The translations under genes were made by a program, and so were the position numbers. 64,000 nt of DNA. Source: Pseudomonas sp. FP198 (lineage in GTDB: Bacteria > Pseudomonadota > Gammaproteobacteria > Pseudomonadales > Pseudomonadaceae). Positions 1 to 64,000 of the stretch are shown in pieces (position 1 is the first letter of the stretch; every line of letters begins with the position of its first letter). The stretch lies in contig NZ_CP117452.1 in the NCBI RefSeq assembly GCF_030687895.1, positions 2,373,501 to 2,437,500 of the forward strand. The letters run 5' to 3'. The notes beneath the pieces are model-generated. The model ran no database searches. It was not told the DNA's origin and saw only the letters and a program-made list of their open reading frames with translations.

Positions 1-802
1 CATAGAGGCAGATGGGCACGGCCGGCGATACCGGACAGATGTCCAGGTCGCCGCCCCTGGCCCCCGAGGCGGTAAACGGGTCGACAATCGCCAGGCCTTC
101 GCCGGCCTCCACCATTGCCCGCATCATCTGATGAGTCTGCACGCGTATCTGCACCACCGGCGCCGGGCGCAGTGCGCCAAGCTTGTGGTCGAACGCCGGG
201 CTCAGCGGATCATGCCCCTCCAGCCCGACCAGCGACTGGCCCGCCAGATCCTGAACCGACAGGTATTTCTGTCGTGGTTGCAGCCAGCCATGGGGCGCCA
301 GCAACTGCAGTTTGCCTTGGGCGATCATCTGGCAATCGATGTCGGGGTGTTCGGGATCGTGCAGGCTCAGGCCCAAGTCGCTTTCACGCAGCAGCAGGCT
401 CTTGACGATTTCCCGGGTCGGCTGGCTGAGCAGCGTGCACGGCGCATCCGGATGGCGCCGACGCAGCGCGGCAATGCTCAGGGGTAACAGCTGTTGGGCC
501 AGTGGTGGGGTGCAGATGATGCGCAGGGGCGGCGCCTGATAATGCTTCAGGCTGGCGGCCATTCGCTGTATCGGTTCGAGGGTGTCGTACAGCCGCGTGA
601 TGCCTTCGCGTAATTCCAGGGTTTCCCGAGTCGCCTGCAAGCGTCCGCGCACGCTGGCGAACAGCATGAAACCGAGCTGGGCCTCCGCATCGCGCAGGAT
701 CGACTCGACTTCGGCCACCGGCAATTGCAGCCATTCGGCCGCGGTACCCAGGTGGCCAGTCTGCAGCAGCGCCTGGATCACTTCGATGTGGCGTAAACGC
801 AT
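1..802 (-). CDS. LysR-family transcriptional regulator (3' part cut by window edge)
   Basis: Reading the minus strand from the ATG at 800-802 gives an open frame of about 267 codons that runs off the left edge without a stop. The N-terminus (MRLRHIEVIQALLQTGHLG) is a LysR winged-helix start, and the rest reads like a LysR effector-binding domain (for example LRIICTPPLAQQLLPLSIAAL). Family members are DNA-binding dimers that respond to a small effector and are usually about 300 residues, so some 30 residues are missing. No strong ribosome binding site precedes this ATG, so a nearby alternative start is possible. The target is unknown. The family call is firm. Confidence 0.8.
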   Translation of the reverse strand, partial: MRLRHIEVIQALLQTGHLGTAAEWLQLPVAEVESILRDAEAQLGFMLFASVRGRLQATRETLELREGITRLYDTLEPIQRMAASLKHYQAPPLRIICTPPLAQQLLPLSIAALRRRHPDAPCTLLSQPTREIVKSLLLRESDLGLSLHDPEHPDIDCQMIAQGKLQLLAPHGWLQPRQKYLSVQDLAGQSLVGLEGHDPLSPAFDHKLGALRPAPVVQIRVQTHQMMRAMVEAGEGLAIVDPFTASGARGGDLDICPVSPAVPICLY

Positions 803-887
803 GCAAGAGGTCCGTATTAGGCAGGTAAGCCATTGAGTGGCTGAATCCTAACCCAATTACGGGTGCGACTTCTGCTCATGCAAACAG

Positions 888-1148
888 TTATAGAGCGATC
901 TGCGTTTCGACTGGCGCCTGAGGCTGCCGTGGCGTTTCAGGCTCGCGGGTCAGGTGGATGCCGGATTGCACCAGGAGGAACGTGTCCTCGTCGACTTTGT
1001 TGACCCGATCTCCAATGGCCAGCTTATAAGTGATGACATCCTTGCCAATGCCGTCCTGCGACGGGTCTGATTCTTGGAATTCATGCACCGAATAGACGCG
1101 ACCTTCGGCGTCCCGTGCATGAAATTGTCCGACAAGTACTGCTGCCAT
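888..1148 (-). CDS. small conserved hypothetical protein (86 aa)
   Basis: The ATG at 1148 (MAAVLVGQFHARD) is preceded by an AGAGGT-type ribosome binding site, so I prefer it to a longer frame reaching 1205. The product is soluble, with no signal peptide or membrane segment. It has a compact mixed composition (GRVYSVHEF, KLAIGDRVNKVDEDTFLLVQSG) and ends in a proline/glutamine-rich tail. It resembles short conserved Pseudomonas proteins of unknown function. It stands alone between the LysR gene and a divergent FMN reductase. No function is assigned. Confidence 0.6.
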   Translation of the reverse strand: MAAVLVGQFHARDAEGRVYSVHEFQESDPSQDGIGKDVITYKLAIGDRVNKVDEDTFLLVQSGIHLTREPETPRQPQAPVETQIAL

Positions 1149-1334
1149 TGCTTGGAACCTCTGAAAATAGATCACTCGATTTGCGGTTCTGTAGACCTTG
1201 GTCAAGCGCGGTAAGTTTTCCTACAGTAAAAAAATAGTCCGGTTGGCAGGTTTTAGGTGATCCACTGGTCCAATTGTGGTGCCGATCATCTATAACTACA
1301 GGCTCCCTTTGAGCCGATAGTCGAGAAGCCTCTC

Positions 1335-1892
1335 ATGAGTAATGTCTACACAGTGGCGGTTTTAGTGGGCAGCCTGCGCAAGGCGTCGATCAACCGAAAG
1401 GTCGCGTTGGCCCTGGCGGACCTGGCGCCGTCCAACCTGAAACTGGAAATCGTCGAAATCGGCGAGCTGCCACTTTATAACGAAGACATCGACGTCTCGC
1501 CGCCGGCGGCCTATACCGCGTTTCGCCAGAAGGTCGGCGCGGCGGATGCGTTGTTGTTCGTGACACCGGAATACAACCGCTCGGTGCCGGCCCCGCTGAA
1601 GAATGCCATCGATGTCGGCTCACGCCCCTACGGTCAGAGTTGCCTGAGCGGCAAGCCGGGTGCAGTGATCAGCGCCTCACCCGGTGCCATCGGCGGTTTT
1701 GGCGCTAACCACCACTTGCGCCAATCCCTGGTTTTTCTCGACGTGCCTTGCATGCAACAACCGGAAGCCTACCTGAGCGGTGCGGGCACGGCGTTCGACG
1801 AGGCGGGTAACCTGTCGGAGTCGGTCAGGCCGTTTTTGCAGAAATTCATCGATGCCTATGGCAAGTGGGTGGAGCAGCATAAGAAGGTTTGA
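1335..1892 (+). CDS. NADPH-dependent FMN reductase (ChrR/YieF-like flavoprotein)
   Basis: The 185-residue product has the flavodoxin-like fold signature of the NADPH-dependent FMN reductase family. A phosphate-binding loop GSLRKASINRK lies at residues 12-22 and the FMN-contacting TPEYNRSVPAPLKN at 77-90. Relatives are soluble flavoenzymes that reduce quinones, chromate, azo dyes or free flavin. It is too short and lacks the N-terminal extension expected of ArsH, although an ArsB-type pump follows on the same strand. A REP palindrome lies directly after the stop. The substrate is not predictable. Confidence 0.85.
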   Translation: MSNVYTVAVLVGSLRKASINRKVALALADLAPSNLKLEIVEIGELPLYNEDIDVSPPAAYTAFRQKVGAADALLFVTPEYNRSVPAPLKNAIDVGSRPYGQSCLSGKPGAVISASPGAIGGFGANHHLRQSLVFLDVPCMQQPEAYLSGAGTAFDEAGNLSESVRPFLQKFIDAYGKWVEQHKKV

Positions 1893-1908
1893 TATCACCG
1901 TGAAACCC

Positions 1909-1936
1909 GTGGCGAGGGAGCAAGCTCCCTCGCCAC
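1909..1936. repeat. REP-like palindrome, GTGGCGAGGGAGC type
   Basis: A near-perfect palindrome (GTGGCGAGGGAGC / GCTCCCTCGCCAC with a minimal centre) lies 17 bases after the FMN reductase stop. It is a collapsed version of the paired elements at 11086, 15801, 19253, 24906 and 49069. It could also act as a 3' stabilising or terminating hairpin. Confidence 0.8.
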
Positions 1937-2068
1937 AAGTGCATCCATGACTGCATAAGTCATTCAGTTCCTGCTTTACCGAATATCCGAAACTCCCTAT
2001 CTTCGCCGTTCGCTGGCGCAGTTGCGTCCTGCTGTTGGTTTTTTCTTTTTCTTTCAAGGCCGTAACGC

Positions 2069-3352
2069 ATGCTCATCGCGTCATTGATTTTCCTGCTGAC
2101 CATTACGCTGGTGATCTGGCAGCCCAAGGGGTTGGGCGTCGGCTGGAGTGCCACCCTCGGTGCACTGTTGGCCTTGCTGAGCGGCGTGGTACAGGTCGGG
2201 GACATTGCCCTGGTGTGGCAGATCATCTGGAATGCCACCGGTACGTTCGTCGCATTGATCATCATCAGCCTGTTGCTGGACGAGGCCGGGTTCTTTGCCT
2301 GGGCCGCGTTGCATGTGGCCCGTTGGGGGCGAGGCAGCGGGCGCAAGCTGTTTGCGTTCATGGTGTTGCTCGGGGCGCTGGTCTCGGCATTGTTCGCCAA
2401 CGATGGGGCGGCGCTGATCCTGACGCCGATCGTGATTTCCATGCTGTTGGCCCTGCGGTTCTCGCCGGCGGCGACCCTGGCGTTCGTGATGGGCGCCGGT
2501 TTCATCGCCGATACCGCCAGCCTGCCTCTGGTGGTATCGAACCTGGTGAACATCGTTTCCGCGGATTTCTTCGGCATCGGCTTCAATCGCTACGCGTCGG
2601 TCATGGTGCCGGTGAACCTGGTCAGCGTCGCGGCCAGCCTGGCGATACTGCTGTGGATGTTTCGTCGCGATATCCCGCGCGACTATGACCCGCAGCAACT
2701 GGACGACCCGGCAAGCGCCATCCACGATACGGCAACTTTTTATGCCGGTTGGGTGGTGTTGGCGATCCTTTTGCTCGGCTGCTTTGCCCTGGAGCCGCTG
2801 GGCATCCCCATCAGCGCGATTTCGGCGGTCTGCGCTGCGCTGCTGTTGGCGGTGGCGGCTCGAGGACACAAGATTTCCACGCGCAAGGCGATGAAAGAGG
2901 CGCCCTGGCAGATCGTGATCTTTTCCCTCGGCATGTACCTGGTGGTCTATGGCCTGCGCAACGCCGGCCTCACCGGTTACCTCGCCGCCTGGCTCGATGG
3001 CTTCGCCGGTTACGGGGTATGGGGCGCGGCGATGGGGACAGGTCTGTTGACCGCGCTGCTGTCATCGGTGATGAACAATCTGCCGACGGTGCTGATCGGC
3101 GCCTTGTCTATCGATGCCAGCCAGGCCACTGGCGTGGTCAAGGAGGCGATGATCTACGCCAACGTCATCGGCAGCGACCTCGGGCCGAAAATCACTCCGA
3201 TCGGCAGCCTGGCAACCTTGCTTTGGCTGCATGTGCTGGCGCGCAAGGATATCCGCATCGGCTGGGGTTATTACTTCAAGGTCGGGATTGTGCTGACGGT
3301 GCCGGTGTTGCTGGTGACGTTGGCGGCGCTGGCGGTGCGGTTGTCGCTCTAG
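2069..3352 (+). CDS. arsB: ArsB-type arsenical pump membrane protein
   Basis: The 427-residue, strongly hydrophobic protein has about 11-12 predicted membrane segments. It matches the ArsB/NhaD superfamily, including [12 protein letters not shown] at residues 109-120 and the late [11 protein letters not shown] segment typical of ArsB. ArsB exports arsenite or antimonite using the proton gradient, alone or with ArsA. The length fits ArsB (about 429). There is no arsR, arsC or arsA next to it. The upstream FMN reductase is not a convincing ArsH. Alternative reading: a related anion permease of the same superfamily. Confidence 0.8.
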
Positions 3353-3366
3353 GCCGTGGCGACGCC

Positions 3367-3451
3367 TTCGCGAGCAGGCTCGCTCCCACATCTGGAATGC
3401 ATTCCCCCTGGAGGAATCAATTCCCCTGTGGGAGCGAGCCTGCTCGCGAAG
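3367..3451. repeat. Paired inverted REP (REPIN-like), CGCGAGCAGGCTCGCTCCCACA type
   Basis: Two copies of the motif TTCGCGAGCAGGCTCGCTCC lie in inverted orientation, separated by a short spacer, between the convergent arsB and DUF1853 genes. The same pair recurs at 22073, 43682 and 45543. Confidence 0.88.
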
Positions 3452-3475
3452 GGGCCCTGACAGGCACCCCAAACC

Positions 3476-4426
3476 TCAACCATTACCCGGCACATCCGGC
3501 CAAAGATCCGCCACCAGGAACGCCCGCTCGGCTTCTTCCCATTCGCCCTCGGCATTTTCGCTCAGGCGCACCATCAGTTGCGCCGGTGCCATGGGATCAA
3601 GGGCGGTTCGCCAGGCCTCCAGTTGTCCGTTGGTCCAGACCTGGTCAACCGGGTAATGGGCCGGGGCCAGCCAGGCCGCGCGGGGCAGGGGCTGCCAGCG
3701 CCCTGGCGGGCGCTGGGTGACGAATCCGGGCCAGTCCCGCTGGTGCAACCAGCGGCCGCGCAAATGCCGGGGGTGCGCACCGCTCGGTGGTTCGGCCTCG
3801 CCCGGCCAGGGATAGAGCAGGTAGCCGCCGAGCCAAAGGTGTGAGCTGAACGACTCGATGCCCAGCGCCGCCAGAGCGTCGCGGCTTTCCGGGCGTGCCG
3901 AGATCGGCAACTGGTGTTCATGCAGATGCGTCAGCTTGCGGTCGAGTCGGTCGTGACAGCCGGGCCCAAGCCATTGCGCGGTATCCCGCCCGTTGCCTTG
4001 TTGCGGGCCCAGGTACAACTTGATCGCCAGCTCCAGGTGATGCACACCTTCATTATCGCGTAGCAGCAGGTCCAATTCGCCCAACGTATGGCCCTCGCGC
4101 CGGATCGGCAGGTTCGCCGCGATCAGTTCGATGCCCGGCGCATGCTGCACGGCAAACTGCCAGAGCCTTTCGTAATACAGCCCCAGGCGCCGCGTGCGCC
4201 CCAGGGACAGGCACTGCAACAACGGATAGCTGTCGCGGTCCAGTTCGCGCAACCAGTGTTCCAGGTGATGGGGCTGCTGCACCCAGCCGCTGCCCGCCAG
4301 CGGATGGCGCTGGGGCCAGGGCGTGTCGATGAGCATCGGCGGGGCGACGATCACCCACGCCAGGTCCCGCACTTCGGGATGGCGCAGGCGGCGGGGCAGG
4401 TCGAGCAATTCGGGAAACAGGATCAT
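3476..4426 (-). CDS. DUF1853 family protein
   Basis: The 316-residue soluble protein starts [26 protein letters not shown]. It carries the DUF1853 signatures around [14 protein letters not shown] (about 100-115) and [22 protein letters not shown] (about 135-155). The latter resembles the core of a PD-(D/E)XK nuclease-like fold, with acidic residues and a downstream E-x-K. This is known of the family only as an uncharacterised domain, and any nuclease activity would be inference. It is divergent from nadK, with about 100 bases between the starts. Confidence 0.8.
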
Positions 4427-4530
4427 GGTGCGAGCATAGCCGTTGCGCTGAAGGCTTAAAGGATTTTGTCTACGGCGCGGTTTCGCCCATAATCGGGTTT
4501 TTCGCCCGTCGCAGACCTCGCAGGAGCCTC

Positions 4531-5421
4531 ATGGAGCAATTTCGCAATATCGGCATCATCGGTCGCCTGGGCAGTTCCCAGGTGTTGGACACCGTTCGCC
4601 GTCTCAAGCGCTTCCTCCTGGAGCGGCACCTGCATGTGATCCTCGAAGATACCATCGCCGAAGTGCTGCCGGGCCACGGGCTGCAGACGTCGTCGCGCAA
4701 GATGCTCGGCGAAGTCTGCGACATGGTCATCGTCGTCGGTGGCGACGGCAGCCTGCTGGGCGCCGCCCGGGCCCTGGCGCGGCACAACATCCCGGTGCTG
4801 GGGATCAACCGTGGCAGCTTGGGCTTTCTCACCGATATCCGCCCTGACGAGCTGGAGATCAAGGTCGCCGAGGTGCTGGACGGCCATTACCTGGTGGAAA
4901 ACCGCTTCCTGCTGCAAGCCGAGGTGCGCCGTCACGCCGAGGCCATCGGCCAGGGCGATGCGCTCAACGACGTGGTGCTGCACCCTGGCAAATCCACGCG
5001 CATGATCGAATTCGAGCTGTACATCGACGGCCAGTTTGTCTGCAGCCAGAAGGCCGACGGCCTGATCGTCGCCACCCCGACCGGTTCCACCGCCTACGCG
5101 CTGTCGGCCGGTGGCCCGATCATGCATCCCAAGCTCGACGCTATTGTGATTGTGCCCATGTACCCCCATACCTTGTCTGGGCGACCCATCGTGGTCGATG
5201 GCAACAGTGAGCTGAAAATCGTCGTGTCCAAGGATATGCAGATCTACCCGCAAGTCTCCTGTGACGGCCAGAACCATTTCACCTGCGCGCCGGGTGACAC
5301 CATCACCGTCAGCAAGAAGGCGCAGAAGCTGCGCCTGATCCATCCGCTGGATCACAACTACTACGAAGTCTGCCGGACCAAGCTCGGCTGGGGCAGTCGG
5401 TTGGGGGGTGGAGGCGACTGA
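4531..5421 (+). CDS. nadK: NAD kinase
   Basis: NAD kinase phosphorylates NAD to NADP with ATP or polyphosphate in the cytosol. The 296-residue length is normal for Pseudomonas NadK. The catalytic GGDGS is at residues 70-74, the conserved GINRGSLGFLTDI at 91-103, and the NAD-binding TPTGSTAYALSAGGP at 182-196. The stop overlaps the start of the next gene by one base (TGATG), so it is probably translationally coupled to the metallophosphatase and rhomboid genes downstream. Confidence 0.97.
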   Translation: MEQFRNIGIIGRLGSSQVLDTVRRLKRFLLERHLHVILEDTIAEVLPGHGLQTSSRKMLGEVCDMVIVVGGDGSLLGAARALARHNIPVLGINRGSLGFLTDIRPDELEIKVAEVLDGHYLVENRFLLQAEVRRHAEAIGQGDALNDVVLHPGKSTRMIEFELYIDGQFVCSQKADGLIVATPTGSTAYALSAGGPIMHPKLDAIVIVPMYPHTLSGRPIVVDGNSELKIVVSKDMQIYPQVSCDGQNHFTCAPGDTITVSKKAQKLRLIHPLDHNYYEVCRTKLGWGSRLGGGGD

Positions 5422-6392
5422 TGCTCGATCCCGCGCGCAGTTACGATCTGATCGGCGATGTGCACGGATGCGCCTTGACCCTGGAACACCTGCTCGACCG
5501 ACTCGGTTACCGCAAGCAGGCCGGGGTCTGGCGGCATCCTTCGCGCATGGCGGTGTTCCTCGGCGACATCATCGACCGGGGCCCGCGGATTCGCGAGGCG
5601 CTGCACATCGTCCACGACATGGTCGTGGCCGGCCAGGCGCTGTGCATCATGGGCAACCACGAGTTCAACGCCTTGGGCTGGAGCACGCCGGCATTGCCGG
5701 GCAGCGGCCAGCGCTACGTGCGCGAACACACACCGCGGCATGCCCGCTTGCTCAACGAAACCCTGACCCAGTTCGAGCAGCACCCGGGTGAATGGCGTGA
5801 CTTTCTCAAGTGGTTCTACGAGCTGCCGCTGTTTGTCGACGCCGGGCGCTTCCGGGTCGTCCACGCTTGCTGGGACGCGGGCCTGATCGAGCCATTGCGC
5901 GGCTTGTTCCCGGAAGGCTGCATCGACGAGCATTTTCTCCAGGCTTCGGCCGAATCGGGCAGTTTTGCCTGCACAGTGTTCGATCGCCTGTTGCGCGGCA
6001 CCGACATGCGCCTGCCCCATGGCATGACCCTGACGGGTGGCGACGGCCTGACCCGCGCCTTCTTCCGCACCAAATTCTGGGAAGACAACCCGCAGACCTA
6101 CGGCGACATCGTCTTCCAGCCCGACGCGTTGCCGGAGCCGGTGGCCCGCACACCGTTGTCGCCGGACGAGAAAAACAACCTGCTGCGGTATGGCGTCGAT
6201 GAGCCGATGTTGTTCGTCGGCCATTACTGGCGCAGCGGCAAACCGGCGCCGATCCGCCCGAACCTGGCCTGCCTGGACTACAGCGCGGTGCTCTACGGCA
6301 AGCTGGTCGCCTATCGGCTCGACCAGGAAACCCGCCTGGACCCGCACAAGTTCGTCTGGGTCGATGTCGAGCGGCCGGAGATGGTGCGATGA
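5421..6392 (+). CDS. Calcineurin-like metallophosphoesterase
   Basis: The 323-residue protein has the metallophosphatase signature of the PrpE/PP2A-like group: GDVHG at residues 12-16, GDIIDRG at 48-54 and GNHEFN at 78-83. A later conserved-looking stretch MLFVGHYWRSG probably supplies the remaining metal-binding histidine. Such enzymes bind two metal ions and act on phosphoesters ranging from proteins to dinucleoside polyphosphates. The gene overlaps nadK by one base and the rhomboid gene by four (ATGA), which marks a tight operon. A substrate linked to nucleotide metabolism is an inference from position only. Confidence 0.88.
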   Translation: MLDPARSYDLIGDVHGCALTLEHLLDRLGYRKQAGVWRHPSRMAVFLGDIIDRGPRIREALHIVHDMVVAGQALCIMGNHEFNALGWSTPALPGSGQRYVREHTPRHARLLNETLTQFEQHPGEWRDFLKWFYELPLFVDAGRFRVVHACWDAGLIEPLRGLFPEGCIDEHFLQASAESGSFACTVFDRLLRGTDMRLPHGMTLTGGDGLTRAFFRTKFWEDNPQTYGDIVFQPDALPEPVARTPLSPDEKNNLLRYGVDEPMLFVGHYWRSGKPAPIRPNLACLDYSAVLYGKLVAYRLDQETRLDPHKFVWVDVERPEMVR

Positions 6393-7261
6393 GCGTCGTC
6401 GCTGTCCTGCGCCTGCCCCTGGCAGTGGACCTGAGCGGTTTCGTCAAGCTGCTGCAGCGCATGCAGGTGCCTCATCGCGTCAGCGAAGAGGCGGGCGAGC
6501 AGGTGCTCTGGGTGCCGGATGAAATCAGCGAAAACGTGCGTTCGTTGTACGAACGTTTTCCCGCCGGCGATCCGGAGCAACAGCTGGAACTGCCTGACAC
6601 CGGCAGCACGTCCCGGCGGGCAGGGTTCGTCCAGCAACTGACTCGCAGTCCGGTGACGGCCCTGATATTGCTGCTGAGCCTGATCGTCAGTGCCGTGACC
6701 CTGCTGGGGGAAAATCTTGAAACCCTGCGCTGGTTGACCTTCCTCGAGTTTCGCGTCGTCGGCGACTACATCCAGTTCACGCCGTTGGCCGACAGCCTCG
6801 CGGCGGGGCAGTGGTGGCGGCTGGTGACGCCGATGCTGGTTCACTTCGGCTTCCTGCACATCGCCATGAATGGCATGTGGTACTGGGAACTGGGACGCCG
6901 GATCGAAGCGCGCCAGGGCGGGATCAACCTGCTGGGGCTGACGCTGCTGTTCAGCCTCGTGTCCAATTTCGCCCAGTACCTGTTCAGCGGCGGGACCCTG
7001 TTCGGCGGGCTGTCCGGAGTGCTTTACGGCCTGTTGGGCCATTGCTGGATCTACCAGTTGCTCGCGCCGAACCCGGCCTATCACTTGCCCCGTGGGGTGC
7101 TGGTGATGATGCTGGTGTGGTTGCTGTTGTGCCTGTCCGGGCTGGTTTCGCTGATCGGTTTCGGCGAGATCGCCAACGCAGCCCACGTCGGCGGGCTGCT
7201 CGTCGGTTGCTTCACGGGCTTGTTGGGCGGGCTGTTCGCCCGCCGTAAAATGGCCCTTTGA
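6389..7261 (+). CDS. Rhomboid family intramembrane serine protease
   Basis: The 290-residue protein has an N-terminal cytosolic domain of about 85 residues, followed by about six membrane helices. The catalytic Ser209 lies in GLSGVLYG and His266 in NAAHVGG. The HIAMN motif (157-161) provides the conserved His and Asn of the rhomboid core. The architecture is that of GlpG, which cleaves membrane proteins within the bilayer. The start overlaps the upstream phosphatase stop (ATGA). Confidence 0.92.
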   Translation: MSVVAVLRLPLAVDLSGFVKLLQRMQVPHRVSEEAGEQVLWVPDEISENVRSLYERFPAGDPEQQLELPDTGSTSRRAGFVQQLTRSPVTALILLLSLIVSAVTLLGENLETLRWLTFLEFRVVGDYIQFTPLADSLAAGQWWRLVTPMLVHFGFLHIAMNGMWYWELGRRIEARQGGINLLGLTLLFSLVSNFAQYLFSGGTLFGGLSGVLYGLLGHCWIYQLLAPNPAYHLPRGVLVMMLVWLLLCLSGLVSLIGFGEIANAAHVGGLLVGCFTGLLGGLFARRKMAL

Positions 7262-7306
7262 TCGGCGCCTGTGCCTTTTGAGAATGCGCAATTGCGCGGA
7301 GAACCC

Positions 7307-7567
7307 ATGTCTTCCTTCAACGAAATGATCAACAACATCACCCCCGACATCTACCGCAGCCTGAAACTGGCGGTGGAAATCGGTAAATGGGCCGACGGCA
7401 ACAAGCTCACCGCCGAGCAGCGCGAGCTGTCGCTGCAGGCGATGATCGCCTGGGAAATCCAGAACCTGCCCGAAGAAGAGCGCACCGGCTACATGGGCCC
7501 GCAGGAGTGCCAGTCGAAAGCCACCGTCGTGCCGAATATCCTGTTCAAGTCGGACGCCATCCATTGA
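7307..7567 (+). CDS. DUF1315 (YeaC-like) family protein
   Basis: The ATG at 7307 (MSSFNEMINNITPDIYRSL) has a GGAGA ribosome binding site about 7 bases upstream, which sets the start rather than an in-frame ATG at 7271. The 86-residue acidic protein matches the short DUF1315 family, with its WADGNKLTAEQ and GYMGPQECQSK segments. Function unknown. It lies between the rhomboid and DUF2797 genes, and its stop overlaps the probable TTG start of the next gene. Confidence 0.85.
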   Translation: MSSFNEMINNITPDIYRSLKLAVEIGKWADGNKLTAEQRELSLQAMIAWEIQNLPEEERTGYMGPQECQSKATVVPNILFKSDAIH

Positions 7568-8394
7568 TCGAGATTGGCCGCGGTGCAATCAGCAAGATGT
7601 CGGCACGCCTTGACGGGCCGACCGTTCAATACGCCTTTCGCCTGGACGATGTCGAGGTGCCGGTCAACCCGTTGATCGGCAGCAGGATTCGCCTGGAATA
7701 CCTCGGTGCGATCCACTGCAGCCACTGTGGACGGCGGACCAAGACCAGTTTCAGCCAGGGTTATTGCTACCCCTGCATGACCAGACTGGCCCAATGCGAC
7801 CTGTGCATCATGAGCCCCGAGCGTTGCCATTTCGAGGCGGGTACCTGTCGCGACCCGGCCTGGGGCGAGCAGTTCTGCATGACCGATCATGTGGTCTACC
7901 TGGCCAACTCATCGGGCGTGAAAGTCGGCATCACCCGCGCCACGCAACTGCCGACCCGCTGGCTCGACCAGGGTGCAAGCCAGGCGCTGCCGATCCTGCG
8001 GGTCGCCACCCGCCAGCAGTCGGGTTTCGTCGAAGACCTGTTCCGCAGCCAGGTGGCGGACAAGACCAATTGGCGCGCCTTGCTCAAGGGTGACGCCGCG
8101 GCGGTGGACTTGCGGCAGATCCGTGATTCACTGTTTGAAAGCTGCGCCCAGGGCCTGCAGGGTTTGCAGGAACGATTCGGCTTGCAGGCGATCCAGACCA
8201 TAGCGGACGTCGAACCGATCGAGATCCGTTACCCGGTGCAGCAGTACCCGGCGAAGATCGTCAGCTTCAATCTGGACAAGGACCCGATCGCCGAAGGCAC
8301 GCTGCTGGGAATCAAGGGCCAATACCTGATTTTCGATACCGGCGTGATCAATATTCGTAAATACACGGCCTACCAGCTCGCCGTGCATCAGTAG
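7564..8394 (+). CDS. DUF2797 family zinc-ribbon protein
   Basis: I place the start at the TTG at 7564, which overlaps the previous stop (TTGA) and gives MIEIGRGAISKMSARL and 276 residues. An in-frame ATG at 7597 is the alternative. Three Cys pairs (C52/C55, C68/C71, C78/C81) form a compact zinc-ribbon region, followed by a GIY-YIG-like stretch (HVVYLANSSGVKVGITRATQLPTRWLDQGA). Relatives are annotated DUF2797 and are uncharacterised. The zinc ribbon plus GIY-YIG-like core suggests nucleic acid binding, which is inference. Confidence 0.85.
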   Translation: MIEIGRGAISKMSARLDGPTVQYAFRLDDVEVPVNPLIGSRIRLEYLGAIHCSHCGRRTKTSFSQGYCYPCMTRLAQCDLCIMSPERCHFEAGTCRDPAWGEQFCMTDHVVYLANSSGVKVGITRATQLPTRWLDQGASQALPILRVATRQQSGFVEDLFRSQVADKTNWRALLKGDAAAVDLRQIRDSLFESCAQGLQGLQERFGLQAIQTIADVEPIEIRYPVQQYPAKIVSFNLDKDPIAEGTLLGIKGQYLIFDTGVINIRKYTAYQLAVHQ

Positions 8395-8407
8395 AAGGAT
8401 TCGACCC

Positions 8408-11065
8408 ATGCGCACCGAACAACCGAAGATGATCTACCTGAAGGACTATCAGGCGCCCGAATACCTGATCGACGAGACGCACCTGACCTTCGAGTTGTTC
8501 GAGGATCACAGCCTGGTCCATGCGCAACTGGTGATGCGCCGCAACCCCGAGCGCGGCGCCGGATTGCCGCCGCTGGTGCTCGATGGCCAGCAGCTGGAAT
8601 TGCTCTCGATCAAGCTCGACGACGCCGACCTGGGGCAGGGCGACTACCAACTGGATGACAGCCACCTGACCTTGCAGCCCAAGGCCCAGGCGTTCACTGT
8701 CGATACCACCGTGCGCATCCATCCGGAAACCAACACGGCGCTGGAAGGCCTGTACAAATCCGGCAGCATGTTCTGCACCCAGTGCGAGGCCGAGGGCTTT
8801 CGCAAGATCACCTATTACCTTGACCGCCCGGACGTGATGAGCAAGTTCACCACCACCGTGGTCGCCGAACAGCACAGCTACCCGGTGCTGCTCTCCAACG
8901 GCAACCCGATTGCCAGCGGCCCCGGCGAAGACGGCCGGCACTGGGCGACCTGGGAAGACCCGTTCAAGAAGCCGGCCTACCTGTTCGCCCTGGTGGCCGG
9001 TGACCTGTGGTGCGTCGAAGACACCTTCACCACCATGACCGAGCGCACCGTGGCGCTGCGCATCTACGTCGAGCCGGAAAACATCGACAAGTGCCAGCAC
9101 GCCATGACCAGCCTGAAGAAGTCGATGCGCTGGGACGAGGAGGTGTACGGGCGCGAGTACGACCTGGACATCTTCATGATTGTCGCGGTCAACGATTTCA
9201 ACATGGGCGCGATGGAGAACAAGGGCCTCAACATCTTCAACTCCAGCGCCGTACTGGCCCGCGCCGAAACCGCCACCGACGCCGCGCAACAGCGGGTCGA
9301 GGCAATCGTCGCCCACGAATACTTCCATAACTGGTCGGGCAACCGCGTGACCTGCCGCGACTGGTTCCAGCTGTCGCTCAAGGAAGGCTTCACGGTGTTT
9401 CGCGACGCCGGGTTCTCGGCGGACATGAACTCGGCCACGGTCAAGCGCATCCAGGACGTGGCGTACCTGCGTACCCACCAGTTCGCCGAGGACGCCGGCC
9501 CGATGGCTCACCCGGTGCGCCCGGACAGCTTCATCGAGATTTCCAACTTCTACACCCTGACCGTGTATGAAAAGGGCTCGGAAGTGGTCGGCATGATCCA
9601 TACCCTGTTGGGCGCCGACGGCTTCCGCAAGGGCAGCGACCTGTACTTCGAGCGCCACGATGGCCAGGCCGTGACCTGCGACGATTTCATCAAGGCCATG
9701 GAGGATGCCAATGGCGTCGACCTGAGCCAGTTCAAACGCTGGTACAGCCAGGCCGGTACGCCACGGCTGGCGGTGAGCGAGGCCTACGACGCCGCGGCGA
9801 AGACCTACAGCCTGACGTTCCGCCAGAGCTGCCCGCCGACGCCGGACAAGGCCGAGAAACTGCCCTTCGTGATTCCGGTCGAGTTGGGCCTGCTGGACAG
9901 CAATGGCGCTGAAATTCCATTGCGCCTGAGCGGCGAAGCGGCGGCGAACGGTACCACCCGGGTGATCTCGGTGACCGAGGCCGAGCAGACCTTCACCTTC
10001 GTCGATATCGCTGAAAAGCCCTTGCCTTCGTTGCTGCGCGGCTTCTCGGCACCGGTGAAGCTGAGCTTCCCGTACGACCGTGATCAACTGATGTTCCTCA
10101 TGCAACACGACAGCGACGGCTTCAACCGTTGGGATGCCGGCCAGCAATTGTCGGTGCAGGTCTTGCAAGAACTGATCGGCCAGCACCAGAAAGGCGAAAG
10201 CCTGGTGCTTGACCCTCGGCTGGTCAGCGCGTTGCGCAGCGTGCTGTCGGATGAATCCCTGGATCAGGCGATGGTCGCGGAAATGCTCTCGCTGCCAAGC
10301 GAAGCCTACCTGACCGAAATCAGCGAAGTGGCGGACGTCGAGGCGATCCACGCCGCCCGCGAGTTCGCTCGCCGGCAGTTGGCCGAAAACCTCTTCGAAG
10401 CGCTGTGGCTGCGCTACGAGGCCAACCGCGACCTGTCCCGGCGCACGCCGTACGTGGCCGAGGCCGAGCACTTCGCGCGGCGTGCGTTGCAGAACATCGC
10501 GCTGTCCTACCTGATGCTGACCGACAAGCCCGAAGTGTTGAGCGCCACGCTTGAACAGTTCGACACCGCCGACAACATGACCGAGCGCCTCACGGCGCTG
10601 GCGGTGCTGGTCAACTCGCCGTTCGAGAGCGAAAAGGCCAAGGCCCTGGAAGTCTTCGCGGAGAACTTCAAGGGCAACCCGCTGGTCATGGACCAATGGT
10701 TCAGCGTCCAGGCCGGCAGCCCGTTGCCGGGCGGGCTGGCGCGGGTCAAGGCGTTGATGGAGCACCCGGCGTTCAACATCAAGAACCCGAACAAGGTGCG
10801 GGCACTGGTCGGCGCGTTCGCCGGGCAGAACCTGATCAACTTCCACGCCGCCGACGGTTCGGGTTATCGCTTCCTGGCGGACCTGGTGATCCAGCTCAAC
10901 GCCTTCAACCCGCAGATCGCCTCGCGGCAGCTGGCGCCACTGACCCGCTGGCGCAAATACGACAGCGCCCGCCAGGCGCTGATGAAAGGCGAGCTGGAGC
11001 GCATCCTGGCATCTGGCGGGCTGTCGGCCGATGTGTTTGAAGTGGTGAGCAAGAGCCTGGCATAA
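8408..11065 (+). CDS. pepN: Aminopeptidase N (M1 zinc metallopeptidase)
   Basis: The 885-residue enzyme is the expected PepN size. GAMEN is at residues 267-271. The zinc site HEYFH is at 303-307 with Glu326 as third ligand (HExxH-18x-E spacing). PepN removes N-terminal residues from peptides in the cytosol and is a main route of peptide turnover. It follows the DUF2797 stop by 13 bases, with a ribosome binding site AGAAGGA, so it may be co-transcribed with it. Confidence 0.97.
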   Translation: MRTEQPKMIYLKDYQAPEYLIDETHLTFELFEDHSLVHAQLVMRRNPERGAGLPPLVLDGQQLELLSIKLDDADLGQGDYQLDDSHLTLQPKAQAFTVDTTVRIHPETNTALEGLYKSGSMFCTQCEAEGFRKITYYLDRPDVMSKFTTTVVAEQHSYPVLLSNGNPIASGPGEDGRHWATWEDPFKKPAYLFALVAGDLWCVEDTFTTMTERTVALRIYVEPENIDKCQHAMTSLKKSMRWDEEVYGREYDLDIFMIVAVNDFNMGAMENKGLNIFNSSAVLARAETATDAAQQRVEAIVAHEYFHNWSGNRVTCRDWFQLSLKEGFTVFRDAGFSADMNSATVKRIQDVAYLRTHQFAEDAGPMAHPVRPDSFIEISNFYTLTVYEKGSEVVGMIHTLLGADGFRKGSDLYFERHDGQAVTCDDFIKAMEDANGVDLSQFKRWYSQAGTPRLAVSEAYDAAAKTYSLTFRQSCPPTPDKAEKLPFVIPVELGLLDSNGAEIPLRLSGEAAANGTTRVISVTEAEQTFTFVDIAEKPLPSLLRGFSAPVKLSFPYDRDQLMFLMQHDSDGFNRWDAGQQLSVQVLQELIGQHQKGESLVLDPRLVSALRSVLSDESLDQAMVAEMLSLPSEAYLTEISEVADVEAIHAAREFARRQLAENLFEALWLRYEANRDLSRRTPYVAEAEHFARRALQNIALSYLMLTDKPEVLSATLEQFDTADNMTERLTALAVLVNSPFESEKAKALEVFAENFKGNPLVMDQWFSVQAGSPLPGGLARVKALMEHPAFNIKNPNKVRALVGAFAGQNLINFHAADGSGYRFLADLVIQLNAFNPQIASRQLAPLTRWRKYDSARQALMKGELERILASGGLSADVFEVVSKSLA

Positions 11066-11085
11066 ACAGGCACTGCCGTACCTTT

Positions 11086-11214
11086 GTGGCGAGGGAGTTT
11101 GCTCCCGCTGGCCTGCGAAGCAGGCCCGATCCGGATTTCACTTTCGCTGCAATAGCGAGTGGACCAAGGTCAGGGAGTCCTTCGGCCTCCAGCGGGAGCA
11201 AGCTCCCTCGCCAC
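11086..11214. repeat. Paired inverted REP (REPIN-like), GTGGCGAGGGAG type
   Basis: GTGGCGAGGGAGTTTGCTCCC on the left and its inverted partner GGGAGCAAGCTCCCTCGCCAC on the right enclose a spacer of about 85 bases. That spacer contains a small GCCTGCGAAGCAGGC hairpin. It lies just after pepN. Confidence 0.88.
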
Positions 11215-11453
11215 ATCCATCACCCTCGCGAATGTCTTCTGATTCACCCTTGGCCGATATCCCCCCGGTTAACAAAAGATAACGTGGCGTCGATTGTCAG
11301 ACCTTTCGAAAGCCCGATAGGATAGGCCAGCTTCCGAAGGGGCTCTAGATTGCAGGTTTCAGGGCTATGCTCCGGCCAGGCGATCTCGACATGCCCGACT
11401 ACGGCGCCCTGAAAGGTTGAATGACCTAACAATAATAAATGGGGGAAAGGTCT

Positions 11454-12506
11454 ATGAATGAGCCTGTCATGGCTGTGGGCCGCTGCCGCCCGCCAGTGCT
11501 GCGCAGAGTTGCGCTGCTGGTCTCGGCGCTCTCGCTGCTGGGCTCTGCCGTTTTGTCGGCGCCGGTGCTGGCGGTTGCGGCGTCGACGGCCGATGTCATC
11601 TATTCCGTCGAATCGGCCAAGGCCAGCAAAACCCTCATGCTCGATGTGGTCCATGCCGGCCAGCGCCTGGTCGCGGTCGGTGACCGTGGGCATATCGTCT
11701 TTTCCGATGACCAGGGCAAATCCTGGACCCAGGCCAAGGTGCCGACGCGCCAACTGCTCACTGCAGTCTTCTTTGTCGATGACAAGCACGGTTGGGCCGT
11801 GGGGCACGACGCGCAGATCCTCGCCAGCGAGGACGGCGGCACCACCTGGACCAAGCAGTTCGAAGACCTCACCCGTGAAGCACCACTGCTCGACGTCTGG
11901 TTCAAGGACGCCAGCAATGGCCTCGCCGTGGGCGCCTACGGTGCGCTGTACGCGACCACCGATGGCGGCAAGCACTGGGAGCAGGCCAGCGATCGCCTGG
12001 AGAATGAAGACCAATATCACCTCAACGCTATCGCCGCGGTAAAAGACGCCGGGCTGTTCATCGTCGGCGAGGCCGGCAGCATGTTCCGCTCCGCCGACTG
12101 GGGGCAGACCTGGGAAAAACTCGAAGGTCCGTACGAAGGCTCGCTGTTCGGCGCCATCGGCACCGCCCAGCCTTCGACCCTGTTGGCCTACGGCCTTCGC
12201 GGCAATCTCTATCGCTCCACGGATTTCGGCGACACCTGGGAGCAGGTCGAGCTGAAGGCGGCCCGTGGCGCGCTGGAATTCGGCCTGTCGGGCGCGACGT
12301 TGTTGCCGGATGGCTCGATCGTGATCGTCGGCAACGGCGGCAGCGTGATTCGCAGCACCGACGATGGCGTGACCTTCAGCGTGTTCAACCGTCCGGATCG
12401 CATTTCCGTGGCGGCCGTCACGGCGGCGGGCAACGGCAACCTGATCCTGGCGGGGCAGGGTGGCGTGCGCGCTACCACGCCCACTGGCGCCGAACTGAGC
12501 AAATGA
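11454..12506 (+). CDS. YCF48/BNR-repeat secreted protein
   Basis: The ATG at 11454 follows a GGGGGAAAGG ribosome binding site. The product (350 residues) begins with a long signal peptide (hydrophobic to about residue 43, ending VLAVAAST). It then has repeated beta-propeller blades with BNR/Asp-box motifs, such as SDDQGKSWTQ, SEDGGTTWTK, TTDGGKHWEQ and STDFGDTWEQ. This is the YCF48/photosystem II assembly-like family, common in non-photosynthetic bacteria. It is followed after 43 bases by an RND exporter gene, and such pairs recur in proteobacteria. A periplasmic accessory role to the exporter is likely but inferred. Confidence 0.85.
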   Translation: MNEPVMAVGRCRPPVLRRVALLVSALSLLGSAVLSAPVLAVAASTADVIYSVESAKASKTLMLDVVHAGQRLVAVGDRGHIVFSDDQGKSWTQAKVPTRQLLTAVFFVDDKHGWAVGHDAQILASEDGGTTWTKQFEDLTREAPLLDVWFKDASNGLAVGAYGALYATTDGGKHWEQASDRLENEDQYHLNAIAAVKDAGLFIVGEAGSMFRSADWGQTWEKLEGPYEGSLFGAIGTAQPSTLLAYGLRGNLYRSTDFGDTWEQVELKAARGALEFGLSGATLLPDGSIVIVGNGGSVIRSTDDGVTFSVFNRPDRISVAAVTAAGNGNLILAGQGGVRATTPTGAELSK

Positions 12507-12549
12507 GCCGGGCCTGTCAGACGGGCACAATAACAAGAAGGCGGTCCCC

Positions 12550-14925
12550 ATGAGCAGTCATCACCAAGACAAGGCGACGTTCCTCGAGCGCCTGATTTTC
12601 AACAACCGCCCGGCAGTGATCATCATTTGCCTGCTGGTCAGCATTTTCCTGTTCTGGCAGGCGACGCTGATCCGGCCGTCCACCAGTTTCGAAAAAATGA
12701 TTCCCCTCGAGCACCCGTTCATCGAGAAGATGCTCGAACACCGCAATGACCTGGCGAACCTGGGCAACACGGTACGGATTTCCGTGGAAGCTACCAACGG
12801 CGATATTTTCTCCAAGGAGTACATGGAGACCCTGCGCCAGATCCACGACGAGGTCTTCTACATCTCCGGCGTCGACCGCTCTGGCCTGAAGTCGCTGTGG
12901 AGCCCGAGCGTACGCTGGACCGAAGTGACGGAGGAGGGCTTCGCCGGGGGCGAGGTGATCCCGCAGAGTTACAACGGTTCGGCCGACAGCCTCGACCTGC
13001 TGCGCAACAACGTGCTCAAGTCCGGCCAGGTCGGGCGCCTGGTGGCGAACGATTTCAAATCGAGCATCATCGATATCCCGCTGCTGGAGTCCTATCCCGA
13101 CCCGCAGGACCAGGGCAAATTGCTCGCCCTCGATTATCGGAAGTTTTCCCACGAGCTTGAAGACAAGATCCGCAACAAGTTCGAAGCGCAGAACCCGAAT
13201 GTGCAGATTCACATCGTTGGCTTCGCCAAGAAGGTCGGCGACCTGATCGACGGCCTGGTCATGGTGGTGCTGTTCTTCGGCGTGGCCTTCGTCATCACCC
13301 TGATCCTGCTGTACTGGTTCACCAACTGCATGCGCAGCACCGTTGCGGTATTGAGCACCACCCTGGTGGCGGTGGTCTGGCAACTGGGGCTGATGCACGC
13401 GGCCGGTTTCGGCCTGGATCCGTATTCGATGCTGGTGCCGTTCCTGATCTTCGCCATCGGCATTTCCCACGGCGTACAGAAAATCAACGGCATCGCCTTG
13501 CAGTCCAGCGAGGCGGACAATGCCTTGACGGCGGCGCGGCGCACTTTCCGCCAGTTGTTCCTGCCGGGGATGATCGCGATCCTGGCCGATGCCGTCGGCT
13601 TCATTACCTTGCTGATCATCGACATCGGCGTGATTCGCGAACTGGCCATCGGCGCGTCCATCGGCGTGGCGGTGATTGTGTTCACCAACCTGATCCTGCT
13701 GCCGGCGGCGATTTCCTACGTCGGTATCAGCAAGCGCGCGGTCGAGCGCAGCAAGAAAGACGCGACCCGCGAACATCCGTTCTGGCGCCTGCTGTCGAAC
13801 TTTGCCAGCGCCAAGGTCGCGCCGGTATCGATTGCCCTGGCCGTGCTCGCGTTTGGCGGCGGCCTCTGGTACAGCCAGAACCTGAAGATCGGTGACCTCG
13901 ACCAGGGCGCGCCGGAACTGCGTCCGGACTCGCGCTACAACCAGGACAACAACTTCATCATCAGCAACTATTCCACCAGCTCCGATGTGCTGGTGGTGAT
14001 GGTCAAGACCAAGGCCGAAGGCTGTTCGCGCTACGAAGCCATGGCGCCCATCGACGAGCTGATGTGGAAGATGCAGAACACCGAGGGCGTGCAGTCGGCG
14101 ATTTCCCTGGTGACTGTGTCCAAGCAGATGATCAAGGGCATGAACGAGGGCAACCTGAAGTGGGAAACCCTGTCGCGCAACCCTGATGTACTGAACAGCT
14201 CCATTGCCCGGGCCGACGGCCTGTACAACAACAGCTGTTCCCTGGCGCCGGTGCTGGTGTTCCTCAACGACCACAAGGCCGAGACGCTCGACCGCGCCGT
14301 GACGGCGGTGCAGGACTTCGCCAAGGAGCACAACCGCGATGGCCTGGAGTTCATCCTCGCCGCCGGCAACGCCGGCATCGAGGCGGCCACCAACGAGGTG
14401 ATCAAGGAGTCGGAACTGACCATCCTGATCCTCGTGTATATCTGCGTGGCGACGATGTGCATGATCACCTTCCGTTCGTGGGCAGCGACGCTGTGCATCG
14501 TCCTGCCACTGGTGCTGACCTCGGTGCTGGGCAACGCCCTGATGGCGTTCATGGGCATCGGTGTGAAGGTCGCGACGCTGCCGGTGGTGGCCCTCGGTGT
14601 GGGCATCGGCGTGGACTACGGCATCTACATCTACAGCCGGCTGGAAAGTTTCCTGCGGGCCGGGTTGCCGTTGCAGGAGGCGTATTACCAGACGCTGAAA
14701 TCCACCGGCAAGGCAGTGCTGTTCACCGGGCTGTGCCTGGCCATCGGTGTCTGCACCTGGATCTTCTCGGCGATCAAGTTCCAGGCGGATATGGGCCTGA
14801 TGCTGACGTTCATGTTGTTGTGGAACATGTTCGGTGCGCTGTGGCTGCTACCCGCGCTGGCGCGGTTCCTGATCAAGCCGGAGAAGCTGGCGGGGCAGAA
14901 GGGCAATTCGTTGTTCGCTCACTGA
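12550..14925 (+). CDS. RND/MMPL superfamily exporter
   Basis: The 791-residue integral membrane protein has the duplicated RND layout. It has one helix at about 23-40, a periplasmic domain, five helices from about 235 to 400, a second single helix near 430, a second periplasmic domain, and five final helices. The sequence VPFLIFAIGISHGVQKINGIAL and its second-half counterpart ALGVGIGVDYGIYIYSRLESF are the typical helix-4 regions. It lacks the length of tripartite AcrB-type pumps and fits the HpnN/MMPL-like group, which moves lipids or hydrophobic compounds. The substrate is unknown. It is co-oriented with the YCF48 gene. Confidence 0.9.
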   Translation: MSSHHQDKATFLERLIFNNRPAVIIICLLVSIFLFWQATLIRPSTSFEKMIPLEHPFIEKMLEHRNDLANLGNTVRISVEATNGDIFSKEYMETLRQIHDEVFYISGVDRSGLKSLWSPSVRWTEVTEEGFAGGEVIPQSYNGSADSLDLLRNNVLKSGQVGRLVANDFKSSIIDIPLLESYPDPQDQGKLLALDYRKFSHELEDKIRNKFEAQNPNVQIHIVGFAKKVGDLIDGLVMVVLFFGVAFVITLILLYWFTNCMRSTVAVLSTTLVAVVWQLGLMHAAGFGLDPYSMLVPFLIFAIGISHGVQKINGIALQSSEADNALTAARRTFRQLFLPGMIAILADAVGFITLLIIDIGVIRELAIGASIGVAVIVFTNLILLPAAISYVGISKRAVERSKKDATREHPFWRLLSNFASAKVAPVSIALAVLAFGGGLWYSQNLKIGDLDQGAPELRPDSRYNQDNNFIISNYSTSSDVLVVMVKTKAEGCSRYEAMAPIDELMWKMQNTEGVQSAISLVTVSKQMIKGMNEGNLKWETLSRNPDVLNSSIARADGLYNNSCSLAPVLVFLNDHKAETLDRAVTAVQDFAKEHNRDGLEFILAAGNAGIEAATNEVIKESELTILILVYICVATMCMITFRSWAATLCIVLPLVLTSVLGNALMAFMGIGVKVATLPVVALGVGIGVDYGIYIYSRLESFLRAGLPLQEAYYQTLKSTGKAVLFTGLCLAIGVCTWIFSAIKFQADMGLMLTFMLLWNMFGALWLLPALARFLIKPEKLAGQKGNSLFAH

Positions 14926-14940
14926 GGCCTGGCAGAAATA

Positions 14941-14972
14941 AAAAAGCCGCAACCTGAGGTTGTGGCTTTTTT
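14941..14972. terminator. Bidirectional intrinsic terminator
   Basis: A nine-pair stem GCCGCAACC/GGTTGTGGC (one G-U pair on the RNA) is flanked by A-run and T-run on either side. It lies between the convergent exporter and GntR genes and can serve both strands. Confidence 0.88.
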
Positions 14973-14985
14973 ATTTGGGCTGTCT

Positions 14986-15705
14986 TCAGGAAGGATCGGT
15001 ACCCAGCACGACATTCAGCGCGCTGCGGGCATCATCCAGTTGCACCAGCGTGGCATGGCGGGCGCCGAGGGCATCGCGGTTCTCGATGGCGGTGAGGATC
15101 GCCTTGTGCCGTGGCATCGCCAGCTCGTGCAGATTGGGCCGTTGGTTGGAGTGCTTGAGGGCTTCGGCGATGGCCACCGACAGCATGTTGCACAGGTTGG
15201 CGAGCAGGTCGTTGTGGGTGGCGTCGGCGATGCGGCTGTGAAAGTCCAGGTCCGGTTGCAGGAGGGCTTCCGGGGTCGGGGCGGCTTCCATGCGCTGGTA
15301 GGCTTCGCTGATGGCGGCGATGTCGGCGTCGGTGGCGAATTGCGCGGCGAGGGCGGCAGCGGCCGGCTCGATGATGCTGCGGACGCTGGTGAGCAGTCCG
15401 AAGAACTCGTTCTGCGGGCTGCTCTGCATCAGCCAGTGCAGCACATCGGGGTCGAGCATGTGCCATTCCCGACGCGGCTTGACCACCGTGCCCACTCGCG
15501 GCCGCGAATACACCAGGCCCTTGGCGACCAGCACGCGCGTGGCTTCGCGCAGCACCGGGCGGCTGACGGCATATTCTTCGCACAGCAAGGCTTCGGCGGG
15601 CAGTTTGTCGTCGGGCTTGAAGCGGCCAGAGACGATCTGCATGCCCAGTTCCTGGACGATGCGCGCGTGCATGCTCTTGCGGTCGGAGGGTTTGCGGTAA
15701 TCCAT
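14986..15705 (-). CDS. FadR-subfamily GntR transcriptional regulator
   Basis: The start at 15705 (MDYRKPSDRKSMHARIVQELG) is chosen because the longer frame upstream translates REP sequence. The 239-residue protein has a GntR winged helix-turn-helix (LPAEALLCEEYAVSRPVLREATRVLVAKGLV) at about 35-75. It is followed by an all-helical FCD ligand domain (FGLLTSVRSIIEPAAAALAA ... HSRIADATHNDLLANL). This is the DgoR/FadR type that senses sugar acids. It lies downstream of the dehydratase on the same strand and probably represses the pentonate genes through the two sites at 17736 and 17811. Confidence 0.88.
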   Translation of the reverse strand: MDYRKPSDRKSMHARIVQELGMQIVSGRFKPDDKLPAEALLCEEYAVSRPVLREATRVLVAKGLVYSRPRVGTVVKPRREWHMLDPDVLHWLMQSSPQNEFFGLLTSVRSIIEPAAAALAAQFATDADIAAISEAYQRMEAAPTPEALLQPDLDFHSRIADATHNDLLANLCNMLSVAIAEALKHSNQRPNLHELAMPRHKAILTAIENRDALGARHATLVQLDDARSALNVVLGTDPS

Positions 15706-15800
15706 GGGGAGCGGCGCGATCCTGTGGGCGAGGGGTGCTGCGCATGATAGCAGGCGCGGCGGATATTCATCAGACCAAACCCTTGGGCCTGAGCGACCTT

Positions 15801-15904
15801 GTGGCGAGGGAGCTTGCTCCCGCTGGACTGCGAAGCAGGCCCCTGGGCGGTCGCTGCGCACTGGAGCGCCAGCCCGGCCGAGCGGGAGCAAGCTCCCTCG
15901 CCAC
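15801..15904. repeat. Paired inverted REP (REPIN-like), GTGGCGAGGGAGC type
   Basis: GTGGCGAGGGAGCTTGCTCC and the inverted GGAGCAAGCTCCCTCGCCAC flank a short spacer upstream of the GntR gene. It lies in the gap between that gene and the dehydratase. Confidence 0.88.
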
Positions 15905-15948
15905 ATGCGGTAGGCCAGGCGACATGAATGCCGGCTGGTCCAACGCTT

Positions 15949-15971
15949 TCGCGAGCAGGCTCGCTCCCACA
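15949..15971. repeat. Single REP, CGCGAGCAGGCTCGCTCCCACA type
   Basis: One unpaired copy of the second REP type lies just after the dehydratase stop. It is next to but distinct from the first-type pair at 15801. Confidence 0.8.
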
Positions 15972-15984
15972 GGGTGATGGGGCG

Positions 15985-17721
15985 TCAGTGAGAATGACGC
16001 GGCACCTCGGCGCCACGGCAGCCCACCAGGAAGTCGAAGTCGCAACCCTGGTCGGCTTGCAGCACATGGTCGATATACAGCTGGCGATAGCCACCGACCA
16101 GCAATTGTTGCGGTGGCGCCAGGTCGGCCAGGCGCGCGGCGAGTTCGGCGTCGGGGATGTCCAGGTGCAAGCGGCCGCTGGCGCAATCGAGTTCGATCCA
16201 GTCACCTTCTTTCACCGCGGCCAAAGGCCCACCGGCCGCCGCTTCCGGTGCCACATGCAGCACCACGGTGCCGTAGGCGGTGCCGCTCATGCGCGCGTCG
16301 GAAATACGCACCATGTCAGTCACGCCCTGGGCCAGCAGCTTGGCCGGCAAGCCCATGTTGCCGACTTCGGCCATGCCTGGATAACCCTTCGGTCCGCAAT
16401 TCTTCATGACCAGGATCGAGTCTGCATCGACGTCGAGTTCCGGATCGTTGATCCGCGCCTTGTACTCGTCGAAGTTCTCGAACACCACCGCGCGACCGCG
16501 ATGCTGCATCAGTTCGGCGGTGGCCGCGGACGGCTTGAGCACTGCGCCCAATGGTGCCAGGTTGCCGCGCAGTACGCAGATGCCGCCGTCGGCGCGGATC
16601 GGGTTGTCGAGAGTGCGAATGACTTCGTCCTGGCCGTAGATCGGCGCGTCCTTGGTGTTTTCGCCGAGGCTCTTGCCGTTCACCGTCAGTGCGTTCGGGT
16701 GGGGGATCAGGTTGGCTTCGCCGAGGCGTCGGAGCACGGCGGGCAGGCCGCCGGCGTAGTAGAACTCTTCCATCAGGAAACGCCCGGACGGTTGCAGGTC
16801 GACGATGGTCGGCATACCACGACCGATGCGGGTCCAGTCGTCCAGGTCCAGCTGCACGCCGATGCGCCCGGCGATGGCCTTGAGGTGAATCACCGCGTTG
16901 GTCGAACCGCCAATGGCGGCGTTGACGCGAATGGCGTTTTCGAAGGCTTCCTTGGTCAGGATCTTCGACAGCTTCAAGTCTTCGCGGACCATTTCCACGG
17001 CGCGCATGCCGGACATGTGCGCTAGCACATAACGGCGCGCATCCACCGCCGGAATCGCCGCGTTGTGCGGCAGGGAAGTGCCAAGCGCCTCGGCCATGCA
17101 GGCCATGGTCGACGCCGTGCCCATGGTATTGCAGGTCCCGGCCGAGCGGGACATGCCGCCCTCGGCCGCGAGAAAGTCATCGATGGTGATGGTGCCGGCC
17201 TTGACCTGTTCGCTCAACTGCCAGACCACGGTGCCCGAGCCGATGTCCTGGCCCTTGTGCTTGCCGTTGAGCATCGGCCCGCCGGTGACGACGATGGCCG
17301 GCACGTCGCAACTGGCGGCGCCCATCAGCAGGGCCGGAGTGGTCTTGTCGCAACCGGTGAGCAATACCACGCCATCAATCGGGTTGCCGCGAATCGCCTC
17401 TTCCACGTCCATGCTCGCCAGGTTGCGGGTCAGCATGGCGGTGGGGCGCAGGTTCGATTCGCCGTTGGAGAACACCGGGAATTCCACCGGAAAGCCCCCG
17501 GCCTCGATCACGCCGCGCTTGACGTGCTCGGCGATCTGCCGGAAATGCGCGTTGCACGGTGTCAGCTCCGACCAGGTGTTGCAGATACCGATGATCGGCT
17601 TGCCATGGAACTGGTGGTCGGCGATGCCCTGATTTTTCATCCAGCTGCGGTACATGAAGCCGTTTTTGTCGGCGGTGCCAAACCATTGGGCCGAGCGCAG
17701 GGAGGGTTTCTTATCAGACAT
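15985..17721 (-). CDS. IlvD/Edd family dehydratase, probable L-arabinonate (pentonate) dehydratase
   Basis: The 578-residue protein belongs to the IlvD/Edd iron-sulfur dehydratases, which remove water from sugar acids to give 2-keto-3-deoxy acids. Cluster-ligand cysteines are visible at C56 (LTPCNAH), C124 (LTGCDKTTPA) and C197 (GTCNTMGTAST). The length and sequence fit the pentonate/arabinonate branch rather than IlvD (about 612) or Edd (about 608). The neighbours supply a permease, an AraD1/GguC protein and a semialdehyde dehydrogenase, giving a pentonate-to-2-oxoglutarate route. The exact sugar acid (L-arabinonate, D-xylonate or D-fuconate) cannot be fixed from sequence alone. Confidence 0.85.
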   Translation of the reverse strand: MSDKKPSLRSAQWFGTADKNGFMYRSWMKNQGIADHQFHGKPIIGICNTWSELTPCNAHFRQIAEHVKRGVIEAGGFPVEFPVFSNGESNLRPTAMLTRNLASMDVEEAIRGNPIDGVVLLTGCDKTTPALLMGAASCDVPAIVVTGGPMLNGKHKGQDIGSGTVVWQLSEQVKAGTITIDDFLAAEGGMSRSAGTCNTMGTASTMACMAEALGTSLPHNAAIPAVDARRYVLAHMSGMRAVEMVREDLKLSKILTKEAFENAIRVNAAIGGSTNAVIHLKAIAGRIGVQLDLDDWTRIGRGMPTIVDLQPSGRFLMEEFYYAGGLPAVLRRLGEANLIPHPNALTVNGKSLGENTKDAPIYGQDEVIRTLDNPIRADGGICVLRGNLAPLGAVLKPSAATAELMQHRGRAVVFENFDEYKARINDPELDVDADSILVMKNCGPKGYPGMAEVGNMGLPAKLLAQGVTDMVRISDARMSGTAYGTVVLHVAPEAAAGGPLAAVKEGDWIELDCASGRLHLDIPDAELAARLADLAPPQQLLVGGYRQLYIDHVLQADQGCDFDFLVGCRGAEVPRHSH

Positions 17722-17735
17722 GATCGATTCTCTTA

Positions 17736-17746
17736 TTGTATGACTA
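17736..17746. promoter_or_regulatory. Candidate GntR (FadR-type) operator, site 1
   Basis: TTGTATGACTA fits the FadR-subfamily pattern TNGTNNNACNA exactly. It lies 15 bases upstream of the dehydratase start, within the divergent intergenic region. It is the first of two matches. Confidence 0.6.
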
Positions 17747-17810
17747 TATTGTTCGAGCTGAAGCGTAACATAAGCGCAATTTACGCCGTTTGGAAGTGTT
17801 GTTGGGTAAA

Positions 17811-17821
17811 TAGTATTACTA
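17811..17821. promoter_or_regulatory. Candidate GntR (FadR-type) operator, site 2
   Basis: TAGTATTACTA matches TNGTNNNACNA and overlaps the perfect palindrome ACTATATAGT at 17818-17827. It lies about 95 bases upstream of the MFS start and 75 bases from site 1. The local GntR regulator is the natural candidate to bind it. Confidence 0.6.
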
Positions 17822-17914
17822 TATAGTCCGATTTAACGGAGGGATTGTCCTGGCGGTCATTCGCGAGAGAAATCCCCCGAGGTTCTATAACAACAACAAT
17901 CGGAGACCGGTCCC

Positions 17915-19237
17915 ATGAGCCAGGAATTGCGGCTTATACGTCGCATCACACTCAAACTGATTCCCTTCCTGATCCTGCTTTACCTGATCGCGTACGTGGA
18001 TCGCTCCGCCGTGGGCTTTGCCAAGCTGCACATGGGCGCGGACATCGGCATCGGCGACGCCGCCTACGGCCTCGGCGCGGGCCTGTTCTTCATCGGTTAT
18101 TTCCTCCTGGAGATTCCCAGCAACCTGATGCTGGAACGCTTCGGTGCGCGGCGCTGGTTTGCCCGGATCATGATTACCTGGGGCGCGATCACCATCGGCA
18201 TGGCTTTTGTGCAAGGGCCCTATAGTTTCTACGTGATGCGCTTTCTGCTGGGCGCGGCCGAAGCGGGGTTCTTTCCGGGCGTGCTGTATTACATCACCCA
18301 GTGGTTCCCGGTGCGTCATCGCGGCAAGATCCTCGGGCTGTTCATCCTTTCCCAACCCATTGCGATGATGATCACCGGCCCCGTTTCCGGTGGCTTGCTG
18401 GGGATGGACGGCATCCTCGGCCTGCACGGCTGGCAGTGGTTGTTCATCGTCATCGGCCTGCCGGCGGTGCTGTTGACCTGGCCGGTGCTGCGTTATCTGC
18501 CGGATGGCCCGCAACAGGTCAAATGGATGGACCAGGCCGAGAAGGACTGGTTGACCGGTGAGCTGAAAAAGGACCTGGAAGAATACGGCCAGACCCGTCA
18601 TGGCAACCCGCTGCATGCGCTCAAGGACAAGCGCGTCCTGCTGCTGGCGCTGTTCTACTTGCCGGTGACCCTGAGCATCTACGGCCTGGGGCTGTGGCTG
18701 CCGACGTTGATCAAGCAGTTCGGTGGCAGTGACCTGGTGACCGGCTTTGTCTCTTCCGTGCCTTATATCTTCGGCATCATCGGCCTGCTGATCATTCCTC
18801 GCAGCTCCGACCGCCTGAACGACCGTTACGGTCACCTGGCCGTGTTGTATGTATTGGGCGCCATCGGTCTGTTCCTCAGCGCCTGGTTGACTGTGCCGGT
18901 GCTGCAACTGGCGGCGTTGTGCCTGGTGGCGTTTGCGCTGTTTTCCTGCACGGCAGTGTTCTGGACCTTGCCGGGGCGGTTCTTCGCCGGTGCCAGCGCG
19001 GCGGCGGGCATTGCCTTGATCAACTCGGTAGGCAACCTGGGCGGCTACATCGGCCCGTTCGTGATCGGCGCCTTGAAGGAATACACCGGCAACCTGGCGT
19101 CCGGGCTGTACTTCCTGTCGTGCGTGATGGTGTTCGGCCTGGTGTTGACCGGCGTGGTCTATCGCTTGCTCGAACGCAAGCACGTGTTACCGGCTGACCA
19201 GTTCGCGGCAAGCGCCCGCGGGGCGACGCGTAGCTGA
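17915..19237 (+). CDS. MFS transporter, anion:cation symporter family (sugar-acid permease)
   Basis: The 440-residue protein has 12 predicted membrane helices. It carries signature regions of the ACS family: YVDRSAVGFAKLHM after helix 1, then GYFLLEIPSNLMLERFGARRW and [14 protein letters not shown]. Members import galactonate, glucarate, phthalate and similar organic anions with protons. Its place opposite the dehydratase and before the AraD1 and dehydrogenase genes makes a pentonate the likely cargo. A GGAGA-type ribosome binding site lies upstream of the ATG. Confidence 0.88.
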   Translation: MSQELRLIRRITLKLIPFLILLYLIAYVDRSAVGFAKLHMGADIGIGDAAYGLGAGLFFIGYFLLEIPSNLMLERFGARRWFARIMITWGAITIGMAFVQGPYSFYVMRFLLGAAEAGFFPGVLYYITQWFPVRHRGKILGLFILSQPIAMMITGPVSGGLLGMDGILGLHGWQWLFIVIGLPAVLLTWPVLRYLPDGPQQVKWMDQAEKDWLTGELKKDLEEYGQTRHGNPLHALKDKRVLLLALFYLPVTLSIYGLGLWLPTLIKQFGGSDLVTGFVSSVPYIFGIIGLLIIPRSSDRLNDRYGHLAVLYVLGAIGLFLSAWLTVPVLQLAALCLVAFALFSCTAVFWTLPGRFFAGASAAAGIALINSVGNLGGYIGPFVIGALKEYTGNLASGLYFLSCVMVFGLVLTGVVYRLLERKHVLPADQFAASARGATRS

Positions 19238-19252
19238 TTGATTGCAGCTTTT

Positions 19253-19382
19253 GTGGCGAGGGAGCTTGCTCCCGCTCGACTGCGTAGCAGTCGCAATATG
19301 GGCGATGTGTTTTGCCTGAATGAACACGGCGCCTGGAAGTAGGGGGGCTTTGCCCCCAGCGGGAGCAAGCTCCCTCGCCACA
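19253..19382. repeat. Paired inverted REP (REPIN-like), GTGGCGAGGGAGC type
   Basis: The pair GTGGCGAGGGAGCTTGCTCC ... GGAGCAAGCTCCCTCGCCAC fills most of the gap between the MFS and AraD1-family genes. It does so inside what is otherwise one transcription unit. Confidence 0.88.
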
Positions 19383-19440
19383 AAAAGCCTGCAAAGCGAG
19401 TCGGCGTTCATATTCAAGTTTTGTTTACAGGGAGAAACCC

Positions 19441-20433
19441 ATGCGTTTAGTTCAGTTCGAATTGAGTAACGGCGAACGCCGCGTCGGTGTGGTTGACGGC
19501 GAGCAGGTGCGCGAAGTGCAGGGCGCCACGACGGTGCGCGACCTGGCGCTGGCCGCCATCGAGGCGGGCGTCAAGCTTGAGCAACAGGTCGACGGCCTGG
19601 GCCTGGGAGCGAGCCATGACTATGCGCGACTGCTGAGCGAATTGCGCATCCTGCCGCCGCTGGATCACCCGGACCCGGCGCACCTGCTGGTCAGCGGTAC
19701 CGGCCTGACTCACCTGGGCAGCGCCTCGGCCCGGGACAAGATGCACCAGCAGGCTGGCGACGAGAGCGCCATGACCGACACCATGCGCATCTTCAAATGG
19801 GGCGTTGAGGGCGGCAAACCCGCCGCCGGGCAGGCTGGCGTTCAGCCGGAATGGTTCTACAAGGGCGACGGCAGCATCGTCGTCCGTCCCGGCCATCCGT
19901 TCCCGCTGCCGCCCTTTGCCGAAGACGCGGGCGAGGAGCCGGAAATCAGCGGCCTGTATGTCATCGGTCACGACGGCAAGCCCTATCGGCTTGGCTTTGC
20001 GGTGGGCAACGAATTTTCCGATCACGTCATGGAACGCAAGAATTATCTGTACCTGGCCCACTCGAAACTGCGCAGTTGCAGCTTCGGCCCGGAACTTCGC
20101 GTCGGTGAACTGCCTCAACATCTGTCCGGGACCAGTCGTATCCTGCGCAACGGCGAAGTGCTGTGGCAGAACGAATTTCTCAGCGGCGAGGCGAACATGT
20201 GCCACAGCCTCGAGAACCTCGAGTTCCACCATTTCAAGTACAGTCAGTTCCTGCGCCCCGGGGACGTGCACGTTCATTTCTTCGGCACCGCGACGCTGTC
20301 GTTCGCCGACGGCATCCGCACCCAGCCGGGGGACGTGTTCGAAATCAGCCAGGCCGAATTCGGCGCCCCGCTGATCAACGGCATTGCTCCGGTAGACGCG
20401 GTGTTCAACCCAGGTACTATCGGCACACTTTAA
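19441..20433 (+). CDS. AraD1/GguC family protein (FAH-fold, 2-keto-3-deoxypentonate metabolism)
   Basis: The 330-residue soluble protein belongs to the fumarylacetoacetate hydrolase fold, AraD1/GguC branch. The N-terminal domain is MRLVQFELSNGERRVGVVDG. Downstream are the conserved VSGTGLTHLGSASARDKMHQ and the metal-site region EISGLYVIGHDG ... AVGNEFSDHVMERKNYLYLAHSK. Family members take part in oxidative L-arabinose breakdown, probably dehydrating 2-keto-3-deoxypentonate to 2-oxoglutarate semialdehyde. A GGGAGA ribosome binding site precedes the ATG. The next gene starts 13 bases after the stop. The dehydratase role is inferred from family and context. Confidence 0.85.
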   Translation: MRLVQFELSNGERRVGVVDGEQVREVQGATTVRDLALAAIEAGVKLEQQVDGLGLGASHDYARLLSELRILPPLDHPDPAHLLVSGTGLTHLGSASARDKMHQQAGDESAMTDTMRIFKWGVEGGKPAAGQAGVQPEWFYKGDGSIVVRPGHPFPLPPFAEDAGEEPEISGLYVIGHDGKPYRLGFAVGNEFSDHVMERKNYLYLAHSKLRSCSFGPELRVGELPQHLSGTSRILRNGEVLWQNEFLSGEANMCHSLENLEFHHFKYSQFLRPGDVHVHFFGTATLSFADGIRTQPGDVFEISQAEFGAPLINGIAPVDAVFNPGTIGTL

Positions 20434-20446
20434 AAGGAGACTTGCG

Positions 20447-22027
20447 ATGAACCAGATCCTTGGCCACAACTACATCGGCGGCGCCCGCAGCGCGGCCGGC
20501 CAGACTCGCCTGCAAAGTTTCGACGCCAGCACCGGCGAGGCCTTGCCGCATGATTTTGTCCAGGCCACGGCGGAAGAAGTCGACGCCGCCGCCAAGGCCG
20601 CCGCGGCGGCTTATCCAACCTATCGCAGCCTGAGCGCGGCGCGCCGGGCCGAATTTCTCGATGCCATCGCCGATGAGCTGGACGCCTTGGGTGATGAGTT
20701 CGTCGCCGTGGTCTGCCGCGAAACCGCGTTGCCGGCCGCACGGATCCAGGGCGAGCGCGGCCGCACCAGCGGGCAGATGCGCCTGTTCGCCAAGGTCTTG
20801 CGCCGTGGCGACTTCTACGGCGCGCGCATCGACCGGGCCTTGCCGGAGCGTACGCCGCTGCCGCGTCCGGACCTGCGCCAGTACCGCATCGGCCTCGGCC
20901 CGGTGGCCGTGTTTGGCGCCAGCAACTTCCCGTTGGCATTCTCCACCGCTGGCGGCGACACCGCTGCCGCGCTGGCCGCTGGTTGCCCGGTGGTATTCAA
21001 GGCCCACAGTGGCCACATGGCCACCGCCGAGCATGTAGCCGATGCGATCATTCGCGCAGCTGAAAAAACTTCGATGCCGGCCGGCGTGTTCAACATGATC
21101 TACGGCGGTGGCGTCGGCGAATGGCTGGTCAAGCATCCGGCGATCCAGGCCGTCGGCTTCACCGGTTCCCTGAAAGGCGGGCGTGCCCTGTGCGACATGG
21201 CGGCCGCGCGGCCCCAGCCGATCCCGGTCTTCGCCGAGATGTCGAGCATCAACCCGGTGATCGTCCTCCCGCAGGCGTTGCAAGCGCGCGCCGACAGCGT
21301 TGCTCGCGACCTGACCGCCTCGGTGGTGCAAGGCTGCGGCCAGTTCTGCACCAACCCTGGCCTGGTGATCGGTCTCCGCTCACCCGAGTTCACTGCTTTC
21401 ACCCAACAAGTGGCTGCGCTGATCGGCGACCAGGCACCGCAAACCATGCTCAACGCCGGCACGCTGCAAAGTTACGGCAAAGGCCTGCAAAAATTGCTGG
21501 CCCACCCAGGCATCGAACACCTGGCCGGTCGCGAGCAGCAAGGCAACCAGGCGCAACCGCAATTGTTCAAAGCTGACGCCAGCCTGTTGATCAACGGTGA
21601 CGAGGCGTTGCAGGAAGAGGTCTTCGGCCCGACCACGGTGTTTGTCGAAGTGGCGGACCAGGCGCAATTGAGCGCTGCGCTGCATGGCCTGCACGGCCAG
21701 CTCACCGCTACGATCATTGGCGAGCCGGCGGATTTCGAACGGTTCGGCGAACTGACGCCGTTGCTGGAACAGAAGGTCGGCCGCATCTTGCTCAACGGTT
21801 ATCCAACCGGCGTCGAGGTCTGCGATTCGATGGTCCATGGCGGGCCTTACCCGGCGACGTCCGATGCGCGTGGCACTTCGGTCGGCACCCTGGCGATCGA
21901 CCGGTTCCTGCGTCCGGTGTGCTTCCAGAACTACCCCGACAACCTGTTGCCGGAGCCGTTGAAGAACGCCAACCCGCTGGGGATCCTGCGATTGGTGGAT
22001 GGCGTGCCGGGGCGTGAGGCGCTCTGA
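20447..22027 (+). CDS. 2,5-dioxovalerate (alpha-ketoglutarate semialdehyde) dehydrogenase
   Basis: The 526-residue enzyme is of the aldehyde dehydrogenase superfamily, ketoglutarate-semialdehyde branch. Asn160 lies in GASNFPLAFS, the cofactor loop FTGS is at 238-241, Glu264 is the general base, and the catalytic Cys301 lies in GCGQFCTNPG. The longer form (about 525 residues, against about 490 for most ALDHs) is characteristic of this branch. It oxidises 2,5-dioxopentanoate to 2-oxoglutarate with NAD(P), the last step of oxidative pentose or aldarate breakdown. A GGAGA ribosome binding site lies 7-10 bases upstream. Confidence 0.9.
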   Translation: MNQILGHNYIGGARSAAGQTRLQSFDASTGEALPHDFVQATAEEVDAAAKAAAAAYPTYRSLSAARRAEFLDAIADELDALGDEFVAVVCRETALPAARIQGERGRTSGQMRLFAKVLRRGDFYGARIDRALPERTPLPRPDLRQYRIGLGPVAVFGASNFPLAFSTAGGDTAAALAAGCPVVFKAHSGHMATAEHVADAIIRAAEKTSMPAGVFNMIYGGGVGEWLVKHPAIQAVGFTGSLKGGRALCDMAAARPQPIPVFAEMSSINPVIVLPQALQARADSVARDLTASVVQGCGQFCTNPGLVIGLRSPEFTAFTQQVAALIGDQAPQTMLNAGTLQSYGKGLQKLLAHPGIEHLAGREQQGNQAQPQLFKADASLLINGDEALQEEVFGPTTVFVEVADQAQLSAALHGLHGQLTATIIGEPADFERFGELTPLLEQKVGRILLNGYPTGVEVCDSMVHGGPYPATSDARGTSVGTLAIDRFLRPVCFQNYPDNLLPEPLKNANPLGILRLVDGVPGREAL

Positions 22028-22072
22028 GGATTGCGGTGAGGTCGTTATATTCAAGTTGAATGTGCCGGCCTC

Positions 22073-22147
22073 TTCGCGAGCAGGCTCGCTCCCACACAGG
22101 ATTCACATTCACCAAAAATCCCCTGTGGGAGCGAGCCTGCTCGCGAA
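22073..22147. repeat. Paired inverted REP (REPIN-like), CGCGAGCAGGCTCGCTCCCACA type
   Basis: Two inverted copies, TTCGCGAGCAGGCTCGCTCC and its reverse complement, lie with a spacer of about 30 bases after the semialdehyde dehydrogenase gene. Confidence 0.88.
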
Positions 22148-22245
22148 ACCGATAGGTCGGCCAGCACCGCTTTCGAACCTTATGGCCCAAGCCCCACTCT
22201 GACATTGGGTTATCATGCCGCCTTTCCAATGACTGACTGATCGCC

Positions 22246-22542
22246 ATGACTGCCCCGACCGACACTCTGCTGCACGCCCTCGAACACTGCGACATGCTGA
22301 TCATCGACGGGCTGCACGCTTTCGATTTTTCCCTCGACGAGCAGGACCAACTGCACGTCGAATGCATGAACGGCCGCACCCTCGAGCATTGGCGCTTCAC
22401 GCCTGCACAGATGCAGGCCGCGACCTTCGACACAGCCTCGAAACATTGGGTCATCACCAGTGATTCGGGCGATCACCATCTGGAATGCGTGGAGGCGACC
22501 AGCGGCCACGACGACGAGGACTCCGAGCATGAAGATGCGTAG
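22246..22542 (+). CDS. Small acidic protein, DUF5629-like
   Basis: The 98-residue soluble protein starts MTAPTDTLLHALEHCDMLIIDGL. It ends in a highly acidic, histidine-rich tail (GHDDEDSEHEDA). It resembles short Pseudomonas proteins listed as DUF5629, an attribution I make from memory of the family. The function is unknown. The end of the frame overlaps the start of the following lactonase gene by 14 bases, so the two are probably coupled. Confidence 0.65.
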   Translation: MTAPTDTLLHALEHCDMLIIDGLHAFDFSLDEQDQLHVECMNGRTLEHWRFTPAQMQAATFDTASKHWVITSDSGDHHLECVEATSGHDDEDSEHEDA

Positions 22543-23704
22543 TTTCTGGCCATTGCTGATGGCCGGTAGCGTGGGCGCCATGGGCGTCCAGGCAGAAACC
22601 ACCGAGCACTATCAATTGCTGGTGGGCTCCTACACGGCGGACCAGAGCCAGGGCATCTACCGCATGCAGTTCGACAGCCGGACCGGCCAGCTCGACGCCA
22701 AGCCACTGCAGGTGATCAAGACGGACAACCCGTCCTGGTTGACCCTTTCCAAGGACCTGAGCCGGCTGTTTGTGGTCAATGAAAACGGCCCGGGCCAGAA
22801 AGACCCGGTGGGCAAGGTCAGCAGCTACGCCGTTGACCCCAAGACCCATGAACTGAGCCTGATCAATCAGGTGCAGTCTCTGGGCAACGAGCCGACTCAT
22901 TCCAGCCTGAGCCATGACGGCCAGCATCTGCTGGTGAGTAATTATTCCGTTCTGGAAAACCCGGGCGGTACCTTGGTCGTGCTGCCGGTGGGAGCAGACG
23001 GCAAGCTCGCGCCGGTGGTGCAATCGGGCAGCCATCAGCCGAGTCGGGTCAACCCTGAGCGGCAGAAATCGGGGCATGTGCATTCGGCGGTGCCTTCGCC
23101 GGATGGCAAGTATGTGTTTGCCAACGACCTGGGGGCGGACAAGGTGTTCGTCTATCGCTACGACCCGAAAGCCAACCCCGAGCTGCCGCTGACGCCTGCC
23201 GATCCGGCATTCGTGCAGTTGCCGCCGGGCAGCGGGCCGCGTCACCTGCTGTTCAGCAGCGATGGCAAGCACGCCTGGCTGACCATGGAGATGACCGCCC
23301 AGGTTGCGGTGTTCGATTACCAGGATGGTCGCCTTACCCAGCGTCAACTGGTCGACCTGGCCGCCGGCAAGCCCCAGCCGGGTAAAGCGGCGGCAGCGCT
23401 GCATGCGTCCAGGGACGGCAAGTTCCTGTACGTCAGTAATCGGGGCACCACCAACGAACTGCTGGTGTTCGCCATCGACCCGGCGGCTGGCACGCTGAAG
23501 GAGCTCCAGCGACGTTCAGTCGAGGGCGACCACCCTCGGGAATTCAGCCTCGACCCGACTGAAAAATTTGTCCTGGTGGCCAACCAGAAGAGCAACCAGA
23601 TTCTCGTCATCGAGCGTGATCCGAATACCGGCCTGCTGGGTAAAACCGTGCAGAAGCTGGCGATGGATGCGCCGAGCGACTTGAAATTCATGGTTCGTCA
23701 GTAA
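22529..23704 (+). CDS. Secreted lactonase-family beta-propeller protein (6-phosphogluconolactonase-like)
   Basis: I choose the ATG at 22529 (MKMRSFWPLLMAGSVGAMGVQA), which has a GAGG site upstream and yields a clean signal peptide cut near QAE. The mature part of the 391-residue product is a seven-bladed propeller of the YbhE/lactonase (Pgl) family. Blade motifs include NPSWLTLSKDLSRLFVVNE, HSAVPSPDGKYVFANDLGADKV and GSGPRHLLFSSDGKHAWL. Cytosolic relatives hydrolyse 6-phosphogluconolactone, but export to the periplasm implies a different, unphosphorylated lactone. The nearby pentonate genes make a sugar lactone plausible, which is inference. Confidence 0.85.
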   Translation: MKMRSFWPLLMAGSVGAMGVQAETTEHYQLLVGSYTADQSQGIYRMQFDSRTGQLDAKPLQVIKTDNPSWLTLSKDLSRLFVVNENGPGQKDPVGKVSSYAVDPKTHELSLINQVQSLGNEPTHSSLSHDGQHLLVSNYSVLENPGGTLVVLPVGADGKLAPVVQSGSHQPSRVNPERQKSGHVHSAVPSPDGKYVFANDLGADKVFVYRYDPKANPELPLTPADPAFVQLPPGSGPRHLLFSSDGKHAWLTMEMTAQVAVFDYQDGRLTQRQLVDLAAGKPQPGKAAAALHASRDGKFLYVSNRGTTNELLVFAIDPAAGTLKELQRRSVEGDHPREFSLDPTEKFVLVANQKSNQILVIERDPNTGLLGKTVQKLAMDAPSDLKFMVRQ

Positions 23705-23710
23705 GCTGTA

Positions 23711-23731
23711 GGCCCCGATTCACGGGGCCTT
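23711..23731 (+). terminator. Probable terminator hairpin after the lactonase gene
   Basis: A perfect seven-pair stem GGCCCCG/CGGGGCC lies six bases beyond the stop codon. It is followed by only a short T stretch, so it is a weak intrinsic terminator or a 3' stabilising hairpin. Confidence 0.55.
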
Positions 23732-23860
23732 CGCCGTTGTATCAACGAGACTGATAGTCGCTAGTATTACAAAGCATTTCAAGACGAGGCGCCTCGGCGC
23801 GTAAGTTTGCTTCACGGCCCCACCGGGCAAACCAGCAAACTGAATCCGAGGACTACCGCC

Positions 23861-24040
23861 ATGAATCTGAATCTCTTCTCCGTTATTGCCGCTTCCGCTA
23901 TCTCTGCCACCGTGGCATTGCCAGCCAGTGCCAGCATCGAAATCAGCGACAAGAAAAACCGCACCCAGAGCTACACCGAGAAATACCTGCAACAGAGCGC
24001 CAACTTCTACGCCGCACTGGATCACAAGACTCAACACTGA
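23861..24040 (+). CDS. Small secreted protein (59 aa), function unknown
   Basis: The ATG at 23861 has a GAGGA site about 10 bases upstream. The product starts with a signal peptide (MNLNLFSVIAASAISATVALPASAS). The mature part is about 35 residues, hydrophilic, and contains DKKNRTQSYTEKYLQQSANFY with no cysteine. Small exported proteins of this kind are common in Pseudomonas and mostly uncharacterised. It stands alone between the lactonase gene and a long inverted repeat. Confidence 0.65.
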   Translation: MNLNLFSVIAASAISATVALPASASIEISDKKNRTQSYTEKYLQQSANFYAALDHKTQH

Positions 24041-24055
24041 ACCACGCTGACCCCT

Positions 24056-24116
24056 GAAGCCTGCGATCTTTTCATTTCCTGCTGGATGCCAGCGGAGAGA
24101 AAAGATCGCAGGCTTC
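24056..24116. repeat. Long inverted repeat (third REP type), GAAGCCTGCGATCTTTT
   Basis: Perfect 17-base arms, GAAGCCTGCGATCTTTT at 24056-24072 and its complement at 24100-24116, enclose a 27-base centre. It begins 15 bases after the small secreted protein gene. It resembles the GATCGCAGGCTTC-type dispersed repeat of fluorescent pseudomonads and may also end transcription. Confidence 0.8.
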
Positions 24117-24210
24117 GTGCGTGGGCCGAAAATCCCGTTGTGATATCACATGGCCATGTGTTTAAATTTGACGCTAGTTAATTGACTCCTTACCAATAAG
24201 GATCGACACC

Positions 24211-24336
24211 ATGGCGATGCGTCTGGCAGTGATGCTGCTGTTTCTCTACTCCACTCCAATTGTCTCGGCGGCCCAGCCCATTCCCGGCGAGCTGGAAGTG
24301 GCTCGCGAGCGATTGTTGAGCTTGGTCAACGACTGA
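24211..24336 (+). CDS. Very small secreted peptide (41 aa), function unknown
   Basis: An ATG with an AAGGA site 9 bases upstream opens a 41-codon frame. The product begins MAMRLAVMLLFLYSTPIVSA, a typical short signal peptide with a VSA cut site. It leaves a mature part of about 21 residues (AQPIPGELEVARERLLSLVN and a final D). The gene is real if the signal peptide and ribosome site are not coincidence. No homologous family is recognised. Confidence 0.5.
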   Translation: MAMRLAVMLLFLYSTPIVSAAQPIPGELEVARERLLSLVND

Positions 24337-24348
24337 TTTCAGGGCTTC

Positions 24349-24415
24349 ATCAATCAATAAACCTGATGGTGACTATGCATATTCGTCGCTATTCATAACG
24401 GTTTATTTGATTGAT
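24349..24415. repeat. Imperfect inverted repeat between two small genes
   Basis: ATCAATCAATAAACC at 24349-24363 pairs with GGTTTATTTGATTGAT at 24400-24415, with one bulged base and a loop of about 36 bases. It lies between the 41-aa and 60-aa genes and may terminate or attenuate transcription. Confidence 0.6.
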
Positions 24416-24418
24416 TCT

Positions 24419-24440
24419 GTGGGCATCGAAACATGCCCAC
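24419..24440 (+). promoter_or_regulatory. Leader hairpin next to a ribosome binding site
   Basis: GTGGGCAT and ATGCCCAC form a perfect eight-pair stem with a CGAAAC loop, ending right beside the GGAGA ribosome binding site for the gene at 24451. Its position suggests control of translation initiation or mRNA stability. Confidence 0.5.
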
Positions 24441-24450
24441 GGAGAACCCC

Positions 24451-24633
24451 ATGGCCCGCGCAATCCTTTCTTCCGCCAGACACGGCGCCTATATCGCCAT
24501 CGGCCTTTACGTGGCATTGGTGCTGGTCGTCAGCCTCGGCGCCCAATACCAAGGCTTCGTCGATTCATCGCTGCATGCGTCGGTTTCCACTGCCGTTGAA
24601 CGAGGCGCAGGCAAAGGGGCGGTCGGCGCATGA
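24451..24633 (+). CDS. Small membrane protein (60 aa), function unknown
   Basis: The ATG at 24451 follows a GGAGA site. The product has a short basic N-terminus (MARAILSSARHGA) and one membrane helix (YIAIGLYVALVLVVSLGA). A polar tail of about 30 residues follows. The stop overlaps the start of the next small gene (ATGA), so the two proteins are made together. I recognise no family. Confidence 0.6.
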   Translation: MARAILSSARHGAYIAIGLYVALVLVVSLGAQYQGFVDSSLHASVSTAVERGAGKGAVGA

Positions 24634-24887
24634 GCAGATGCAGGTTCTGGGTGATTGCCTTCCTGGCGTTTATCACCAATGGGTTTTCGTTGCTTGGGTT
24701 GGGGCAGGCGTCGGCGGGTTCTTTGGCGCGGACGATCGAGTGCAACCACAACATCGCCCATAACATCCTCACCGCCAGGGCATTGGGGGTATTGGTGGGT
24801 AATCCGCCGTCGGCGCCGAGGGTGGCTGAGTTTGGGCCGTTTCAGGTTGATTGCGCGGTGGTGCGCATGTGCAGCGTCGCCGCTTGA
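24630..24887 (+). CDS. Small secreted cysteine-containing protein (85 aa), function unknown
   Basis: It is coupled to the upstream membrane protein gene by an ATGA overlap. The product begins with a hydrophobic signal-like segment (MSRCRFWVIAFLAFITNGFS) ending GQASAG. The mature part holds three cysteines (TIECNHN, FQVDCAVVRMC), compatible with a disulfide in the periplasm. No domain is recognised. Partnership with the 60-aa membrane protein is inferred from the overlap. Confidence 0.6.
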   Translation: MSRCRFWVIAFLAFITNGFSLLGLGQASAGSLARTIECNHNIAHNILTARALGVLVGNPPSAPRVAEFGPFQVDCAVVRMCSVAA

Positions 24888-24905
24888 AGGATCTACGCGC
24901 TTTTC

Positions 24906-25006
24906 GTGGCGAGGGAGCTTGCTCCCGCTGGCCTGCGCAGCAGGCCCATTCGGTCTACACCCAAGGCGTCTGCTGCGCAGCCGAGCGGGAGCAAGCTCCC
25001 TCGCCA
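24906..25006. repeat. Paired inverted REP (REPIN-like), GTGGCGAGGGAGC type
   Basis: GTGGCGAGGGAGCTTGCTCC and its inverted partner lie between the convergent small-protein unit and the GST gene. Confidence 0.88.
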
Positions 25007-25033
25007 CAAGAAGCGCGGTCGCAAGAGCATTTT

Positions 25034-25636
25034 CTACTTGGCCATGATCGCTACGAACAGCTCGGAATCCAGGAATTTTTGCAACCAACCTTGCAGCCGC
25101 GGATAGGGCGCCTGGGCAAACCAGTCGCGATCGACATGGGCGAACTGGCGTATGAAGGGCATCACCGCCACGTCGGCCAGGCTCTGATGTTCCGCCGCCA
25201 GGAACGGACGGGTTTCAAGCAGTCCTTCCAGTTTGCGCAGAAAAACCTCGCCTTCGCTGCGGTAGTGTTCCTGCGTGTATTCGGGATGTCGCTCCGGGTA
25301 TTTGTAGCGGTTCAGGTGAAGCTTGAATACCTGGTCGTTTTCCTCGATCAACGCTGCCGTCAACGCCTGGGCCTTGGCATCGTCCCGCAGCTGCCAGTCC
25401 TGCGGATCGTGTTGGGCCAAGGCCCAGTTGATGATCTCCAGGCTTTCGTCGATCACCTGGCCATCGACCCGCAACACCGGCACCGTGCCTTTGCTCGAGA
25501 GTGCAAGCATCTCGGCGGGCTTGGCCTTCAGGCTGACTTCGACGATTGTCAGTTCGACCGCGCTGTAACGCAACGCCATGCGTGCGCGCATGGCGTAGGG
25601 GCAGCGACGGAAGGAGTACAGCGTGGCGCGGCTCAT
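25034..25636 (-). CDS. Glutathione S-transferase family protein
   Basis: The 200-residue protein has an N-terminal thioredoxin-like GST domain with Cys12 in RRCPYAMRAR and the cis-proline region GTVPVL near residue 50. A helical C-terminal domain follows. The CPYAMR signature is that of Omega/Grx2-like GSTs, which use a cysteine for thiol transfer rather than classic conjugation. Its start overlaps the sbcC stop (ATGA), so it is the last gene of the sbcD-sbcC-GST unit. The link to DNA repair may be only transcriptional. Confidence 0.88.
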   Translation of the reverse strand: MSRATLYSFRRCPYAMRARMALRYSAVELTIVEVSLKAKPAEMLALSSKGTVPVLRVDGQVIDESLEIINWALAQHDPQDWQLRDDAKAQALTAALIEENDQVFKLHLNRYKYPERHPEYTQEHYRSEGEVFLRKLEGLLETRPFLAAEHQSLADVAVMPFIRQFAHVDRDWFAQAPYPRLQGWLQKFLDSELFVAIMAK

Positions 25637-28600
25637 TTCACCTCCAGCGTGCTCAGCCCATTGCCCTGGCGACGGACCTGGATCTGCACCGGGATTCGCT
25701 CGTGCATTTCCTGCACATGGGAGATGACCGCGACCTTGCGGCCCTGGGCCTGCAAGCCGTCGAGGGCGTCCATCGCCAGTTGCAGCGATTCGGGGTCGAG
25801 GCTGCCGAAGCCTTCGTCGATGAACAACGATTCGATTTTCAGCGTGCTGGACGCCATCGAAGCCAGGCCCAGCGCCAGGGCAAGGGAGACCAGGAAGGTC
25901 TCGCCGCCGGACAACGAATGCACCGAGCGCAGTTCATCGCCCATTTCCGTGTCCATCACCAGCAGGCCAAGCATGCTGCCGCCGCGCTTGAGCCGGTAAC
26001 GGCGAACCAGCTGGCGCAACTGGGCGTTGGCATGGTGCACCAGCAAGTCGAGGTTGTACGCCTGGGCCAGTTTGCGGAAGCGGTCGCCGGTGGCCGAACC
26101 GATCAAGGCATCCAGGCGTGCCCAGCGCTGGTATTCGGCATAGGCCTGCTCGATCTGTCGGGCCAGGGCCTGGTTGGCATGTTGCCGACGCTGGTCTTCA
26201 GCCTGTTCGGCCCGCAACTCGGCGCAGCGTTGTTCGCTAACGGCAAACTGCTCCTGCAGTACCGCCAGGGCTTGGGTCAGTTCTTCGGGCGGCAGGTTGC
26301 CGTTGTGTTGGGCCTGGTGGTTGTGCAGGCGCTGCTCGCGTTCGGTGAGCAGGACGCGGGCCTGCTCGATGGCTTTTTCGCTGGTGAGCAGGCGTTGCCG
26401 CAGTTGACTGACCTGTTGCTCGTCGAGGCTGAGCAGGTCATCGAGCGCGGCGTCGTCGAGTTCCGGATGAGAAGCGCGCCATTGGGCGATGCCGGCGGCG
26501 AGCGTTTGCTGTTCGGCCTCAAGCGACTGGGCCTGCTCATGCCGGGCCTGGAGCTCGGCAGCCAGTTGCACGAGGGTATTGCGCAACTCCTGTAACTGCT
26601 GACCGGCCGCTGCCTCTGCATGGCGGGCCTGTTCTAGGGCCTGGTCGAGTTGTTGCTGCCATTGTTCGGCACTGGAATGTTCGCCAAGCAGTTCGCTGAG
26701 CTTTTGTTGGCAGGCCAGTTGTTGTTCATTCAGTGCGTTGAATTGCTGCTGCGCCGCTTCGAGTTGCTGCACGCGGGTCTGCTGGCGGTCCTGCTCTTTC
26801 TCCAGGGCTTGCTGGCGTTGCAGTTGTTCGCCGAGTTCCTCGCGTTGCTGTTCCAGTTGCGCCAGGCGCTGGGTGATCCGCTGGTCGAGTCGCATGAACG
26901 TCGCGGCGGGATCGCTGCGCAGGGCCTGCAAGGTATCGGCCGGCAGCAGCGCACTGAAATGCCCGAGCTCTTCGTCCAGGCGCTGGCGGTCGCGGGCCAT
27001 TTCCTGTTGCTGGTTGCCCAGGTGCAGTGACGCCTGCTGGCTGGCCGTTTCCGCTTCGCGCAGTTGCTGCGCCAGGCGCGCGGCGTCCTGTTGCAGGGTG
27101 AGCAGGGCGGCCTGGCGTTGTTCGTCCTGGCTGATGCGCAGGCTCAACTGGCTGTTTTGCTGGGCCAGCCAGGCGTCGCGCTGGTCTGGAGCCTGGCCCA
27201 GCAACTGCTCCGACAACGGATGGGCTTCGAGGCTTGGCGCGAGGCCTTGTTGCTGGGCGACGAGTTGTTCCTGTTGCTGTTTGAATTCCTTGAGCTGGGC
27301 AATGACCCCACTGTATTGCGCGCGCAGATCGATGACTTTTTCATTGAGCAGGTCGACGGCTTTGCGCGCGTTGGCCTCTTCGCTTTCATCGAATCGGCCG
27401 AGGCTTTGCAGCAGCGCTTCGGGCTGATGGTAGGGGTGTTCGACGCTGCCGCAGACCGGGCACGGCTGGTTGTCCTGCAACTGTTCGCGCAGTTGCTCGA
27501 CGCTTTCGCTGCGAGCCAGGCGCTGGCGTTCCAACAGTTCACGGGTGACAGTCAAGGTCTGTTCGGCAATGGCCAGCTCGGCCTTGGCTTCGCCGCCTTC
27601 GCGCACCAGCCGGTCGCGCTCCTGCAGGGCTTGCTGCTGGCGTTGCTCAAGCTCCGCGCTGCGTTTGTCCAGGTCTTGCTGGCTGGCCCAAAGCCGGGTC
27701 AGTTCTTCGAATGCGCGCAGCTGCTTGCGATTGTCGTGCAGCAGGTTGCCGAGCAACTGGATCTGTTCCGCCACCGCTTGCGGTTCGGCCCCGGCTTCCT
27801 TGTAGAGCACTTCGAGGTTTTGCCGGCGGCTTGCCAGGTCATCGGCGGCGCGAGTGGCGCTTTGTTCCAGCAGCGCGAGTTCGTCCTGGCCCTTGTTCAG
27901 CCGGTTGCCGATCAACATCAACTGTTGCAGGCGATCGCGGTAGGCGGACCAGGCATCGCCCAGCGGTGCGAGATCGGTACTTTGTTCCAGTTCGCCGGCG
28001 ATCCGTTGCAGGCGCTCGCCAACCTGCCGTTGCTGTTCGAGCAGGGTGTCGATGCTGCGCTGGCCGTCGGTGCAAGCCTGTTGGACCTGTTGCAACTGTT
28101 CGGCGCCTTGGCCGGTTTCCCTGGCCAGGCGGGCGAGGCTGCTTTGTTCATCGAATGCCTGGCGTAGCAGCGGTGCGGTGTCCGTGCTCTGCTGGCGAGC
28201 GGCGGCCAAGGCCAATTGCGCCACGCCCAGGCCTTTCTCCAGTTCGGCCTGTTGCTCATGCAATTCGACTTGCTGCTGGGTCAGTTGCCGGATCCTGACT
28301 GCCAGCGGCTCCAGCTGGCGGTTCAATTCCGCCTGGCGGATGAACTGGTGCCGCTGGGGCGCCAGTTGTTCCAGGCGTGTCAGTTTCTGGCGTTCGTCGG
28401 CCAGCGCAGCCCAATCGGCCTGGGCCCGTTGCAGTTGTTCGGCGGCGCTGGCCTGTTCGTCCTGCAACAGGCGCAGGTCCCTGAGCCAGGTGTGCTGCTG
28501 TTCCAATTGCTTGAGCTGTGCCTGCTGGGTCTTCAGTAGTTGCTGGGCGTCGTTGAAGCGTTGGTCCAACTCGGCGCGGGCTTCGGCGGCCAGCGGCGTG

Positions 28601-29274
28601 ACGCCGGAGGCCTGGTCCTGCAACTGCTTGTGGGTTTCCCTGGCCTGCTTGGCCTTGTCGAAGGCGCGGCGACCCAGGCGCGTATACAGGGCCGTGTCGG
28701 TGAGCTTTTCCAGCAACTCGCTGCGGTCGTTGTCGTCGGCCTTGAGAAAGGCGCTGAACTCGCTCTGGGCCAGCAGCACGGCGCGGGTGAACTGCTCGAA
28801 GTTGAGGCCCAAGGCGGCTTCGAGCTGGGTCTTGTATTCGCCTTTCTGGCTGGCCAGCAGTTGGTCATTGTCCAGGTCGCGCAGGCTCTGGCGGCTGGCC
28901 TGCAATTTGCCGCCGGCTTTTTCCCGGGCGCGATTGGCCTCCCAGCGAGCCCGGTAGCGGCGCCCGTCGATACCGCGAAAATCCACTTCGGCATAACCGT
29001 CGCCGGTGCCACGGCGCAGCAGCGTGCGCGGATCGCCCGTGGCGATCTCGCCGTCGGCGTCCGGTACCTTGGCGTCACGACCGGTGTTGTTCAGGCGTGG
29101 CACCGCACCAAAAAGCGCCAGGCACAAGGCATCCAGCAGCGTGCTCTTGCCGGCGCCGGTGGGGCCGGTGATGGCGAACAGGCCGGCGCTGGCCAACGGC
29201 TCGGCGGTGAAATCGATTTCAAATGGCCCGGCGAGCGAGGCGAGGTTCTTCAGGCGGATCGCGAGGATCTTCAT
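25633..29274 (-). CDS. sbcC: Exonuclease subunit SbcC (Rad50-like ATPase)
   Basis: The 1213-residue SMC-like protein has an N-terminal Walker A (GPTGAGKSTLLDALCLALFG). Two very long glutamine- and leucine-rich coiled coils flank a zinc-hook CPVC near residue 605 (NQPCPVCGSVEHP). At the C-terminus are the ABC signature SLSGGETFLVSLALALGLA and the Walker B SLFIDEGFGSLDP. With SbcD it forms the nuclease that opens hairpins and DNA ends at stalled forks. The start overlaps the sbcD stop (ATGA). Confidence 0.96.
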   Translation of the reverse strand: MKILAIRLKNLASLAGPFEIDFTAEPLASAGLFAITGPTGAGKSTLLDALCLALFGAVPRLNNTGRDAKVPDADGEIATGDPRTLLRRGTGDGYAEVDFRGIDGRRYRARWEANRAREKAGGKLQASRQSLRDLDNDQLLASQKGEYKTQLEAALGLNFEQFTRAVLLAQSEFSAFLKADDNDRSELLEKLTDTALYTRLGRRAFDKAKQARETHKQLQDQASGVTPLAAEARAELDQRFNDAQQLLKTQQAQLKQLEQQHTWLRDLRLLQDEQASAAEQLQRAQADWAALADERQKLTRLEQLAPQRHQFIRQAELNRQLEPLAVRIRQLTQQQVELHEQQAELEKGLGVAQLALAAARQQSTDTAPLLRQAFDEQSSLARLARETGQGAEQLQQVQQACTDGQRSIDTLLEQQRQVGERLQRIAGELEQSTDLAPLGDAWSAYRDRLQQLMLIGNRLNKGQDELALLEQSATRAADDLASRRQNLEVLYKEAGAEPQAVAEQIQLLGNLLHDNRKQLRAFEELTRLWASQQDLDKRSAELEQRQQQALQERDRLVREGGEAKAELAIAEQTLTVTRELLERQRLARSESVEQLREQLQDNQPCPVCGSVEHPYHQPEALLQSLGRFDESEEANARKAVDLLNEKVIDLRAQYSGVIAQLKEFKQQQEQLVAQQQGLAPSLEAHPLSEQLLGQAPDQRDAWLAQQNSQLSLRISQDEQRQAALLTLQQDAARLAQQLREAETASQQASLHLGNQQQEMARDRQRLDEELGHFSALLPADTLQALRSDPAATFMRLDQRITQRLAQLEQQREELGEQLQRQQALEKEQDRQQTRVQQLEAAQQQFNALNEQQLACQQKLSELLGEHSSAEQWQQQLDQALEQARHAEAAAGQQLQELRNTLVQLAAELQARHEQAQSLEAEQQTLAAGIAQWRASHPELDDAALDDLLSLDEQQVSQLRQRLLTSEKAIEQARVLLTEREQRLHNHQAQHNGNLPPEELTQALAVLQEQFAVSEQRCAELRAEQAEDQRRQHANQALARQIEQAYAEYQRWARLDALIGSATGDRFRKLAQAYNLDLLVHHANAQLRQLVRRYRLKRGGSMLGLLVMDTEMGDELRSVHSLSGGETFLVSLALALGLASMASSTLKIESLFIDEGFGSLDPESLQLAMDALDGLQAQGRKVAVISHVQEMHERIPVQIQVRRQGNGLSTLEVK

Positions 29275-30515
29275 GGTTGCTCGCTCTCCATCTGCACGTC
29301 TTGCAACAGCACGGCAAAATCCTTGAGGGTCTGTTCGTCCACTTCGTTGCCGTAGGTGTCCTGCCAGGCGCGGCTGAACAGTTCCTGCGGGCTGAGCTGG
29401 TCCAGTTCGACCAGCGCGGCGCCGTCCTCGACACCGCTGGAGCCGCCAGTGCCGGCGTACTCGGCGGCGATTCGCACCAGGCGCACGGCTTTGCCTTGCA
29501 ATGCCGTCTCCACTTGCTGGCGCAAGTCGGGCTGTGGCTCGTCGAGGCGCACTCGAACCTCCAGCCAGGGCTGGCGCTGCACGTCCGCCAGCAGATCGAT
29601 GTCCGGCAGGTCTTTCAGTTGCAGGAGGATATCGGCCAGCGGCGCCGGGCCCAGGCGTTGCAGGTTGACGGCGCGGGGAATCAGCCGGGGTTCGACGTTC
29701 ACCAGGGTTTCGCCGTCCAGGGTGACGTCGAGGATCTGGTGCTGATAGCCGATCTCGGAGAACGACAGCGGGATCGGCGAGCCGCTGTAGCGGATGCGCT
29801 CTTCGCCATTGACCTTCTGCGGCTTGTGCAGGTGGCCGAGGGCGACGTAGCTGATGCTCGGGCCGAAGAGGCTGGCGGGCAGCGCTTCGGCATTGCCGAT
29901 GATCAGGCTACGCTCGGAGTCCTCCGATACCGAGCCGCCGGCCATGTGCGCATGGCTGACGGCGATCAGCGCCTGGCCTTTCTTGCGCTTGTCGTTGGCA
30001 GCGGCGATCAGCCATTCATGAACCTGGCCGATGCCGCGCAGGTAATCATCCCCCAACTGCGCACCGGTGACTTCCGCCGGTCGCAGGAACGGCAGCGCCA
30101 GGCACCAGGCGCGGACCTTGCCCTTGGCGTCGGGCAATGGCAGCAACAGGCGCTCGACGTCCAGTTGCCCATCATCCAGCCACAGCACCCGGCCCAGGGC
30201 ATGGGTGCGCAAGCGCCGCATCAACGGCGCTGGCAGTTCGATGCGTGAGCCGGAGTCGTGGTTGCCGGCAATCATGACGATGGTCAGGTTGGCGTTCTGT
30301 TCGTGGGCGCTGACGATGAAGTCATACAGCCGCTCCTGGGCTTTGACCGGCGGGTTGACGGTGTCGAAGATATCGCCGGCGATCAGCAGCACATCGGGCT
30401 TTTCGCTGCCCAGTTGACGCAGCAGCCAGTCGAGGAAACAGGCGTGTTCGAAGTCGCGATCCTGGCCGTGGAGGTTTTGCCCCAGGTGCCAGTCGGAGGT
30501 GTGAAACAGACGCAA
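29271..30515 (-). CDS. sbcD: Exonuclease subunit SbcD (Mre11-like nuclease)
   Basis: The 414-residue metallophosphoesterase-fold nuclease has metal-site motifs DWHLGQ (Asp8, His10), LLIAGDIFDT near 45-54, GNHDSG near 82, SHAH and GHLH. The best start is a TTG at 30515, preceded by a GGAG site. It heads the operon sbcD-sbcC-GST. The SbcCD complex has ATP-dependent double-strand exonuclease and single-strand endonuclease activity in the cytosol. Confidence 0.95.
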   Translation of the reverse strand: MRLFHTSDWHLGQNLHGQDRDFEHACFLDWLLRQLGSEKPDVLLIAGDIFDTVNPPVKAQERLYDFIVSAHEQNANLTIVMIAGNHDSGSRIELPAPLMRRLRTHALGRVLWLDDGQLDVERLLLPLPDAKGKVRAWCLALPFLRPAEVTGAQLGDDYLRGIGQVHEWLIAAANDKRKKGQALIAVSHAHMAGGSVSEDSERSLIIGNAEALPASLFGPSISYVALGHLHKPQKVNGEERIRYSGSPIPLSFSEIGYQHQILDVTLDGETLVNVEPRLIPRAVNLQRLGPAPLADILLQLKDLPDIDLLADVQRQPWLEVRVRLDEPQPDLRQQVETALQGKAVRLVRIAAEYAGTGGSSGVEDGAALVELDQLSPQELFSRAWQDTYGNEVDEQTLKDFAVLLQDVQMESEQP

Positions 30516-30635
30516 GGCAGACTCCAGAATACAGACGATGGCCGCGGGAGGAGAGGCGGCGCAAAAATGCAGAGTTTACTGGGAAACGCGGGGCAGGGGC
30601 TGCCCAACTTTGTCGGATGGACCGGCAGGGCTTTT

Positions 30636-30663
30636 GTGGCGAGGGAGCTTGCTCCCTTGCCAC
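30636..30663. repeat. Single collapsed REP palindrome, GTGGCGAGGGAGC type
   Basis: GTGGCGAGGGAGCTTGCTCC runs directly into the closing arm CTTGCCAC, making one short palindrome like that at 1909. It lies between batD and sbcD. Confidence 0.8.
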
Positions 30664-30688
30664 AAAAGCCCTGCGCAACAAAACCGGG

Positions 30689-32326
30689 TTATTTGGGATA
30701 GAGCGGCGGCAGGCTGGAATCACTGGCAGCGTCCGGCGCTCCTTCCAGAGGCGGAATGGTCCGGATCGCCCGCCACAGGTCTTCACCTTGCCAATACTGG
30801 CCGGTTTCGCTGTAGAGGGCGCCGTTCAAGCCATCAAGGGCGTCGGACAGTGGCACGAAACGCGCCGCCATGTCGGCCAGGGTTTCCGGCTGCTGTCGAG
30901 CCCAGGCATCCAGCGCCTGTCGGGTGGCGTGCGAGTCGTTGGCCAGGCAGGCGCGCTTGAGGTCGTCCAGCAAGGTGCGTGGGCTCGGCCCGGCCTGGGC
31001 CGAGCGCAGGATCGCCGGTTGCCAGCGCGCGCGCCACCACAGGCCGAAGCCGAGCAACGTCGTGCAGGCCAAGATCAACGTGCTGAGTTGCCAGTACCAG
31101 AGGGTCTCGCTGTCGACAGTGGTGACGATCTGGGTGGTGCCTGCCGGTGTGTCGACCATCAGGCTCGGGTTGTTCGCCACTTGCAGGGTCCGGGCCGGCA
31201 AGCTGGTGCGGTCCAGGTGGTCTTCCAGGGTGTTCCACCAGACCACTTCCACCGGCGGCAGCTCGATGGTGCCGCTACGGTTGGGCACCAGGGCTTCGCG
31301 GTCTTCGCGGCTGCCGACCAGGCCGCGCTCGCTGCTGCGGCTGCTCAGCACCGGCTGGTCGGGGTAGCGCCGCAGGCCATTGATTTCGGTAGGCGGAAGC
31401 GGCGGCAACTGGGCGCTGGTCAAGCCTTCCGCCTCCAGGGTCAGGCTGCGGGTGAGCGAATCGCCGACCTGGCTGTGCGTCGGTTCCGGGCTCCAGCTTT
31501 CGCTCAAGGACAAGCTGCGCGCCGGCAGCCAGGGGAGGTCGGCCGGGTAACTGGCGGGCTTGGGCTTGACGGTCAGTTGCAGTTGCGTGGAACTGACGCG
31601 CATCAACTGGCCGGGTTTGGCACCCGGCGCTGCGGCGCCCTGGGCCGTGGGTTCAACCAGCGTGGCGCTGAAGGTCTGGGCCGGGATCGCCAGTTCGCCG
31701 CTGCGCTGCGGGTAGATGCCGTAACGCAGTTCGATGACGCCGTGGCGCACATCGTTGATGACTTTTTCGTAGGTACGCGATTCGCCCAGTTGCTCGGTGC
31801 GCGCATCGGGAATGTGCAGCGGCGTCAGGCTGCTGTCGTCGTACAGCGACACCGAATGGTAGATACGCAGGGTCAGGATGGCCTGGGCCTGCACATACAC
31901 GTCGTTCTGGTCGAGGCTGGCTTCGATGAACACCGGCGCGAGGGTACCGGAGGCGTTGCGGGTTTCGCTTTCGATCACCTGCAAAGTGATCGGCTGGCTG
32001 CTGACCTCGCCCAGTTGCAGCGGCGGGATCACCACCGTGCCGCTCTGGCGCGGCAGCAGCGTGACGATCCAGCGGGTGGTGGCGCGATTCTCGCCGTCAA
32101 GGGTGGTCAACTGGTTGACCTGGCGGGTGCCGCGCACGTCGAACAGCGCCTGGAGCGGGCTCAGGTCAGGTTTGCCGAACAGCGTGGCATCGTTGGACTC
32201 CAGCGTCAGCTCGACGGTCTCCCCGGAGTTCAGGCGACTGCGGTCCACGCTGGCAGCCAGCTGCGCGGCCTGGGACCCGGCAGCCCAGAGCAGCAAGACG
32301 AGGAGATAGGCGGTGAAGCGGGTCAT
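30689..32326 (-). CDS. BatD-like protein (oxygen tolerance family)
   Basis: The 545-residue protein has a signal peptide (MTRFTAYLLVLLLWAAGSQA). A large periplasmic region of beta-sandwich character follows, then one membrane helix near residues 395-415 (WYWQLSTLILACTTLLGFGLW) and a cytosolic helical tail. This is the BatD layout found at the end of moxR-VWA operons. Its start overlaps the preceding BatB/C-like gene (ATGA). Bat proteins have been linked to stress tolerance and envelope integrity, but the biochemical role is not settled. Confidence 0.85.
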   Translation of the reverse strand: MTRFTAYLLVLLLWAAGSQAAQLAASVDRSRLNSGETVELTLESNDATLFGKPDLSPLQALFDVRGTRQVNQLTTLDGENRATTRWIVTLLPRQSGTVVIPPLQLGEVSSQPITLQVIESETRNASGTLAPVFIEASLDQNDVYVQAQAILTLRIYHSVSLYDDSSLTPLHIPDARTEQLGESRTYEKVINDVRHGVIELRYGIYPQRSGELAIPAQTFSATLVEPTAQGAAAPGAKPGQLMRVSSTQLQLTVKPKPASYPADLPWLPARSLSLSESWSPEPTHSQVGDSLTRSLTLEAEGLTSAQLPPLPPTEINGLRRYPDQPVLSSRSSERGLVGSREDREALVPNRSGTIELPPVEVVWWNTLEDHLDRTSLPARTLQVANNPSLMVDTPAGTTQIVTTVDSETLWYWQLSTLILACTTLLGFGLWWRARWQPAILRSAQAGPSPRTLLDDLKRACLANDSHATRQALDAWARQQPETLADMAARFVPLSDALDGLNGALYSETGQYWQGEDLWRAIRTIPPLEGAPDAASDSSLPPLYPK

Positions 32327-34056
32327 TGGTGTTTTTCCTGAGCCTGGTGGCTTTGCTGTTCATACCAGAATTTTCGCCTGAGCAGTTCGCCCGGGTTGTC
32401 CGGGATCTGGCGCAGCCATTGTTCCAGTGCCTGGCGCTGCTCTTCGGCATTGCGCTGGCCCGCGGCCGGGCGCAGCGGCGGGGTGGTGGTCTGCTCGTCG
32501 GGCAGTTCGCTGCCGGGCACGTCTTCGGCGCGGGTCGGTGGCGCCTGGGACGCCGGGGATTGCTCCGGCGTCGCTGGCGCTTCGGAAGAAGGCTGGCCCG
32601 GCTCGGACGACTGGTTCGGGGTATCGCTATCCGGCGATTGCTCGGTGGGCGCGGGGTCCTGGTTTTCGTCGGGCTTGGCGGGGTCCGGTGGCGCAGCCTG
32701 CTCTTTCAGCAGGCTTTCCACCAAGGCCTTGTTGGTCTGCGCCGGGCGCAGGTCCGGCTGCAACTCCAGTGCTTGCTCATAGGCATCGATCGCGGCCTCC
32801 AGTTCGCCGCTGCGGGCCAGCGCATTGCCGCGATTGTAATGCGCGCGGGCATCGTTGCCTTCAGCGAAACGCCGGGCGGCCTCGCTGTACTGGCCGGCCT
32901 CGTAGAGGGCGACACCTTGCCATTGGCTGTCCTCGAAGCGAGTGGCGGCCTCGGCCGGGCGTTTCTGCTTGAGCAGGTGCTGGCCCTGTTGATCGGGGCG
33001 CAGCCACAAGTCCTCGAACTCGAAGGCATGGCTGGTCTGCGGCAGCGCAAACAGCAGCGGCAGGCAGAACAGCCAGCCCCGACGCCCGGCGCAGGCGGCC
33101 AGCAGCAGGAGCGGCAACAGCAGCCAATAACCCTGGTCGGCCCAGGTGTCCAGGCGCAGTTTCTGGCCATCGCTGCGCAGGCGGCGCGGACCGTCCAGCA
33201 GGCCCAGGCTGCGCAGGTCGTTGTCGTCCAGGTGCGCGGGACGGTAACGGCCGTCCAGCTCATCGAGAAATGACTTGAGGCTTGGGCTGTCCAGGCGCGG
33301 CACCAGGATCGCGCCTTGGGCATCCTTCAGGTAACTGCCGTCTTCCTGGGCCACGGGCGCACCTTCACGCGTACCGATGCCGAGCATCAGCAAACGTGTG
33401 GCGGAACCGTCGAGCCTCTGGCTTATGCCAAGGCGTTCCTGCTCGTTCAGGGATGAACCGATCAACAGGATCCGGCCGTGGCCGAGCCCGGCCTGGTCCA
33501 GCAACGCCATGGCCTTGTTGACGGCCAGGTCGGCACGGTGGCCGCCTTGCGGCATGATCGATGGCGCCAGGGCTTCGAGCAGGTTGGCGCTGGTGGCCAG
33601 GTCGTCGGACAGCGGCACCAGCGTATGGGCGCTGCCGGCATAGACGATGATCGCGGTCTGCGCGTCGCTGCGGTTCTGCAACACGTCGAGCACTTTGCGC
33701 CGGGCCTGTTCCAGGCGCGTAGGCGGGACGTCGGTGGCGAGCATCTCTGGCGTCAGTTCGAGAATCACCACCAGCGGATCGGCGGGTTTCTGGCTGGTCT
33801 GTTCGACCCGCGTCCAGCTGGGACCGAGCAACGCCAGCACCACCAGCAGCCAGCCCAGCCCGAGGGCGATCCACGGCAGCTTGCTTTCGCGACCACTGCC
33901 ACCGGTGAGCAGCACGGCATGGAACGCCGGCGGCAGGATCATCTGCCAGCGGCCCACGCGTTTCTGGCGGTGCCACAGTTGCCAGAGCAGCCAGCCCAAC
34001 AGGGGCAGCAGCAAGATAAAAGCGGGACGCAGCCAATGCGGCCAGAGCGCGATCAT
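32323..34056 (-). CDS. BatB/BatC-like VWA protein with TPR region
   Basis: The start at 34056 (MIALWPHWLRPAFILLL) overlaps the BatA stop as ATGA and gives 577 residues. Two N-terminal membrane helices (about 11-27 and 62-78) precede a VWA-like domain at about 93-270. A further membrane helix lies near 305-320. TPR repeats (GQYSEAARRFAEG, HYNRGNALARSGELEAAIDAYEQAL) span about 380-460, followed by a long Pro/Glu/Ser-rich tail. The metal-ion (MIDAS) DxSxS motif is replaced by ELTPE at 100-104, unlike BatA next door. It is probably a fused BatB-BatC equivalent anchored in the inner membrane. Confidence 0.85.
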   Translation of the reverse strand: MIALWPHWLRPAFILLLPLLGWLLWQLWHRQKRVGRWQMILPPAFHAVLLTGGSGRESKLPWIALGLGWLLVVLALLGPSWTRVEQTSQKPADPLVVILELTPEMLATDVPPTRLEQARRKVLDVLQNRSDAQTAIIVYAGSAHTLVPLSDDLATSANLLEALAPSIMPQGGHRADLAVNKAMALLDQAGLGHGRILLIGSSLNEQERLGISQRLDGSATRLLMLGIGTREGAPVAQEDGSYLKDAQGAILVPRLDSPSLKSFLDELDGRYRPAHLDDNDLRSLGLLDGPRRLRSDGQKLRLDTWADQGYWLLLPLLLLAACAGRRGWLFCLPLLFALPQTSHAFEFEDLWLRPDQQGQHLLKQKRPAEAATRFEDSQWQGVALYEAGQYSEAARRFAEGNDARAHYNRGNALARSGELEAAIDAYEQALELQPDLRPAQTNKALVESLLKEQAAPPDPAKPDENQDPAPTEQSPDSDTPNQSSEPGQPSSEAPATPEQSPASQAPPTRAEDVPGSELPDEQTTTPPLRPAAGQRNAEEQRQALEQWLRQIPDNPGELLRRKFWYEQQSHQAQEKHQ

Positions 34057-35132
34057 CGGCGCCTCCGCAGTCGCAGGCGCTTGAGCCGCTGGCGCCATTC
34101 AGAGGTTTGCGAGGGTTGAAACAGCGGCTGGGTGAACAGGCGTTGCAGGGGGTTGTCCGGCCAGCGCTCACGAACCACCAGCAACATGCTCAACAGCAAG
34201 GCAACGGTCAGCGGCCAATGATAAAGCGCCTGGGCGGGACGGGCCTGGGTCGGCTGCTGGGTCACCGGCTCGAGTTGGTCGAGGGTGGTCTTGATCGCCA
34301 GTAACTGCTTGCCATCCTGGGCGCGGAAATACCGGCCGCCGGTGACCTGGGCGATTTCCCTGAGTGTCGCTTCATCGAGATCCAGGCTTGGGTTGACGCC
34401 GAGAAAGCCCGCCGTGCCACTTTGCTCCGGATCGGCACCCACGCCGATCGGGTAGATTTTCACGTTTTCGTCGGCAGCCAGTTGGGCGGCAGTCAGCGGG
34501 TCGATTTCGCCGCCGTTATTGGCGCCATCGGTCACCAGGATCAGCACGCGGCTGTTGGCCGGACGTTGCCGCAGGCGTTTGAGGGCCAGGCCAATCGCAT
34601 CGCCGATCGCCGTGTTCTTGCCGGCGATGCCGATGCGCGCTTCGTCGAGCCAGTGGCGTACGGTGCGGCGATCGAAGGTCAGCGGCGCCTGCAGGTAGGC
34701 CTGGCTGCCAAACAGAATCAGGCCGACCCGGTCACCCTCCCGACCTTCGAGGAAATCCCCGAGCATGTGCTGGACCAGCGCCAGGCGGCTGATGTCCTCG
34801 TCTTTCCACTGCATGTCAGGAAAATCCATAGACCCGGAGACATCCACCGCCACCAGCAGGTCGCGACCGCTGGCGGCAATCGGCAACGGCTCGCCCAGCC
34901 ACTGCGGGCGGGCGGCGGCGATCAGCAGCAACAACCAAAGCAGGATGAACGGCGCCTGCTGGCGCCATGTCGGCAGATTGGCCCGGGCCCGGCGCCCGAC
35001 CAGCCCTTCGAGGTCTTCGAGGAAACTCACCTTGAGTGCCGGTTCGCCACTGTCCGCTGCGGGCAGCACCATGCGCATCAGCCAGGGCAGCGGCAGCAGG
35101 GCGAAAATCCACGGCCAGGCGAACTCAAACAT
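34053..35132 (-). CDS. BatA-like VWA domain membrane protein
   Basis: The 359-residue protein has two N-terminal membrane helices (to about residue 75), a VWA domain with an intact MIDAS motif DVSGS at 97-101 (VAVDVSGSMDFPD), and a C-terminal helix (LYHWPLTVALLLSMLLVV). Such proteins act with a MoxR ATPase, probably as metal-dependent scaffolds or chaperones at the inner membrane. The start overlaps the DUF4381 stop by eight bases. Confidence 0.9.
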   Translation of the reverse strand: MFEFAWPWIFALLPLPWLMRMVLPAADSGEPALKVSFLEDLEGLVGRRARANLPTWRQQAPFILLWLLLLIAAARPQWLGEPLPIAASGRDLLVAVDVSGSMDFPDMQWKDEDISRLALVQHMLGDFLEGREGDRVGLILFGSQAYLQAPLTFDRRTVRHWLDEARIGIAGKNTAIGDAIGLALKRLRQRPANSRVLILVTDGANNGGEIDPLTAAQLAADENVKIYPIGVGADPEQSGTAGFLGVNPSLDLDEATLREIAQVTGGRYFRAQDGKQLLAIKTTLDQLEPVTQQPTQARPAQALYHWPLTVALLLSMLLVVRERWPDNPLQRLFTQPLFQPSQTSEWRQRLKRLRLRRRR

Positions 35133-35619
35133 GTTTGCGAATCCACGTCTCGACCGCTTGCGTCAGGCCGGCAATGGCTTTGTCGTCAAGCTTGCATTCG
35201 GGCTTGTAGGCGCCTTCCACCAGGATCATCCAGCGGGTCAGGCCGGCGGCCGGGCAGCGGTTGTCGAGGAAGGCCAGCCATTTGCGCCCGTTGAGAGTAT
35301 GGCTCTGGCTGTAGGGATAATGGTTGCGGCACAGGCGCTTGAGCAGCCCGTTGAGTTGCTGCAGCCAGGCCCCGGCCGGCGCGCCGTCGTAGGGTTTGGG
35401 TAACAGCGCCAGCTCGGCCAGCGCGGCCAGGCGCACCGGATCCAGGGGTTGTTCGGCGCGGTCGTCGGTGCGCTTGGCGGGAATGAAGCGGCGCAACTGC
35501 CACAAGCCCAGGCCCAGCAATGGCAATAACACCAACAACATCCACCAGCCCGGCGCGGGCGGCCAGAAACCGATGGGCGGCGGCGCCATCAGCGGTTGCA
35601 GCTGATCGAGGCTGCTCAT
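35125..35619 (-). CDS. DUF4381 domain membrane protein
   Basis: The 164-residue protein has one N-terminal membrane helix (PGWWMLLVLLPLLGLGLWQL) and a cytosolic helical region. It matches DUF4381, found almost only between DUF58 and BatA genes in gamma-proteobacterial moxR operons, as here. It overlaps the DUF58 stop (ATGA). Function unknown; a structural part of the Bat complex is likely by context. Confidence 0.87.
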   Translation of the reverse strand: MSSLDQLQPLMAPPPIGFWPPAPGWWMLLVLLPLLGLGLWQLRRFIPAKRTDDRAEQPLDPVRLAALAELALLPKPYDGAPAGAWLQQLNGLLKRLCRNHYPYSQSHTLNGRKWLAFLDNRCPAAGLTRWMILVEGAYKPECKLDDKAIAGLTQAVETWIRKHV

Positions 35620-36560
35620 CGGGTTTTTCCTGGGCGCTTGGGGTTCAGGTACTCGCGCAGTTGTTCGACCATGTCGCCTTGCGTGCTCAGGGGCAGCATC
35701 AGGATCCGCAGCTTTTGCGTCAGCAGTTCCCAGCGCTCCAGGCGCGCCTCGGCCTGGGCGCGGTAGGTCTGGCGCAGTTCCAGGTTCAGCGTGTCGAGCT
35801 CCAATTGCTCACCGCGCTGGGCAAACCGCAGCAGGCCGGCGGCGGGCAGGGCGTGGTCCAGCGGGTCGGACAGCGGCAGCAGCAACAGGTCGCAATGACG
35901 CGACAGCAGGCTCAACTGCTGCTCGGCACCGTCGGAGAGGGCGCGCTCGTCACAGATCACGATCGCCAGGCTGCCGGGCCGCAGGACTTCCCGGGCGCGG
36001 CGCAAGGCGACACCGAAGGAATCGCGGTCCGATTCGCCTTCGGTGTGCAACGACTGATTGACGCGCACCAGCCGGTTGAGCAGTTGCAGCAGGCTTTGTT
36101 TGCTGCGCCGCGGCTTGACCTCGTAGTGGCTGTTATTGCCGAACACCAGGCCGCCGACCCGGTCATTGTGCCCCAGCGCGGCCCAGCCGATCAGGCTGGC
36201 GGCCTGGGCGGCGAGTACCGACTTGAAGACCTGCCCGGAACCGAAGAACAGGCGGTGGCTTTGCTCGATCATGATGAAGATCGGCCGTTCGCGTTCTTCA
36301 TGGAAAAGTTTGGTGTGGGGCTCCTGGGTTCGAGCGGTGACGCGCCAGTCGATGGTCCTCACGTCGTCGCCGGCCTGGTAGACCCGCACCTGATCGAAGT
36401 CCACGCCGCGCCCGCGCAGCTTGGAATGATGCAGGCCGATCAGCGGGCTGCGCTGGCCAGGGGTGGAGAACAACTGCACTTCGCGCACGCGATGGCGCAT
36501 CTCGATCAGCTCCGAGAGGCTGACGCGGATGCCCGGGACGGGCGCCAGTGGGTTATTCAT
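35616..36560 (-). CDS. DUF58 domain protein of the moxR operon
   Basis: The 314-residue soluble protein contains the DUF58 signature around GRGVDFDQVRVYQAGDDVRTIDWRV (near 50-75) and a degenerate VWA-like second half (SLAIVICDERALS). DUF58 proteins accompany MoxR ATPases and VWA membrane proteins. The gene lies nine bases after moxR and overlaps DUF4381. Confidence 0.9.
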   Translation of the reverse strand: MNNPLAPVPGIRVSLSELIEMRHRVREVQLFSTPGQRSPLIGLHHSKLRGRGVDFDQVRVYQAGDDVRTIDWRVTARTQEPHTKLFHEERERPIFIMIEQSHRLFFGSGQVFKSVLAAQAASLIGWAALGHNDRVGGLVFGNNSHYEVKPRRSKQSLLQLLNRLVRVNQSLHTEGESDRDSFGVALRRAREVLRPGSLAIVICDERALSDGAEQQLSLLSRHCDLLLLPLSDPLDHALPAAGLLRFAQRGEQLELDTLNLELRQTYRAQAEARLERWELLTQKLRILMLPLSTQGDMVEQLREYLNPKRPGKTR

Positions 36561-36569
36561 GATTCATGC

Positions 36570-37529
<960 letters not shown>

Positions 37530-37734
37530 CGGTGACTGTTCCTGGAAAGGGTGGCCCAGGCGTTCGGATAACGCCGGGGCTGGGGGCGATACTTTAATGC
37601 ATGGCGGGGGGTGGCGACTAACGGGATTTTGATGGAGCGTGCGGATTTGTGATCGGCTTCGGTGTGGTGTGGAAACAACTGCCCTGGATGGTTTATTCAG
37701 CCGACCTGTTTGTCACGGCATACTCCGATCCCAC

Positions 37735-37759
37735 TGTGGGAGCGAGCCTGCTCGCGAAG
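37735..37759. repeat. Single REP, CGCGAGCAGGCTCGCTCCCACA type
   Basis: One unpaired copy (TGTGGGAGCGAGCCTGCTCG and flanks) lies in the 331-base gap 37530-37860 between moxR and the ABC exporter gene. The remainder of that gap shows only an imperfect hairpin (AGCTT/AAGCT) near 37815-37836, which could end the exporter transcript. Confidence 0.8.
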
Positions 37760-37860
37760 ACGATCGATCATTCAGCCTCAATGACGCCTGTCCACCGCTA
37801 ATACGAGGGGGCCAAGCTTCTACAGAAAGCTGGAGTTCAGGTCCATGTCCCGTATTTCGG

Positions 37861-39618
37861 CTAGGGCCCGGTCTTAATGTCATCAAGCAACAATTTGATC
37901 GCTGGCCTGTCGACCAGCTCCCGCCAGTGCCCGTCGTCAATGATTGCACCGTTGTGCAGGACAATCACCCGATCAAAGCGCAACAGATGATCAAAATCAT
38001 GGGTGACACAGATCAACCCTTGTTTTGAGAAAATATCAAACAGCAGGTCCCATAAGGCGTTGGTCAGCCCGGGCTCGATTGATGCACTAGGCTCATCGAA
38101 CAAGTTGAATCGTCCAGGCTTGTTGATAAGACGCAGCAGCGACAGACGCTTGGCTTCACCTCCTGAAATATTCGATGCGTGTTCACCGATGGTCCGGTCA
38201 GAAACGATTGTTTGTAGCTGCAGCCGACGTATTGCCTGGTCGAGGCGAGACGACGATTTAGCGCCGAATAGAACGGAACGTTCAAAGGGACCTTCCAAAA
38301 AACGGGGCTGTTGAGGGCAATACCTCAACGAATCCAAATGAACGCGAGGGTTCAACAGGGAAACCGGGGTGCCATCGATACTGAGCTGATTTCGCGTTTC
38401 CCGGTCGAGGCCTGCGAGAACCTCCAATAAAGTAGACTTGCCTGCACCGCTCTGGCCGATGATCGCCACTGATTGACACTGGATGAAAGTCAGCGCTTGC
38501 GTAATCGACAATCGCACGTCGTCGTTTTCGGTAAGTACGCATGGCTGCAGAATCAGTGTCGATGATTCCCGAAAAGAGACCTCCGATTTCCGATCGCAAT
38601 GGTCAAAGTTCGGGAGCGAAAGCAGGCTTCGAAGCCGGCGCTGATCGGCAAGAAACTGATCCGTTACCCGATAACCTTCCGTCAACGCTGCGATATTCAG
38701 CAGATAGCTTCCGGCGATTGAAAAAATGGCGACCAGCTGCCCGACACTGATACTGGGCTGGCTCGAAAGTTGATCAATAACCCCCCATCCTAGCAATCCG
38801 CCCGTGGAGAGGCTGACGAACAGAATCTTGGCGGCACTCAAAAAGCCACCTGAGGTTGCAGCGGCAACCGCGGCGTCGGCGTAGCCTTTAAAAGCCTCGT
38901 TTAACGGAAGTGTCGCGGTAGACTCGGCATTTTCCAGCTTTATTGCTTTGCCGGCATTGAGTGTGTTGTACAAATGAGCGCTCAATTCATCTTCCTGCTC
39001 GTTGACGGTATCAATGTGTTTTCTGCGCCATCTGATAATCCTGTGGGTAGCAGCCAGATAGATGATTCCTAAACCGGTCATTCCCGCAAATACTTCACCG
39101 CCACCCATGTAAAAAAACGCACCGCCAACAATCAGGAATTCCAGGCACAACGGCAGTCCCACGGTGACAAAAAACGTCAATAGCTGCTCGTGAGCGTTAA
39201 TCCCACGCTCGACTGATTTTATGAAGTGGCCTATTCGCCATGAGTTGAATCGAGCAAACTCCTTTCGCATCAGGTTTGTCAGCCACTCAATAGACGCGGC
39301 CATGACAACCTGTTGAACCAGTTTTGATAGAAAATGGATTTGCAGTGGGCTGATAATCGCTTGGGCGCATCCGGCGACAACAAGGCCCGCCGTTAGCATG
39401 AGCAATGTGTTCGCCGTTGCATCACTTTTGCCATATAACGTGTCGATGATGGTCCCTAGAAGCAAGGGCGGGGCGAGCGCTACCAACTTGAGAGTTATTA
39501 GTGTTGCGATGGTCGTTAACAGAAGGGTCGTATGTTTTTTGCAGGCTGTTCTAATAAATGTTTGCATAGGGTGCATACGATCATCTGTGAGTTTTTTGGA
39601 GGGTTCGACGATCAGCAA
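37861..39618 (-). CDS. ABC exporter (fused permease and ATPase) of a YcaO peptide locus
   Basis: The 585-residue half-transporter has about six membrane helices between residues 30 and 312 and a C-terminal nucleotide-binding domain. That domain has Walker A GQSGAGKST (388-396), Q-loop PQQP (435-438), signature NISGGEAKR (483-491), Walker B FNLFDEP (504-510) and switch His540. No N-terminal C39 peptidase is present, so it is not a bacteriocin-processing exporter. The TTG start at 39618 overlaps the ycaO stop (TTGCTGA), suggesting coupled translation. The ATG at 39576 is an alternative. By position it should export the modified peptide and may confer self-immunity. Confidence 0.85.
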   Translation of the reverse strand: MLIVEPSKKLTDDRMHPMQTFIRTACKKHTTLLLTTIATLITLKLVALAPPLLLGTIIDTLYGKSDATANTLLMLTAGLVVAGCAQAIISPLQIHFLSKLVQQVVMAASIEWLTNLMRKEFARFNSWRIGHFIKSVERGINAHEQLLTFFVTVGLPLCLEFLIVGGAFFYMGGGEVFAGMTGLGIIYLAATHRIIRWRRKHIDTVNEQEDELSAHLYNTLNAGKAIKLENAESTATLPLNEAFKGYADAAVAAATSGGFLSAAKILFVSLSTGGLLGWGVIDQLSSQPSISVGQLVAIFSIAGSYLLNIAALTEGYRVTDQFLADQRRLRSLLSLPNFDHCDRKSEVSFRESSTLILQPCVLTENDDVRLSITQALTFIQCQSVAIIGQSGAGKSTLLEVLAGLDRETRNQLSIDGTPVSLLNPRVHLDSLRYCPQQPRFLEGPFERSVLFGAKSSSRLDQAIRRLQLQTIVSDRTIGEHASNISGGEAKRLSLLRLINKPGRFNLFDEPSASIEPGLTNALWDLLFDIFSKQGLICVTHDFDHLLRFDRVIVLHNGAIIDDGHWRELVDRPAIKLLLDDIKTGP

Positions 39619-40781
39619 TTGCGCAATATGTGCTGGGGCACAACAAGTCGCCCATTTCGAATGATATTGAAGCGCTCTAATCCTGGGATATAGGCTTGAG
39701 CGACGGTGCTGTTTTTTGGGTAGCGCGCTACAGTTCTGTGAAATATTTTCTTACCGGAACCTGATAGGACGTTATGTAGGGTTTCCAATTGTGTTGAGAC
39801 GGACTCGGTGTGGCCATGTGACGGGCAGTCAAGTTCAGGGAGCTTTAAGGTTTTAACCGGAGCCAAGTCAATCAGATTTTTCAGTTTGTCTGAGCGTGAC
39901 AATAGGTTGAAAGTTTTTCTGTCCGTTGACTCTTCAAAAACGTCGTACAAATCCCTGGATTGGAATTGTTCTGTCACCGCTCTCTGAATGGCGATGCAGA
40001 TGTCCAGCGAGCAGCCTGAGCCAATAGGCGATAGGTGCTGGTCTCCTGGGCCCGCTTTGGGAAATGCAACGGCAAAGTAAACGGAAAATACGTCCTTCAC
40101 GATAATAATCTGGAGTTCATCGGCAGGCTCCAAGGCGGACGAGTTGTTTAACAGCGCCTTGGCCAGCAAACCCTTCGATGGGTTATACAGTTGCATGTTG
40201 GGGCCGATTCCGCATACCGCCATGAAGAAACGCGACAACACATGTCGTTCGATTACTTCCTGGATACCATGCAGTAGCGCTTCGTTTTCTGTACAACCGA
40301 AAGCAATGCCTGAATTGGATGAGTAACGAGACAGGAATTGTAGGGTAGGGCTAGCGTGATCGGAAATGTTTTGGGCCACCGCGGGGCATAAAAGAGCGCT
40401 TGGAACGATCAGCTTTTCTTTTTTGTCCAGTGAGGTGAGGGTGAAACAATCTATCGGCTCCTCACTGCGGGGAAGTCCGATAAAGAAGCCGTCGTGTGAA
40501 GTTGCCTCCTGAGTGGCAATATCGTCGGTCTGGTGCCATGTCGACTCATGGGTTTGAAAGGTGCTGTAGTGCTCGATGCTTTCAGCCAGCGCGCCTATTA
40601 ATGCATCCGGCCCTTTGCCCGCGCCTGACTGAATGAAATTGTTGTCGCCATCAAAAATCTCCGCAGTTGCTACCAGTCTTGACGGAGTTGTATATCGTGC
40701 CTCAGCTCGGAAATCGAGCGCGTGAAGAGTGGACATGATATTGAATAAGGCTTCGGGAGCTGTTAGTTCTCGTTCAGACAT
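39612..40781 (-). CDS. Stand-alone YcaO domain protein (RiPP-modifying enzyme candidate)
   Basis: The 389-residue protein has YcaO hallmarks: SGAGKGPDALIGALAESIEH at residues 52-71 (Glu67 and Glu70 as ATP/magnesium ligands) and SNSGIAFGCTENEALLHG (155-172) leading to EVIERH with Glu175 and Glu178. YcaO enzymes phosphorylate backbone amides to install azolines, thioamides or amidines in peptides. No cyclodehydratase partner, TfuA, dehydrogenase or recognition domain is encoded nearby. The C-terminus (VPQHILRNC) lacks the proline-rich tail of azoline-forming members. A ribosome site AGAGG lies upstream. The DNA is AT-richer than the flanks. The chemistry is not predictable. Confidence 0.85.
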   Translation of the reverse strand: MSERELTAPEALFNIMSTLHALDFRAEARYTTPSRLVATAEIFDGDNNFIQSGAGKGPDALIGALAESIEHYSTFQTHESTWHQTDDIATQEATSHDGFFIGLPRSEEPIDCFTLTSLDKKEKLIVPSALLCPAVAQNISDHASPTLQFLSRYSSNSGIAFGCTENEALLHGIQEVIERHVLSRFFMAVCGIGPNMQLYNPSKGLLAKALLNNSSALEPADELQIIIVKDVFSVYFAVAFPKAGPGDQHLSPIGSGCSLDICIAIQRAVTEQFQSRDLYDVFEESTDRKTFNLLSRSDKLKNLIDLAPVKTLKLPELDCPSHGHTESVSTQLETLHNVLSGSGKKIFHRTVARYPKNSTVAQAYIPGLERFNIIRNGRLVVPQHILRNC

Positions 40782-40800
40782 GGCAACCTCTGGTTTGCTG

Positions 40801-40830
40801 AGCGCCGAAAGGCATAAACCTTTCGGCGCT
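40801..40830. promoter_or_regulatory. Perfect 12-bp hairpin between the peptide gene and ycaO
   Basis: AGCGCCGAAAGG (40801-40812) and CCTTTCGGCGCT (40819-40830) pair perfectly around a CATAAA loop. It sits 28 bases after the peptide stop and 19 bases before the ycaO start, with no T-run. It therefore looks like a partial terminator or an RNA-stability hairpin that would let more peptide than enzyme be made. Confidence 0.75.
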
Positions 40831-40858
40831 GCTTAGGGCACTTGATCGATCAGTGACT

Positions 40859-40972
40859 TCAGTTGGTCAGAGAGGCGAAAAAGTTTGCTTCAGTTAACAG
40901 AAGTCCTTTGGAAAAGCCCATGGCCTGCGGCAAGCCGTCAAAGGTATTTATTTCAGAGCGTTTATTGCCCAT
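40859..40972 (-). CDS. Candidate RiPP precursor peptide (37 aa)
   Basis: On the minus strand an ATG at 40972 follows a strong AGAGGAG ribosome site at nine-base spacing and opens 37 codons ending in TGA. The product begins MGNKRSEINTFDGLPQAMG and ends FSKGLLLTEANFFASLTN. It is cysteine-free, with a polar N-terminal half and a more hydrophobic Ser/Thr-containing C-terminal half. It is the first frame of a putative peptide-ycaO-ABC operon. Codons such as ATA and TTA are unlike those of neighbouring core genes. There is no clear double-glycine leader site. I recognise no family, and precursor status is inferred from position, size and ribosome site. Confidence 0.65.
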   Translation of the reverse strand: MGNKRSEINTFDGLPQAMGFSKGLLLTEANFFASLTN

Positions 40973-41296
40973 ATCGTTTTACTCCTCTGTTGATGACTCA
41001 GTGTCGCGTCGCGATCACCTGACTTGCGCGGTTGTGTGCAAGTGCATAATTAATAACAGTAGGCTTTTGGATGGGCTAGGGTGCAACTTCCGATGCTTGC
41101 GTAGGTTTGGTCTTGGTGAACAGTAGGACGCGCCTGTAAGAAACCGGTTTTTCTGTTGAAACTTCGCTTTTTGCTTGTCCAATTCAATGGGTTGAGATGT
41201 TTACTCATTCTCGAAAGGAGAGGGTGCGAGAGTAATTAGCGTGATCTGGGCCTGAGGAGCGCCAGTCATTCATCAAATTTCGGCATAGGTAGAACG
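40973..41296. other. AT-rich upstream region of the peptide operon
   Basis: This gap should hold the operon promoter. On the minus strand it shows AT-rich stretches (TATTAAT near 41047-41056) without a convincing -35/-10 pair. A perfect palindrome AAACCGGTTT lies at 41141-41150. A 52-codon minus-strand frame (41050-41208) without a ribosome site is also present and is treated as doubtful. Nothing else is recognised. Confidence 0.4.
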
Positions 41297-41323
41297 GTGG
41301 CGAGGAAACGAGCGCCTCGCCAC
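41297..41323. repeat. Imperfect REP-like palindrome after kguD
   Basis: GTGGCGAGG and CCTCGCCAC form a perfect nine-pair stem around AAACGAGCG. It is similar in its outer part to the GTGGCGAGGGAGC REP type but diverged in the centre. It lies 14 bases beyond the kguD stop and could end the kgu transcript. Confidence 0.6.
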
Positions 41324-41337
41324 GTGGAAAAAACCAC

Positions 41338-42315
41338 TCAGCCTTTCCAGGCCCCCGGATTCACCAGATTCACCGGCCGCTCACCCGCCAGCGCCGCCAG
41401 CAGGTTGTCCACGGCGCAACGCGCCATGGCCTCGCGTGTCTCGTGGGTCGCCGAGCCCATGTGCGGCGTCGCGACCACGTTGTCCAGCTGCAGCAGTGGC
41501 GAGGCCGGGCTCAAGGGTTCGTGTTCGAACACATCCAGCCCGGCGCCACGGATCTGCCCGCTGCGCAGGGCTTCGATCATCGCCGCTTCGTCCACGACCT
41601 TGCCCCGGGAGATATTGATGAAGATGCTTTCGGGACGCATCCGCGCAAATGCCCGTGCATCGATAAGCCCTTGGGTCTCAGCGGTCAGGGGCAAGGTCAG
41701 GCAGATGAAGTCGGCTTCGTGCAGCAGAGTATCGAGGTCGCAGTAGCGCGCATTGAAACGTTGTTCCACCGCAGGCTTGGGCGAGTGGCTGTGATAGAGC
41801 ACCGGCATGCCAAAGCCGAAGTGGCCGCGTTGGGCCAGGGCTTCGCCAATGCGGCCCATGCCGACGATGCCCAGGGTCTTGCCATGGACATCGCTGCCGA
41901 AATGCCGTGGGCCGATGCTTTGCTGCCATTGGCCGGCCCGAACCAGGTTGGCCAGTTCGACGACGCGTCGGGCCGTCGCCAGGATCAAGGCGAACCCGGT
42001 ATCGGCGGTGGTTTCGGTCAATACATCCGGCGTGTTGGTGAGCAGGATCCGGCGTTCGCTCAGGTAATCGATGTCGTAGTTGTCGACCCCGACCGAAACG
42101 CTGGCGATGGCCTCAAGGTCAGGCGCCAGGTCCAGCAGCGACGCATCGAGCCTCAGGCTCGCGCCCAGCAAGCCATGCGCACTGGGCAGGGCCTCGCGCA
42201 ATTTCGCGAGGCCCTGGGCGTCGAGGCGTTCGATGAGGGTGACCTGGGCCTGCGCTTGCAGGCGCTCCATCAGTTGCGCTGACAGCGTTTTGTACAACAC
42301 CACGTGTTTTTTCAT
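41338..42315 (-). CDS. kguD: 2-keto-6-phosphogluconate reductase (2-hydroxyacid dehydrogenase family)
   Basis: The start at 42315 (MKKHVVLYKTLSAQLMERL) has a GAGG site 8 bases upstream. The 325-residue D-2-hydroxyacid dehydrogenase has the NAD(P) fold motif GIVGMGRIGEALAQRG near 150-165. It also has an Arg/Glu/His catalytic set, seen around ISRGKVVDEAAM, GAGLDVFEHEP and TPHMGSATHETREAM. It reduces 2-keto-6-phosphogluconate to 6-phosphogluconate, the last step of 2-ketogluconate use. It is the last gene of the kguE-K-T-D operon. Confidence 0.92.
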   Translation of the reverse strand: MKKHVVLYKTLSAQLMERLQAQAQVTLIERLDAQGLAKLREALPSAHGLLGASLRLDASLLDLAPDLEAIASVSVGVDNYDIDYLSERRILLTNTPDVLTETTADTGFALILATARRVVELANLVRAGQWQQSIGPRHFGSDVHGKTLGIVGMGRIGEALAQRGHFGFGMPVLYHSHSPKPAVEQRFNARYCDLDTLLHEADFICLTLPLTAETQGLIDARAFARMRPESIFINISRGKVVDEAAMIEALRSGQIRGAGLDVFEHEPLSPASPLLQLDNVVATPHMGSATHETREAMARCAVDNLLAALAGERPVNLVNPGAWKG

Positions 42316-42327
42316 GGGAAGCCTCAT

Positions 42328-43626
42328 TCAGGAACGTGCTGGCGCCGGGTTTGGCGTCGCGGTTTTGGACACGACCCGGTCACTGGCGCCGGGCTTGAGG
42401 GCGAGGGTCAGCACCACCGACAGCAGCAACGCGCCACTCATCAGCAGGAAGGACATGCCGGTGGAGCCGGTGGAGCCGTTGAGGTAACCCACCAGGTATG
42501 AGCCGCCGAACGAGCCCAGCGCGCCCATGCTGTTGATCAGCGCCATGGCGCCGCCGGCAACGTTGGCCGGGAGGATTTCCGGAACGATGGCGAAAAACGG
42601 ACCGTAGGGTGCATACATGCACGCGCCGGCAAGCACCAGCAAGGCGTAGGACCACCAGAAATGTTCCGCCCCGAGCAAATAGGAGGCATAGAAGGCGATG
42701 GAGGCGATCAGCAGTGGCGGCCAGACAAAACGCTTGCGCTTCTGCACCTTGTCTGACGCCCAGGAGACGATCAGCATGGCGAACACCGCCGCCAGATAGG
42801 GCAGCGATGACAGCCACCCGGCCTCGACCATGTTCATTTTCAGGCCGGCCTTGAGGATCGACGGCAACCACAGCACAAACCCGTAGACGCCGATGCTCCA
42901 GCAGAAAAACTGCAGGGCCAGGATGATCACCTTGGGCGAGCGGAAGGCCTCGGCATAGTTTTTCACTGCCTTGATGCCGACCTGTTCGGCCGCCAGCACC
43001 GTTTCCAGGTCGCGTTTCTCCTGGTCGCTGAGCCACTTGGCCTGGGCCGGGCGATCATCGGCCAGGCGCCACCAGACGAAGGCCCAGAGCACCGCCGGCA
43101 GACCTTCGATGATGAACATCCAGCGCCAGTCGAATTGCTCGACCAGATAGCCTGAGACCACTGACATCCACAACATGGTCACCGGATTGCCGAGGATCAG
43201 GAAAGTGTTGGCGCGCGAGCGTTCGGCCCGGGTGAACCAGTGACACAGATAGACCAGCATCGCCGGCATCACGGCGGCTTCCACCACGCCGAGCATGAAG
43301 CGGATCACGATCAGCCAGTACGCGTTGGACACCACCCCGGTGAGGGTCGCCAGCGAGCCCCAGAGGATCAGGCTGACGAAGATCAGCTTCTTGACGCTGT
43401 GCTTTTGCGCGTAGATCGCTCCCGGCACCTGGAAGAAAAAATAGCCGAGGAAGAACAGTGCGCCGAGCAACGAGGAAAGCCCCGGGGTGATCATCAGGTC
43501 CTCGGCCATGCCCGAAGCGGCGGCGAAGCCATAGTTGGCGCGGTCGAGGTAGGCCAGGCTGTAGGTGATGAAGACGATGGGCATGATGTACCACCAGCGG
43601 CGGCTGGCGAGAGTGAGCGTTTGCAT
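42328..43626 (-). CDS. kguT: 2-ketogluconate MFS transporter
   Basis: The 432-residue protein has 12 predicted helices with anion:cation symporter signatures (YLDRANYGFAAASG, GYFFFQVPGAIYAQ, RFMLGVVEAAVMPAML). It lies between the 2-ketogluconate kinase and reductase genes, matching KguT, which imports 2-ketogluconate across the inner membrane. An AGGAG ribosome site precedes the ATG. It is controlled with the operon by PtxS through the operator at 45492. Confidence 0.92.
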   Translation of the reverse strand: MQTLTLASRRWWYIMPIVFITYSLAYLDRANYGFAAASGMAEDLMITPGLSSLLGALFFLGYFFFQVPGAIYAQKHSVKKLIFVSLILWGSLATLTGVVSNAYWLIVIRFMLGVVEAAVMPAMLVYLCHWFTRAERSRANTFLILGNPVTMLWMSVVSGYLVEQFDWRWMFIIEGLPAVLWAFVWWRLADDRPAQAKWLSDQEKRDLETVLAAEQVGIKAVKNYAEAFRSPKVIILALQFFCWSIGVYGFVLWLPSILKAGLKMNMVEAGWLSSLPYLAAVFAMLIVSWASDKVQKRKRFVWPPLLIASIAFYASYLLGAEHFWWSYALLVLAGACMYAPYGPFFAIVPEILPANVAGGAMALINSMGALGSFGGSYLVGYLNGSTGSTGMSFLLMSGALLLSVVLTLALKPGASDRVVSKTATPNPAPARS

Positions 43627-43681
43627 GTTGTGACTCCTGAGCTTGTTGTTTTTGTTCAGCAGGTGCGTTTGCGGTGGCTAT

Positions 43682-43744
43682 TTCGCGAGCGGGCTCGCTC
43701 CCACAGGTTTAGCGTCGGGACTTGTGGGAGCGAGCCTGCTCGCG
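43682..43744. repeat. Paired inverted REP overlapping the end of kguK
   Basis: A pair of CGCGAGC(A/G)GGCTCGCTCCCACA motifs is separated by about 20 bases. Its right-hand copy forms the last codons of kguK. Confidence 0.87.
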
Positions 43745-44689
43745 ATCGGCGGTTTCAAATCCGGCCAATAATTCCTGGCGTGTCGGCAAGCCTTCCATGT
43801 CCCCGCGGCTCTGCACCGCGCGGCTGCCGATCCAGTTGGCGCGCTGTACCGCCTCGCTGACGTCGCGGCCTTCGAGCAACGCGCTGATCAGGCCGACGGC
43901 AAAACCATCGCCGGCGCCAACCGTGTCCACCACCCTGGACACCGGCACGCCGGCGACAAATCCCTGGTCCAGCTGGGTGCGGTAGTAGGCGCCGTCCGGG
44001 CCAAGCTTGATCACCACGACTTCGGCACCTTGGTCCAGGTAAAAGGCCGCGATGTCGGCCGGGTCGTCAAAACCGCTCAGCAACCGACCTTCGCCGAGTC
44101 CCGGCAAGACCCAGTGGGCAAGGGCGGCAAGGCGGTTGATCTCGCTGATCATCAACGCTTCGCTGGCCCACAGACTCGGGCGCAGGTTGGGGTCGAAGGA
44201 CAGGCTGCGGCCGGCCTCGCGCATGCGGCTCATCAATTCGAAGGACATTGCTCGGGCTGTGTCCGACAGCGCCGGGACGATGCCGGTAGCGTGCAGATGA
44301 CGGGCGCGGAGCAGGGCCGGTGCGATGGAATCGATCGAAAGGTGACTCGCCGCCGAGCCGCGACGGAAGTACTCGACCTGCGGATCGCTGCCGTCATCGG
44401 TGCGGGACTTGAACTGGAATCCGGTGGGGTGCGCCGGATCGACCGCCACGTGGCGGCAATCCAGGCCTTCTTTCTCCAGCGTCTGCACCACGAAGCGCCC
44501 CAGGGAGTCGGCACCGACCCGGCTGAGCCAGGCCACCTGGAACCCCAGCCGCGCCAAGCCGATGGCGACATTGCTGTCGGCCCCGGCGATGCGTTTGTGA
44601 AACTGGTCGACGCTGGCCAGGTCGCCGGTCTGGTCGGCCACCAGCATCGCCATGGTTTCGCCGAACGACAATACATCGAACTCAGGCAT
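43709..44689 (-). CDS. kguK: 2-ketogluconate kinase (PfkB family)
   Basis: The start at 44689 ([20 protein letters not shown]) overlaps the kguE stop by eight bases. The 326-residue ribokinase-family enzyme has the substrate-site [14 protein letters not shown] near 36-49. The catalytic [13 protein letters not shown] lies near 255-267, with the aspartate base inside GAGD. It phosphorylates 2-ketogluconate with ATP. The last residues (about [11 protein letters not shown]) are encoded by REP sequence, so the natural C-terminus was probably altered by that element. Confidence 0.92.
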
Positions 44690-45464
44690 GAGCACTCTCC
44701 CGGCGCGATTGTCCGAGGCGGGACAGGGTGGCGACATGTTCAGCGGTCAGTTGCGCCAGGTCGTCGCCTTGCAGCGGATACTCGGCGGCGCGCATCACGC
44801 CGACGGGCATGTGCTTGAGCAATTGTTCCCACAGGTGCAGGTCTGCCAGCGCCGGGGGCACGGCGATCAGCTTGCCGTCGTCACGCCGGGCTACGGCCTT
44901 GCAGTGTACGTATGCCACATGCCGCCCGAGCTGACGCGCCGCCACGGTGGCGGATTGGTCCTGCCACTGCCAGTTGCCGATGTCGAAGGTCATGGCAACG
45001 GGCAACCCCTGCTCCTCAACAGCCGTGAAAAAACGCTGCAGGGGTTCGATCCGTCCGCCCTGCAGGGTCTGGTCGTTTTCCACCAACAGTTGCACCGGGC
45101 TGGTCGCCAATATTGGCGCCAGGGCCGCGAGGTCGTGGGAATCGGTGAAGTGGCCGAGGGACACTTTCAGCCAGGACGCGCCGAACGCTTCGCAGCGTTG
45201 CAAGGCGATCAGCAGAGCGGGATTGGGCCTGAGTTGGCCGGGCAGCCAGAGTTCGAGTGGCGATGAATAGATGCTTGCCAGCCCCTGGGCTTGCGCGCCG
45301 GCGGCCAGTTCAGCGGGTTGTTCGGTAGTGAGCAATTCTTCGCGCCATTCGATGCGCGAGGCACCGGCGGCGGCCAGCAGTTCGATAAAGCTGCCTTGGC
45401 CGCGTTGGCGCACGAGGTCGGCGCCGAAGCTGGAGAGGCTGATGGAAACGTGTGGTCTGGTCAT
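44682..45464 (-). CDS. kguE: Sugar phosphate isomerase/epimerase-like protein KguE
   Basis: The 260-residue TIM-barrel protein belongs to the xylose isomerase-like/AP endonuclease 2 family ([54 protein letters not shown]). It is the first gene of the kguEKTD operon. It has an AAAGG ribosome site and a PtxS operator 28 bases upstream of its start. The precise reaction of KguE is not established; an epimerase or isomerase role on 2-ketogluconate is assumed from the fold. Confidence 0.9.
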
Positions 45465-45491
45465 TGTTGTTGTACCTTTGTTGTTGTGCCT

Positions 45492-45507
45492 CTGAAACCG
45501 GTTTCAG
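45492..45507. promoter_or_regulatory. PtxS operator upstream of kguE
   Basis: The perfect 16-base palindrome CTGAAACCGGTTTCAG contains the known PtxS target TGAAACCGGTTTCA. It lies just upstream of the kguEKTD operon and has an identical copy in front of ptxS. Confidence 0.9.
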
Positions 45508-45542
45508 TTTTGTTCAAAAAAAGGGTTTTGCTTCAGGGCCGC

Positions 45543-45617
45543 TTCGCGAGCAGGCTCGCTCCCACAGGGATCTCCAGTGCGACGTCGATCCAGTGTGGGA
45601 GCGAGCCTGCTCGCGAA
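45543..45617. repeat. Paired inverted REP (REPIN-like), CGCGAGCAGGCTCGCTCCCACA type
   Basis: Two inverted copies lie between the ptxS stop and the kguE operator, separating the regulator gene from the operon it controls. Confidence 0.88.
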
Positions 45618-45630
45618 GGGGCCAGCCCGA

Positions 45631-46656
45631 TCACTGCGAACCTCCCCGCGTCGACCCGCGCTCGATCAACCGCGCCGCAAAATCCAGGGTCTGCACCGGC
45701 CCGTTGTCACCGCGCAAGCGCTTGAGCAGGCATTCGAATGCACGGGCGCCAATTTCGGCGGTGGGTTGGGCGAGGGCGGTGATGCCGCTGCCCACCAAGG
45801 GGTACCAATCCAGGTCATCCAGGGCGATCAGGCCGATGTCGTTGAACAAATGACAACCGAGGTCGCGCAGTACCTGAGTGGCGGCGAGTGCGGCGATGCC
45901 GTTGGCGCAGAACAGTGCCTTGGGCCCCCGGTCCGGCTGGGCGAGAAAGGTCCTGATGCGCGGGAGGAGTTGATCGCCGGTTTCCACCACGGCCCCGGCC
46001 AGGGCTGGACGCCTCTCGATGCCGGTCTTGAAACTCTCGACCCGTTCGATCCGCGAGCTCGTGCCATCGAATGGCTCGGTCACCAGCAGCAGGTCGCGGT
46101 AACCGCGCTGGTCAAGGTGATCGAGGGCCATCTCGACGGCCGCCGGGTTGTCCAGCCCGACCAGGTCGGTGTCGAGCCGGTCGACCTTGCGATCCACCAG
46201 CACCATGGGCATTTCGCTGCGTAGCTCGAACAGTTCGTCGCGGTGATGACCCAGGGTGTTCACGATCAGCCCTTCGATGTTGTAGGCGCGCAGCAGCGCC
46301 AGGTGCTGGCGTTCCTGCTCGTCATCGCGGTCGGTGTTGCACACCACCAGGCTGTAGCCGTGGCGACGGCAGGCGGTTTCCACGCCATGCATCACGGCAA
46401 TCGAATAAGGGTTGCGGATATCGGCCACGAGCATGCCGATCAGGCGGGTGCGCCCGCGCTTGAGGCCGCGGGCCATCTGGTTGGGCCGGTAGCCCAGCTC
46501 GTCGATCGCCTGCTCGATGCGCCGGGCGATGGCTTCGGAGAGCAGGGCGCGGTCTTCGCCAATGAAGCGCGAGACGCTGGCCTTGGAGACCCCGGCGCGC
46601 TCGGCGACATCAAGCATGGTCACGCGGCTGCGCTGGGCGGCGGAAAAAGAATTCAC
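45631..46656 (-). CDS. ptxS: LacI-family repressor PtxS of the 2-ketogluconate operon
   Basis: I choose the GTG at 46656 (reading MNSFSAAQRSRVTMLDVAERAG), because the longer frame would include the operator at 46692 and PtxS orthologues start here. The 341-residue protein has a LacI helix-turn-helix (VTMLDVAERAGVSKASVSRF), the hinge (YRPNQMARGLKRGRTRLIG) and a periplasmic-binding-protein-like sensor domain. PtxS releases DNA on binding 2-ketogluconate. It represses itself and kguEKTD through the two identical palindromes. Confidence 0.93.
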   Translation of the reverse strand: MNSFSAAQRSRVTMLDVAERAGVSKASVSRFIGEDRALLSEAIARRIEQAIDELGYRPNQMARGLKRGRTRLIGMLVADIRNPYSIAVMHGVETACRRHGYSLVVCNTDRDDEQERQHLALLRAYNIEGLIVNTLGHHRDELFELRSEMPMVLVDRKVDRLDTDLVGLDNPAAVEMALDHLDQRGYRDLLLVTEPFDGTSSRIERVESFKTGIERRPALAGAVVETGDQLLPRIRTFLAQPDRGPKALFCANGIAALAATQVLRDLGCHLFNDIGLIALDDLDWYPLVGSGITALAQPTAEIGARAFECLLKRLRGDNGPVQTLDFAARLIERGSTRGGSQ

Positions 46657-46691
46657 GGATTTAAACCTGCTTATTGGATTTATTAGCGGCT

Positions 46692-46707
46692 CTGAAACCG
46701 GTTTCAG
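46692..46707. promoter_or_regulatory. PtxS operator upstream of ptxS
   Basis: CTGAAACCGGTTTCAG, identical to the palindrome at 45492, lies 35 bases upstream of the ptxS GTG start and implies autoregulation. Confidence 0.9.
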
Positions 46708-46899
46708 GAAACACCAGAAGCTCATCGGGCGTCAAGGGCGGCGGGTCACAGGTGCGACCAACGGTGCTTCGCAGCAGCGGGCCCGTGGCGACGCTTCAGG
46801 CGGGCCTTGTCAGAACCGGGCCAAGCAAGCGATTTGCAGCGCGCCAGGCCGTGTGTTTAGCTGCCTGACGTTCCCAGCCCCTTGACTGCCGAAGCCACC

Positions 46900-49053
46900 A
46901 TGAACCTTACCCAGCCTCGTTTGAGATTGCTGTCGATATTGAGTGTGATCGTATTGGGGGCGGGCGGTATGTCCTACGCCCTGCTTCGTCACAGTGGCGC
47001 GCCGCAAGACGAAGGGTTTGTCGCCGCGGAAATCAACGAAGGGGGTGTGGAAGACATCGGCACGCTGGCGTTGCCCGAGGTGGAAAAGCGCCTCAACTAT
47101 TTGCTTCAGGACACCGGGCAAACCCTGCGGTCCCTGGAGTTGGTCAGTGATGCGCAACTGAGCGTGTCCATCGAAACGAGCGAGTCTGCCGGCGAGCAGT
47201 CGTTGCAATACGAGCCGCTGTTTGTCCCGTTAACCAGCGCGCAGCTGAAAGCTGAACTGGCGACGATCCAAGGCCTGCGTTTTGCCCAGAGGCTGTTTGC
47301 CGATGGCTCTGAAGCAAGGCTCGACACCAGCAGCCTCGATCCGCTCTGGAAGCGCGCCGCCACCCCGGATGAGCCGGTGGCCGAGCGGTACCTGCCGCAA
47401 CGCCTGCGCTTTCGTGATGGCAGCGAAAAAGCCTTCGCCGAACTCAAGGGACCTCCGAAGATTGAGTCTGACGACTTGATCGCGTCCCATGACGCCTTCC
47501 TGATCGATGTCAACAAGCCACTGGCGAGTATCGGCCTGACGGTTGCTTACCGCAGCTATCCGGCGTTCAGGAAAGTGCAACTGGACAAGGATCAGCCGAA
47601 AGTAACGCTGGACGACGGCCAATCCTTCCAGCTCACCGCCTTGGGCGACGCGAGCGCCTCCGTGCGTTTGAGTACGCCGAAGTCGTCGACCTTCGTCGTG
47701 CAGGGCCTGGATGGGACGGGCAAGGCGCTCTACAGCAACGGCAGCAGTTCGCGGACGTTTCCCTCCGAGGGCGATATCGCAGCGTTGCAGGATTATTACC
47801 AAGCGCTGCAACAGACCAAGGATGATCTCAAGCAACTCAAGACCGCTCAGGCGGTGCAACAACAGCTGGAGCGCCTGACCGAAGCGCTTGTCGCCCAGGT
47901 GGGGCCGTTGAAAAACACCGAGGTCGAGTACCAGTTCGAGGCCACCCCGCAACGTATCGTCATTCATGTGCTCGAGCCGCTGGAAGACAACAGCGTTGAG
48001 TTCGGCCAGGTCGACAACGTCCTCGTGCCACAGGCGCGTTACGTCGCCCTGGACCGGAGCACCGAGCGCTACGGCTTCATCGATGAGACCGGCCAGTGGC
48101 TGATCAAACCCCGTTGGGTACAGATACAGGACAGCCTGATGGCGGATGCCTACACGCTGTTTTCAGCCGATAAACCCAGCGACCCGGAGTCGGACGGGCA
48201 GGCGTTGCGCAGCCAGTTCGCCTATTTTCCCACGGGTAGCAACAAGCTCGTGGACCTGCCGTTCGAGTACATCGCCGAGGCATTGGGCGATGGCCTGCTG
48301 CTGGTGGAGCGTGAAACCAACGGCCCTTATGGGCTCTACGATGCCAGGAAGCATCGTTTCATCTTGCCGATGAAATTCGTCAACCCCACCGTGGCCGGCA
48401 AGGTGTTCATTGCCCGTCTCGGCAAACGCACCGATCTCATGGAAGGCCTTTACGGCGCCTATACCCTGGAGGGCAGGGAAATCCTGCCAACGCAGTTTTC
48501 CGGCATCGAGTACCGCGAGGGTTACCTCTACGCCAGCTCCGCCGATCGTACCCGGCAGGATGTCTACAACCTGGACGGCAAGCGGATCAACCCCGAGGGA
48601 TACAACACGTCAGGTCGCTTCGTGGGGCAGCAACCGCTGCTCGTGCAGGACGTTAAAAGCAAGAAGTTCGCGTTTATCGATCGCCAGGGCGCGCGACTGC
48701 CTATCAAGTTGCCCTATGACGAAGTGGAGCCGTTTTCCAACGGCATGGCGGTGGTCGGGCGCGATGGCAGCTACGGCGCCATCGACCTGTCCGGCAGGCT
48801 GAAGGTGCCGCTGGAGTACGACCGGCTCAACGCCTTCCAGACCCGCTACGCAGCCGCCACCCGGGCCGGCGGTGGTTCTGCCCTGGTGTTGATCAGTCAA
48901 GACAACAAACTGTTCAAAAAACTGGGCTCCTACACCAGCATGAAGGTGCCGGATAACGGCAATGACGCCCGTTATCATGTGAGGGGGCCGGGTGATAGCG
49001 ATGAGTATCGGGTGTATGACGCGGATGGCAATCTGGTGAAGGACGGCGGATAA
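46900..49053 (+). CDS. WG-repeat containing exported or membrane-anchored protein
   Basis: The 717-residue protein starts MNLTQPRLRLLSILSVIVLG. A single hydrophobic N-terminal segment (about 10-30) acts as signal or anchor. A coiled region near 300-345 (DYYQALQQTKDDLKQLKTAQ) precedes a C-terminal half of WG-type beta repeats, with matches such as RYGFIDETGQWLIKPRW, GPYGLYDARKHRFILPM, KFAFIDRQGARLPI and SYGAIDLSGRLKVPLEYD. WG repeats are thought to mediate binding, often at the envelope. No ribosome site is obvious. It lies alone between ptxS and a small acidic protein gene. Function unknown. Confidence 0.8.
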   Translation: MNLTQPRLRLLSILSVIVLGAGGMSYALLRHSGAPQDEGFVAAEINEGGVEDIGTLALPEVEKRLNYLLQDTGQTLRSLELVSDAQLSVSIETSESAGEQSLQYEPLFVPLTSAQLKAELATIQGLRFAQRLFADGSEARLDTSSLDPLWKRAATPDEPVAERYLPQRLRFRDGSEKAFAELKGPPKIESDDLIASHDAFLIDVNKPLASIGLTVAYRSYPAFRKVQLDKDQPKVTLDDGQSFQLTALGDASASVRLSTPKSSTFVVQGLDGTGKALYSNGSSSRTFPSEGDIAALQDYYQALQQTKDDLKQLKTAQAVQQQLERLTEALVAQVGPLKNTEVEYQFEATPQRIVIHVLEPLEDNSVEFGQVDNVLVPQARYVALDRSTERYGFIDETGQWLIKPRWVQIQDSLMADAYTLFSADKPSDPESDGQALRSQFAYFPTGSNKLVDLPFEYIAEALGDGLLLVERETNGPYGLYDARKHRFILPMKFVNPTVAGKVFIARLGKRTDLMEGLYGAYTLEGREILPTQFSGIEYREGYLYASSADRTRQDVYNLDGKRINPEGYNTSGRFVGQQPLLVQDVKSKKFAFIDRQGARLPIKLPYDEVEPFSNGMAVVGRDGSYGAIDLSGRLKVPLEYDRLNAFQTRYAAATRAGGGSALVLISQDNKLFKKLGSYTSMKVPDNGNDARYHVRGPGDSDEYRVYDADGNLVKDGG

Positions 49054-49068
49054 AGCCTCCGCCCCCCT

Positions 49069-49199
49069 GTGGCGAGGGAGCTTGCTCCCGCTCGGCTGCG
49101 CAGCAGTCGCAAATTGGCCGGCGCGGTTTGCCTGGCGGATTTTTGGTGCCTGGTTTTGGGGTTGCTGCGCAACCCAGCGGGAGCAAGCTCCCTCGCCAC
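49069..49199. repeat. Paired inverted REP (REPIN-like), GTGGCGAGGGAGC type
   Basis: GTGGCGAGGGAGCTTGCTCC and the inverted GGAGCAAGCTCCCTCGCCAC flank a spacer with a GCTGCGCAGCAG hairpin. It lies between the convergent WG-repeat and small acidic protein genes. Confidence 0.88.
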
Positions 49200-49206
49200 G
49201 GGGGTC

Positions 49207-49560
49207 TCAGAGCTGGCTGAGGTAAGTACCGGTTCCCTTGAGGATGTTCTGCAATGTCAGTTCGACTTCCGCCAGATCCGTCACATTTGCATCGTAGGTT
49301 ATCTCCAGTACGTCATCACCATTGAGCGCATCAACGTCCGCCGCGGCGATTTCGATTTTCAACAGGGTTGGGCTGAGGGTGACCTTGACGCCTTCCAGCG
49401 TCGAAGGCTCGCCGTCGAGGGTGATCTCCAGCTCGTCTTCGTCGGGATAGCGGGTCATCAGGAACATGTCGCCCTGGTTGCTGTGGCAGCAGAGCATGGC
49501 CATGTTGTCCTCTTCGTCGTCGCACGGGTTGGCGATCAGCAGGGCGGTGGTCATTTGCAT
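49207..49560 (-). CDS. Small acidic conserved hypothetical protein (117 aa)
   Basis: The ATG at 49560 (MQMTTALLIANPCDDEEDN) has an AGGAG site nine bases upstream, which decides against a longer frame to 49644. The product is strongly acidic (PDEDELEITLDGEP, AAADVDALNGDD). It has a short MAMLCCHSNQGDMF segment with paired cysteines and reads as mostly beta strands. No signal peptide or known domain was recognised. Confidence 0.65.
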   Translation of the reverse strand: MQMTTALLIANPCDDEEDNMAMLCCHSNQGDMFLMTRYPDEDELEITLDGEPSTLEGVKVTLSPTLLKIEIAAADVDALNGDDVLEITYDANVTDLAEVELTLQNILKGTGTYLSQL

Positions 49561-49990
49561 GGGGAGGGCTCCTGGCTCGATGAGCCTTGCGGGGGCGAAA
49601 ACGGGAATTCTGCCAGCCCGGACGATTTTCTGCAGGATTACCACCTTCGGGTGCCGTTTGGGCTCCGGGCTGCTAGGGTTGTTCGATGCAGAGCGGTCAT
49701 AAAGCTAGCCGATGACCGAATATGTCGCAGCGTTGCAAGCAGGCACATTGTCGCACTCGTTAAGCTGCGCAACGGATGTGCACCTGCAAAGGCCACCCGA
49801 GGGTGTTTTTTGCAGGTGTCCATGACATGGAATTACATGGAAAAGGATGTGACCTGCGGGTCTCGTCCAGCTTCACCCACCTGTCATCCTGTTTCCTCTG
49901 CCCGAGAATCAGGAACAGGATGGCCGACGGCCCCGAAAGGGGTTGCACGCGACGCTACCATCAATAACAAGCCCAAGCGGAGTACCACAG
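49561..49990. other. Upstream region of gdhB with a nested hairpin
   Basis: This 430-base gap has no convincing gene. It contains a strong nested inverted repeat at 49781-49818 (CACCTGCAAA paired with TTTGCAGGTG, inner ACCC/GGGT). The rest is presumed promoter and leader for gdhB and for the divergent small acidic protein gene. Confidence 0.5.
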
Positions 49991-52900
49991 ATGGCGTTCT
50001 TCACCGCAGCCAGCAAAGCCGACTTCCAGCACCAACTGCAAGCGGCACTGGCGCAGCACATCAGTGAACAGGCACTGCCACAAGTGGCGCTGTTCGCTGA
50101 ACAATTCTTCGGCATCATTTCCCTCGATGAACTCACCCAGCGCCGGTTGTCCGACCTCGCCGGCTGCACCCTGTCCGCCTGGCGCCTGCTTGAGCGCTTT
50201 GACCACGCGCAACCGCAGGTGCGTGTCTACAACCCCGATTATGAACGTCACGGCTGGCAGTCGACCCACACCGCCGTCGAAGTGCTGCACCACGACCTGC
50301 CATTTCTGGTGGACTCGGTCCGCACCGAGCTGAACCGTCGCGGCTACAGCATCCATACCCTGCAAACCACCGTCCTGAGCGTGCGTCGCGGCAGCAAGGG
50401 CGAGTTGCTGGAAATCCTGCCAAAAGGCACCCAGGGCGACGACGTGCTGCAAGAGTCGTTGATGTACCTGGAGATCGACCGCTGCGCCAATGCCGCTGAA
50501 CTCAATGTCCTGAGCAAGGAACTTGAGCAGGTGCTGGGCGAAGTGCGCGTGGCCGTGGCCGATTTCGAGCCGATGAAAGCCAAGGTCCGGGAAATCCTCG
50601 CGAGCCTGGACAACAGCGCCTATACCACCGATGCCGACGAAAAAGCCGAAATCAAGAGCTTCCTGGAATGGCTGGTGGGCAACCACTTCACTTTCCTCGG
50701 CTACGAAGAGTTCGTGGTTCGCGATGAAGCCGACGGCGGCCACATCGAATACGATCCTGCATCGTTCCTCGGCCTGACCAAATTGCTGCGTGCCGGCCTG
50801 ACCGCCGAAGACCTGCGCATCGAAGACTACGCGGTCAATTACCTGCGCGAACCGACCGTGTTGTCGTTCGCCAAGGCCGCGCATCCAAGCCGTGTGCACC
50901 GTCCGGCCTACCCGGACTACGTGTCGATCCGTGAAATCGACGCCAACGGCAAGGTCATCAAGGAATGCCGTTTCATGGGCCTGTACACCTCTTCGGTGTA
51001 CGGCGAAAGCGTGCGGGTCATTCCTTACATCCGTCGCAAGGTCGAGGAAATCGAACGTCGTTCGGGCTTCCAGGCCAAGGCGCACCTGGGCAAGGAACTG
51101 GCCCAGGTGGTCGAAGTGCTGCCCCGTGACGACCTCTTCCAGACCCCGGTGGACGAGCTGTTCAGCACCGTGATGTCCATCGTGCAGATCCAGGAACGCA
51201 ACAAGATCCGCGTATTCCTGCGCAAGGACCCGTACGGTCGTTTCTGCTACTGCCTGGCCTATGTGCCGCGTGACATCTACTCCACCGAAGTGCGCCAGAA
51301 GATCCAGCAAGTGCTGATGGATCGCCTGAAGGCCTCGGACTGCGAGTTCTGGACGTTCTTCTCCGAATCCGTGCTGGCTCGCGTGCAATTGATCCTGCGC
51401 GTGGACCCGAAAAACCGTCTCGACATCGACCCGGTCCTGCTGGAAAAAGAAGTCGTGCAGGCCTGCCGCAGCTGGAAGGACGACTACGCCAGCCTGGTGA
51501 TCGAGAGCTTCGGCGAAGCCCAGGGCACCAACGTGCTGTCGGACTTCCCGAAAGGCTTTCCGGCCGGCTACCGCGAGCGTTTTGCCGCGCACTCGGCTGT
51601 GGTGGACATGCAACACCTGCTGAGCCTGAATGAAACCAATCCGCTGGTGATGAGCTTCTACCAGCCGTTGGGCCAGGTGTCCGGCCAGCGTGAGCTGCAC
51701 TGCAAGCTGTATCACGCCGACACGCCGCTGGCGCTGTCCGACGTGCTGCCGATCCTGGAAAACCTCGGCCTGCGCGTGCTGGGCGAGTTCCCGTACCGCC
51801 TGCGCCACACCAACGGCCGCGAGTTCTGGATTCACGATTTCGCGTTCACCGCCGCCGAAGGCCTCGACCTCGACATCCAGCAGCTCAACGACACCCTGCA
51901 GGACGCCTTCGTCCACATTGTCCGTGGCGATGCCGAGAACGATGCGTTCAACCGCCTGGTGCTGACCGCCGGCCTGCCATGGCGTGACGTGGCGTTGCTG
52001 CGTGCCTACGCCCGTTACCTGAAGCAGATCCGCCTGGGCTTCGACCTCGGCTATATCGCCAGCACCCTGAACAACCACACCGATATCGCGCGCGAGCTGA
52101 CCCGGTTGTTCAAGACCCGTTTCTACCTGGCGCGCAAGCTCAGCGGCGATGACCTGGAAGACAAGCAACAGCGTCTGGAACAGGCGATCCTCACGGCCCT
52201 CGACGATGTGCAGGTACTCAACGAAGACCGCATCCTGCGTCGTTACCTGGACCTGATCAAGGCGACCCTGCGGACCAACTTCTACCAGACCGACGCCAAC
52301 GGCCATAACAAGGCGTACTTCAGCTTCAAGTTCAACCCGCACCTGATTCCGGAACTGCCGAAGCCGGTGCCAAAGTTCGAGATCTTCGTCTACTCGCCAC
52401 GGGTCGAAGGCGTGCACCTGCGCTTCGGCAACGTCGCTCGCGGTGGCCTGCGCTGGTCCGACCGCGAGGAAGACTACCGCACCGAAGTACTCGGCCTGGT
52501 AAAAGCCCAGCAAGTGAAGAACTCGGTGATCGTGCCGGTGGGCGCCAAGGGCGGTTTCCTGCCGCGTCGCCTGCCATTGGGCGGCAGCCGGGACGAGATC
52601 GCGGCCGAGGGCATCGCCTGCTACCGCATTTTCATTTCGGGTCTGTTGGACATCACCGACAACCTGAAGGACGGCGCCCTGGTGCCGCCGGCCAACGTCG
52701 TGCGGCATGACGATGATGACCCGTACCTGGTGGTGGCGGCGGACAAAGGCACCGCGACCTTCTCCGACATCGCCAACGGCATCGCCATCGACTACGGCTT
52801 CTGGCTGGGTGACGCGTTCGCCTCCGGCGGCTCGGCCGGCTACGACCACAAGAAAATGGGCATCACCGCCAAAGGCGCGTGGGTTGGCGTACAGCGTCAC

Positions 52901-54859
52901 TTCCGCGAGCGCGGCATCAACGTGCAGGAAGACAGCATCACCGTGGTGGGCGTTGGCGACATGGCCGGCGACGTGTTCGGCAACGGCTTGCTGATGTCCG
53001 ACAAGCTGCAACTGGTCGCGGCCTTCAACCATCTGCACATCTTCATCGACCCGAACCCGGAGCCGGCCAGCAGCTTTGCCGAGCGCAAGCGTCTGTTCGA
53101 CCTGCCGCGTTCGGCCTGGACCGACTACGACACCAGCATCATGTCCGAAGGTGGCGGTATCTTCTCGCGTAGCGCGAAGAGCATCGCGATTTCGCCGCAG
53201 ATGAAAGAGCGCTTCGACATCAAGGCCGACAAGCTGACCCCGACCGAACTGCTGAACGCCTTGCTCAAGGCGCCGGTGGACCTGTTGTGGAACGGCGGTA
53301 TCGGCACCTACGTCAAGGCCAGCACCGAAAGCCACGCCGATGTCGGCGACAAGGCCAACGATGCGCTGCGCGTCAACGGTAACGAGCTGCGCTGCAAGGT
53401 GGTGGGCGAGGGCGGCAACCTGGGCATGACCCAGCTCGGTCGCGTCGAATTCGGCCTGCATGGCGGCGCCACCAACACCGACTTCATCGACAACGCCGGT
53501 GGCGTGGACTGCTCCGACCACGAAGTGAACATCAAGATCCTGCTCAACGAAGTGGTGCAGGCCGGCGACATGACCGACAAGCAACGCAACCAGTTGCTGG
53601 CGAGCATGACCGACGAAGTCGGCGGCCTGGTGTTGGGCAACAACTACAAGCAGACCCAGGCCCTGTCCCTGGCGGCGCGCCGCGCCTTTGTGCGGATCGC
53701 CGAATACAAGCGCCTGATGAACGACCTGGAAGCCCGTGGCAAGCTGGACCGTGCCATCGAGTTCCTGCCGACCGAAGACCAACTGGCCGAACGTGTCGCG
53801 GCAGGCCAGGGCCTGACCCGTGCCGAGCTGTCGGTACTGATCTCCTACAGCAAGATCGACCTCAAGGAAGCGCTGCTCAACTCCCTGGTGCCGGACGATG
53901 ACTACCTGACCCGGGACATGGAGACTGCTTTCCCGCCAACGCTGGTGAGCAAGTTCTCCGAAGCGATGCGTCGCCATCGCCTGAAGCGCGAGATCGTCAG
54001 TACCCAGATCGCCAACGACCTGGTCAACCACATGGGCATTACTTTCGTCCAGCGGTTGAAAGAGTCGACGGGCATGAGCCCGGCGAACGTGGCGGGGGCT
54101 TATGTGATCGTTCGGGACATCTTCCATCTCCCGCACTGGTTCCGTCAGATCGAAGCGCTGGACCACCAGGTTTCCGCCGACGTGCAACTGGAGCTGATGG
54201 ACGAGCTGATGCGCCTGGGCCGTCGCGCCACGCGCTGGTTCCTGCGCAGCCGCCGCAACGAGCAGAATGCTGCCCGTGACGTCGCTCACTTCGGTCCGCA
54301 CCTGGCGGCGTTGGGCCTCAAGCTCGACGAACTGCTGGAAGGCCCGACCCGCGAAGGCTGGCAGACCCGCTACCAGGCCTACGTGGCCGCCGGGGTGCCG
54401 GAGTTGCTGGCGCGCATGGTTGCCGGCACCACGCACCTGTACACCTTGCTACCGATCATCGAGGCGTCCGACGTCACTGGCCAGAACGCCGCCGATGTGG
54501 CCAAGGCCTACTTCGCCGTGGGCAGTGCGCTGGACATCACCTGGTACCTGCAACAGATCAGCGCCTTGCCGGTTGAAAACAACTGGCAGGCCCTGGCCCG
54601 TGAAGCGTTCCGCGATGACATCGACTGGCAGCAGCGGGCGATCACCATCTCGGTCCTGCAGGAGGGCGACGGTAGCCAGGACGTGGAAACCCGTCTGGCG
54701 CTGTGGCTGGAGCAGCACCACGAGATGGTCGAGCGCTGGCGCGCCATGCTGGTGGACATCCGTGCCGCCAGCGGCACCGACTACGCCATGTACGCAGTCG
54801 CCAACCGCGAACTGCTCGACCTGGCGCTGAGCGGTCAGGCGGTCGTCACGGCCAACTGA
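49991..54859 (+). CDS. gdhB: NAD-specific glutamate dehydrogenase, large (180-kDa) class
   Basis: The ATG at 49991 (MAFFTAASKADFQHQLQAAL) gives 1622 residues, the size of the large catabolic GDH of Pseudomonas. Long N-terminal regulatory regions with ACT-like folds precede the catalytic core. That core has VGAKGGFLPRRLP, whose lysine lies near 855, the coenzyme-domain region near GVGDMAGDVFGNG, and GEGGNLGMTQLGRVEF. It deaminates glutamate to 2-oxoglutarate with NAD and is allosterically controlled. No strong ribosome site is seen. A terminator follows the gene. Confidence 0.95.
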   Translation: MAFFTAASKADFQHQLQAALAQHISEQALPQVALFAEQFFGIISLDELTQRRLSDLAGCTLSAWRLLERFDHAQPQVRVYNPDYERHGWQSTHTAVEVLHHDLPFLVDSVRTELNRRGYSIHTLQTTVLSVRRGSKGELLEILPKGTQGDDVLQESLMYLEIDRCANAAELNVLSKELEQVLGEVRVAVADFEPMKAKVREILASLDNSAYTTDADEKAEIKSFLEWLVGNHFTFLGYEEFVVRDEADGGHIEYDPASFLGLTKLLRAGLTAEDLRIEDYAVNYLREPTVLSFAKAAHPSRVHRPAYPDYVSIREIDANGKVIKECRFMGLYTSSVYGESVRVIPYIRRKVEEIERRSGFQAKAHLGKELAQVVEVLPRDDLFQTPVDELFSTVMSIVQIQERNKIRVFLRKDPYGRFCYCLAYVPRDIYSTEVRQKIQQVLMDRLKASDCEFWTFFSESVLARVQLILRVDPKNRLDIDPVLLEKEVVQACRSWKDDYASLVIESFGEAQGTNVLSDFPKGFPAGYRERFAAHSAVVDMQHLLSLNETNPLVMSFYQPLGQVSGQRELHCKLYHADTPLALSDVLPILENLGLRVLGEFPYRLRHTNGREFWIHDFAFTAAEGLDLDIQQLNDTLQDAFVHIVRGDAENDAFNRLVLTAGLPWRDVALLRAYARYLKQIRLGFDLGYIASTLNNHTDIARELTRLFKTRFYLARKLSGDDLEDKQQRLEQAILTALDDVQVLNEDRILRRYLDLIKATLRTNFYQTDANGHNKAYFSFKFNPHLIPELPKPVPKFEIFVYSPRVEGVHLRFGNVARGGLRWSDREEDYRTEVLGLVKAQQVKNSVIVPVGAKGGFLPRRLPLGGSRDEIAAEGIACYRIFISGLLDITDNLKDGALVPPANVVRHDDDDPYLVVAADKGTATFSDIANGIAIDYGFWLGDAFASGGSAGYDHKKMGITAKGAWVGVQRHFRERGINVQEDSITVVGVGDMAGDVFGNGLLMSDKLQLVAAFNHLHIFIDPNPEPASSFAERKRLFDLPRSAWTDYDTSIMSEGGGIFSRSAKSIAISPQMKERFDIKADKLTPTELLNALLKAPVDLLWNGGIGTYVKASTESHADVGDKANDALRVNGNELRCKVVGEGGNLGMTQLGRVEFGLHGGATNTDFIDNAGGVDCSDHEVNIKILLNEVVQAGDMTDKQRNQLLASMTDEVGGLVLGNNYKQTQALSLAARRAFVRIAEYKRLMNDLEARGKLDRAIEFLPTEDQLAERVAAGQGLTRAELSVLISYSKIDLKEALLNSLVPDDDYLTRDMETAFPPTLVSKFSEAMRRHRLKREIVSTQIANDLVNHMGITFVQRLKESTGMSPANVAGAYVIVRDIFHLPHWFRQIEALDHQVSADVQLELMDELMRLGRRATRWFLRSRRNEQNAARDVAHFGPHLAALGLKLDELLEGPTREGWQTRYQAYVAAGVPELLARMVAGTTHLYTLLPIIEASDVTGQNAADVAKAYFAVGSALDITWYLQQISALPVENNWQALAREAFRDDIDWQQRAITISVLQEGDGSQDVETRLALWLEQHHEMVERWRAMLVDIRAASGTDYAMYAVANRELLDLALSGQAVVTAN

Positions 54860-54876
54860 TACACCGCTGAATGAAG

Positions 54877-54908
54877 AAGCCCCGCCTCGAGAGAAGCGGG
54901 GCTTTTTT
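54877..54908 (+). terminator. Intrinsic terminator of gdhB
   Basis: A nine-pair stem AAGCCCCGC/GCGGGGCTT is followed by a T-run, 18 bases after the gdhB stop. Confidence 0.92.
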
Positions 54909-54968
54909 ATGGGTTTTCAAACAGTTCGCACAAAGCTGAGTGTTCCAGCGCGAAGCTGATAAGATTTG

Positions 54969-54982
54969 GTTAACTCATTAAC
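54969..54982. promoter_or_regulatory. Candidate HpaR operator in front of hpaR
   Basis: GTTAACTCATTAAC differs at a single base from the reverse complement of the site at 62895 (GTTAACACATTAAC). It lies 23 bases before the hpaR start, as expected for an autoregulated MarR-family repressor. Confidence 0.65.
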
Positions 54983-55004
54983 TAATTTTGCGCGAAAACA
55001 TGTC

Positions 55005-55427
55005 ATGCCCAAACCCCGGCAATCCCTGACCTTGACCCTGCTGCAGGCCCGCGAAGCGGCCATGGCTTTTTTCCGTCCATCGCTGAACCAGCACGGGTTG
55101 ACCGAGCAACAGTGGCGGGTCATCCGCATCCTCAGCCAGCATGACGAGCTGGAAATCAATCGCCTGGCCGAACTGGCCTGCATCCTCAAGCCGAGCATGA
55201 CCGGCGTACTGGTGCGCATGGAAGCAGCGGGCATGGTCGTGCGGCGCAAGGCCGAACAGGACCAGCGCCGCGTGCTGGTGCGCCTGGCACCCCAGGGCCA
55301 GGCATGCTTCGACTCGATGAGCCAGAGCATGGAGGAAAATTACCAGCGTCTGCAGGGGCGGTTGGGGGAGGAGAAATTGCAGACGTTGTTGGGGTTGCTG
55401 AACGACCTCAAAACGATCAAACGCTAG
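55005..55427 (+). CDS. hpaR: MarR-family repressor of homoprotocatechuate degradation
   Basis: The 140-residue protein (MPKPRQSLTLTLLQAREAAM) has the MarR winged helix, with LTEQQWRVIRILSQH, NRLAELACILKPSMTGVLVRMEAAG and the wing VVRRKAEQDQRRVLVRLAPQG. It matches HpaR, which represses the hpa meta-cleavage genes until 4-hydroxyphenylacetate or homoprotocatechuate-related inducers appear. The start at 55005 is preferred over an in-frame start at 54966 that would cover the operator. It lies at the far end of the cluster, convergent with hpaI. Confidence 0.9.
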   Translation: MPKPRQSLTLTLLQAREAAMAFFRPSLNQHGLTEQQWRVIRILSQHDELEINRLAELACILKPSMTGVLVRMEAAGMVVRRKAEQDQRRVLVRLAPQGQACFDSMSQSMEENYQRLQGRLGEEKLQTLLGLLNDLKTIKR

Positions 55428-55469
55428 AAGGCCGCTCCAGACCAGCGGGTTTTTGTGGTGAGGGGTCAG

Positions 55470-56267
55470 TCAGTAGACACCGCCGGTCGATGGTTTTGGG
55501 GTGTTCTTGAACGTCGCGGCCAACGTCTGTAACCCGCGCATCAGCACCGTCGTGTCCACGCCCACCGCGACAAACGCTGCGCCGAGTTCGATGTAGCGCC
55601 GGGCGAGTGTCTCATCGGCGCTGAGGATCCCGGCCGCTTTGCCCGCCTGGCGAATGCGCGCGATGGCGTCCTCGATGGCGGCTTGCACTTGCGGGTGGCC
55701 GGGATTGCCGCGACGGCCCATCGATGCGCTCAAGTCCGCCGGGCCGATGAACACCCCGTCGACGCCCTCGACGGCGGCGATGGCGTCGAGGTTGGCGAGT
55801 CCCTCGCAGCTTTCGATCTGCACCAGCAGGCACATCTGCTCATCGGCGTGGTCGAGGTAGCTGGCAATGCTGTTCCAGCGCGAGGCCCGGGCCAGTGCGC
55901 TGCCGACGCCGCGTACACCGTGGGGCGGGTAGTGCATGGCGCGCACCAGTTCGCTGGCTTGGGCGGCGCTTTCCACCATCGGCACCAACAGCGTTTGCGC
56001 GCCGATATCGAGCAGTTGCTTGATCAGCGCCGTGTCGCCGATCACCGGGCGAATCACCGGTTGGCCGGGGTAGGGCGCGATGGCCTGGAGCTGGCCGAGC
56101 AGGGTGCGCAGATCGTTGGGCGCGTGTTCACCGTCGATCAGCAACCAATCGAATCCGGCGTTAGCCGCCAGCTCCGCGCAGTAGGCGTCGGCCAGGCCCA
56201 GCCACAGGCCGATTTGTGCCTCACCGCTGCGCAGGCGTTGCTTGAAGGTATTGACGGGCATGTCCAT
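55470..56267 (-). CDS. hpaI: 4-hydroxy-2-oxoheptanedioate aldolase
   Basis: The start at 56267 ([33 protein letters not shown]) has a GGAGA site. The 265-residue class II HpcH/HpaI aldolase has [14 protein letters not shown] near 35-48, with the conserved region [34 protein letters not shown]. It splits 4-hydroxy-2-oxoheptanedioate into pyruvate and succinic semialdehyde, the last step of the pathway. It is the last gene of the hpa operon. Confidence 0.94.
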
Positions 56268-56280
56268 GAGAAGTCTCCGG

Positions 56281-57084
56281 TCAGACGAAACGGCAGGCGA
56301 TGGAGCCGAGCATGTCGTAGTCGACATGGAAGGTATCGCCCGGATTGGCCGCCACCGGGCGGGTGAAAGAGCCACCCAGGATGATCTGGCCCGGCTGCAG
56401 CGTGACGTCGAAGGCCGCCAGTTTGTTCGCCAGCCAGGCCACGCCCTTGGCCGGGTGATTGAGCACCGCCGCTGAAACGCCGGACTCCTCGATCACACCG
56501 TTGCGATAGAGCACTGCCGGCACTTTGCGCAGGTCGATCTCGGTGGGCCGCACGGCACGGCCGCCCATGACCACGCCGGCATTGGCGGCGTTGTCGGAAA
56601 TGGTATCGAAGACCTTGCGGGTGACCTTGGTCTGCGGGTCGATCTGCTGGATACGCGCATCGATGATTTCCAGCGCCGGGATCACCCATTCGGTGGCATC
56701 AAGCACGTCGAACAGCGTCACGTTCGGGCCTTTGAGCGGCTTGCCGAGAATGAACGCCAGCTCGACTTCCACGCGCGGCACGATGAAGCGCTCGAACGGA
56801 ATGTCGCTGCCTTCATCGAAAAACATGTCGTCCAGCAGCGCGCCATAGTCCGGTTCGGTGATATTCGACGAGACCTGCATCGCGCGGGAAGTCAGGCCGA
56901 TCTTGTGGCCGACCAGCTTGCGCCCGTCGTTGATTTTCTGCGCGACCCAGGCGCGCTGGATGGCGTAGGCGTCATCGATGGTGATGCCTGGATGATCGAG
57001 GGAAAATTGCCGCACCTGTTCCCGGGAGCATTCGGCTTGGTCAAGGCGCGCGGCGGCTTGCTGGATGAGGCTTTGATCGAGCAT
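56281..57084 (-). CDS. hpaH: 2-oxo-hept-4-ene-1,7-dioate hydratase
   Basis: The start at 57084 ([19 protein letters not shown]) gives 267 residues, the normal HpaH length; longer upstream translation is shadow frame. Conserved family segments are [25 protein letters not shown] and the metal-site [12 protein letters not shown]. It adds water to 2-oxohept-4-ene-1,7-dioate before the aldolase step and needs a divalent metal. It is followed by hpaI after 13 bases. Confidence 0.94.
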
Positions 57085-57095
57085 GACAAGGGTCT

Positions 57096-58400
57096 CTATT
57101 GTGGATTGACGATGGCTGCCCGGGTGCGCAGCACCAACAGGCCACCAAGGGCGATGAGCAATGCCAGGACGTAAAGGGCCAGGCTGGCGCTCTGGGTGGT
57201 GTCGCGCATCCAGCCGATCAGGTAGGGCGCGAAAAACGAAGCGATGCTGCCGAAGGAACTGATCAGTGCGATGCCGGCGGCCTGGGTGCTGTTGGACAGG
57301 AACGCCGGTGGCAGTTGCCAGAACATCGGCAACGCGGCGCTGGCGCCCATGCCGGCGAGGATCAGGCCGCCCAGCACCAGGGTCGGATTGGCCGGCGCAA
57401 GCCCGGCGACGGCAATGCCGGCCGCCGCCATCAACAGCGGCACGCACAGGTGCCAGCGGCGTTCGCGGTGGTGATCGGACGAGCGTCCGCAACCGATCAT
57501 GAAGAAACAGCCAGCCAGGTAAGGCACGGCGCTGAGCAGTCCGACCTTGCCATCGCTGCCGATGCCGGCGCCATGGATCAACGTGGGCATCCAGAACGCC
57601 AGGGTGTTGACCGCCAGCATCACCGCGAAATACACCGCCACCAGCAGCCAGACCTGCGGGTTGCCAAGGATCGCCGAGAACGAGGTGATGGATTTGCGCT
57701 GTTCTTCGTGGCTCAGTTGCTCGCGCAGTTGCTGCTTGGCGTCGGCGCTGAGCCAGTTGACCGTCTCGAAGCTGTCGGGCAGGCACTTGAGCACCACCAG
57801 GCCGAGCAGGATCACCGGCAAGCCTTCGATGATGAACATCCATTGCCAGCCGCGCAGGCCGCCGAAGTCATGGAAATGTTCGAGTATGCCGCCTGACAAT
57901 GGCCCGCCGATCACGCCCGCCATCGGCACCGCAATGGCAAACAGCGCCGTGACCTGGGCCCGGCGCCGCGCCGGGTACCAACGGTTGAGAAAAACCAGGA
58001 TACCTGGAAAGAACCCAGCCTCGGCCACGCCCAGCAGAAAGCGCAAAACGTAGAACCCGCTGGCGCTTTCGATGAGGAACATGCCGGTCGACAACGCGCC
58101 CCAGACCACCATCAGCGTGGCGATCCAGCGACGCGGGCCGACCCGGTCCAGGGCCATGTTGCTCGGCACGCCGAACAGCGCATAGGCGATGAAGAACAGG
58201 CCGGCGCCGAAGCCATAGACCGTGTCGCTGAACTGCAGGTCGGCGCTCATCTGCATCTTGGCGAAGCCGATGTTGATGCGGTCCAGGTGGGCAAAGAGGT
58301 AGCAGACCAGCAACAGCGGCATCAGCCGCCAGGTGATGCTGGCATGGGTGCGGTCGTGCGCGAGGGTGCCGGCGGTGTCGGCAGTATTGGCTGTGCTCAT
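57096..58400 (-). CDS. hpaX: MFS transporter, probable 4-hydroxyphenylacetate permease
   Basis: The 434-residue protein has 12 predicted helices with anion:cation symporter motifs ([32 protein letters not shown]). It is embedded in the hpa operon between hpaF and hpaH, so it is the counterpart of HpaX, which imports 4-hydroxyphenylacetate or homoprotocatechuate. No clear ribosome site precedes the ATG. The assignment rests on family and position. Confidence 0.85.
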
Positions 58401-58442
58401 GATCTTGTACTTTTTGTCTGAGAGGCCGATGGGACGAACGGG

Positions 58443-58835
58443 CTAGCTGGGCTGGCCCTTGAGAAAGGCGTGGACGTTGTTGGCCTTGAAGTTGAGCTGC
58501 TCGTGCAGTTCGATCATCTCGAACGACAACGCCAGCAGGCGTTGGGCCTGCAAGTCGGCAAAGTGCATGGTGATCAGTTCGAAGAGTTTTTCCGCGACCT
58601 TTTGCCGGGTAGCCAGGTCGCGACCATGGCCGACCTTGAGCGTCATATGGACAAAGGCGTAATCGTGCTTGCCGTCGGCCATGCGCCAGGTGTCCAGGCG
58701 CACGCCACGGCTGCGGATGCCGCCCAAGGGAAACACGCCGCTGTCGCCCAGCAAGACGTGGACCTTCTCAAACAGGCCGGGCAGGTCGGCCTGCTGCTCG
58801 ATGTTGTCGGTGTACTCGGCGATGAAATGGGGCAT
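58443..58835 (-). CDS. hpaF: 5-carboxymethyl-2-hydroxymuconate delta-isomerase
   Basis: The 130-residue tautomerase-superfamily enzyme starts MPHFIAEYTDNI. The catalytic proline becomes residue 1 after removal of Met. IRSRGVRLDTWRMADGKHDYAFVHM is conserved in the CHMI family. It converts 5-carboxymethyl-2-hydroxymuconate to its oxo isomer. A strong AGGAGG ribosome site precedes it. It lies 22 bases after hpaD. Confidence 0.94.
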   Translation of the reverse strand: MPHFIAEYTDNIEQQADLPGLFEKVHVLLGDSGVFPLGGIRSRGVRLDTWRMADGKHDYAFVHMTLKVGHGRDLATRQKVAEKLFELITMHFADLQAQRLLALSFEMIELHEQLNFKANNVHAFLKGQPS

Positions 58836-58857
58836 GGGGGCCTCCTGCAGCTGCTGT

Positions 58858-59715
58858 TCAGACTGGGAAAATTGCGTTGATCTGGCCGGTTCCGGAGCTG
58901 CCGAAGGGTTCGGTGATGATTTCGGCGGGTTTGGCGTAGTCCGGCCCGCCGAGCAGCCCCAGCAGCATCGCCGTGTCGTGCATCTTGCCTTCGCCGAAGC
59001 AGTGTTCGGCGTAGTCCGGGAGCATGGCGCAGAACTCCTTCCAGCGGCCTTCGCGCCACAACTTCACGACGTGCAGATCGACCTGCTTGTCGAATTCGCG
59101 CGTCCAGTTGTGGATGTTGGCTTCGGCGTTGCGGTCGTCGGAGAAACGGTGGGACAGCGAGCCGGAGGCCAGGACCAGGACCTTGCGGTCGCTTTTCTCG
59201 ATGGCCCGGCGTACGGCGGCGCCGAAGGCGAAGCTGTCCTGCAGGCGGTGCCAGGCGCACCAGGCGGCAATCGACACCACGTTGAATTTCTGCTCCGCCG
59301 GTACATCCATGTGCATGTAGCGCATCGGCACCAAGGTGCCGTATTCCAGCTCGAGGCTGGGGATGTTGTGGGCCAGGGTCCTGATATCGGCGGCATTGGC
59401 TTCGGCAGCGATCAACTCGCCCAGCTCCGGGCAACCCGGGTATTCGTACTCCATGTTCTTGATGAAGTGCGGCAGTTCGTTGCTGGTGTAGATGCCTTTG
59501 AAATGCTCGCCGCTGTTGACGTGATAAGCGCTGTTGACCAGCCAGTGCACGTCGAACACCACGGCGGTATCGGCGCCCAGTTCACGGGCGCGGCGGCCGA
59601 TTTCCTTGTGCCCGGCAATCGCTGCCGCGCGGCAGCCGTGATGCTTGCCGGGCAGCTCGGACAGGTACATCGAGGGAACGTGGCAGATCTTCGCGGCCAG
59701 GACGACTTCGCCCAT
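58858..59715 (-). CDS. hpaD: 3,4-dihydroxyphenylacetate 2,3-dioxygenase (LigB-type)
   Basis: The 285-residue class III extradiol dioxygenase opens the ring of homoprotocatechuate using ferrous iron. Family features include an N-terminal histidine region (KICHVPSMYLSELPGKHHGC), VVFDVHWL near 52-60 and the active-site ASGSLSHRF segment. The C-terminal TEPFGSSGTGQINAIFPV is typical of HpaD. An AGGAG ribosome site lies upstream. Its gene follows hpaE and a REP element. Confidence 0.94.
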   Translation of the reverse strand: MGEVVLAAKICHVPSMYLSELPGKHHGCRAAAIAGHKEIGRRARELGADTAVVFDVHWLVNSAYHVNSGEHFKGIYTSNELPHFIKNMEYEYPGCPELGELIAAEANAADIRTLAHNIPSLELEYGTLVPMRYMHMDVPAEQKFNVVSIAAWCAWHRLQDSFAFGAAVRRAIEKSDRKVLVLASGSLSHRFSDDRNAEANIHNWTREFDKQVDLHVVKLWREGRWKEFCAMLPDYAEHCFGEGKMHDTAMLLGLLGGPDYAKPAEIITEPFGSSGTGQINAIFPV

Positions 59716-59794
59716 GATGATTCTCCTGAAATGTTGTTCTTGGTTTGAATCTCGGACAGCGGTGAATCAGGTCTTGCCTGGTGTTGGAGCTTTT

Positions 59795-59915
59795 GTGGCG
59801 AGGGGATTTATCCCCGCTGGGGTGCGAAGCGCCCCCAATTCAAATTGCCTGACACACCGTGTGGTCAGGCTTTGGGGCTGCTGCGCAGCCCAGCGGGGAT
59901 GAATCCCCTCGCCAC
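59795..59915. repeat. Paired inverted REP variant, GTGGCGAGGGGATTTATCCCC type
   Basis: GTGGCGAGGGGATTTATCCC on the left pairs with GGGGATGAATCCCCTCGCCAC on the right. It differs from the other elements of this type by GGGGAT in place of GGGAGC. It lies between hpaE and hpaD, inside the hpa operon. Confidence 0.85.
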
Positions 59916-59940
59916 AGTTAATCACCAGATTTTCCTGGGC

Positions 59941-61401
59941 CTACACCCCCCACCGCGGAATATGATGGCTGCCCATGGAGATGCACACGTTCTTGATCTC
60001 GGCGAAGACTTCGAAGCTGTACTGTCCGCCTTCGCGGCCGGTTCCGGAACCCTTTACGCCACCGAAAGGCTGGCGCAGGTCGCGCACGTTCTGGCTGTTG
60101 ATGAACACCATGCCGGCCTCGATGCCATGAGCCAGGCGATGGGCCTTGCCGATGTCCTGGGTCCAGATATAGGACGCCAGGCCATATTCGGTAGCGTTGG
60201 CCAACCGCAAGGCTTCGGCCTGGTCCTTGAACGGGATCAGGCACACCACCGGGCCGAAGATTTCTTCCTGGGCGATGCGCATGTTGTTGTTCACGTCGGC
60301 GAACACCGTCGGCTGGATGAACTGGCCGCGACTCAGATGCGCCGGCAGGTTGGCCGGACGCTCCAGGCCACCGGCGAGCAGGGTGGCGCCTTCTTCGAGA
60401 CCGATCCTGATGTAGCCGGTGACCTTGTCATAGTGGGCCTGGGTGATCATCGAGCCGACCTGGGTCTTGGGGTCCTGCGGGTCGCCGACGATCAGGCGTC
60501 TGGCGCGGGCGGCGAATTCGGCTACGAATTGTGGGTAGACACTTTCCTGGATGAAGATCCGGCTGCCGGCGGTGCAGCGCTCGCCGTTCAACGAGAAGAT
60601 GGTGAACAGTGCCGCGTCGAGGGCACGGTCCAGATCGGCATCTTCGAAAATCAGTACCGGTGACTTGCCGCCCAGTTCCATCGAGTACTTTTTAAGGCCA
60701 GCGGTCTGCATGATTTTCTTGCCGGTGGCGGTGCCGCCGGTGAAAGAAATCGCCCGCACGTCCGGGTGACGCACCAACGCATCGCCGGCCGTGGCGCCGT
60801 AGCCCTGGATCACGTTGAGCACGCCGTTGGGAATGCCCGCCTCGACGGCCAGGCGCCCGAGTTCGTTGGCGGTCAGCGGCGACAGCTCGGACATTTTCAG
60901 CACGGCGGTATTGCCCAGTGCCAGGCACGGCGCGGTCTTCCAGGTCGCGGTCATGAACGGCACGTTCCACGGCGAGACCAAGGCGCAGACACCCACCGGC
61001 TGGTACAGGGTGTAGTTGAGCATCTGGTCGTCGACCGGGTAGGTGTGACCGTCCATCCGGGTGCAGACTTCGGCGAAGAAATCGAAGTTGTGGGAGGCCC
61101 TTGGGATCAACACGTTCTTGGTCTGGTGGATCGGCAAGCCGGTGTCGAGGGTTTCCAGTTCGGCCAGTTTCGGCACGTTCTGTTCGATCAGCTCGCCGAG
61201 CTTGCGCATCAGCCGGGCCCGTTCTTTCGCGGGGGTGTTGGCCCATTTCGGAAACGCAGCCTTGGCCGCCGCGACAGCCTGGGCGACTTCCTCGGCGCCG
61301 CCGCTGGCGACTTCGCCAATGGCCTCGCCGGTGGCGGGATTGTAGTTGACGAAGACGTCTTTGCTCTCGACCTCACGGCCATCGATCCAGTGTTTGATCA
61401 T
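59941..61401 (-). CDS. hpaE: 5-carboxymethyl-2-hydroxymuconate semialdehyde dehydrogenase
   Basis: The ATG at 61401 (MIKHWIDGREVESKDVF) gives 486 residues; an in-frame TTG at 61410 overlapping the hpaG2 stop is possible. Aldehyde dehydrogenase motifs are SPWNVPFMTATWK, FTGGTATGKKIM, MELGGKSPVLIF and NGERCTAGSRIF, which holds the catalytic cysteine. It oxidises the ring-cleavage semialdehyde with NAD. Confidence 0.95.
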   Translation of the reverse strand: MIKHWIDGREVESKDVFVNYNPATGEAIGEVASGGAEEVAQAVAAAKAAFPKWANTPAKERARLMRKLGELIEQNVPKLAELETLDTGLPIHQTKNVLIPRASHNFDFFAEVCTRMDGHTYPVDDQMLNYTLYQPVGVCALVSPWNVPFMTATWKTAPCLALGNTAVLKMSELSPLTANELGRLAVEAGIPNGVLNVIQGYGATAGDALVRHPDVRAISFTGGTATGKKIMQTAGLKKYSMELGGKSPVLIFEDADLDRALDAALFTIFSLNGERCTAGSRIFIQESVYPQFVAEFAARARRLIVGDPQDPKTQVGSMITQAHYDKVTGYIRIGLEEGATLLAGGLERPANLPAHLSRGQFIQPTVFADVNNNMRIAQEEIFGPVVCLIPFKDQAEALRLANATEYGLASYIWTQDIGKAHRLAHGIEAGMVFINSQNVRDLRQPFGGVKGSGTGREGGQYSFEVFAEIKNVCISMGSHHIPRWGV

Positions 61402-61406
61402 GCTGC

Positions 61407-62177
61407 TCAAGCCTCTTTCCGGGACGCGAAGAACTCGGCTTCGCTGACGATTGTGTTGACCAGGCGACCGACGCCTTCCACTTCCACGATCACTTCATCG
61501 CCCGGCACCACATCGCCCAGGCCTTCGGGCGTGCCGGTGGCGATCATGTCGCCGGGTTGCAGGGTCATGAAGCTGGACAGGTATTCGATGAGGTAGGGAA
61601 TATCGAAGATCATGTCCTTGGTGCTGCCTTGCTGGCGCAACTCGCCATTGATCCAGGTGCGCAAGGTCAGGTTGCCTGGGTCGGCAACATCGGCAACGTC
61701 GACGATGTATGGGCCGACCGGTGTCGTGGCGTCACGGTTCTTCACCCGCAGGTTGGGGCGGTAGTAGTTTTCCAGGTAGTCGCGGATCGCGTAGTCGTTG
61801 CAGACGGTGTAGCCGGCCAGGTAGTCCAGCGCGTCCTCGCGCTTGACGTTGCGCGCCGGTTTGCCGATGACCGCCACCAGCTCGCACTCGTAGTGCATGT
61901 AGGCAACGTTGTCGGGGCGCCAGGTGATCTGGTTGTGGCCGGTGTAGGTGCCGGGGGACTTGATGAAGGCCAGCGGTTCGGTCGGCGGCTTGAACGCCAA
62001 CTCCGCAGCGTGATCGGCATAGTTCAGGCCCAGGGCGAACATGCTGCCGGTGGCCGGGGGCAGCCACTGCACCTGGTTGTCGGCCAGCAGGCGACCGTCG
62101 GCCAGGCGCACGGCGTTATCGTTCTCGACCGTGACGGCCTGGTCCCGGCCTTCAAAGTGAATGCGTGCGCGTTTCAT
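61407..62177 (-). CDS. hpaG2: Fumarylacetoacetate-hydrolase family isomerase/decarboxylase, HpaG C-terminal-type half
   Basis: The start at 62177 (MKRARIHFEGRDQAVTVEN) overlaps the hpaG1 stop (ATGA), giving 256 residues. The FAH fold shows ALGLNYADHAAEL, PLAFIKSPGTYTGH, the metal-binding YECELVAVIGK and MIATGTPEGLGDV. In E. coli the two HpaG halves are one fused protein. Here they are separate and translationally coupled, probably forming a heteromer that isomerises and decarboxylates the oxo-pentene tricarboxylate. Confidence 0.93.
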   Translation of the reverse strand: MKRARIHFEGRDQAVTVENDNAVRLADGRLLADNQVQWLPPATGSMFALGLNYADHAAELAFKPPTEPLAFIKSPGTYTGHNQITWRPDNVAYMHYECELVAVIGKPARNVKREDALDYLAGYTVCNDYAIRDYLENYYRPNLRVKNRDATTPVGPYIVDVADVADPGNLTLRTWINGELRQQGSTKDMIFDIPYLIEYLSSFMTLQPGDMIATGTPEGLGDVVPGDEVIVEVEGVGRLVNTIVSEAEFFASRKEA

Positions 62178-62851
62178 GAGGCTGCTCCTGTTTCCTCGGC
62201 CACGATGGTATTGATGAGTCGGCCGATGCCGCTGATGTCCACTTCGACGCGATCGCCGGGCAGTACATCGACCCGGCCCTCGGGCGTGCCGGTGATCAAG
62301 ACATCGCCGGCATGCAGGGTCATGAACTCGCTGATCTCGGCGATCAGGCGGGGGATGTCGCGAACGAAATTGGCCGTGTTGTTCTGCTGGCGAACCTCGC
62401 CGTTGACGTACAGCGTGACCGCCAGGCTGTGGGGGTCGGCCACGTTGGCGCTGGGCACCAGGTCGGGACCGATGGTGCAAAAGCCATCCCGGCACTTGGC
62501 CTTGACGGCGGGGCGGTAGTAGCTGTCCTCCGGCAGGCTGAATTCATTGACCACCGTGTAGCCGGCCACATAGTCCAGCGCCTCGTCGGCGCTGACGCGA
62601 CTGGCGGACTTGCCCATCACCACACCCAACGCCGGCCCGGGTTGCAGGCGCTCGCCCTGGCCTGGATGAATCACCTCGGCCTCGTGCTGGTTGCGGGTGT
62701 TCGGCGTCTTGATGAACAGCACGGGCTTGAGCGGCGGCTTCTGGTAAGGCGCTTGCTCGAACTCGGCGAGGCGCTGCTTAAGCAGCCCCTGGTAGTTCAG
62801 CGCGACCCCGAACAGGGTGCCGGTCGCGACGTCATGCAGGGCACGGCTCAT
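62174..62851 (-). CDS. hpaG1: Fumarylacetoacetate-hydrolase family isomerase/decarboxylase, HpaG N-terminal-type half
   Basis: The start at 62851 (MSRALHDVATGTLFGVALNYQG) has an AGGAG site, and the longer frame upstream would translate the operator region. The 225-residue FAH-fold protein has ALNYQGLL, PVLFIKTPNTRN, ALGVVMGKSASRV and VLITGTPEGRVDV. It is shorter than HpaG2, corresponding to the N-terminal half of fused HpaG. It is the first gene of the hpa catabolic operon. Confidence 0.93.
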   Translation of the reverse strand: MSRALHDVATGTLFGVALNYQGLLKQRLAEFEQAPYQKPPLKPVLFIKTPNTRNQHEAEVIHPGQGERLQPGPALGVVMGKSASRVSADEALDYVAGYTVVNEFSLPEDSYYRPAVKAKCRDGFCTIGPDLVPSANVADPHSLAVTLYVNGEVRQQNNTANFVRDIPRLIAEISEFMTLHAGDVLITGTPEGRVDVLPGDRVEVDISGIGRLINTIVAEETGAAS

Positions 62852-62894
62852 GCTTGTCTCCTGGGATGGCAGAGACCAGTGCTCTGCGGATATT

Positions 62895-62908
62895 GTTAAT
62901 GTGTTAAC
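62895..62908. promoter_or_regulatory. Candidate HpaR operator, hpaG1 promoter site 1
   Basis: GTTAATGTGTTAAC, whose reverse complement GTTAACACATTAAC matches the hpaR-proximal site at 13 of 14 bases. It lies 44 bases upstream of the hpaG1 start. Confidence 0.65.
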
Positions 62909-62915
62909 AGTTATA

Positions 62916-62929
62916 ATTAAGATGTTAAC
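62916..62929. promoter_or_regulatory. Candidate HpaR operator, hpaG1 promoter site 2
   Basis: ATTAAGATGTTAAC is a weaker copy (11 of 14 bases) placed 21 bases, about two helical turns, from site 1. This would allow cooperative binding on one DNA face. Confidence 0.5.
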
Positions 62930-63035
62930 TATCGTCAAGCGTGGCAGAATCTTCCGGCACTGGTTGCCTTGCCGATTTCGGCGCAGCATGAGCGCAGGCA
63001 GTGACCTGAATCAGAATAAAAACGAGTAATGCGTG

Positions 63036-63947
63036 ATGACCGACCGGCAGCCGATTCCGAACATCAACATTGGTCAGGTGTACGACCAGCGCTACAGCGA
63101 TGCCGAAGTGCATTACGACCGGCTCGCCAACCTGGCCGGCTTCTTTGGGCGCAACATGCCGGTCCATCGGCATGACCGGTTCTTCCAGGTTCACTACGTC
63201 AAGAGCGGCACCGTGCGGGTGTATCTGGATGATCGGCAGTACGTCGAGTCAGGGCCGATGTTTTTTCTTACGCCGCCGACCATTCCCCACGCTTTTGTTA
63301 CCGAAGCCGACAGCGACGGACACGTGCTGACGGTGCGTCAGCAACTGGTGTGGCAATTGATCGATGCCGATCCGAGCCTGGCGCCGGCGGGCGTGCAGAT
63401 GCCGGCGTCCTGCGTCGCGCTGGCGCAGTTGGGGCCGGAGCAGGCGGGGGAGGTGCGGCGGCTGGACTGCCTGTTCGAGGCATTGAGCGAAGAGGTGACG
63501 GCCGGGCGGCCGGGGCGCAGCGCGGCGCTGGACGGCTTGACGCGGCTGATCATGATCAGCCTGCTGCGGCTGTGCTCAAACTCCCTGGAAGCCAGGCCGG
63601 CGCGGCATGAAGACCTGAAGATCTTCCACCGTTTTAATGAATTGATCGAAGCGCATTATTTTCAACACTGGCCCCTGTCGCGTTATGCCGCGGACATTGG
63701 CGTGACCGAGGCGCGCCTCAACGACGTGTGTCGACGAATCGCCGACCTGCCTTCCAAGCGTCTGATCATGGAGCGCCTGATGCAGGAGGCCAAGCGGCTG
63801 CTGTTGTTCACCGGCAGCTCGGCCAATGAAATCTGCTACCAGCTCGGCTTCAAGGATCCCGCGTATTTCAGCCGGTTTTTCCAGCGTTACGCCAGGCTGA
63901 CGCCGGGGGAGTATCGTCAGCGGCAGTCGGGCATGTTGTTCAAATAG
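63036..63947 (+). CDS. hpaA: AraC-family activator of 4-hydroxyphenylacetate catabolism
   Basis: The 303-residue protein (MTDRQPIPNINIGQVYDQ) has an N-terminal cupin-type sensor with NMPVHRHDRFFQVHYVKSG. A C-terminal AraC double helix-turn-helix (WPLSRYAADIGVTEARLNDVCRR, SANEICYQLGFKDPAYFSRFFQRY) follows. It matches HpaA, the activator of the hpaBC hydroxylase genes in enterobacteria. It is divergent from hpaG1 across the HpaR-like sites. A GTG at 63033 is an alternative start. hpaBC would be expected to the right, outside the window. Confidence 0.9.
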   Translation: MTDRQPIPNINIGQVYDQRYSDAEVHYDRLANLAGFFGRNMPVHRHDRFFQVHYVKSGTVRVYLDDRQYVESGPMFFLTPPTIPHAFVTEADSDGHVLTVRQQLVWQLIDADPSLAPAGVQMPASCVALAQLGPEQAGEVRRLDCLFEALSEEVTAGRPGRSAALDGLTRLIMISLLRLCSNSLEARPARHEDLKIFHRFNELIEAHYFQHWPLSRYAADIGVTEARLNDVCRRIADLPSKRLIMERLMQEAKRLLLFTGSSANEICYQLGFKDPAYFSRFFQRYARLTPGEYRQRQSGMLFK

Positions 63948-63959
63948 GTCGACTAACCC

Positions 63960-64000
63960 GTGGCGAGGGAGCTTGCTCCCGCTCGGCTGCGCAGCAGTCG
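63960..64000. repeat. REP element cut by the right window edge, GTGGCGAGGGAGC type
   Basis: GTGGCGAGGGAGCTTGCTCC followed by a GCTGCGCAGCAG hairpin matches the left half of the pair at 49069. The inverted partner lies beyond the window. Confidence 0.8.

Follow-up and report, generated by a model that had tools for sequence, protein, structure and literature searches.

What can a YcaO enzyme make when the genes beside it encode only a very short peptide and an exporter? The question is raised by a window of 64,000 nucleotides from Pseudomonas sp. FP198 (contig NZ_CP117452.1), the whole stretch of DNA analyzed here, whose minus strand carries in order a 37-residue peptide gene (MGNKRSEINTFDGLPQAMGFSKGLLLTEANFFASLTN, 40859..40972; ATG start, AGGAG upstream), a stand-alone YcaO gene (389 residues, 39612..40781) and an ABC exporter gene (585 residues, 37861..39618, start uncertain). 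The YcaO protein scores 95.4 bits against PF02624 (Pfam cut-off 25.7), and the ABC protein matches both the membrane domain (ABC_membrane, PF00664) and the ATPase (ABC_tran, PF00005) above their cut-offs. The trio is real: coordinates and Pfam domains uphold an earlier note's description of three genes in order on one strand, but the YcaO/ABC overlap that it also described, which amounts to 7 nt, exists only if the exporter starts at the TTG of 39618, where no ribosome-binding site is evident; were the in-frame ATG at 39573 used instead, the two genes would lie a short distance apart. A C39-type bacteriocin exporter was considered and ruled out, as no C39 peptidase domain is listed for the ABC protein in Pfam at E<=1.

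A short peptide directly precedes the YcaO and an ABC exporter follows it in all 58 loci retrieved (42 distinct, with 16 repeats of another locus), all of them hosted by Pseudomonas, the genus of the window. The co-occurrence anticipated in the earlier note is thus borne out, and in none of these loci was this YcaO seen without the peptide frame. Among 398 genomes of the genus, the YcaO-ABC pair is accompanied by the peptide in 25 of 25 genomes, and the peptide profile has matches in 25 of the 398 at E<=6.6e-8, each adjoining this YcaO. The 58 loci and the 25 genomes all show the general hallmark of RiPP systems, a conserved candidate precursor gene next to a gene for a peptide-modifying enzyme. 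In a 26th locus of this kind (G336) the profile reaches an E-value of only 0.03, and one match elsewhere, at 0.018, ranks just ahead of it in a genome that has no YcaO match. Locus retrieval left out 13 of the 53 genomes with matches in the genus search, including G151, in which the peptide and YcaO are present by coordinates (counted on these two genes). A contig search with an alignment yielded at least 33 loci from 80 pattern stretches, and with one protein as query it yielded none; a class-wide search of 369 genomes (E<=1e-15) returned four matches including our own, and neither the ORF list of L113 nor the examined part of that of L114, both class-wide matches, shows an MGx[KR]R[ST]E peptide ahead of the YcaO; a plasmid search returned no match. 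Moreover, peptide distances track YcaO distances (r=0.87) and YcaO distances track ABC distances (r=0.95) across 38 distinct loci, the distinct YcaOs kept from the 54 of 58 loci that passed length filters, and none of 2000 permutations was equally high.

Clustering of neighboring genes at 25 loci found only the YcaO and the ABC exporter common to all 25, the next cluster occurring in 6, and the genes flanking the cassettes vary between loci. The ten neighbors scanned in the window represent other types of gene or match no family. No E1-like or ocin-ThiF partner, whether adjacent to the YcaO or fused with it, is found among these neighbors or the shared clusters. Elsewhere in the genome a cyclo_dehyd_2 match reaches 26.5 bits, below its 36.9-bit cut-off; a genome search for ocin_ThiF found no match in any control genome and so carries no weight. 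The genome has one PF02624 match, and thus no second YcaO, and no match to the TfuA model PF07812, which did give a match in one control genome. No dedicated peptidase was seen in the cassette, nor any enzyme that removes Met or a follower. The earlier note's statement that an E1-like partner, dehydrogenase, TfuA and other usual components are missing accordingly holds across loci. The varying neighbors, together with a G+C content of 0.46-0.51 in the cassette vs 0.62 for the window, are best explained if the cassette has moved between chromosomal sites. In 11 relatives, the 1.5 kb around moxR contains no counterpart of the hydroxyacid dehydrogenase gene that lies upstream in the window, and neither does an equally short stretch of the window's own genome, which makes this comparison uninformative on an empty site.

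Purifying selection acts on the peptide frame, which answers the earlier concern that it might not be conserved: substitutions at codon positions 1, 2 and 3 number 63, 53 and 176 (12 pairs), and dN is below dS in all 30 computable close pairs. Peptides of this family (family 1) have a constant start, MGx[KR]R[ST]E[IV], a variable linker and a conserved C-terminal motif. In 39 of the 41 distinct peptides (L059 and L060, of 64-65 residues, were left out), G2, R5 and E7 are each present in 39/39, position 6 is S in 30 and T in 9, and position 8 is I in 38 and V in 1. The tail follows the pattern hydrophobic-[TSL]-x-x-E-x-x-x-hydrophobic, with E, and F at E+3, in 39/39. Position 6, always Ser or Thr, is the sole cyclizable position kept in all 39, and Cys occurs in only one of them. 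It is not the sole candidate site, since the tail holds a near-constant second Ser/Thr at E-1 (35/39). From this conservation, GNKRSEI (residues 2-8, 40949..40969, minus strand) is the putative core and LLLTEANFFASLTN (residues 24-37, 40862..40903, minus strand) the putative follower.

Related YcaOs follow peptides in which MG and a comparable tail are retained and the N-terminal sequence is otherwise different; that these sister families change the N-terminus while keeping MG and the tail motif is what suggests a core-first, follower-last reading. Gly2 is present in 39/39 peptides of family 1 and in 74/76 sister peptides whose N-terminal residues otherwise differ, and one related locus, L072, has a peptide starting with MS. 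The broad tail motif is found in 39/39 peptides of family 1, 54/60 of family 2 and 9/10 of family 3 (70 of the 77 sister peptides entered this test, the other 7 being either long or unmatched by the class regex), and also in BotA, compared with 1-6% in shuffles. A strict form with T or S at E-3 occurs in 5/39 family-1 peptides, the other 34 having L. Profiles of family 1 and family 2 show no similarity in hhalign, which counts against a shared follower: the case for it depends on a short motif that was defined after the families had been seen. Putative sister Pseudomonas cores include MGYxxSxNAN and MGxxCCMYINEF, and sister cassettes carry as putative tailoring genes a methyltransferase with a prolyl-aminopeptidase-like hydrolase, or a PLP enzyme. 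Both the sister families and the core-first layout become visible only by comparison and were absent from the first reading.

The YcaO of the window has the PF02624 domain in Pfam and the YcaO fold in its predicted structure, which place it in the superfamily. The closest solved structure is MJ1094, solved with a peptide and lacking a fused recognition domain, at 18% identity. The top NCBIfam model is that of the McrA-glycine thioamidation YcaO, at 54.5 bits, far under its cut-off of 365. E67, E70, E175, R179, E271 and Q274 are invariant in 67 alignment rows and fit what we take to be the YcaO ATP-site motif; the C-terminus has no proline-rich tail.

Collectively, we put it at somewhat better than an even chance that this is a self-contained RiPP cassette with an N-terminal core, a C-terminal follower, one partner-free YcaO and an ABC exporter, and the pathway may be complete with these three genes, as first proposed. 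Met would be removed, leaving a core G-x-K/R-R-S/T-E-I followed by the variable linker, and the amphipathic follower would be recognized by the YcaO, which, without an E1-like or TfuA partner, would phosphorylate the Arg-Ser/Thr backbone amide. The Ser/Thr hydroxyl could then close a (methyl)oxazoline (minus 18 Da) or, alternatively, the freed Gly1 amine could attack the carbonyl of that amide, forming a macroamidine of four residues (also minus 18 Da). We infer that dehydration at this amide, to one or the other product, is the most likely chemistry. Family 2 can do without Ser at position 6, which argues against an azoline at this site as clade-wide chemistry; over all 76 sister peptides the position is S in 48, C in 10, T in 1 and another residue in 17. 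The exporter would release the product, whole or after trimming by housekeeping peptidases; cleavage, export and the purpose of the product we infer rather than observe. With the chances rather against it, we tentatively suggest a minimal follower-type YcaO RiPP class in Gram-negative bacteria, in which a single enzyme and a single exporter would suffice and the N-terminal hexa- or heptapeptide of the 37-mer would become a Gly1-Arg4 macroamidine by means of the adjacent Ser/Thr, and sister cassettes would swap the core and tailoring gene and keep the YcaO and follower. A Gly1-Arg4 ring has the size of the bottromycin macroamidine.

Leaders are usually N-terminal and conserved, and family 1 is most constant at its N-terminus, so that MGx[KR]R[ST]EI could instead be a very short leader, with the linker or the C-terminal tail as core and the E-1 Ser/Thr of 35/39 tails as a site of modification. 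We regard this conventional order as unlikely: E-1 is not Ser/Thr in 4/39, tails beyond the invariant E share no Ser/Thr/Cys (SLTN, LNLL, YFID, AKSEY), and across sister families with related YcaOs it is the N-terminus that varies and MG and the tail motif that persist. The peptide might also be no substrate but a regulatory leader, with a hairpin attenuating translation or transcription of ycaO-abc. In favor of such a role, a conserved hairpin stands between this short reading frame and ycaO. In the window it is a 12-bp perfect hairpin (40801..40830, minus strand), and a perfect stem of at least 10 pairs is found there in 31 of 41 cases. When 19 of 39 intergenic sequences, picked for diversity, were folded, double compensatory changes occurred at 9/9 predicted pairs, although 7 of these pairs also show a mismatch or a gap in 1-4 sequences. 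Nevertheless, the window hairpin has no T-run, residues at the two ends of the peptide are conserved across YcaOs of ~35% identity, and a cassette that occurs at different sites would contain a YcaO with nothing to act on, which makes a regulatory leader very improbable. It is also common for peptide operons to carry a hairpin downstream of the precursor gene. Upstream on the minus strand, the conserved block TCCTAC-N8-AAGA-N5-CCTAC-N8-CGGAAGT (41086..41128) is the sole site in the genome at <=3 mismatches, TGTTATTAAT (41049..41058) resembles an extended -10 by sequence and is absent from the sigma-70 scan list, and the inverted repeat ACTTGC-N10-GCAAGT (41022..41043) lies in what would be the 5' leader of the peptide gene. 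Upstream promoter sites are no more numerous than in shuffles, and two Rfam matches there both fall under their gathering scores.

A backbone thioamide (+16) made by the YcaO on the peptide, in the manner of the TfuA-independent YcaOs MJ1094 and that of E. coli, draws on the nearest solved structure and the top NCBIfam model, both of the McrA-glycine thioamidation YcaO, and on the report that YcaO of E. coli, which has no TfuA, thioamidates uL16 (PMC13063428). The cassettes share no further gene, however, the genome has no TfuA, and a thioamide leaves the constant Ser/Thr and Gly2 unexplained; we therefore hold it to be improbable, if less so than a regulatory leader. We give scarcely any probability to a proteolytic role in which the YcaO would cut the precursor in an ATP-dependent manner, the activity named in the title of 7u58 (MusD). 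Dehydration in an N-terminal core remains our preferred reading.

The function of most YcaO proteins is not known (PMC8442711), and little is known of clusters with stand-alone YcaOs (PMC4603692). Two proteins and a 37-residue substrate should be reconstitutable, offering a direct look at how a lone YcaO finds its substrate; the cassette also lets the choice of such an enzyme among azoline, amidine and thioamide be asked directly, and the several core families on related YcaOs are natural experiments. No description of the three-gene system was found in the literature searched, many subscription papers lying outside its reach, and the cassette lacks a defining feature of each RiPP family compared. 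Unlike microcin B17-type and other azol(in)e peptides, it has no shared third gene as E1-like partner or dehydrogenase, no Cys-rich core and no proline-rich YcaO tail. Membership among the thioamitides is ruled out, the genome being without TfuA. MJ1094 resembles the YcaO in fold, similar length and lack of a fused recognition domain, but MJ1094 acts on an enzyme, whereas the substrate proposed here is a 37-mer encoded beside the YcaO. The YcaO-TfuA-ThiF clusters described from the same genus likewise pair a putative peptide with a YcaO, and add TfuA, ubiquitin-like, E1/ThiF, MFS and methyltransferase genes (PMC8719888); here there is no TfuA in the genome and only an ordinary MFS gene among the ten neighbors.

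Streptamidine also arises from a YcaO pathway with a small peptide, in which an amine at the N-terminus forms an amidine and a conserved Ser adjoins the carbonyl under attack (PMC8442711). Its precursor AmiA, however, has a leader in addition to core and follower, and the pathway further employs AmiB together with a hydrolase and a dehydrogenase (PMC8442711). In the clustering of neighboring genes, no third gene occurs in more than 6 of our 25 loci, so that such partners are not seen beside the YcaO; the main text of the streptamidine paper does not contain "Pseudomonas" (PMC8442711). The closest likeness in layout is to bottromycin, with its precursor start MG, partner-free YcaO and transporter, and the N-terminal core and C-terminal follower (PMC7136475) that we propose here. 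The BotA sequence used here matches NF033414 at 116 bits and carries the tail motif LSALEMEEL. The window peptide matches no NCBIfam family at E<=1, NF033414 included, and this precursor model and the number of YcaOs, two in the bottromycin cluster vs one in this genome, rule out membership. Bottromycin clusters further contain methyltransferases, an amidohydrolase, a Met-removing enzyme and a cytochrome (PMC7136475), whereas these cassettes have no third gene in common and Cys is all but absent from their peptides. If the core-first reading is true, the bottromycin layout would become a less isolated exception.

The three genes of the candidate RiPP cassette lie in order on one strand, as the earlier note had it, all on the minus strand from 40972 to 37861: a 37-aa peptide gene (40972-40859), the YcaO gene (40781-39612; Pfam YcaO, 95.4 bits) and the ABC gene (39618-37861; Pfam ABC_tran and ABC_membrane), with G+C contents of 0.456, 0.496 and 0.511, respectively, versus 0.623 for the whole window. 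The peptide has no Pfam match, and in an NCBIfam scan of the trio no model among the matches listed reached its cut-off. The host genome (5.86 Mb, single contig; nearest named relatives, Pseudomonas) contains one YcaO gene, and a whole-genome search found no TfuA, in agreement with the absence remarked on earlier; an E1-type cyclodehydratase model gave one match below cut-off there, and likewise in several control genomes.

The association of the three genes proposed in the earlier note recurs across Pseudomonas. A YcaO search matched in 53 of 398 genus genomes, and 40 loci from 39 of these were fetched for comparison, with 13 genomes left out; a window-like ABC gene lies 3' of YcaO in 24 of the 40 and is absent there in 16, and all 24 loci with ABC, together with the window, have an MGx[KR]R[ST]E peptide 5' of YcaO. 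A second scan, overlapping partly with the genomes of the first, gave at least 33 loci, all titled Pseudomonas, and every one of the 33 listed has the order peptide-YcaO-ABC; pooling gives 58 loci, which reduce to 42 once repeats are removed and encode 41 different peptides. Conversely, a profile of 23 peptides identified 25 genomes at E<=6.6e-8, each match adjoining a window-type YcaO (for one of these genomes, G151, by coordinates alone), while a 26th cassette locus scored E 0.03 and one match at E 0.018 sits in a genome without a YcaO match. Peptide, YcaO and ABC distances are correlated. Three cassettes are decaying: YcaO has an in-frame stop in L045, is split by a frame change in L050 and is truncated in L059, as is the peptide tail.

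Conservation of the peptide frame, on which the earlier proposal depended, is likewise upheld. Among 31 close equal-length pairs (dN 0.01-0.19), dS exceeds dN in all 30 with computable dS, the pairs not being independent; substitutions at codon positions 1, 2 and 3 number 63, 53 and 176 in 12 pairs, a third-position bias; and the peptide is better conserved than both the preceding 150 nt and the following gap in 9/12 pairs.

When ORFs of at least 90 aa within about 4-5 kb were clustered for 25 loci (mechanical ORFs, wrong-strand included), only YcaO and ABC were common to all 25, the next commonest cluster occurring in 6. The window's ten neighbours are hydroxyacid dehydrogenase, MFS, PfkB, LacI, MoxR, DUF58, DUF4381, VWA and TPR proteins and one without a family; elsewhere moxR/DUF58 (Pfam) give way to genes that read as dnaB-like, serine-hydroxymethyltransferase-like and others. 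Since neighbours differ and only YcaO and ABC are shared, the cassette appears to be mobile as a whole. The peptide-ycaO gap, 53-80 nt in most loci, holds a perfect stem of at least 10 pairs in 31 of 41, with sequences that differ between lineages; 19 aligned examples have double compensatory change in 9/9 pairs, with some cells broken. The window hairpin is without a T-run, and such hairpins might make the precursor mRNA more stable or reduce expression of ycaO. Upstream of the peptide gene, a conserved 43-nt block with repeated TCCTAC (41086-41128), present also upstream of loci L037-L050, is a single site in the window genome at up to 3 mismatches, almost intact in the nearest relatives and at control level in distant ones; next, in the direction of the peptide gene, come a sequence resembling an extended -10 element and then an inverted repeat.

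In 39 distinct peptides of the window type (family 1), M1, G2, R5 and E7 are invariant, with K28/R11 at position 4, S30/T9 at position 6 and I38/V1 at position 8; after a linker of 12-17 variable residues comes a tail with invariant E and F(E+3). The 16 YcaOs without ABC have a peptide in the equivalent place in the loci read. In L061-L071 (family 2) it is MGYxxSxNAN...LQLTExExAELxAE, with N-terminus MGYxxSxNANKxxEL; a similar ABC gene is not directly 3' of YcaO, and methyltransferase-like and prolyl-aminopeptidase-like genes each occur in 8/11 (mechanical ORF calls). In L074-L076 (family 3) it is MGxxCCMYINEF...FTPEExAVLAE (N-terminus MGx[YWF]CCMYINEF), and all three loci carry a cystathionine-gamma-synthase-family PLP enzyme directly 3' of YcaO. 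One example of each sister-family enzyme was scanned, with all NCBIfam matches below cut-off. Further N-terminal types stand 5' of related YcaOs in L072 (MSYMLSWLAN; hydrolase gene not called) and L073 (MGYLRVYSSKLNEL; methyltransferase-like gene present, hydrolase not called), and, by ORF reading, a more divergent YcaO from elsewhere in the class (L113) has a sensor histidine kinase-like gene on either side. A database search returned 77 sister peptides (76 distinct), from Pseudomonas wherever the name gives the organism, of which 74/76 keep Gly2 and which have S48, C10, T1 and other 17 at position 6. hhalign detected no relation between the peptides of families 1 and 2. The tail pattern hydrophobic-[TSL]-x-x-E-x-x-x-hydrophobic occurs in 39/39, 54/60 and 9/10 peptides of families 1, 2 and 3 (5/39, 54/60 and 9/10 when L is disallowed at the second position) and in 1-6% of shuffles, having been defined after inspection of the three families, with the bottromycin precursor BotA as its sole fresh test; what we take to be the BotA sequence, which matches NF033414 at 116 bits, carries it too.

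We consider it somewhat better than an even chance that this is a self-contained RiPP cassette, with an N-terminal core, a C-terminal follower, a lone YcaO and an ABC exporter; co-inheritance, coding selection and the predicted YcaO fold support it. Met removal would expose Gly1, the peptide would be recognised via its tail, ATP would activate the Arg-Ser/Thr amide, and ring closure and product export would follow. Two cyclisable positions stand out in family 1, position 6 (Ser/Thr in 39/39) and E-1 (Ser/Thr in 35/39), and beyond the invariant E none is common to the tails. Near-constant Ser/Thr at E-1 makes the conventional order, with the conserved N-terminus as leader and the core further C-terminal, slightly likelier, and the core-first order slightly less so, although we still regard the conventional order as rather improbable.

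In favour of an azoline are the Ser or Thr found without exception at position 6 of family-1 peptides and the Cys there in family 3; the near-invariant Gly2 across all families and the family-2 peptides that lack Ser6 speak for an amidine. Both may be true, in sequence, since excerpts of the klebsazolicin and streptamidine work discuss a neighbouring-Ser ring as intermediate to the amidine (PMC8442711). A thioamide, though less probable, may also be the product, as the nearest fold to the window YcaO is MJ1094, the YcaO of McrA-glycine thioamidation.

A literature search found no description of the cassette. The part of the TOMM survey consulted describes knowledge of stand-alone D proteins as very limited (PMC4603692), and these were omitted from a 2020 survey, as its excerpts state (PMC7136475). 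The Pseudomonas YcaO cluster of PMC8719888, as far as its excerpts describe it, differs from the cassette. Among the closest parallels to the proposed architecture is the bottromycin precursor, whose N-terminal core and follower are singled out as notably exceptional in the sections consulted (PMC4979651; PMC7136475).
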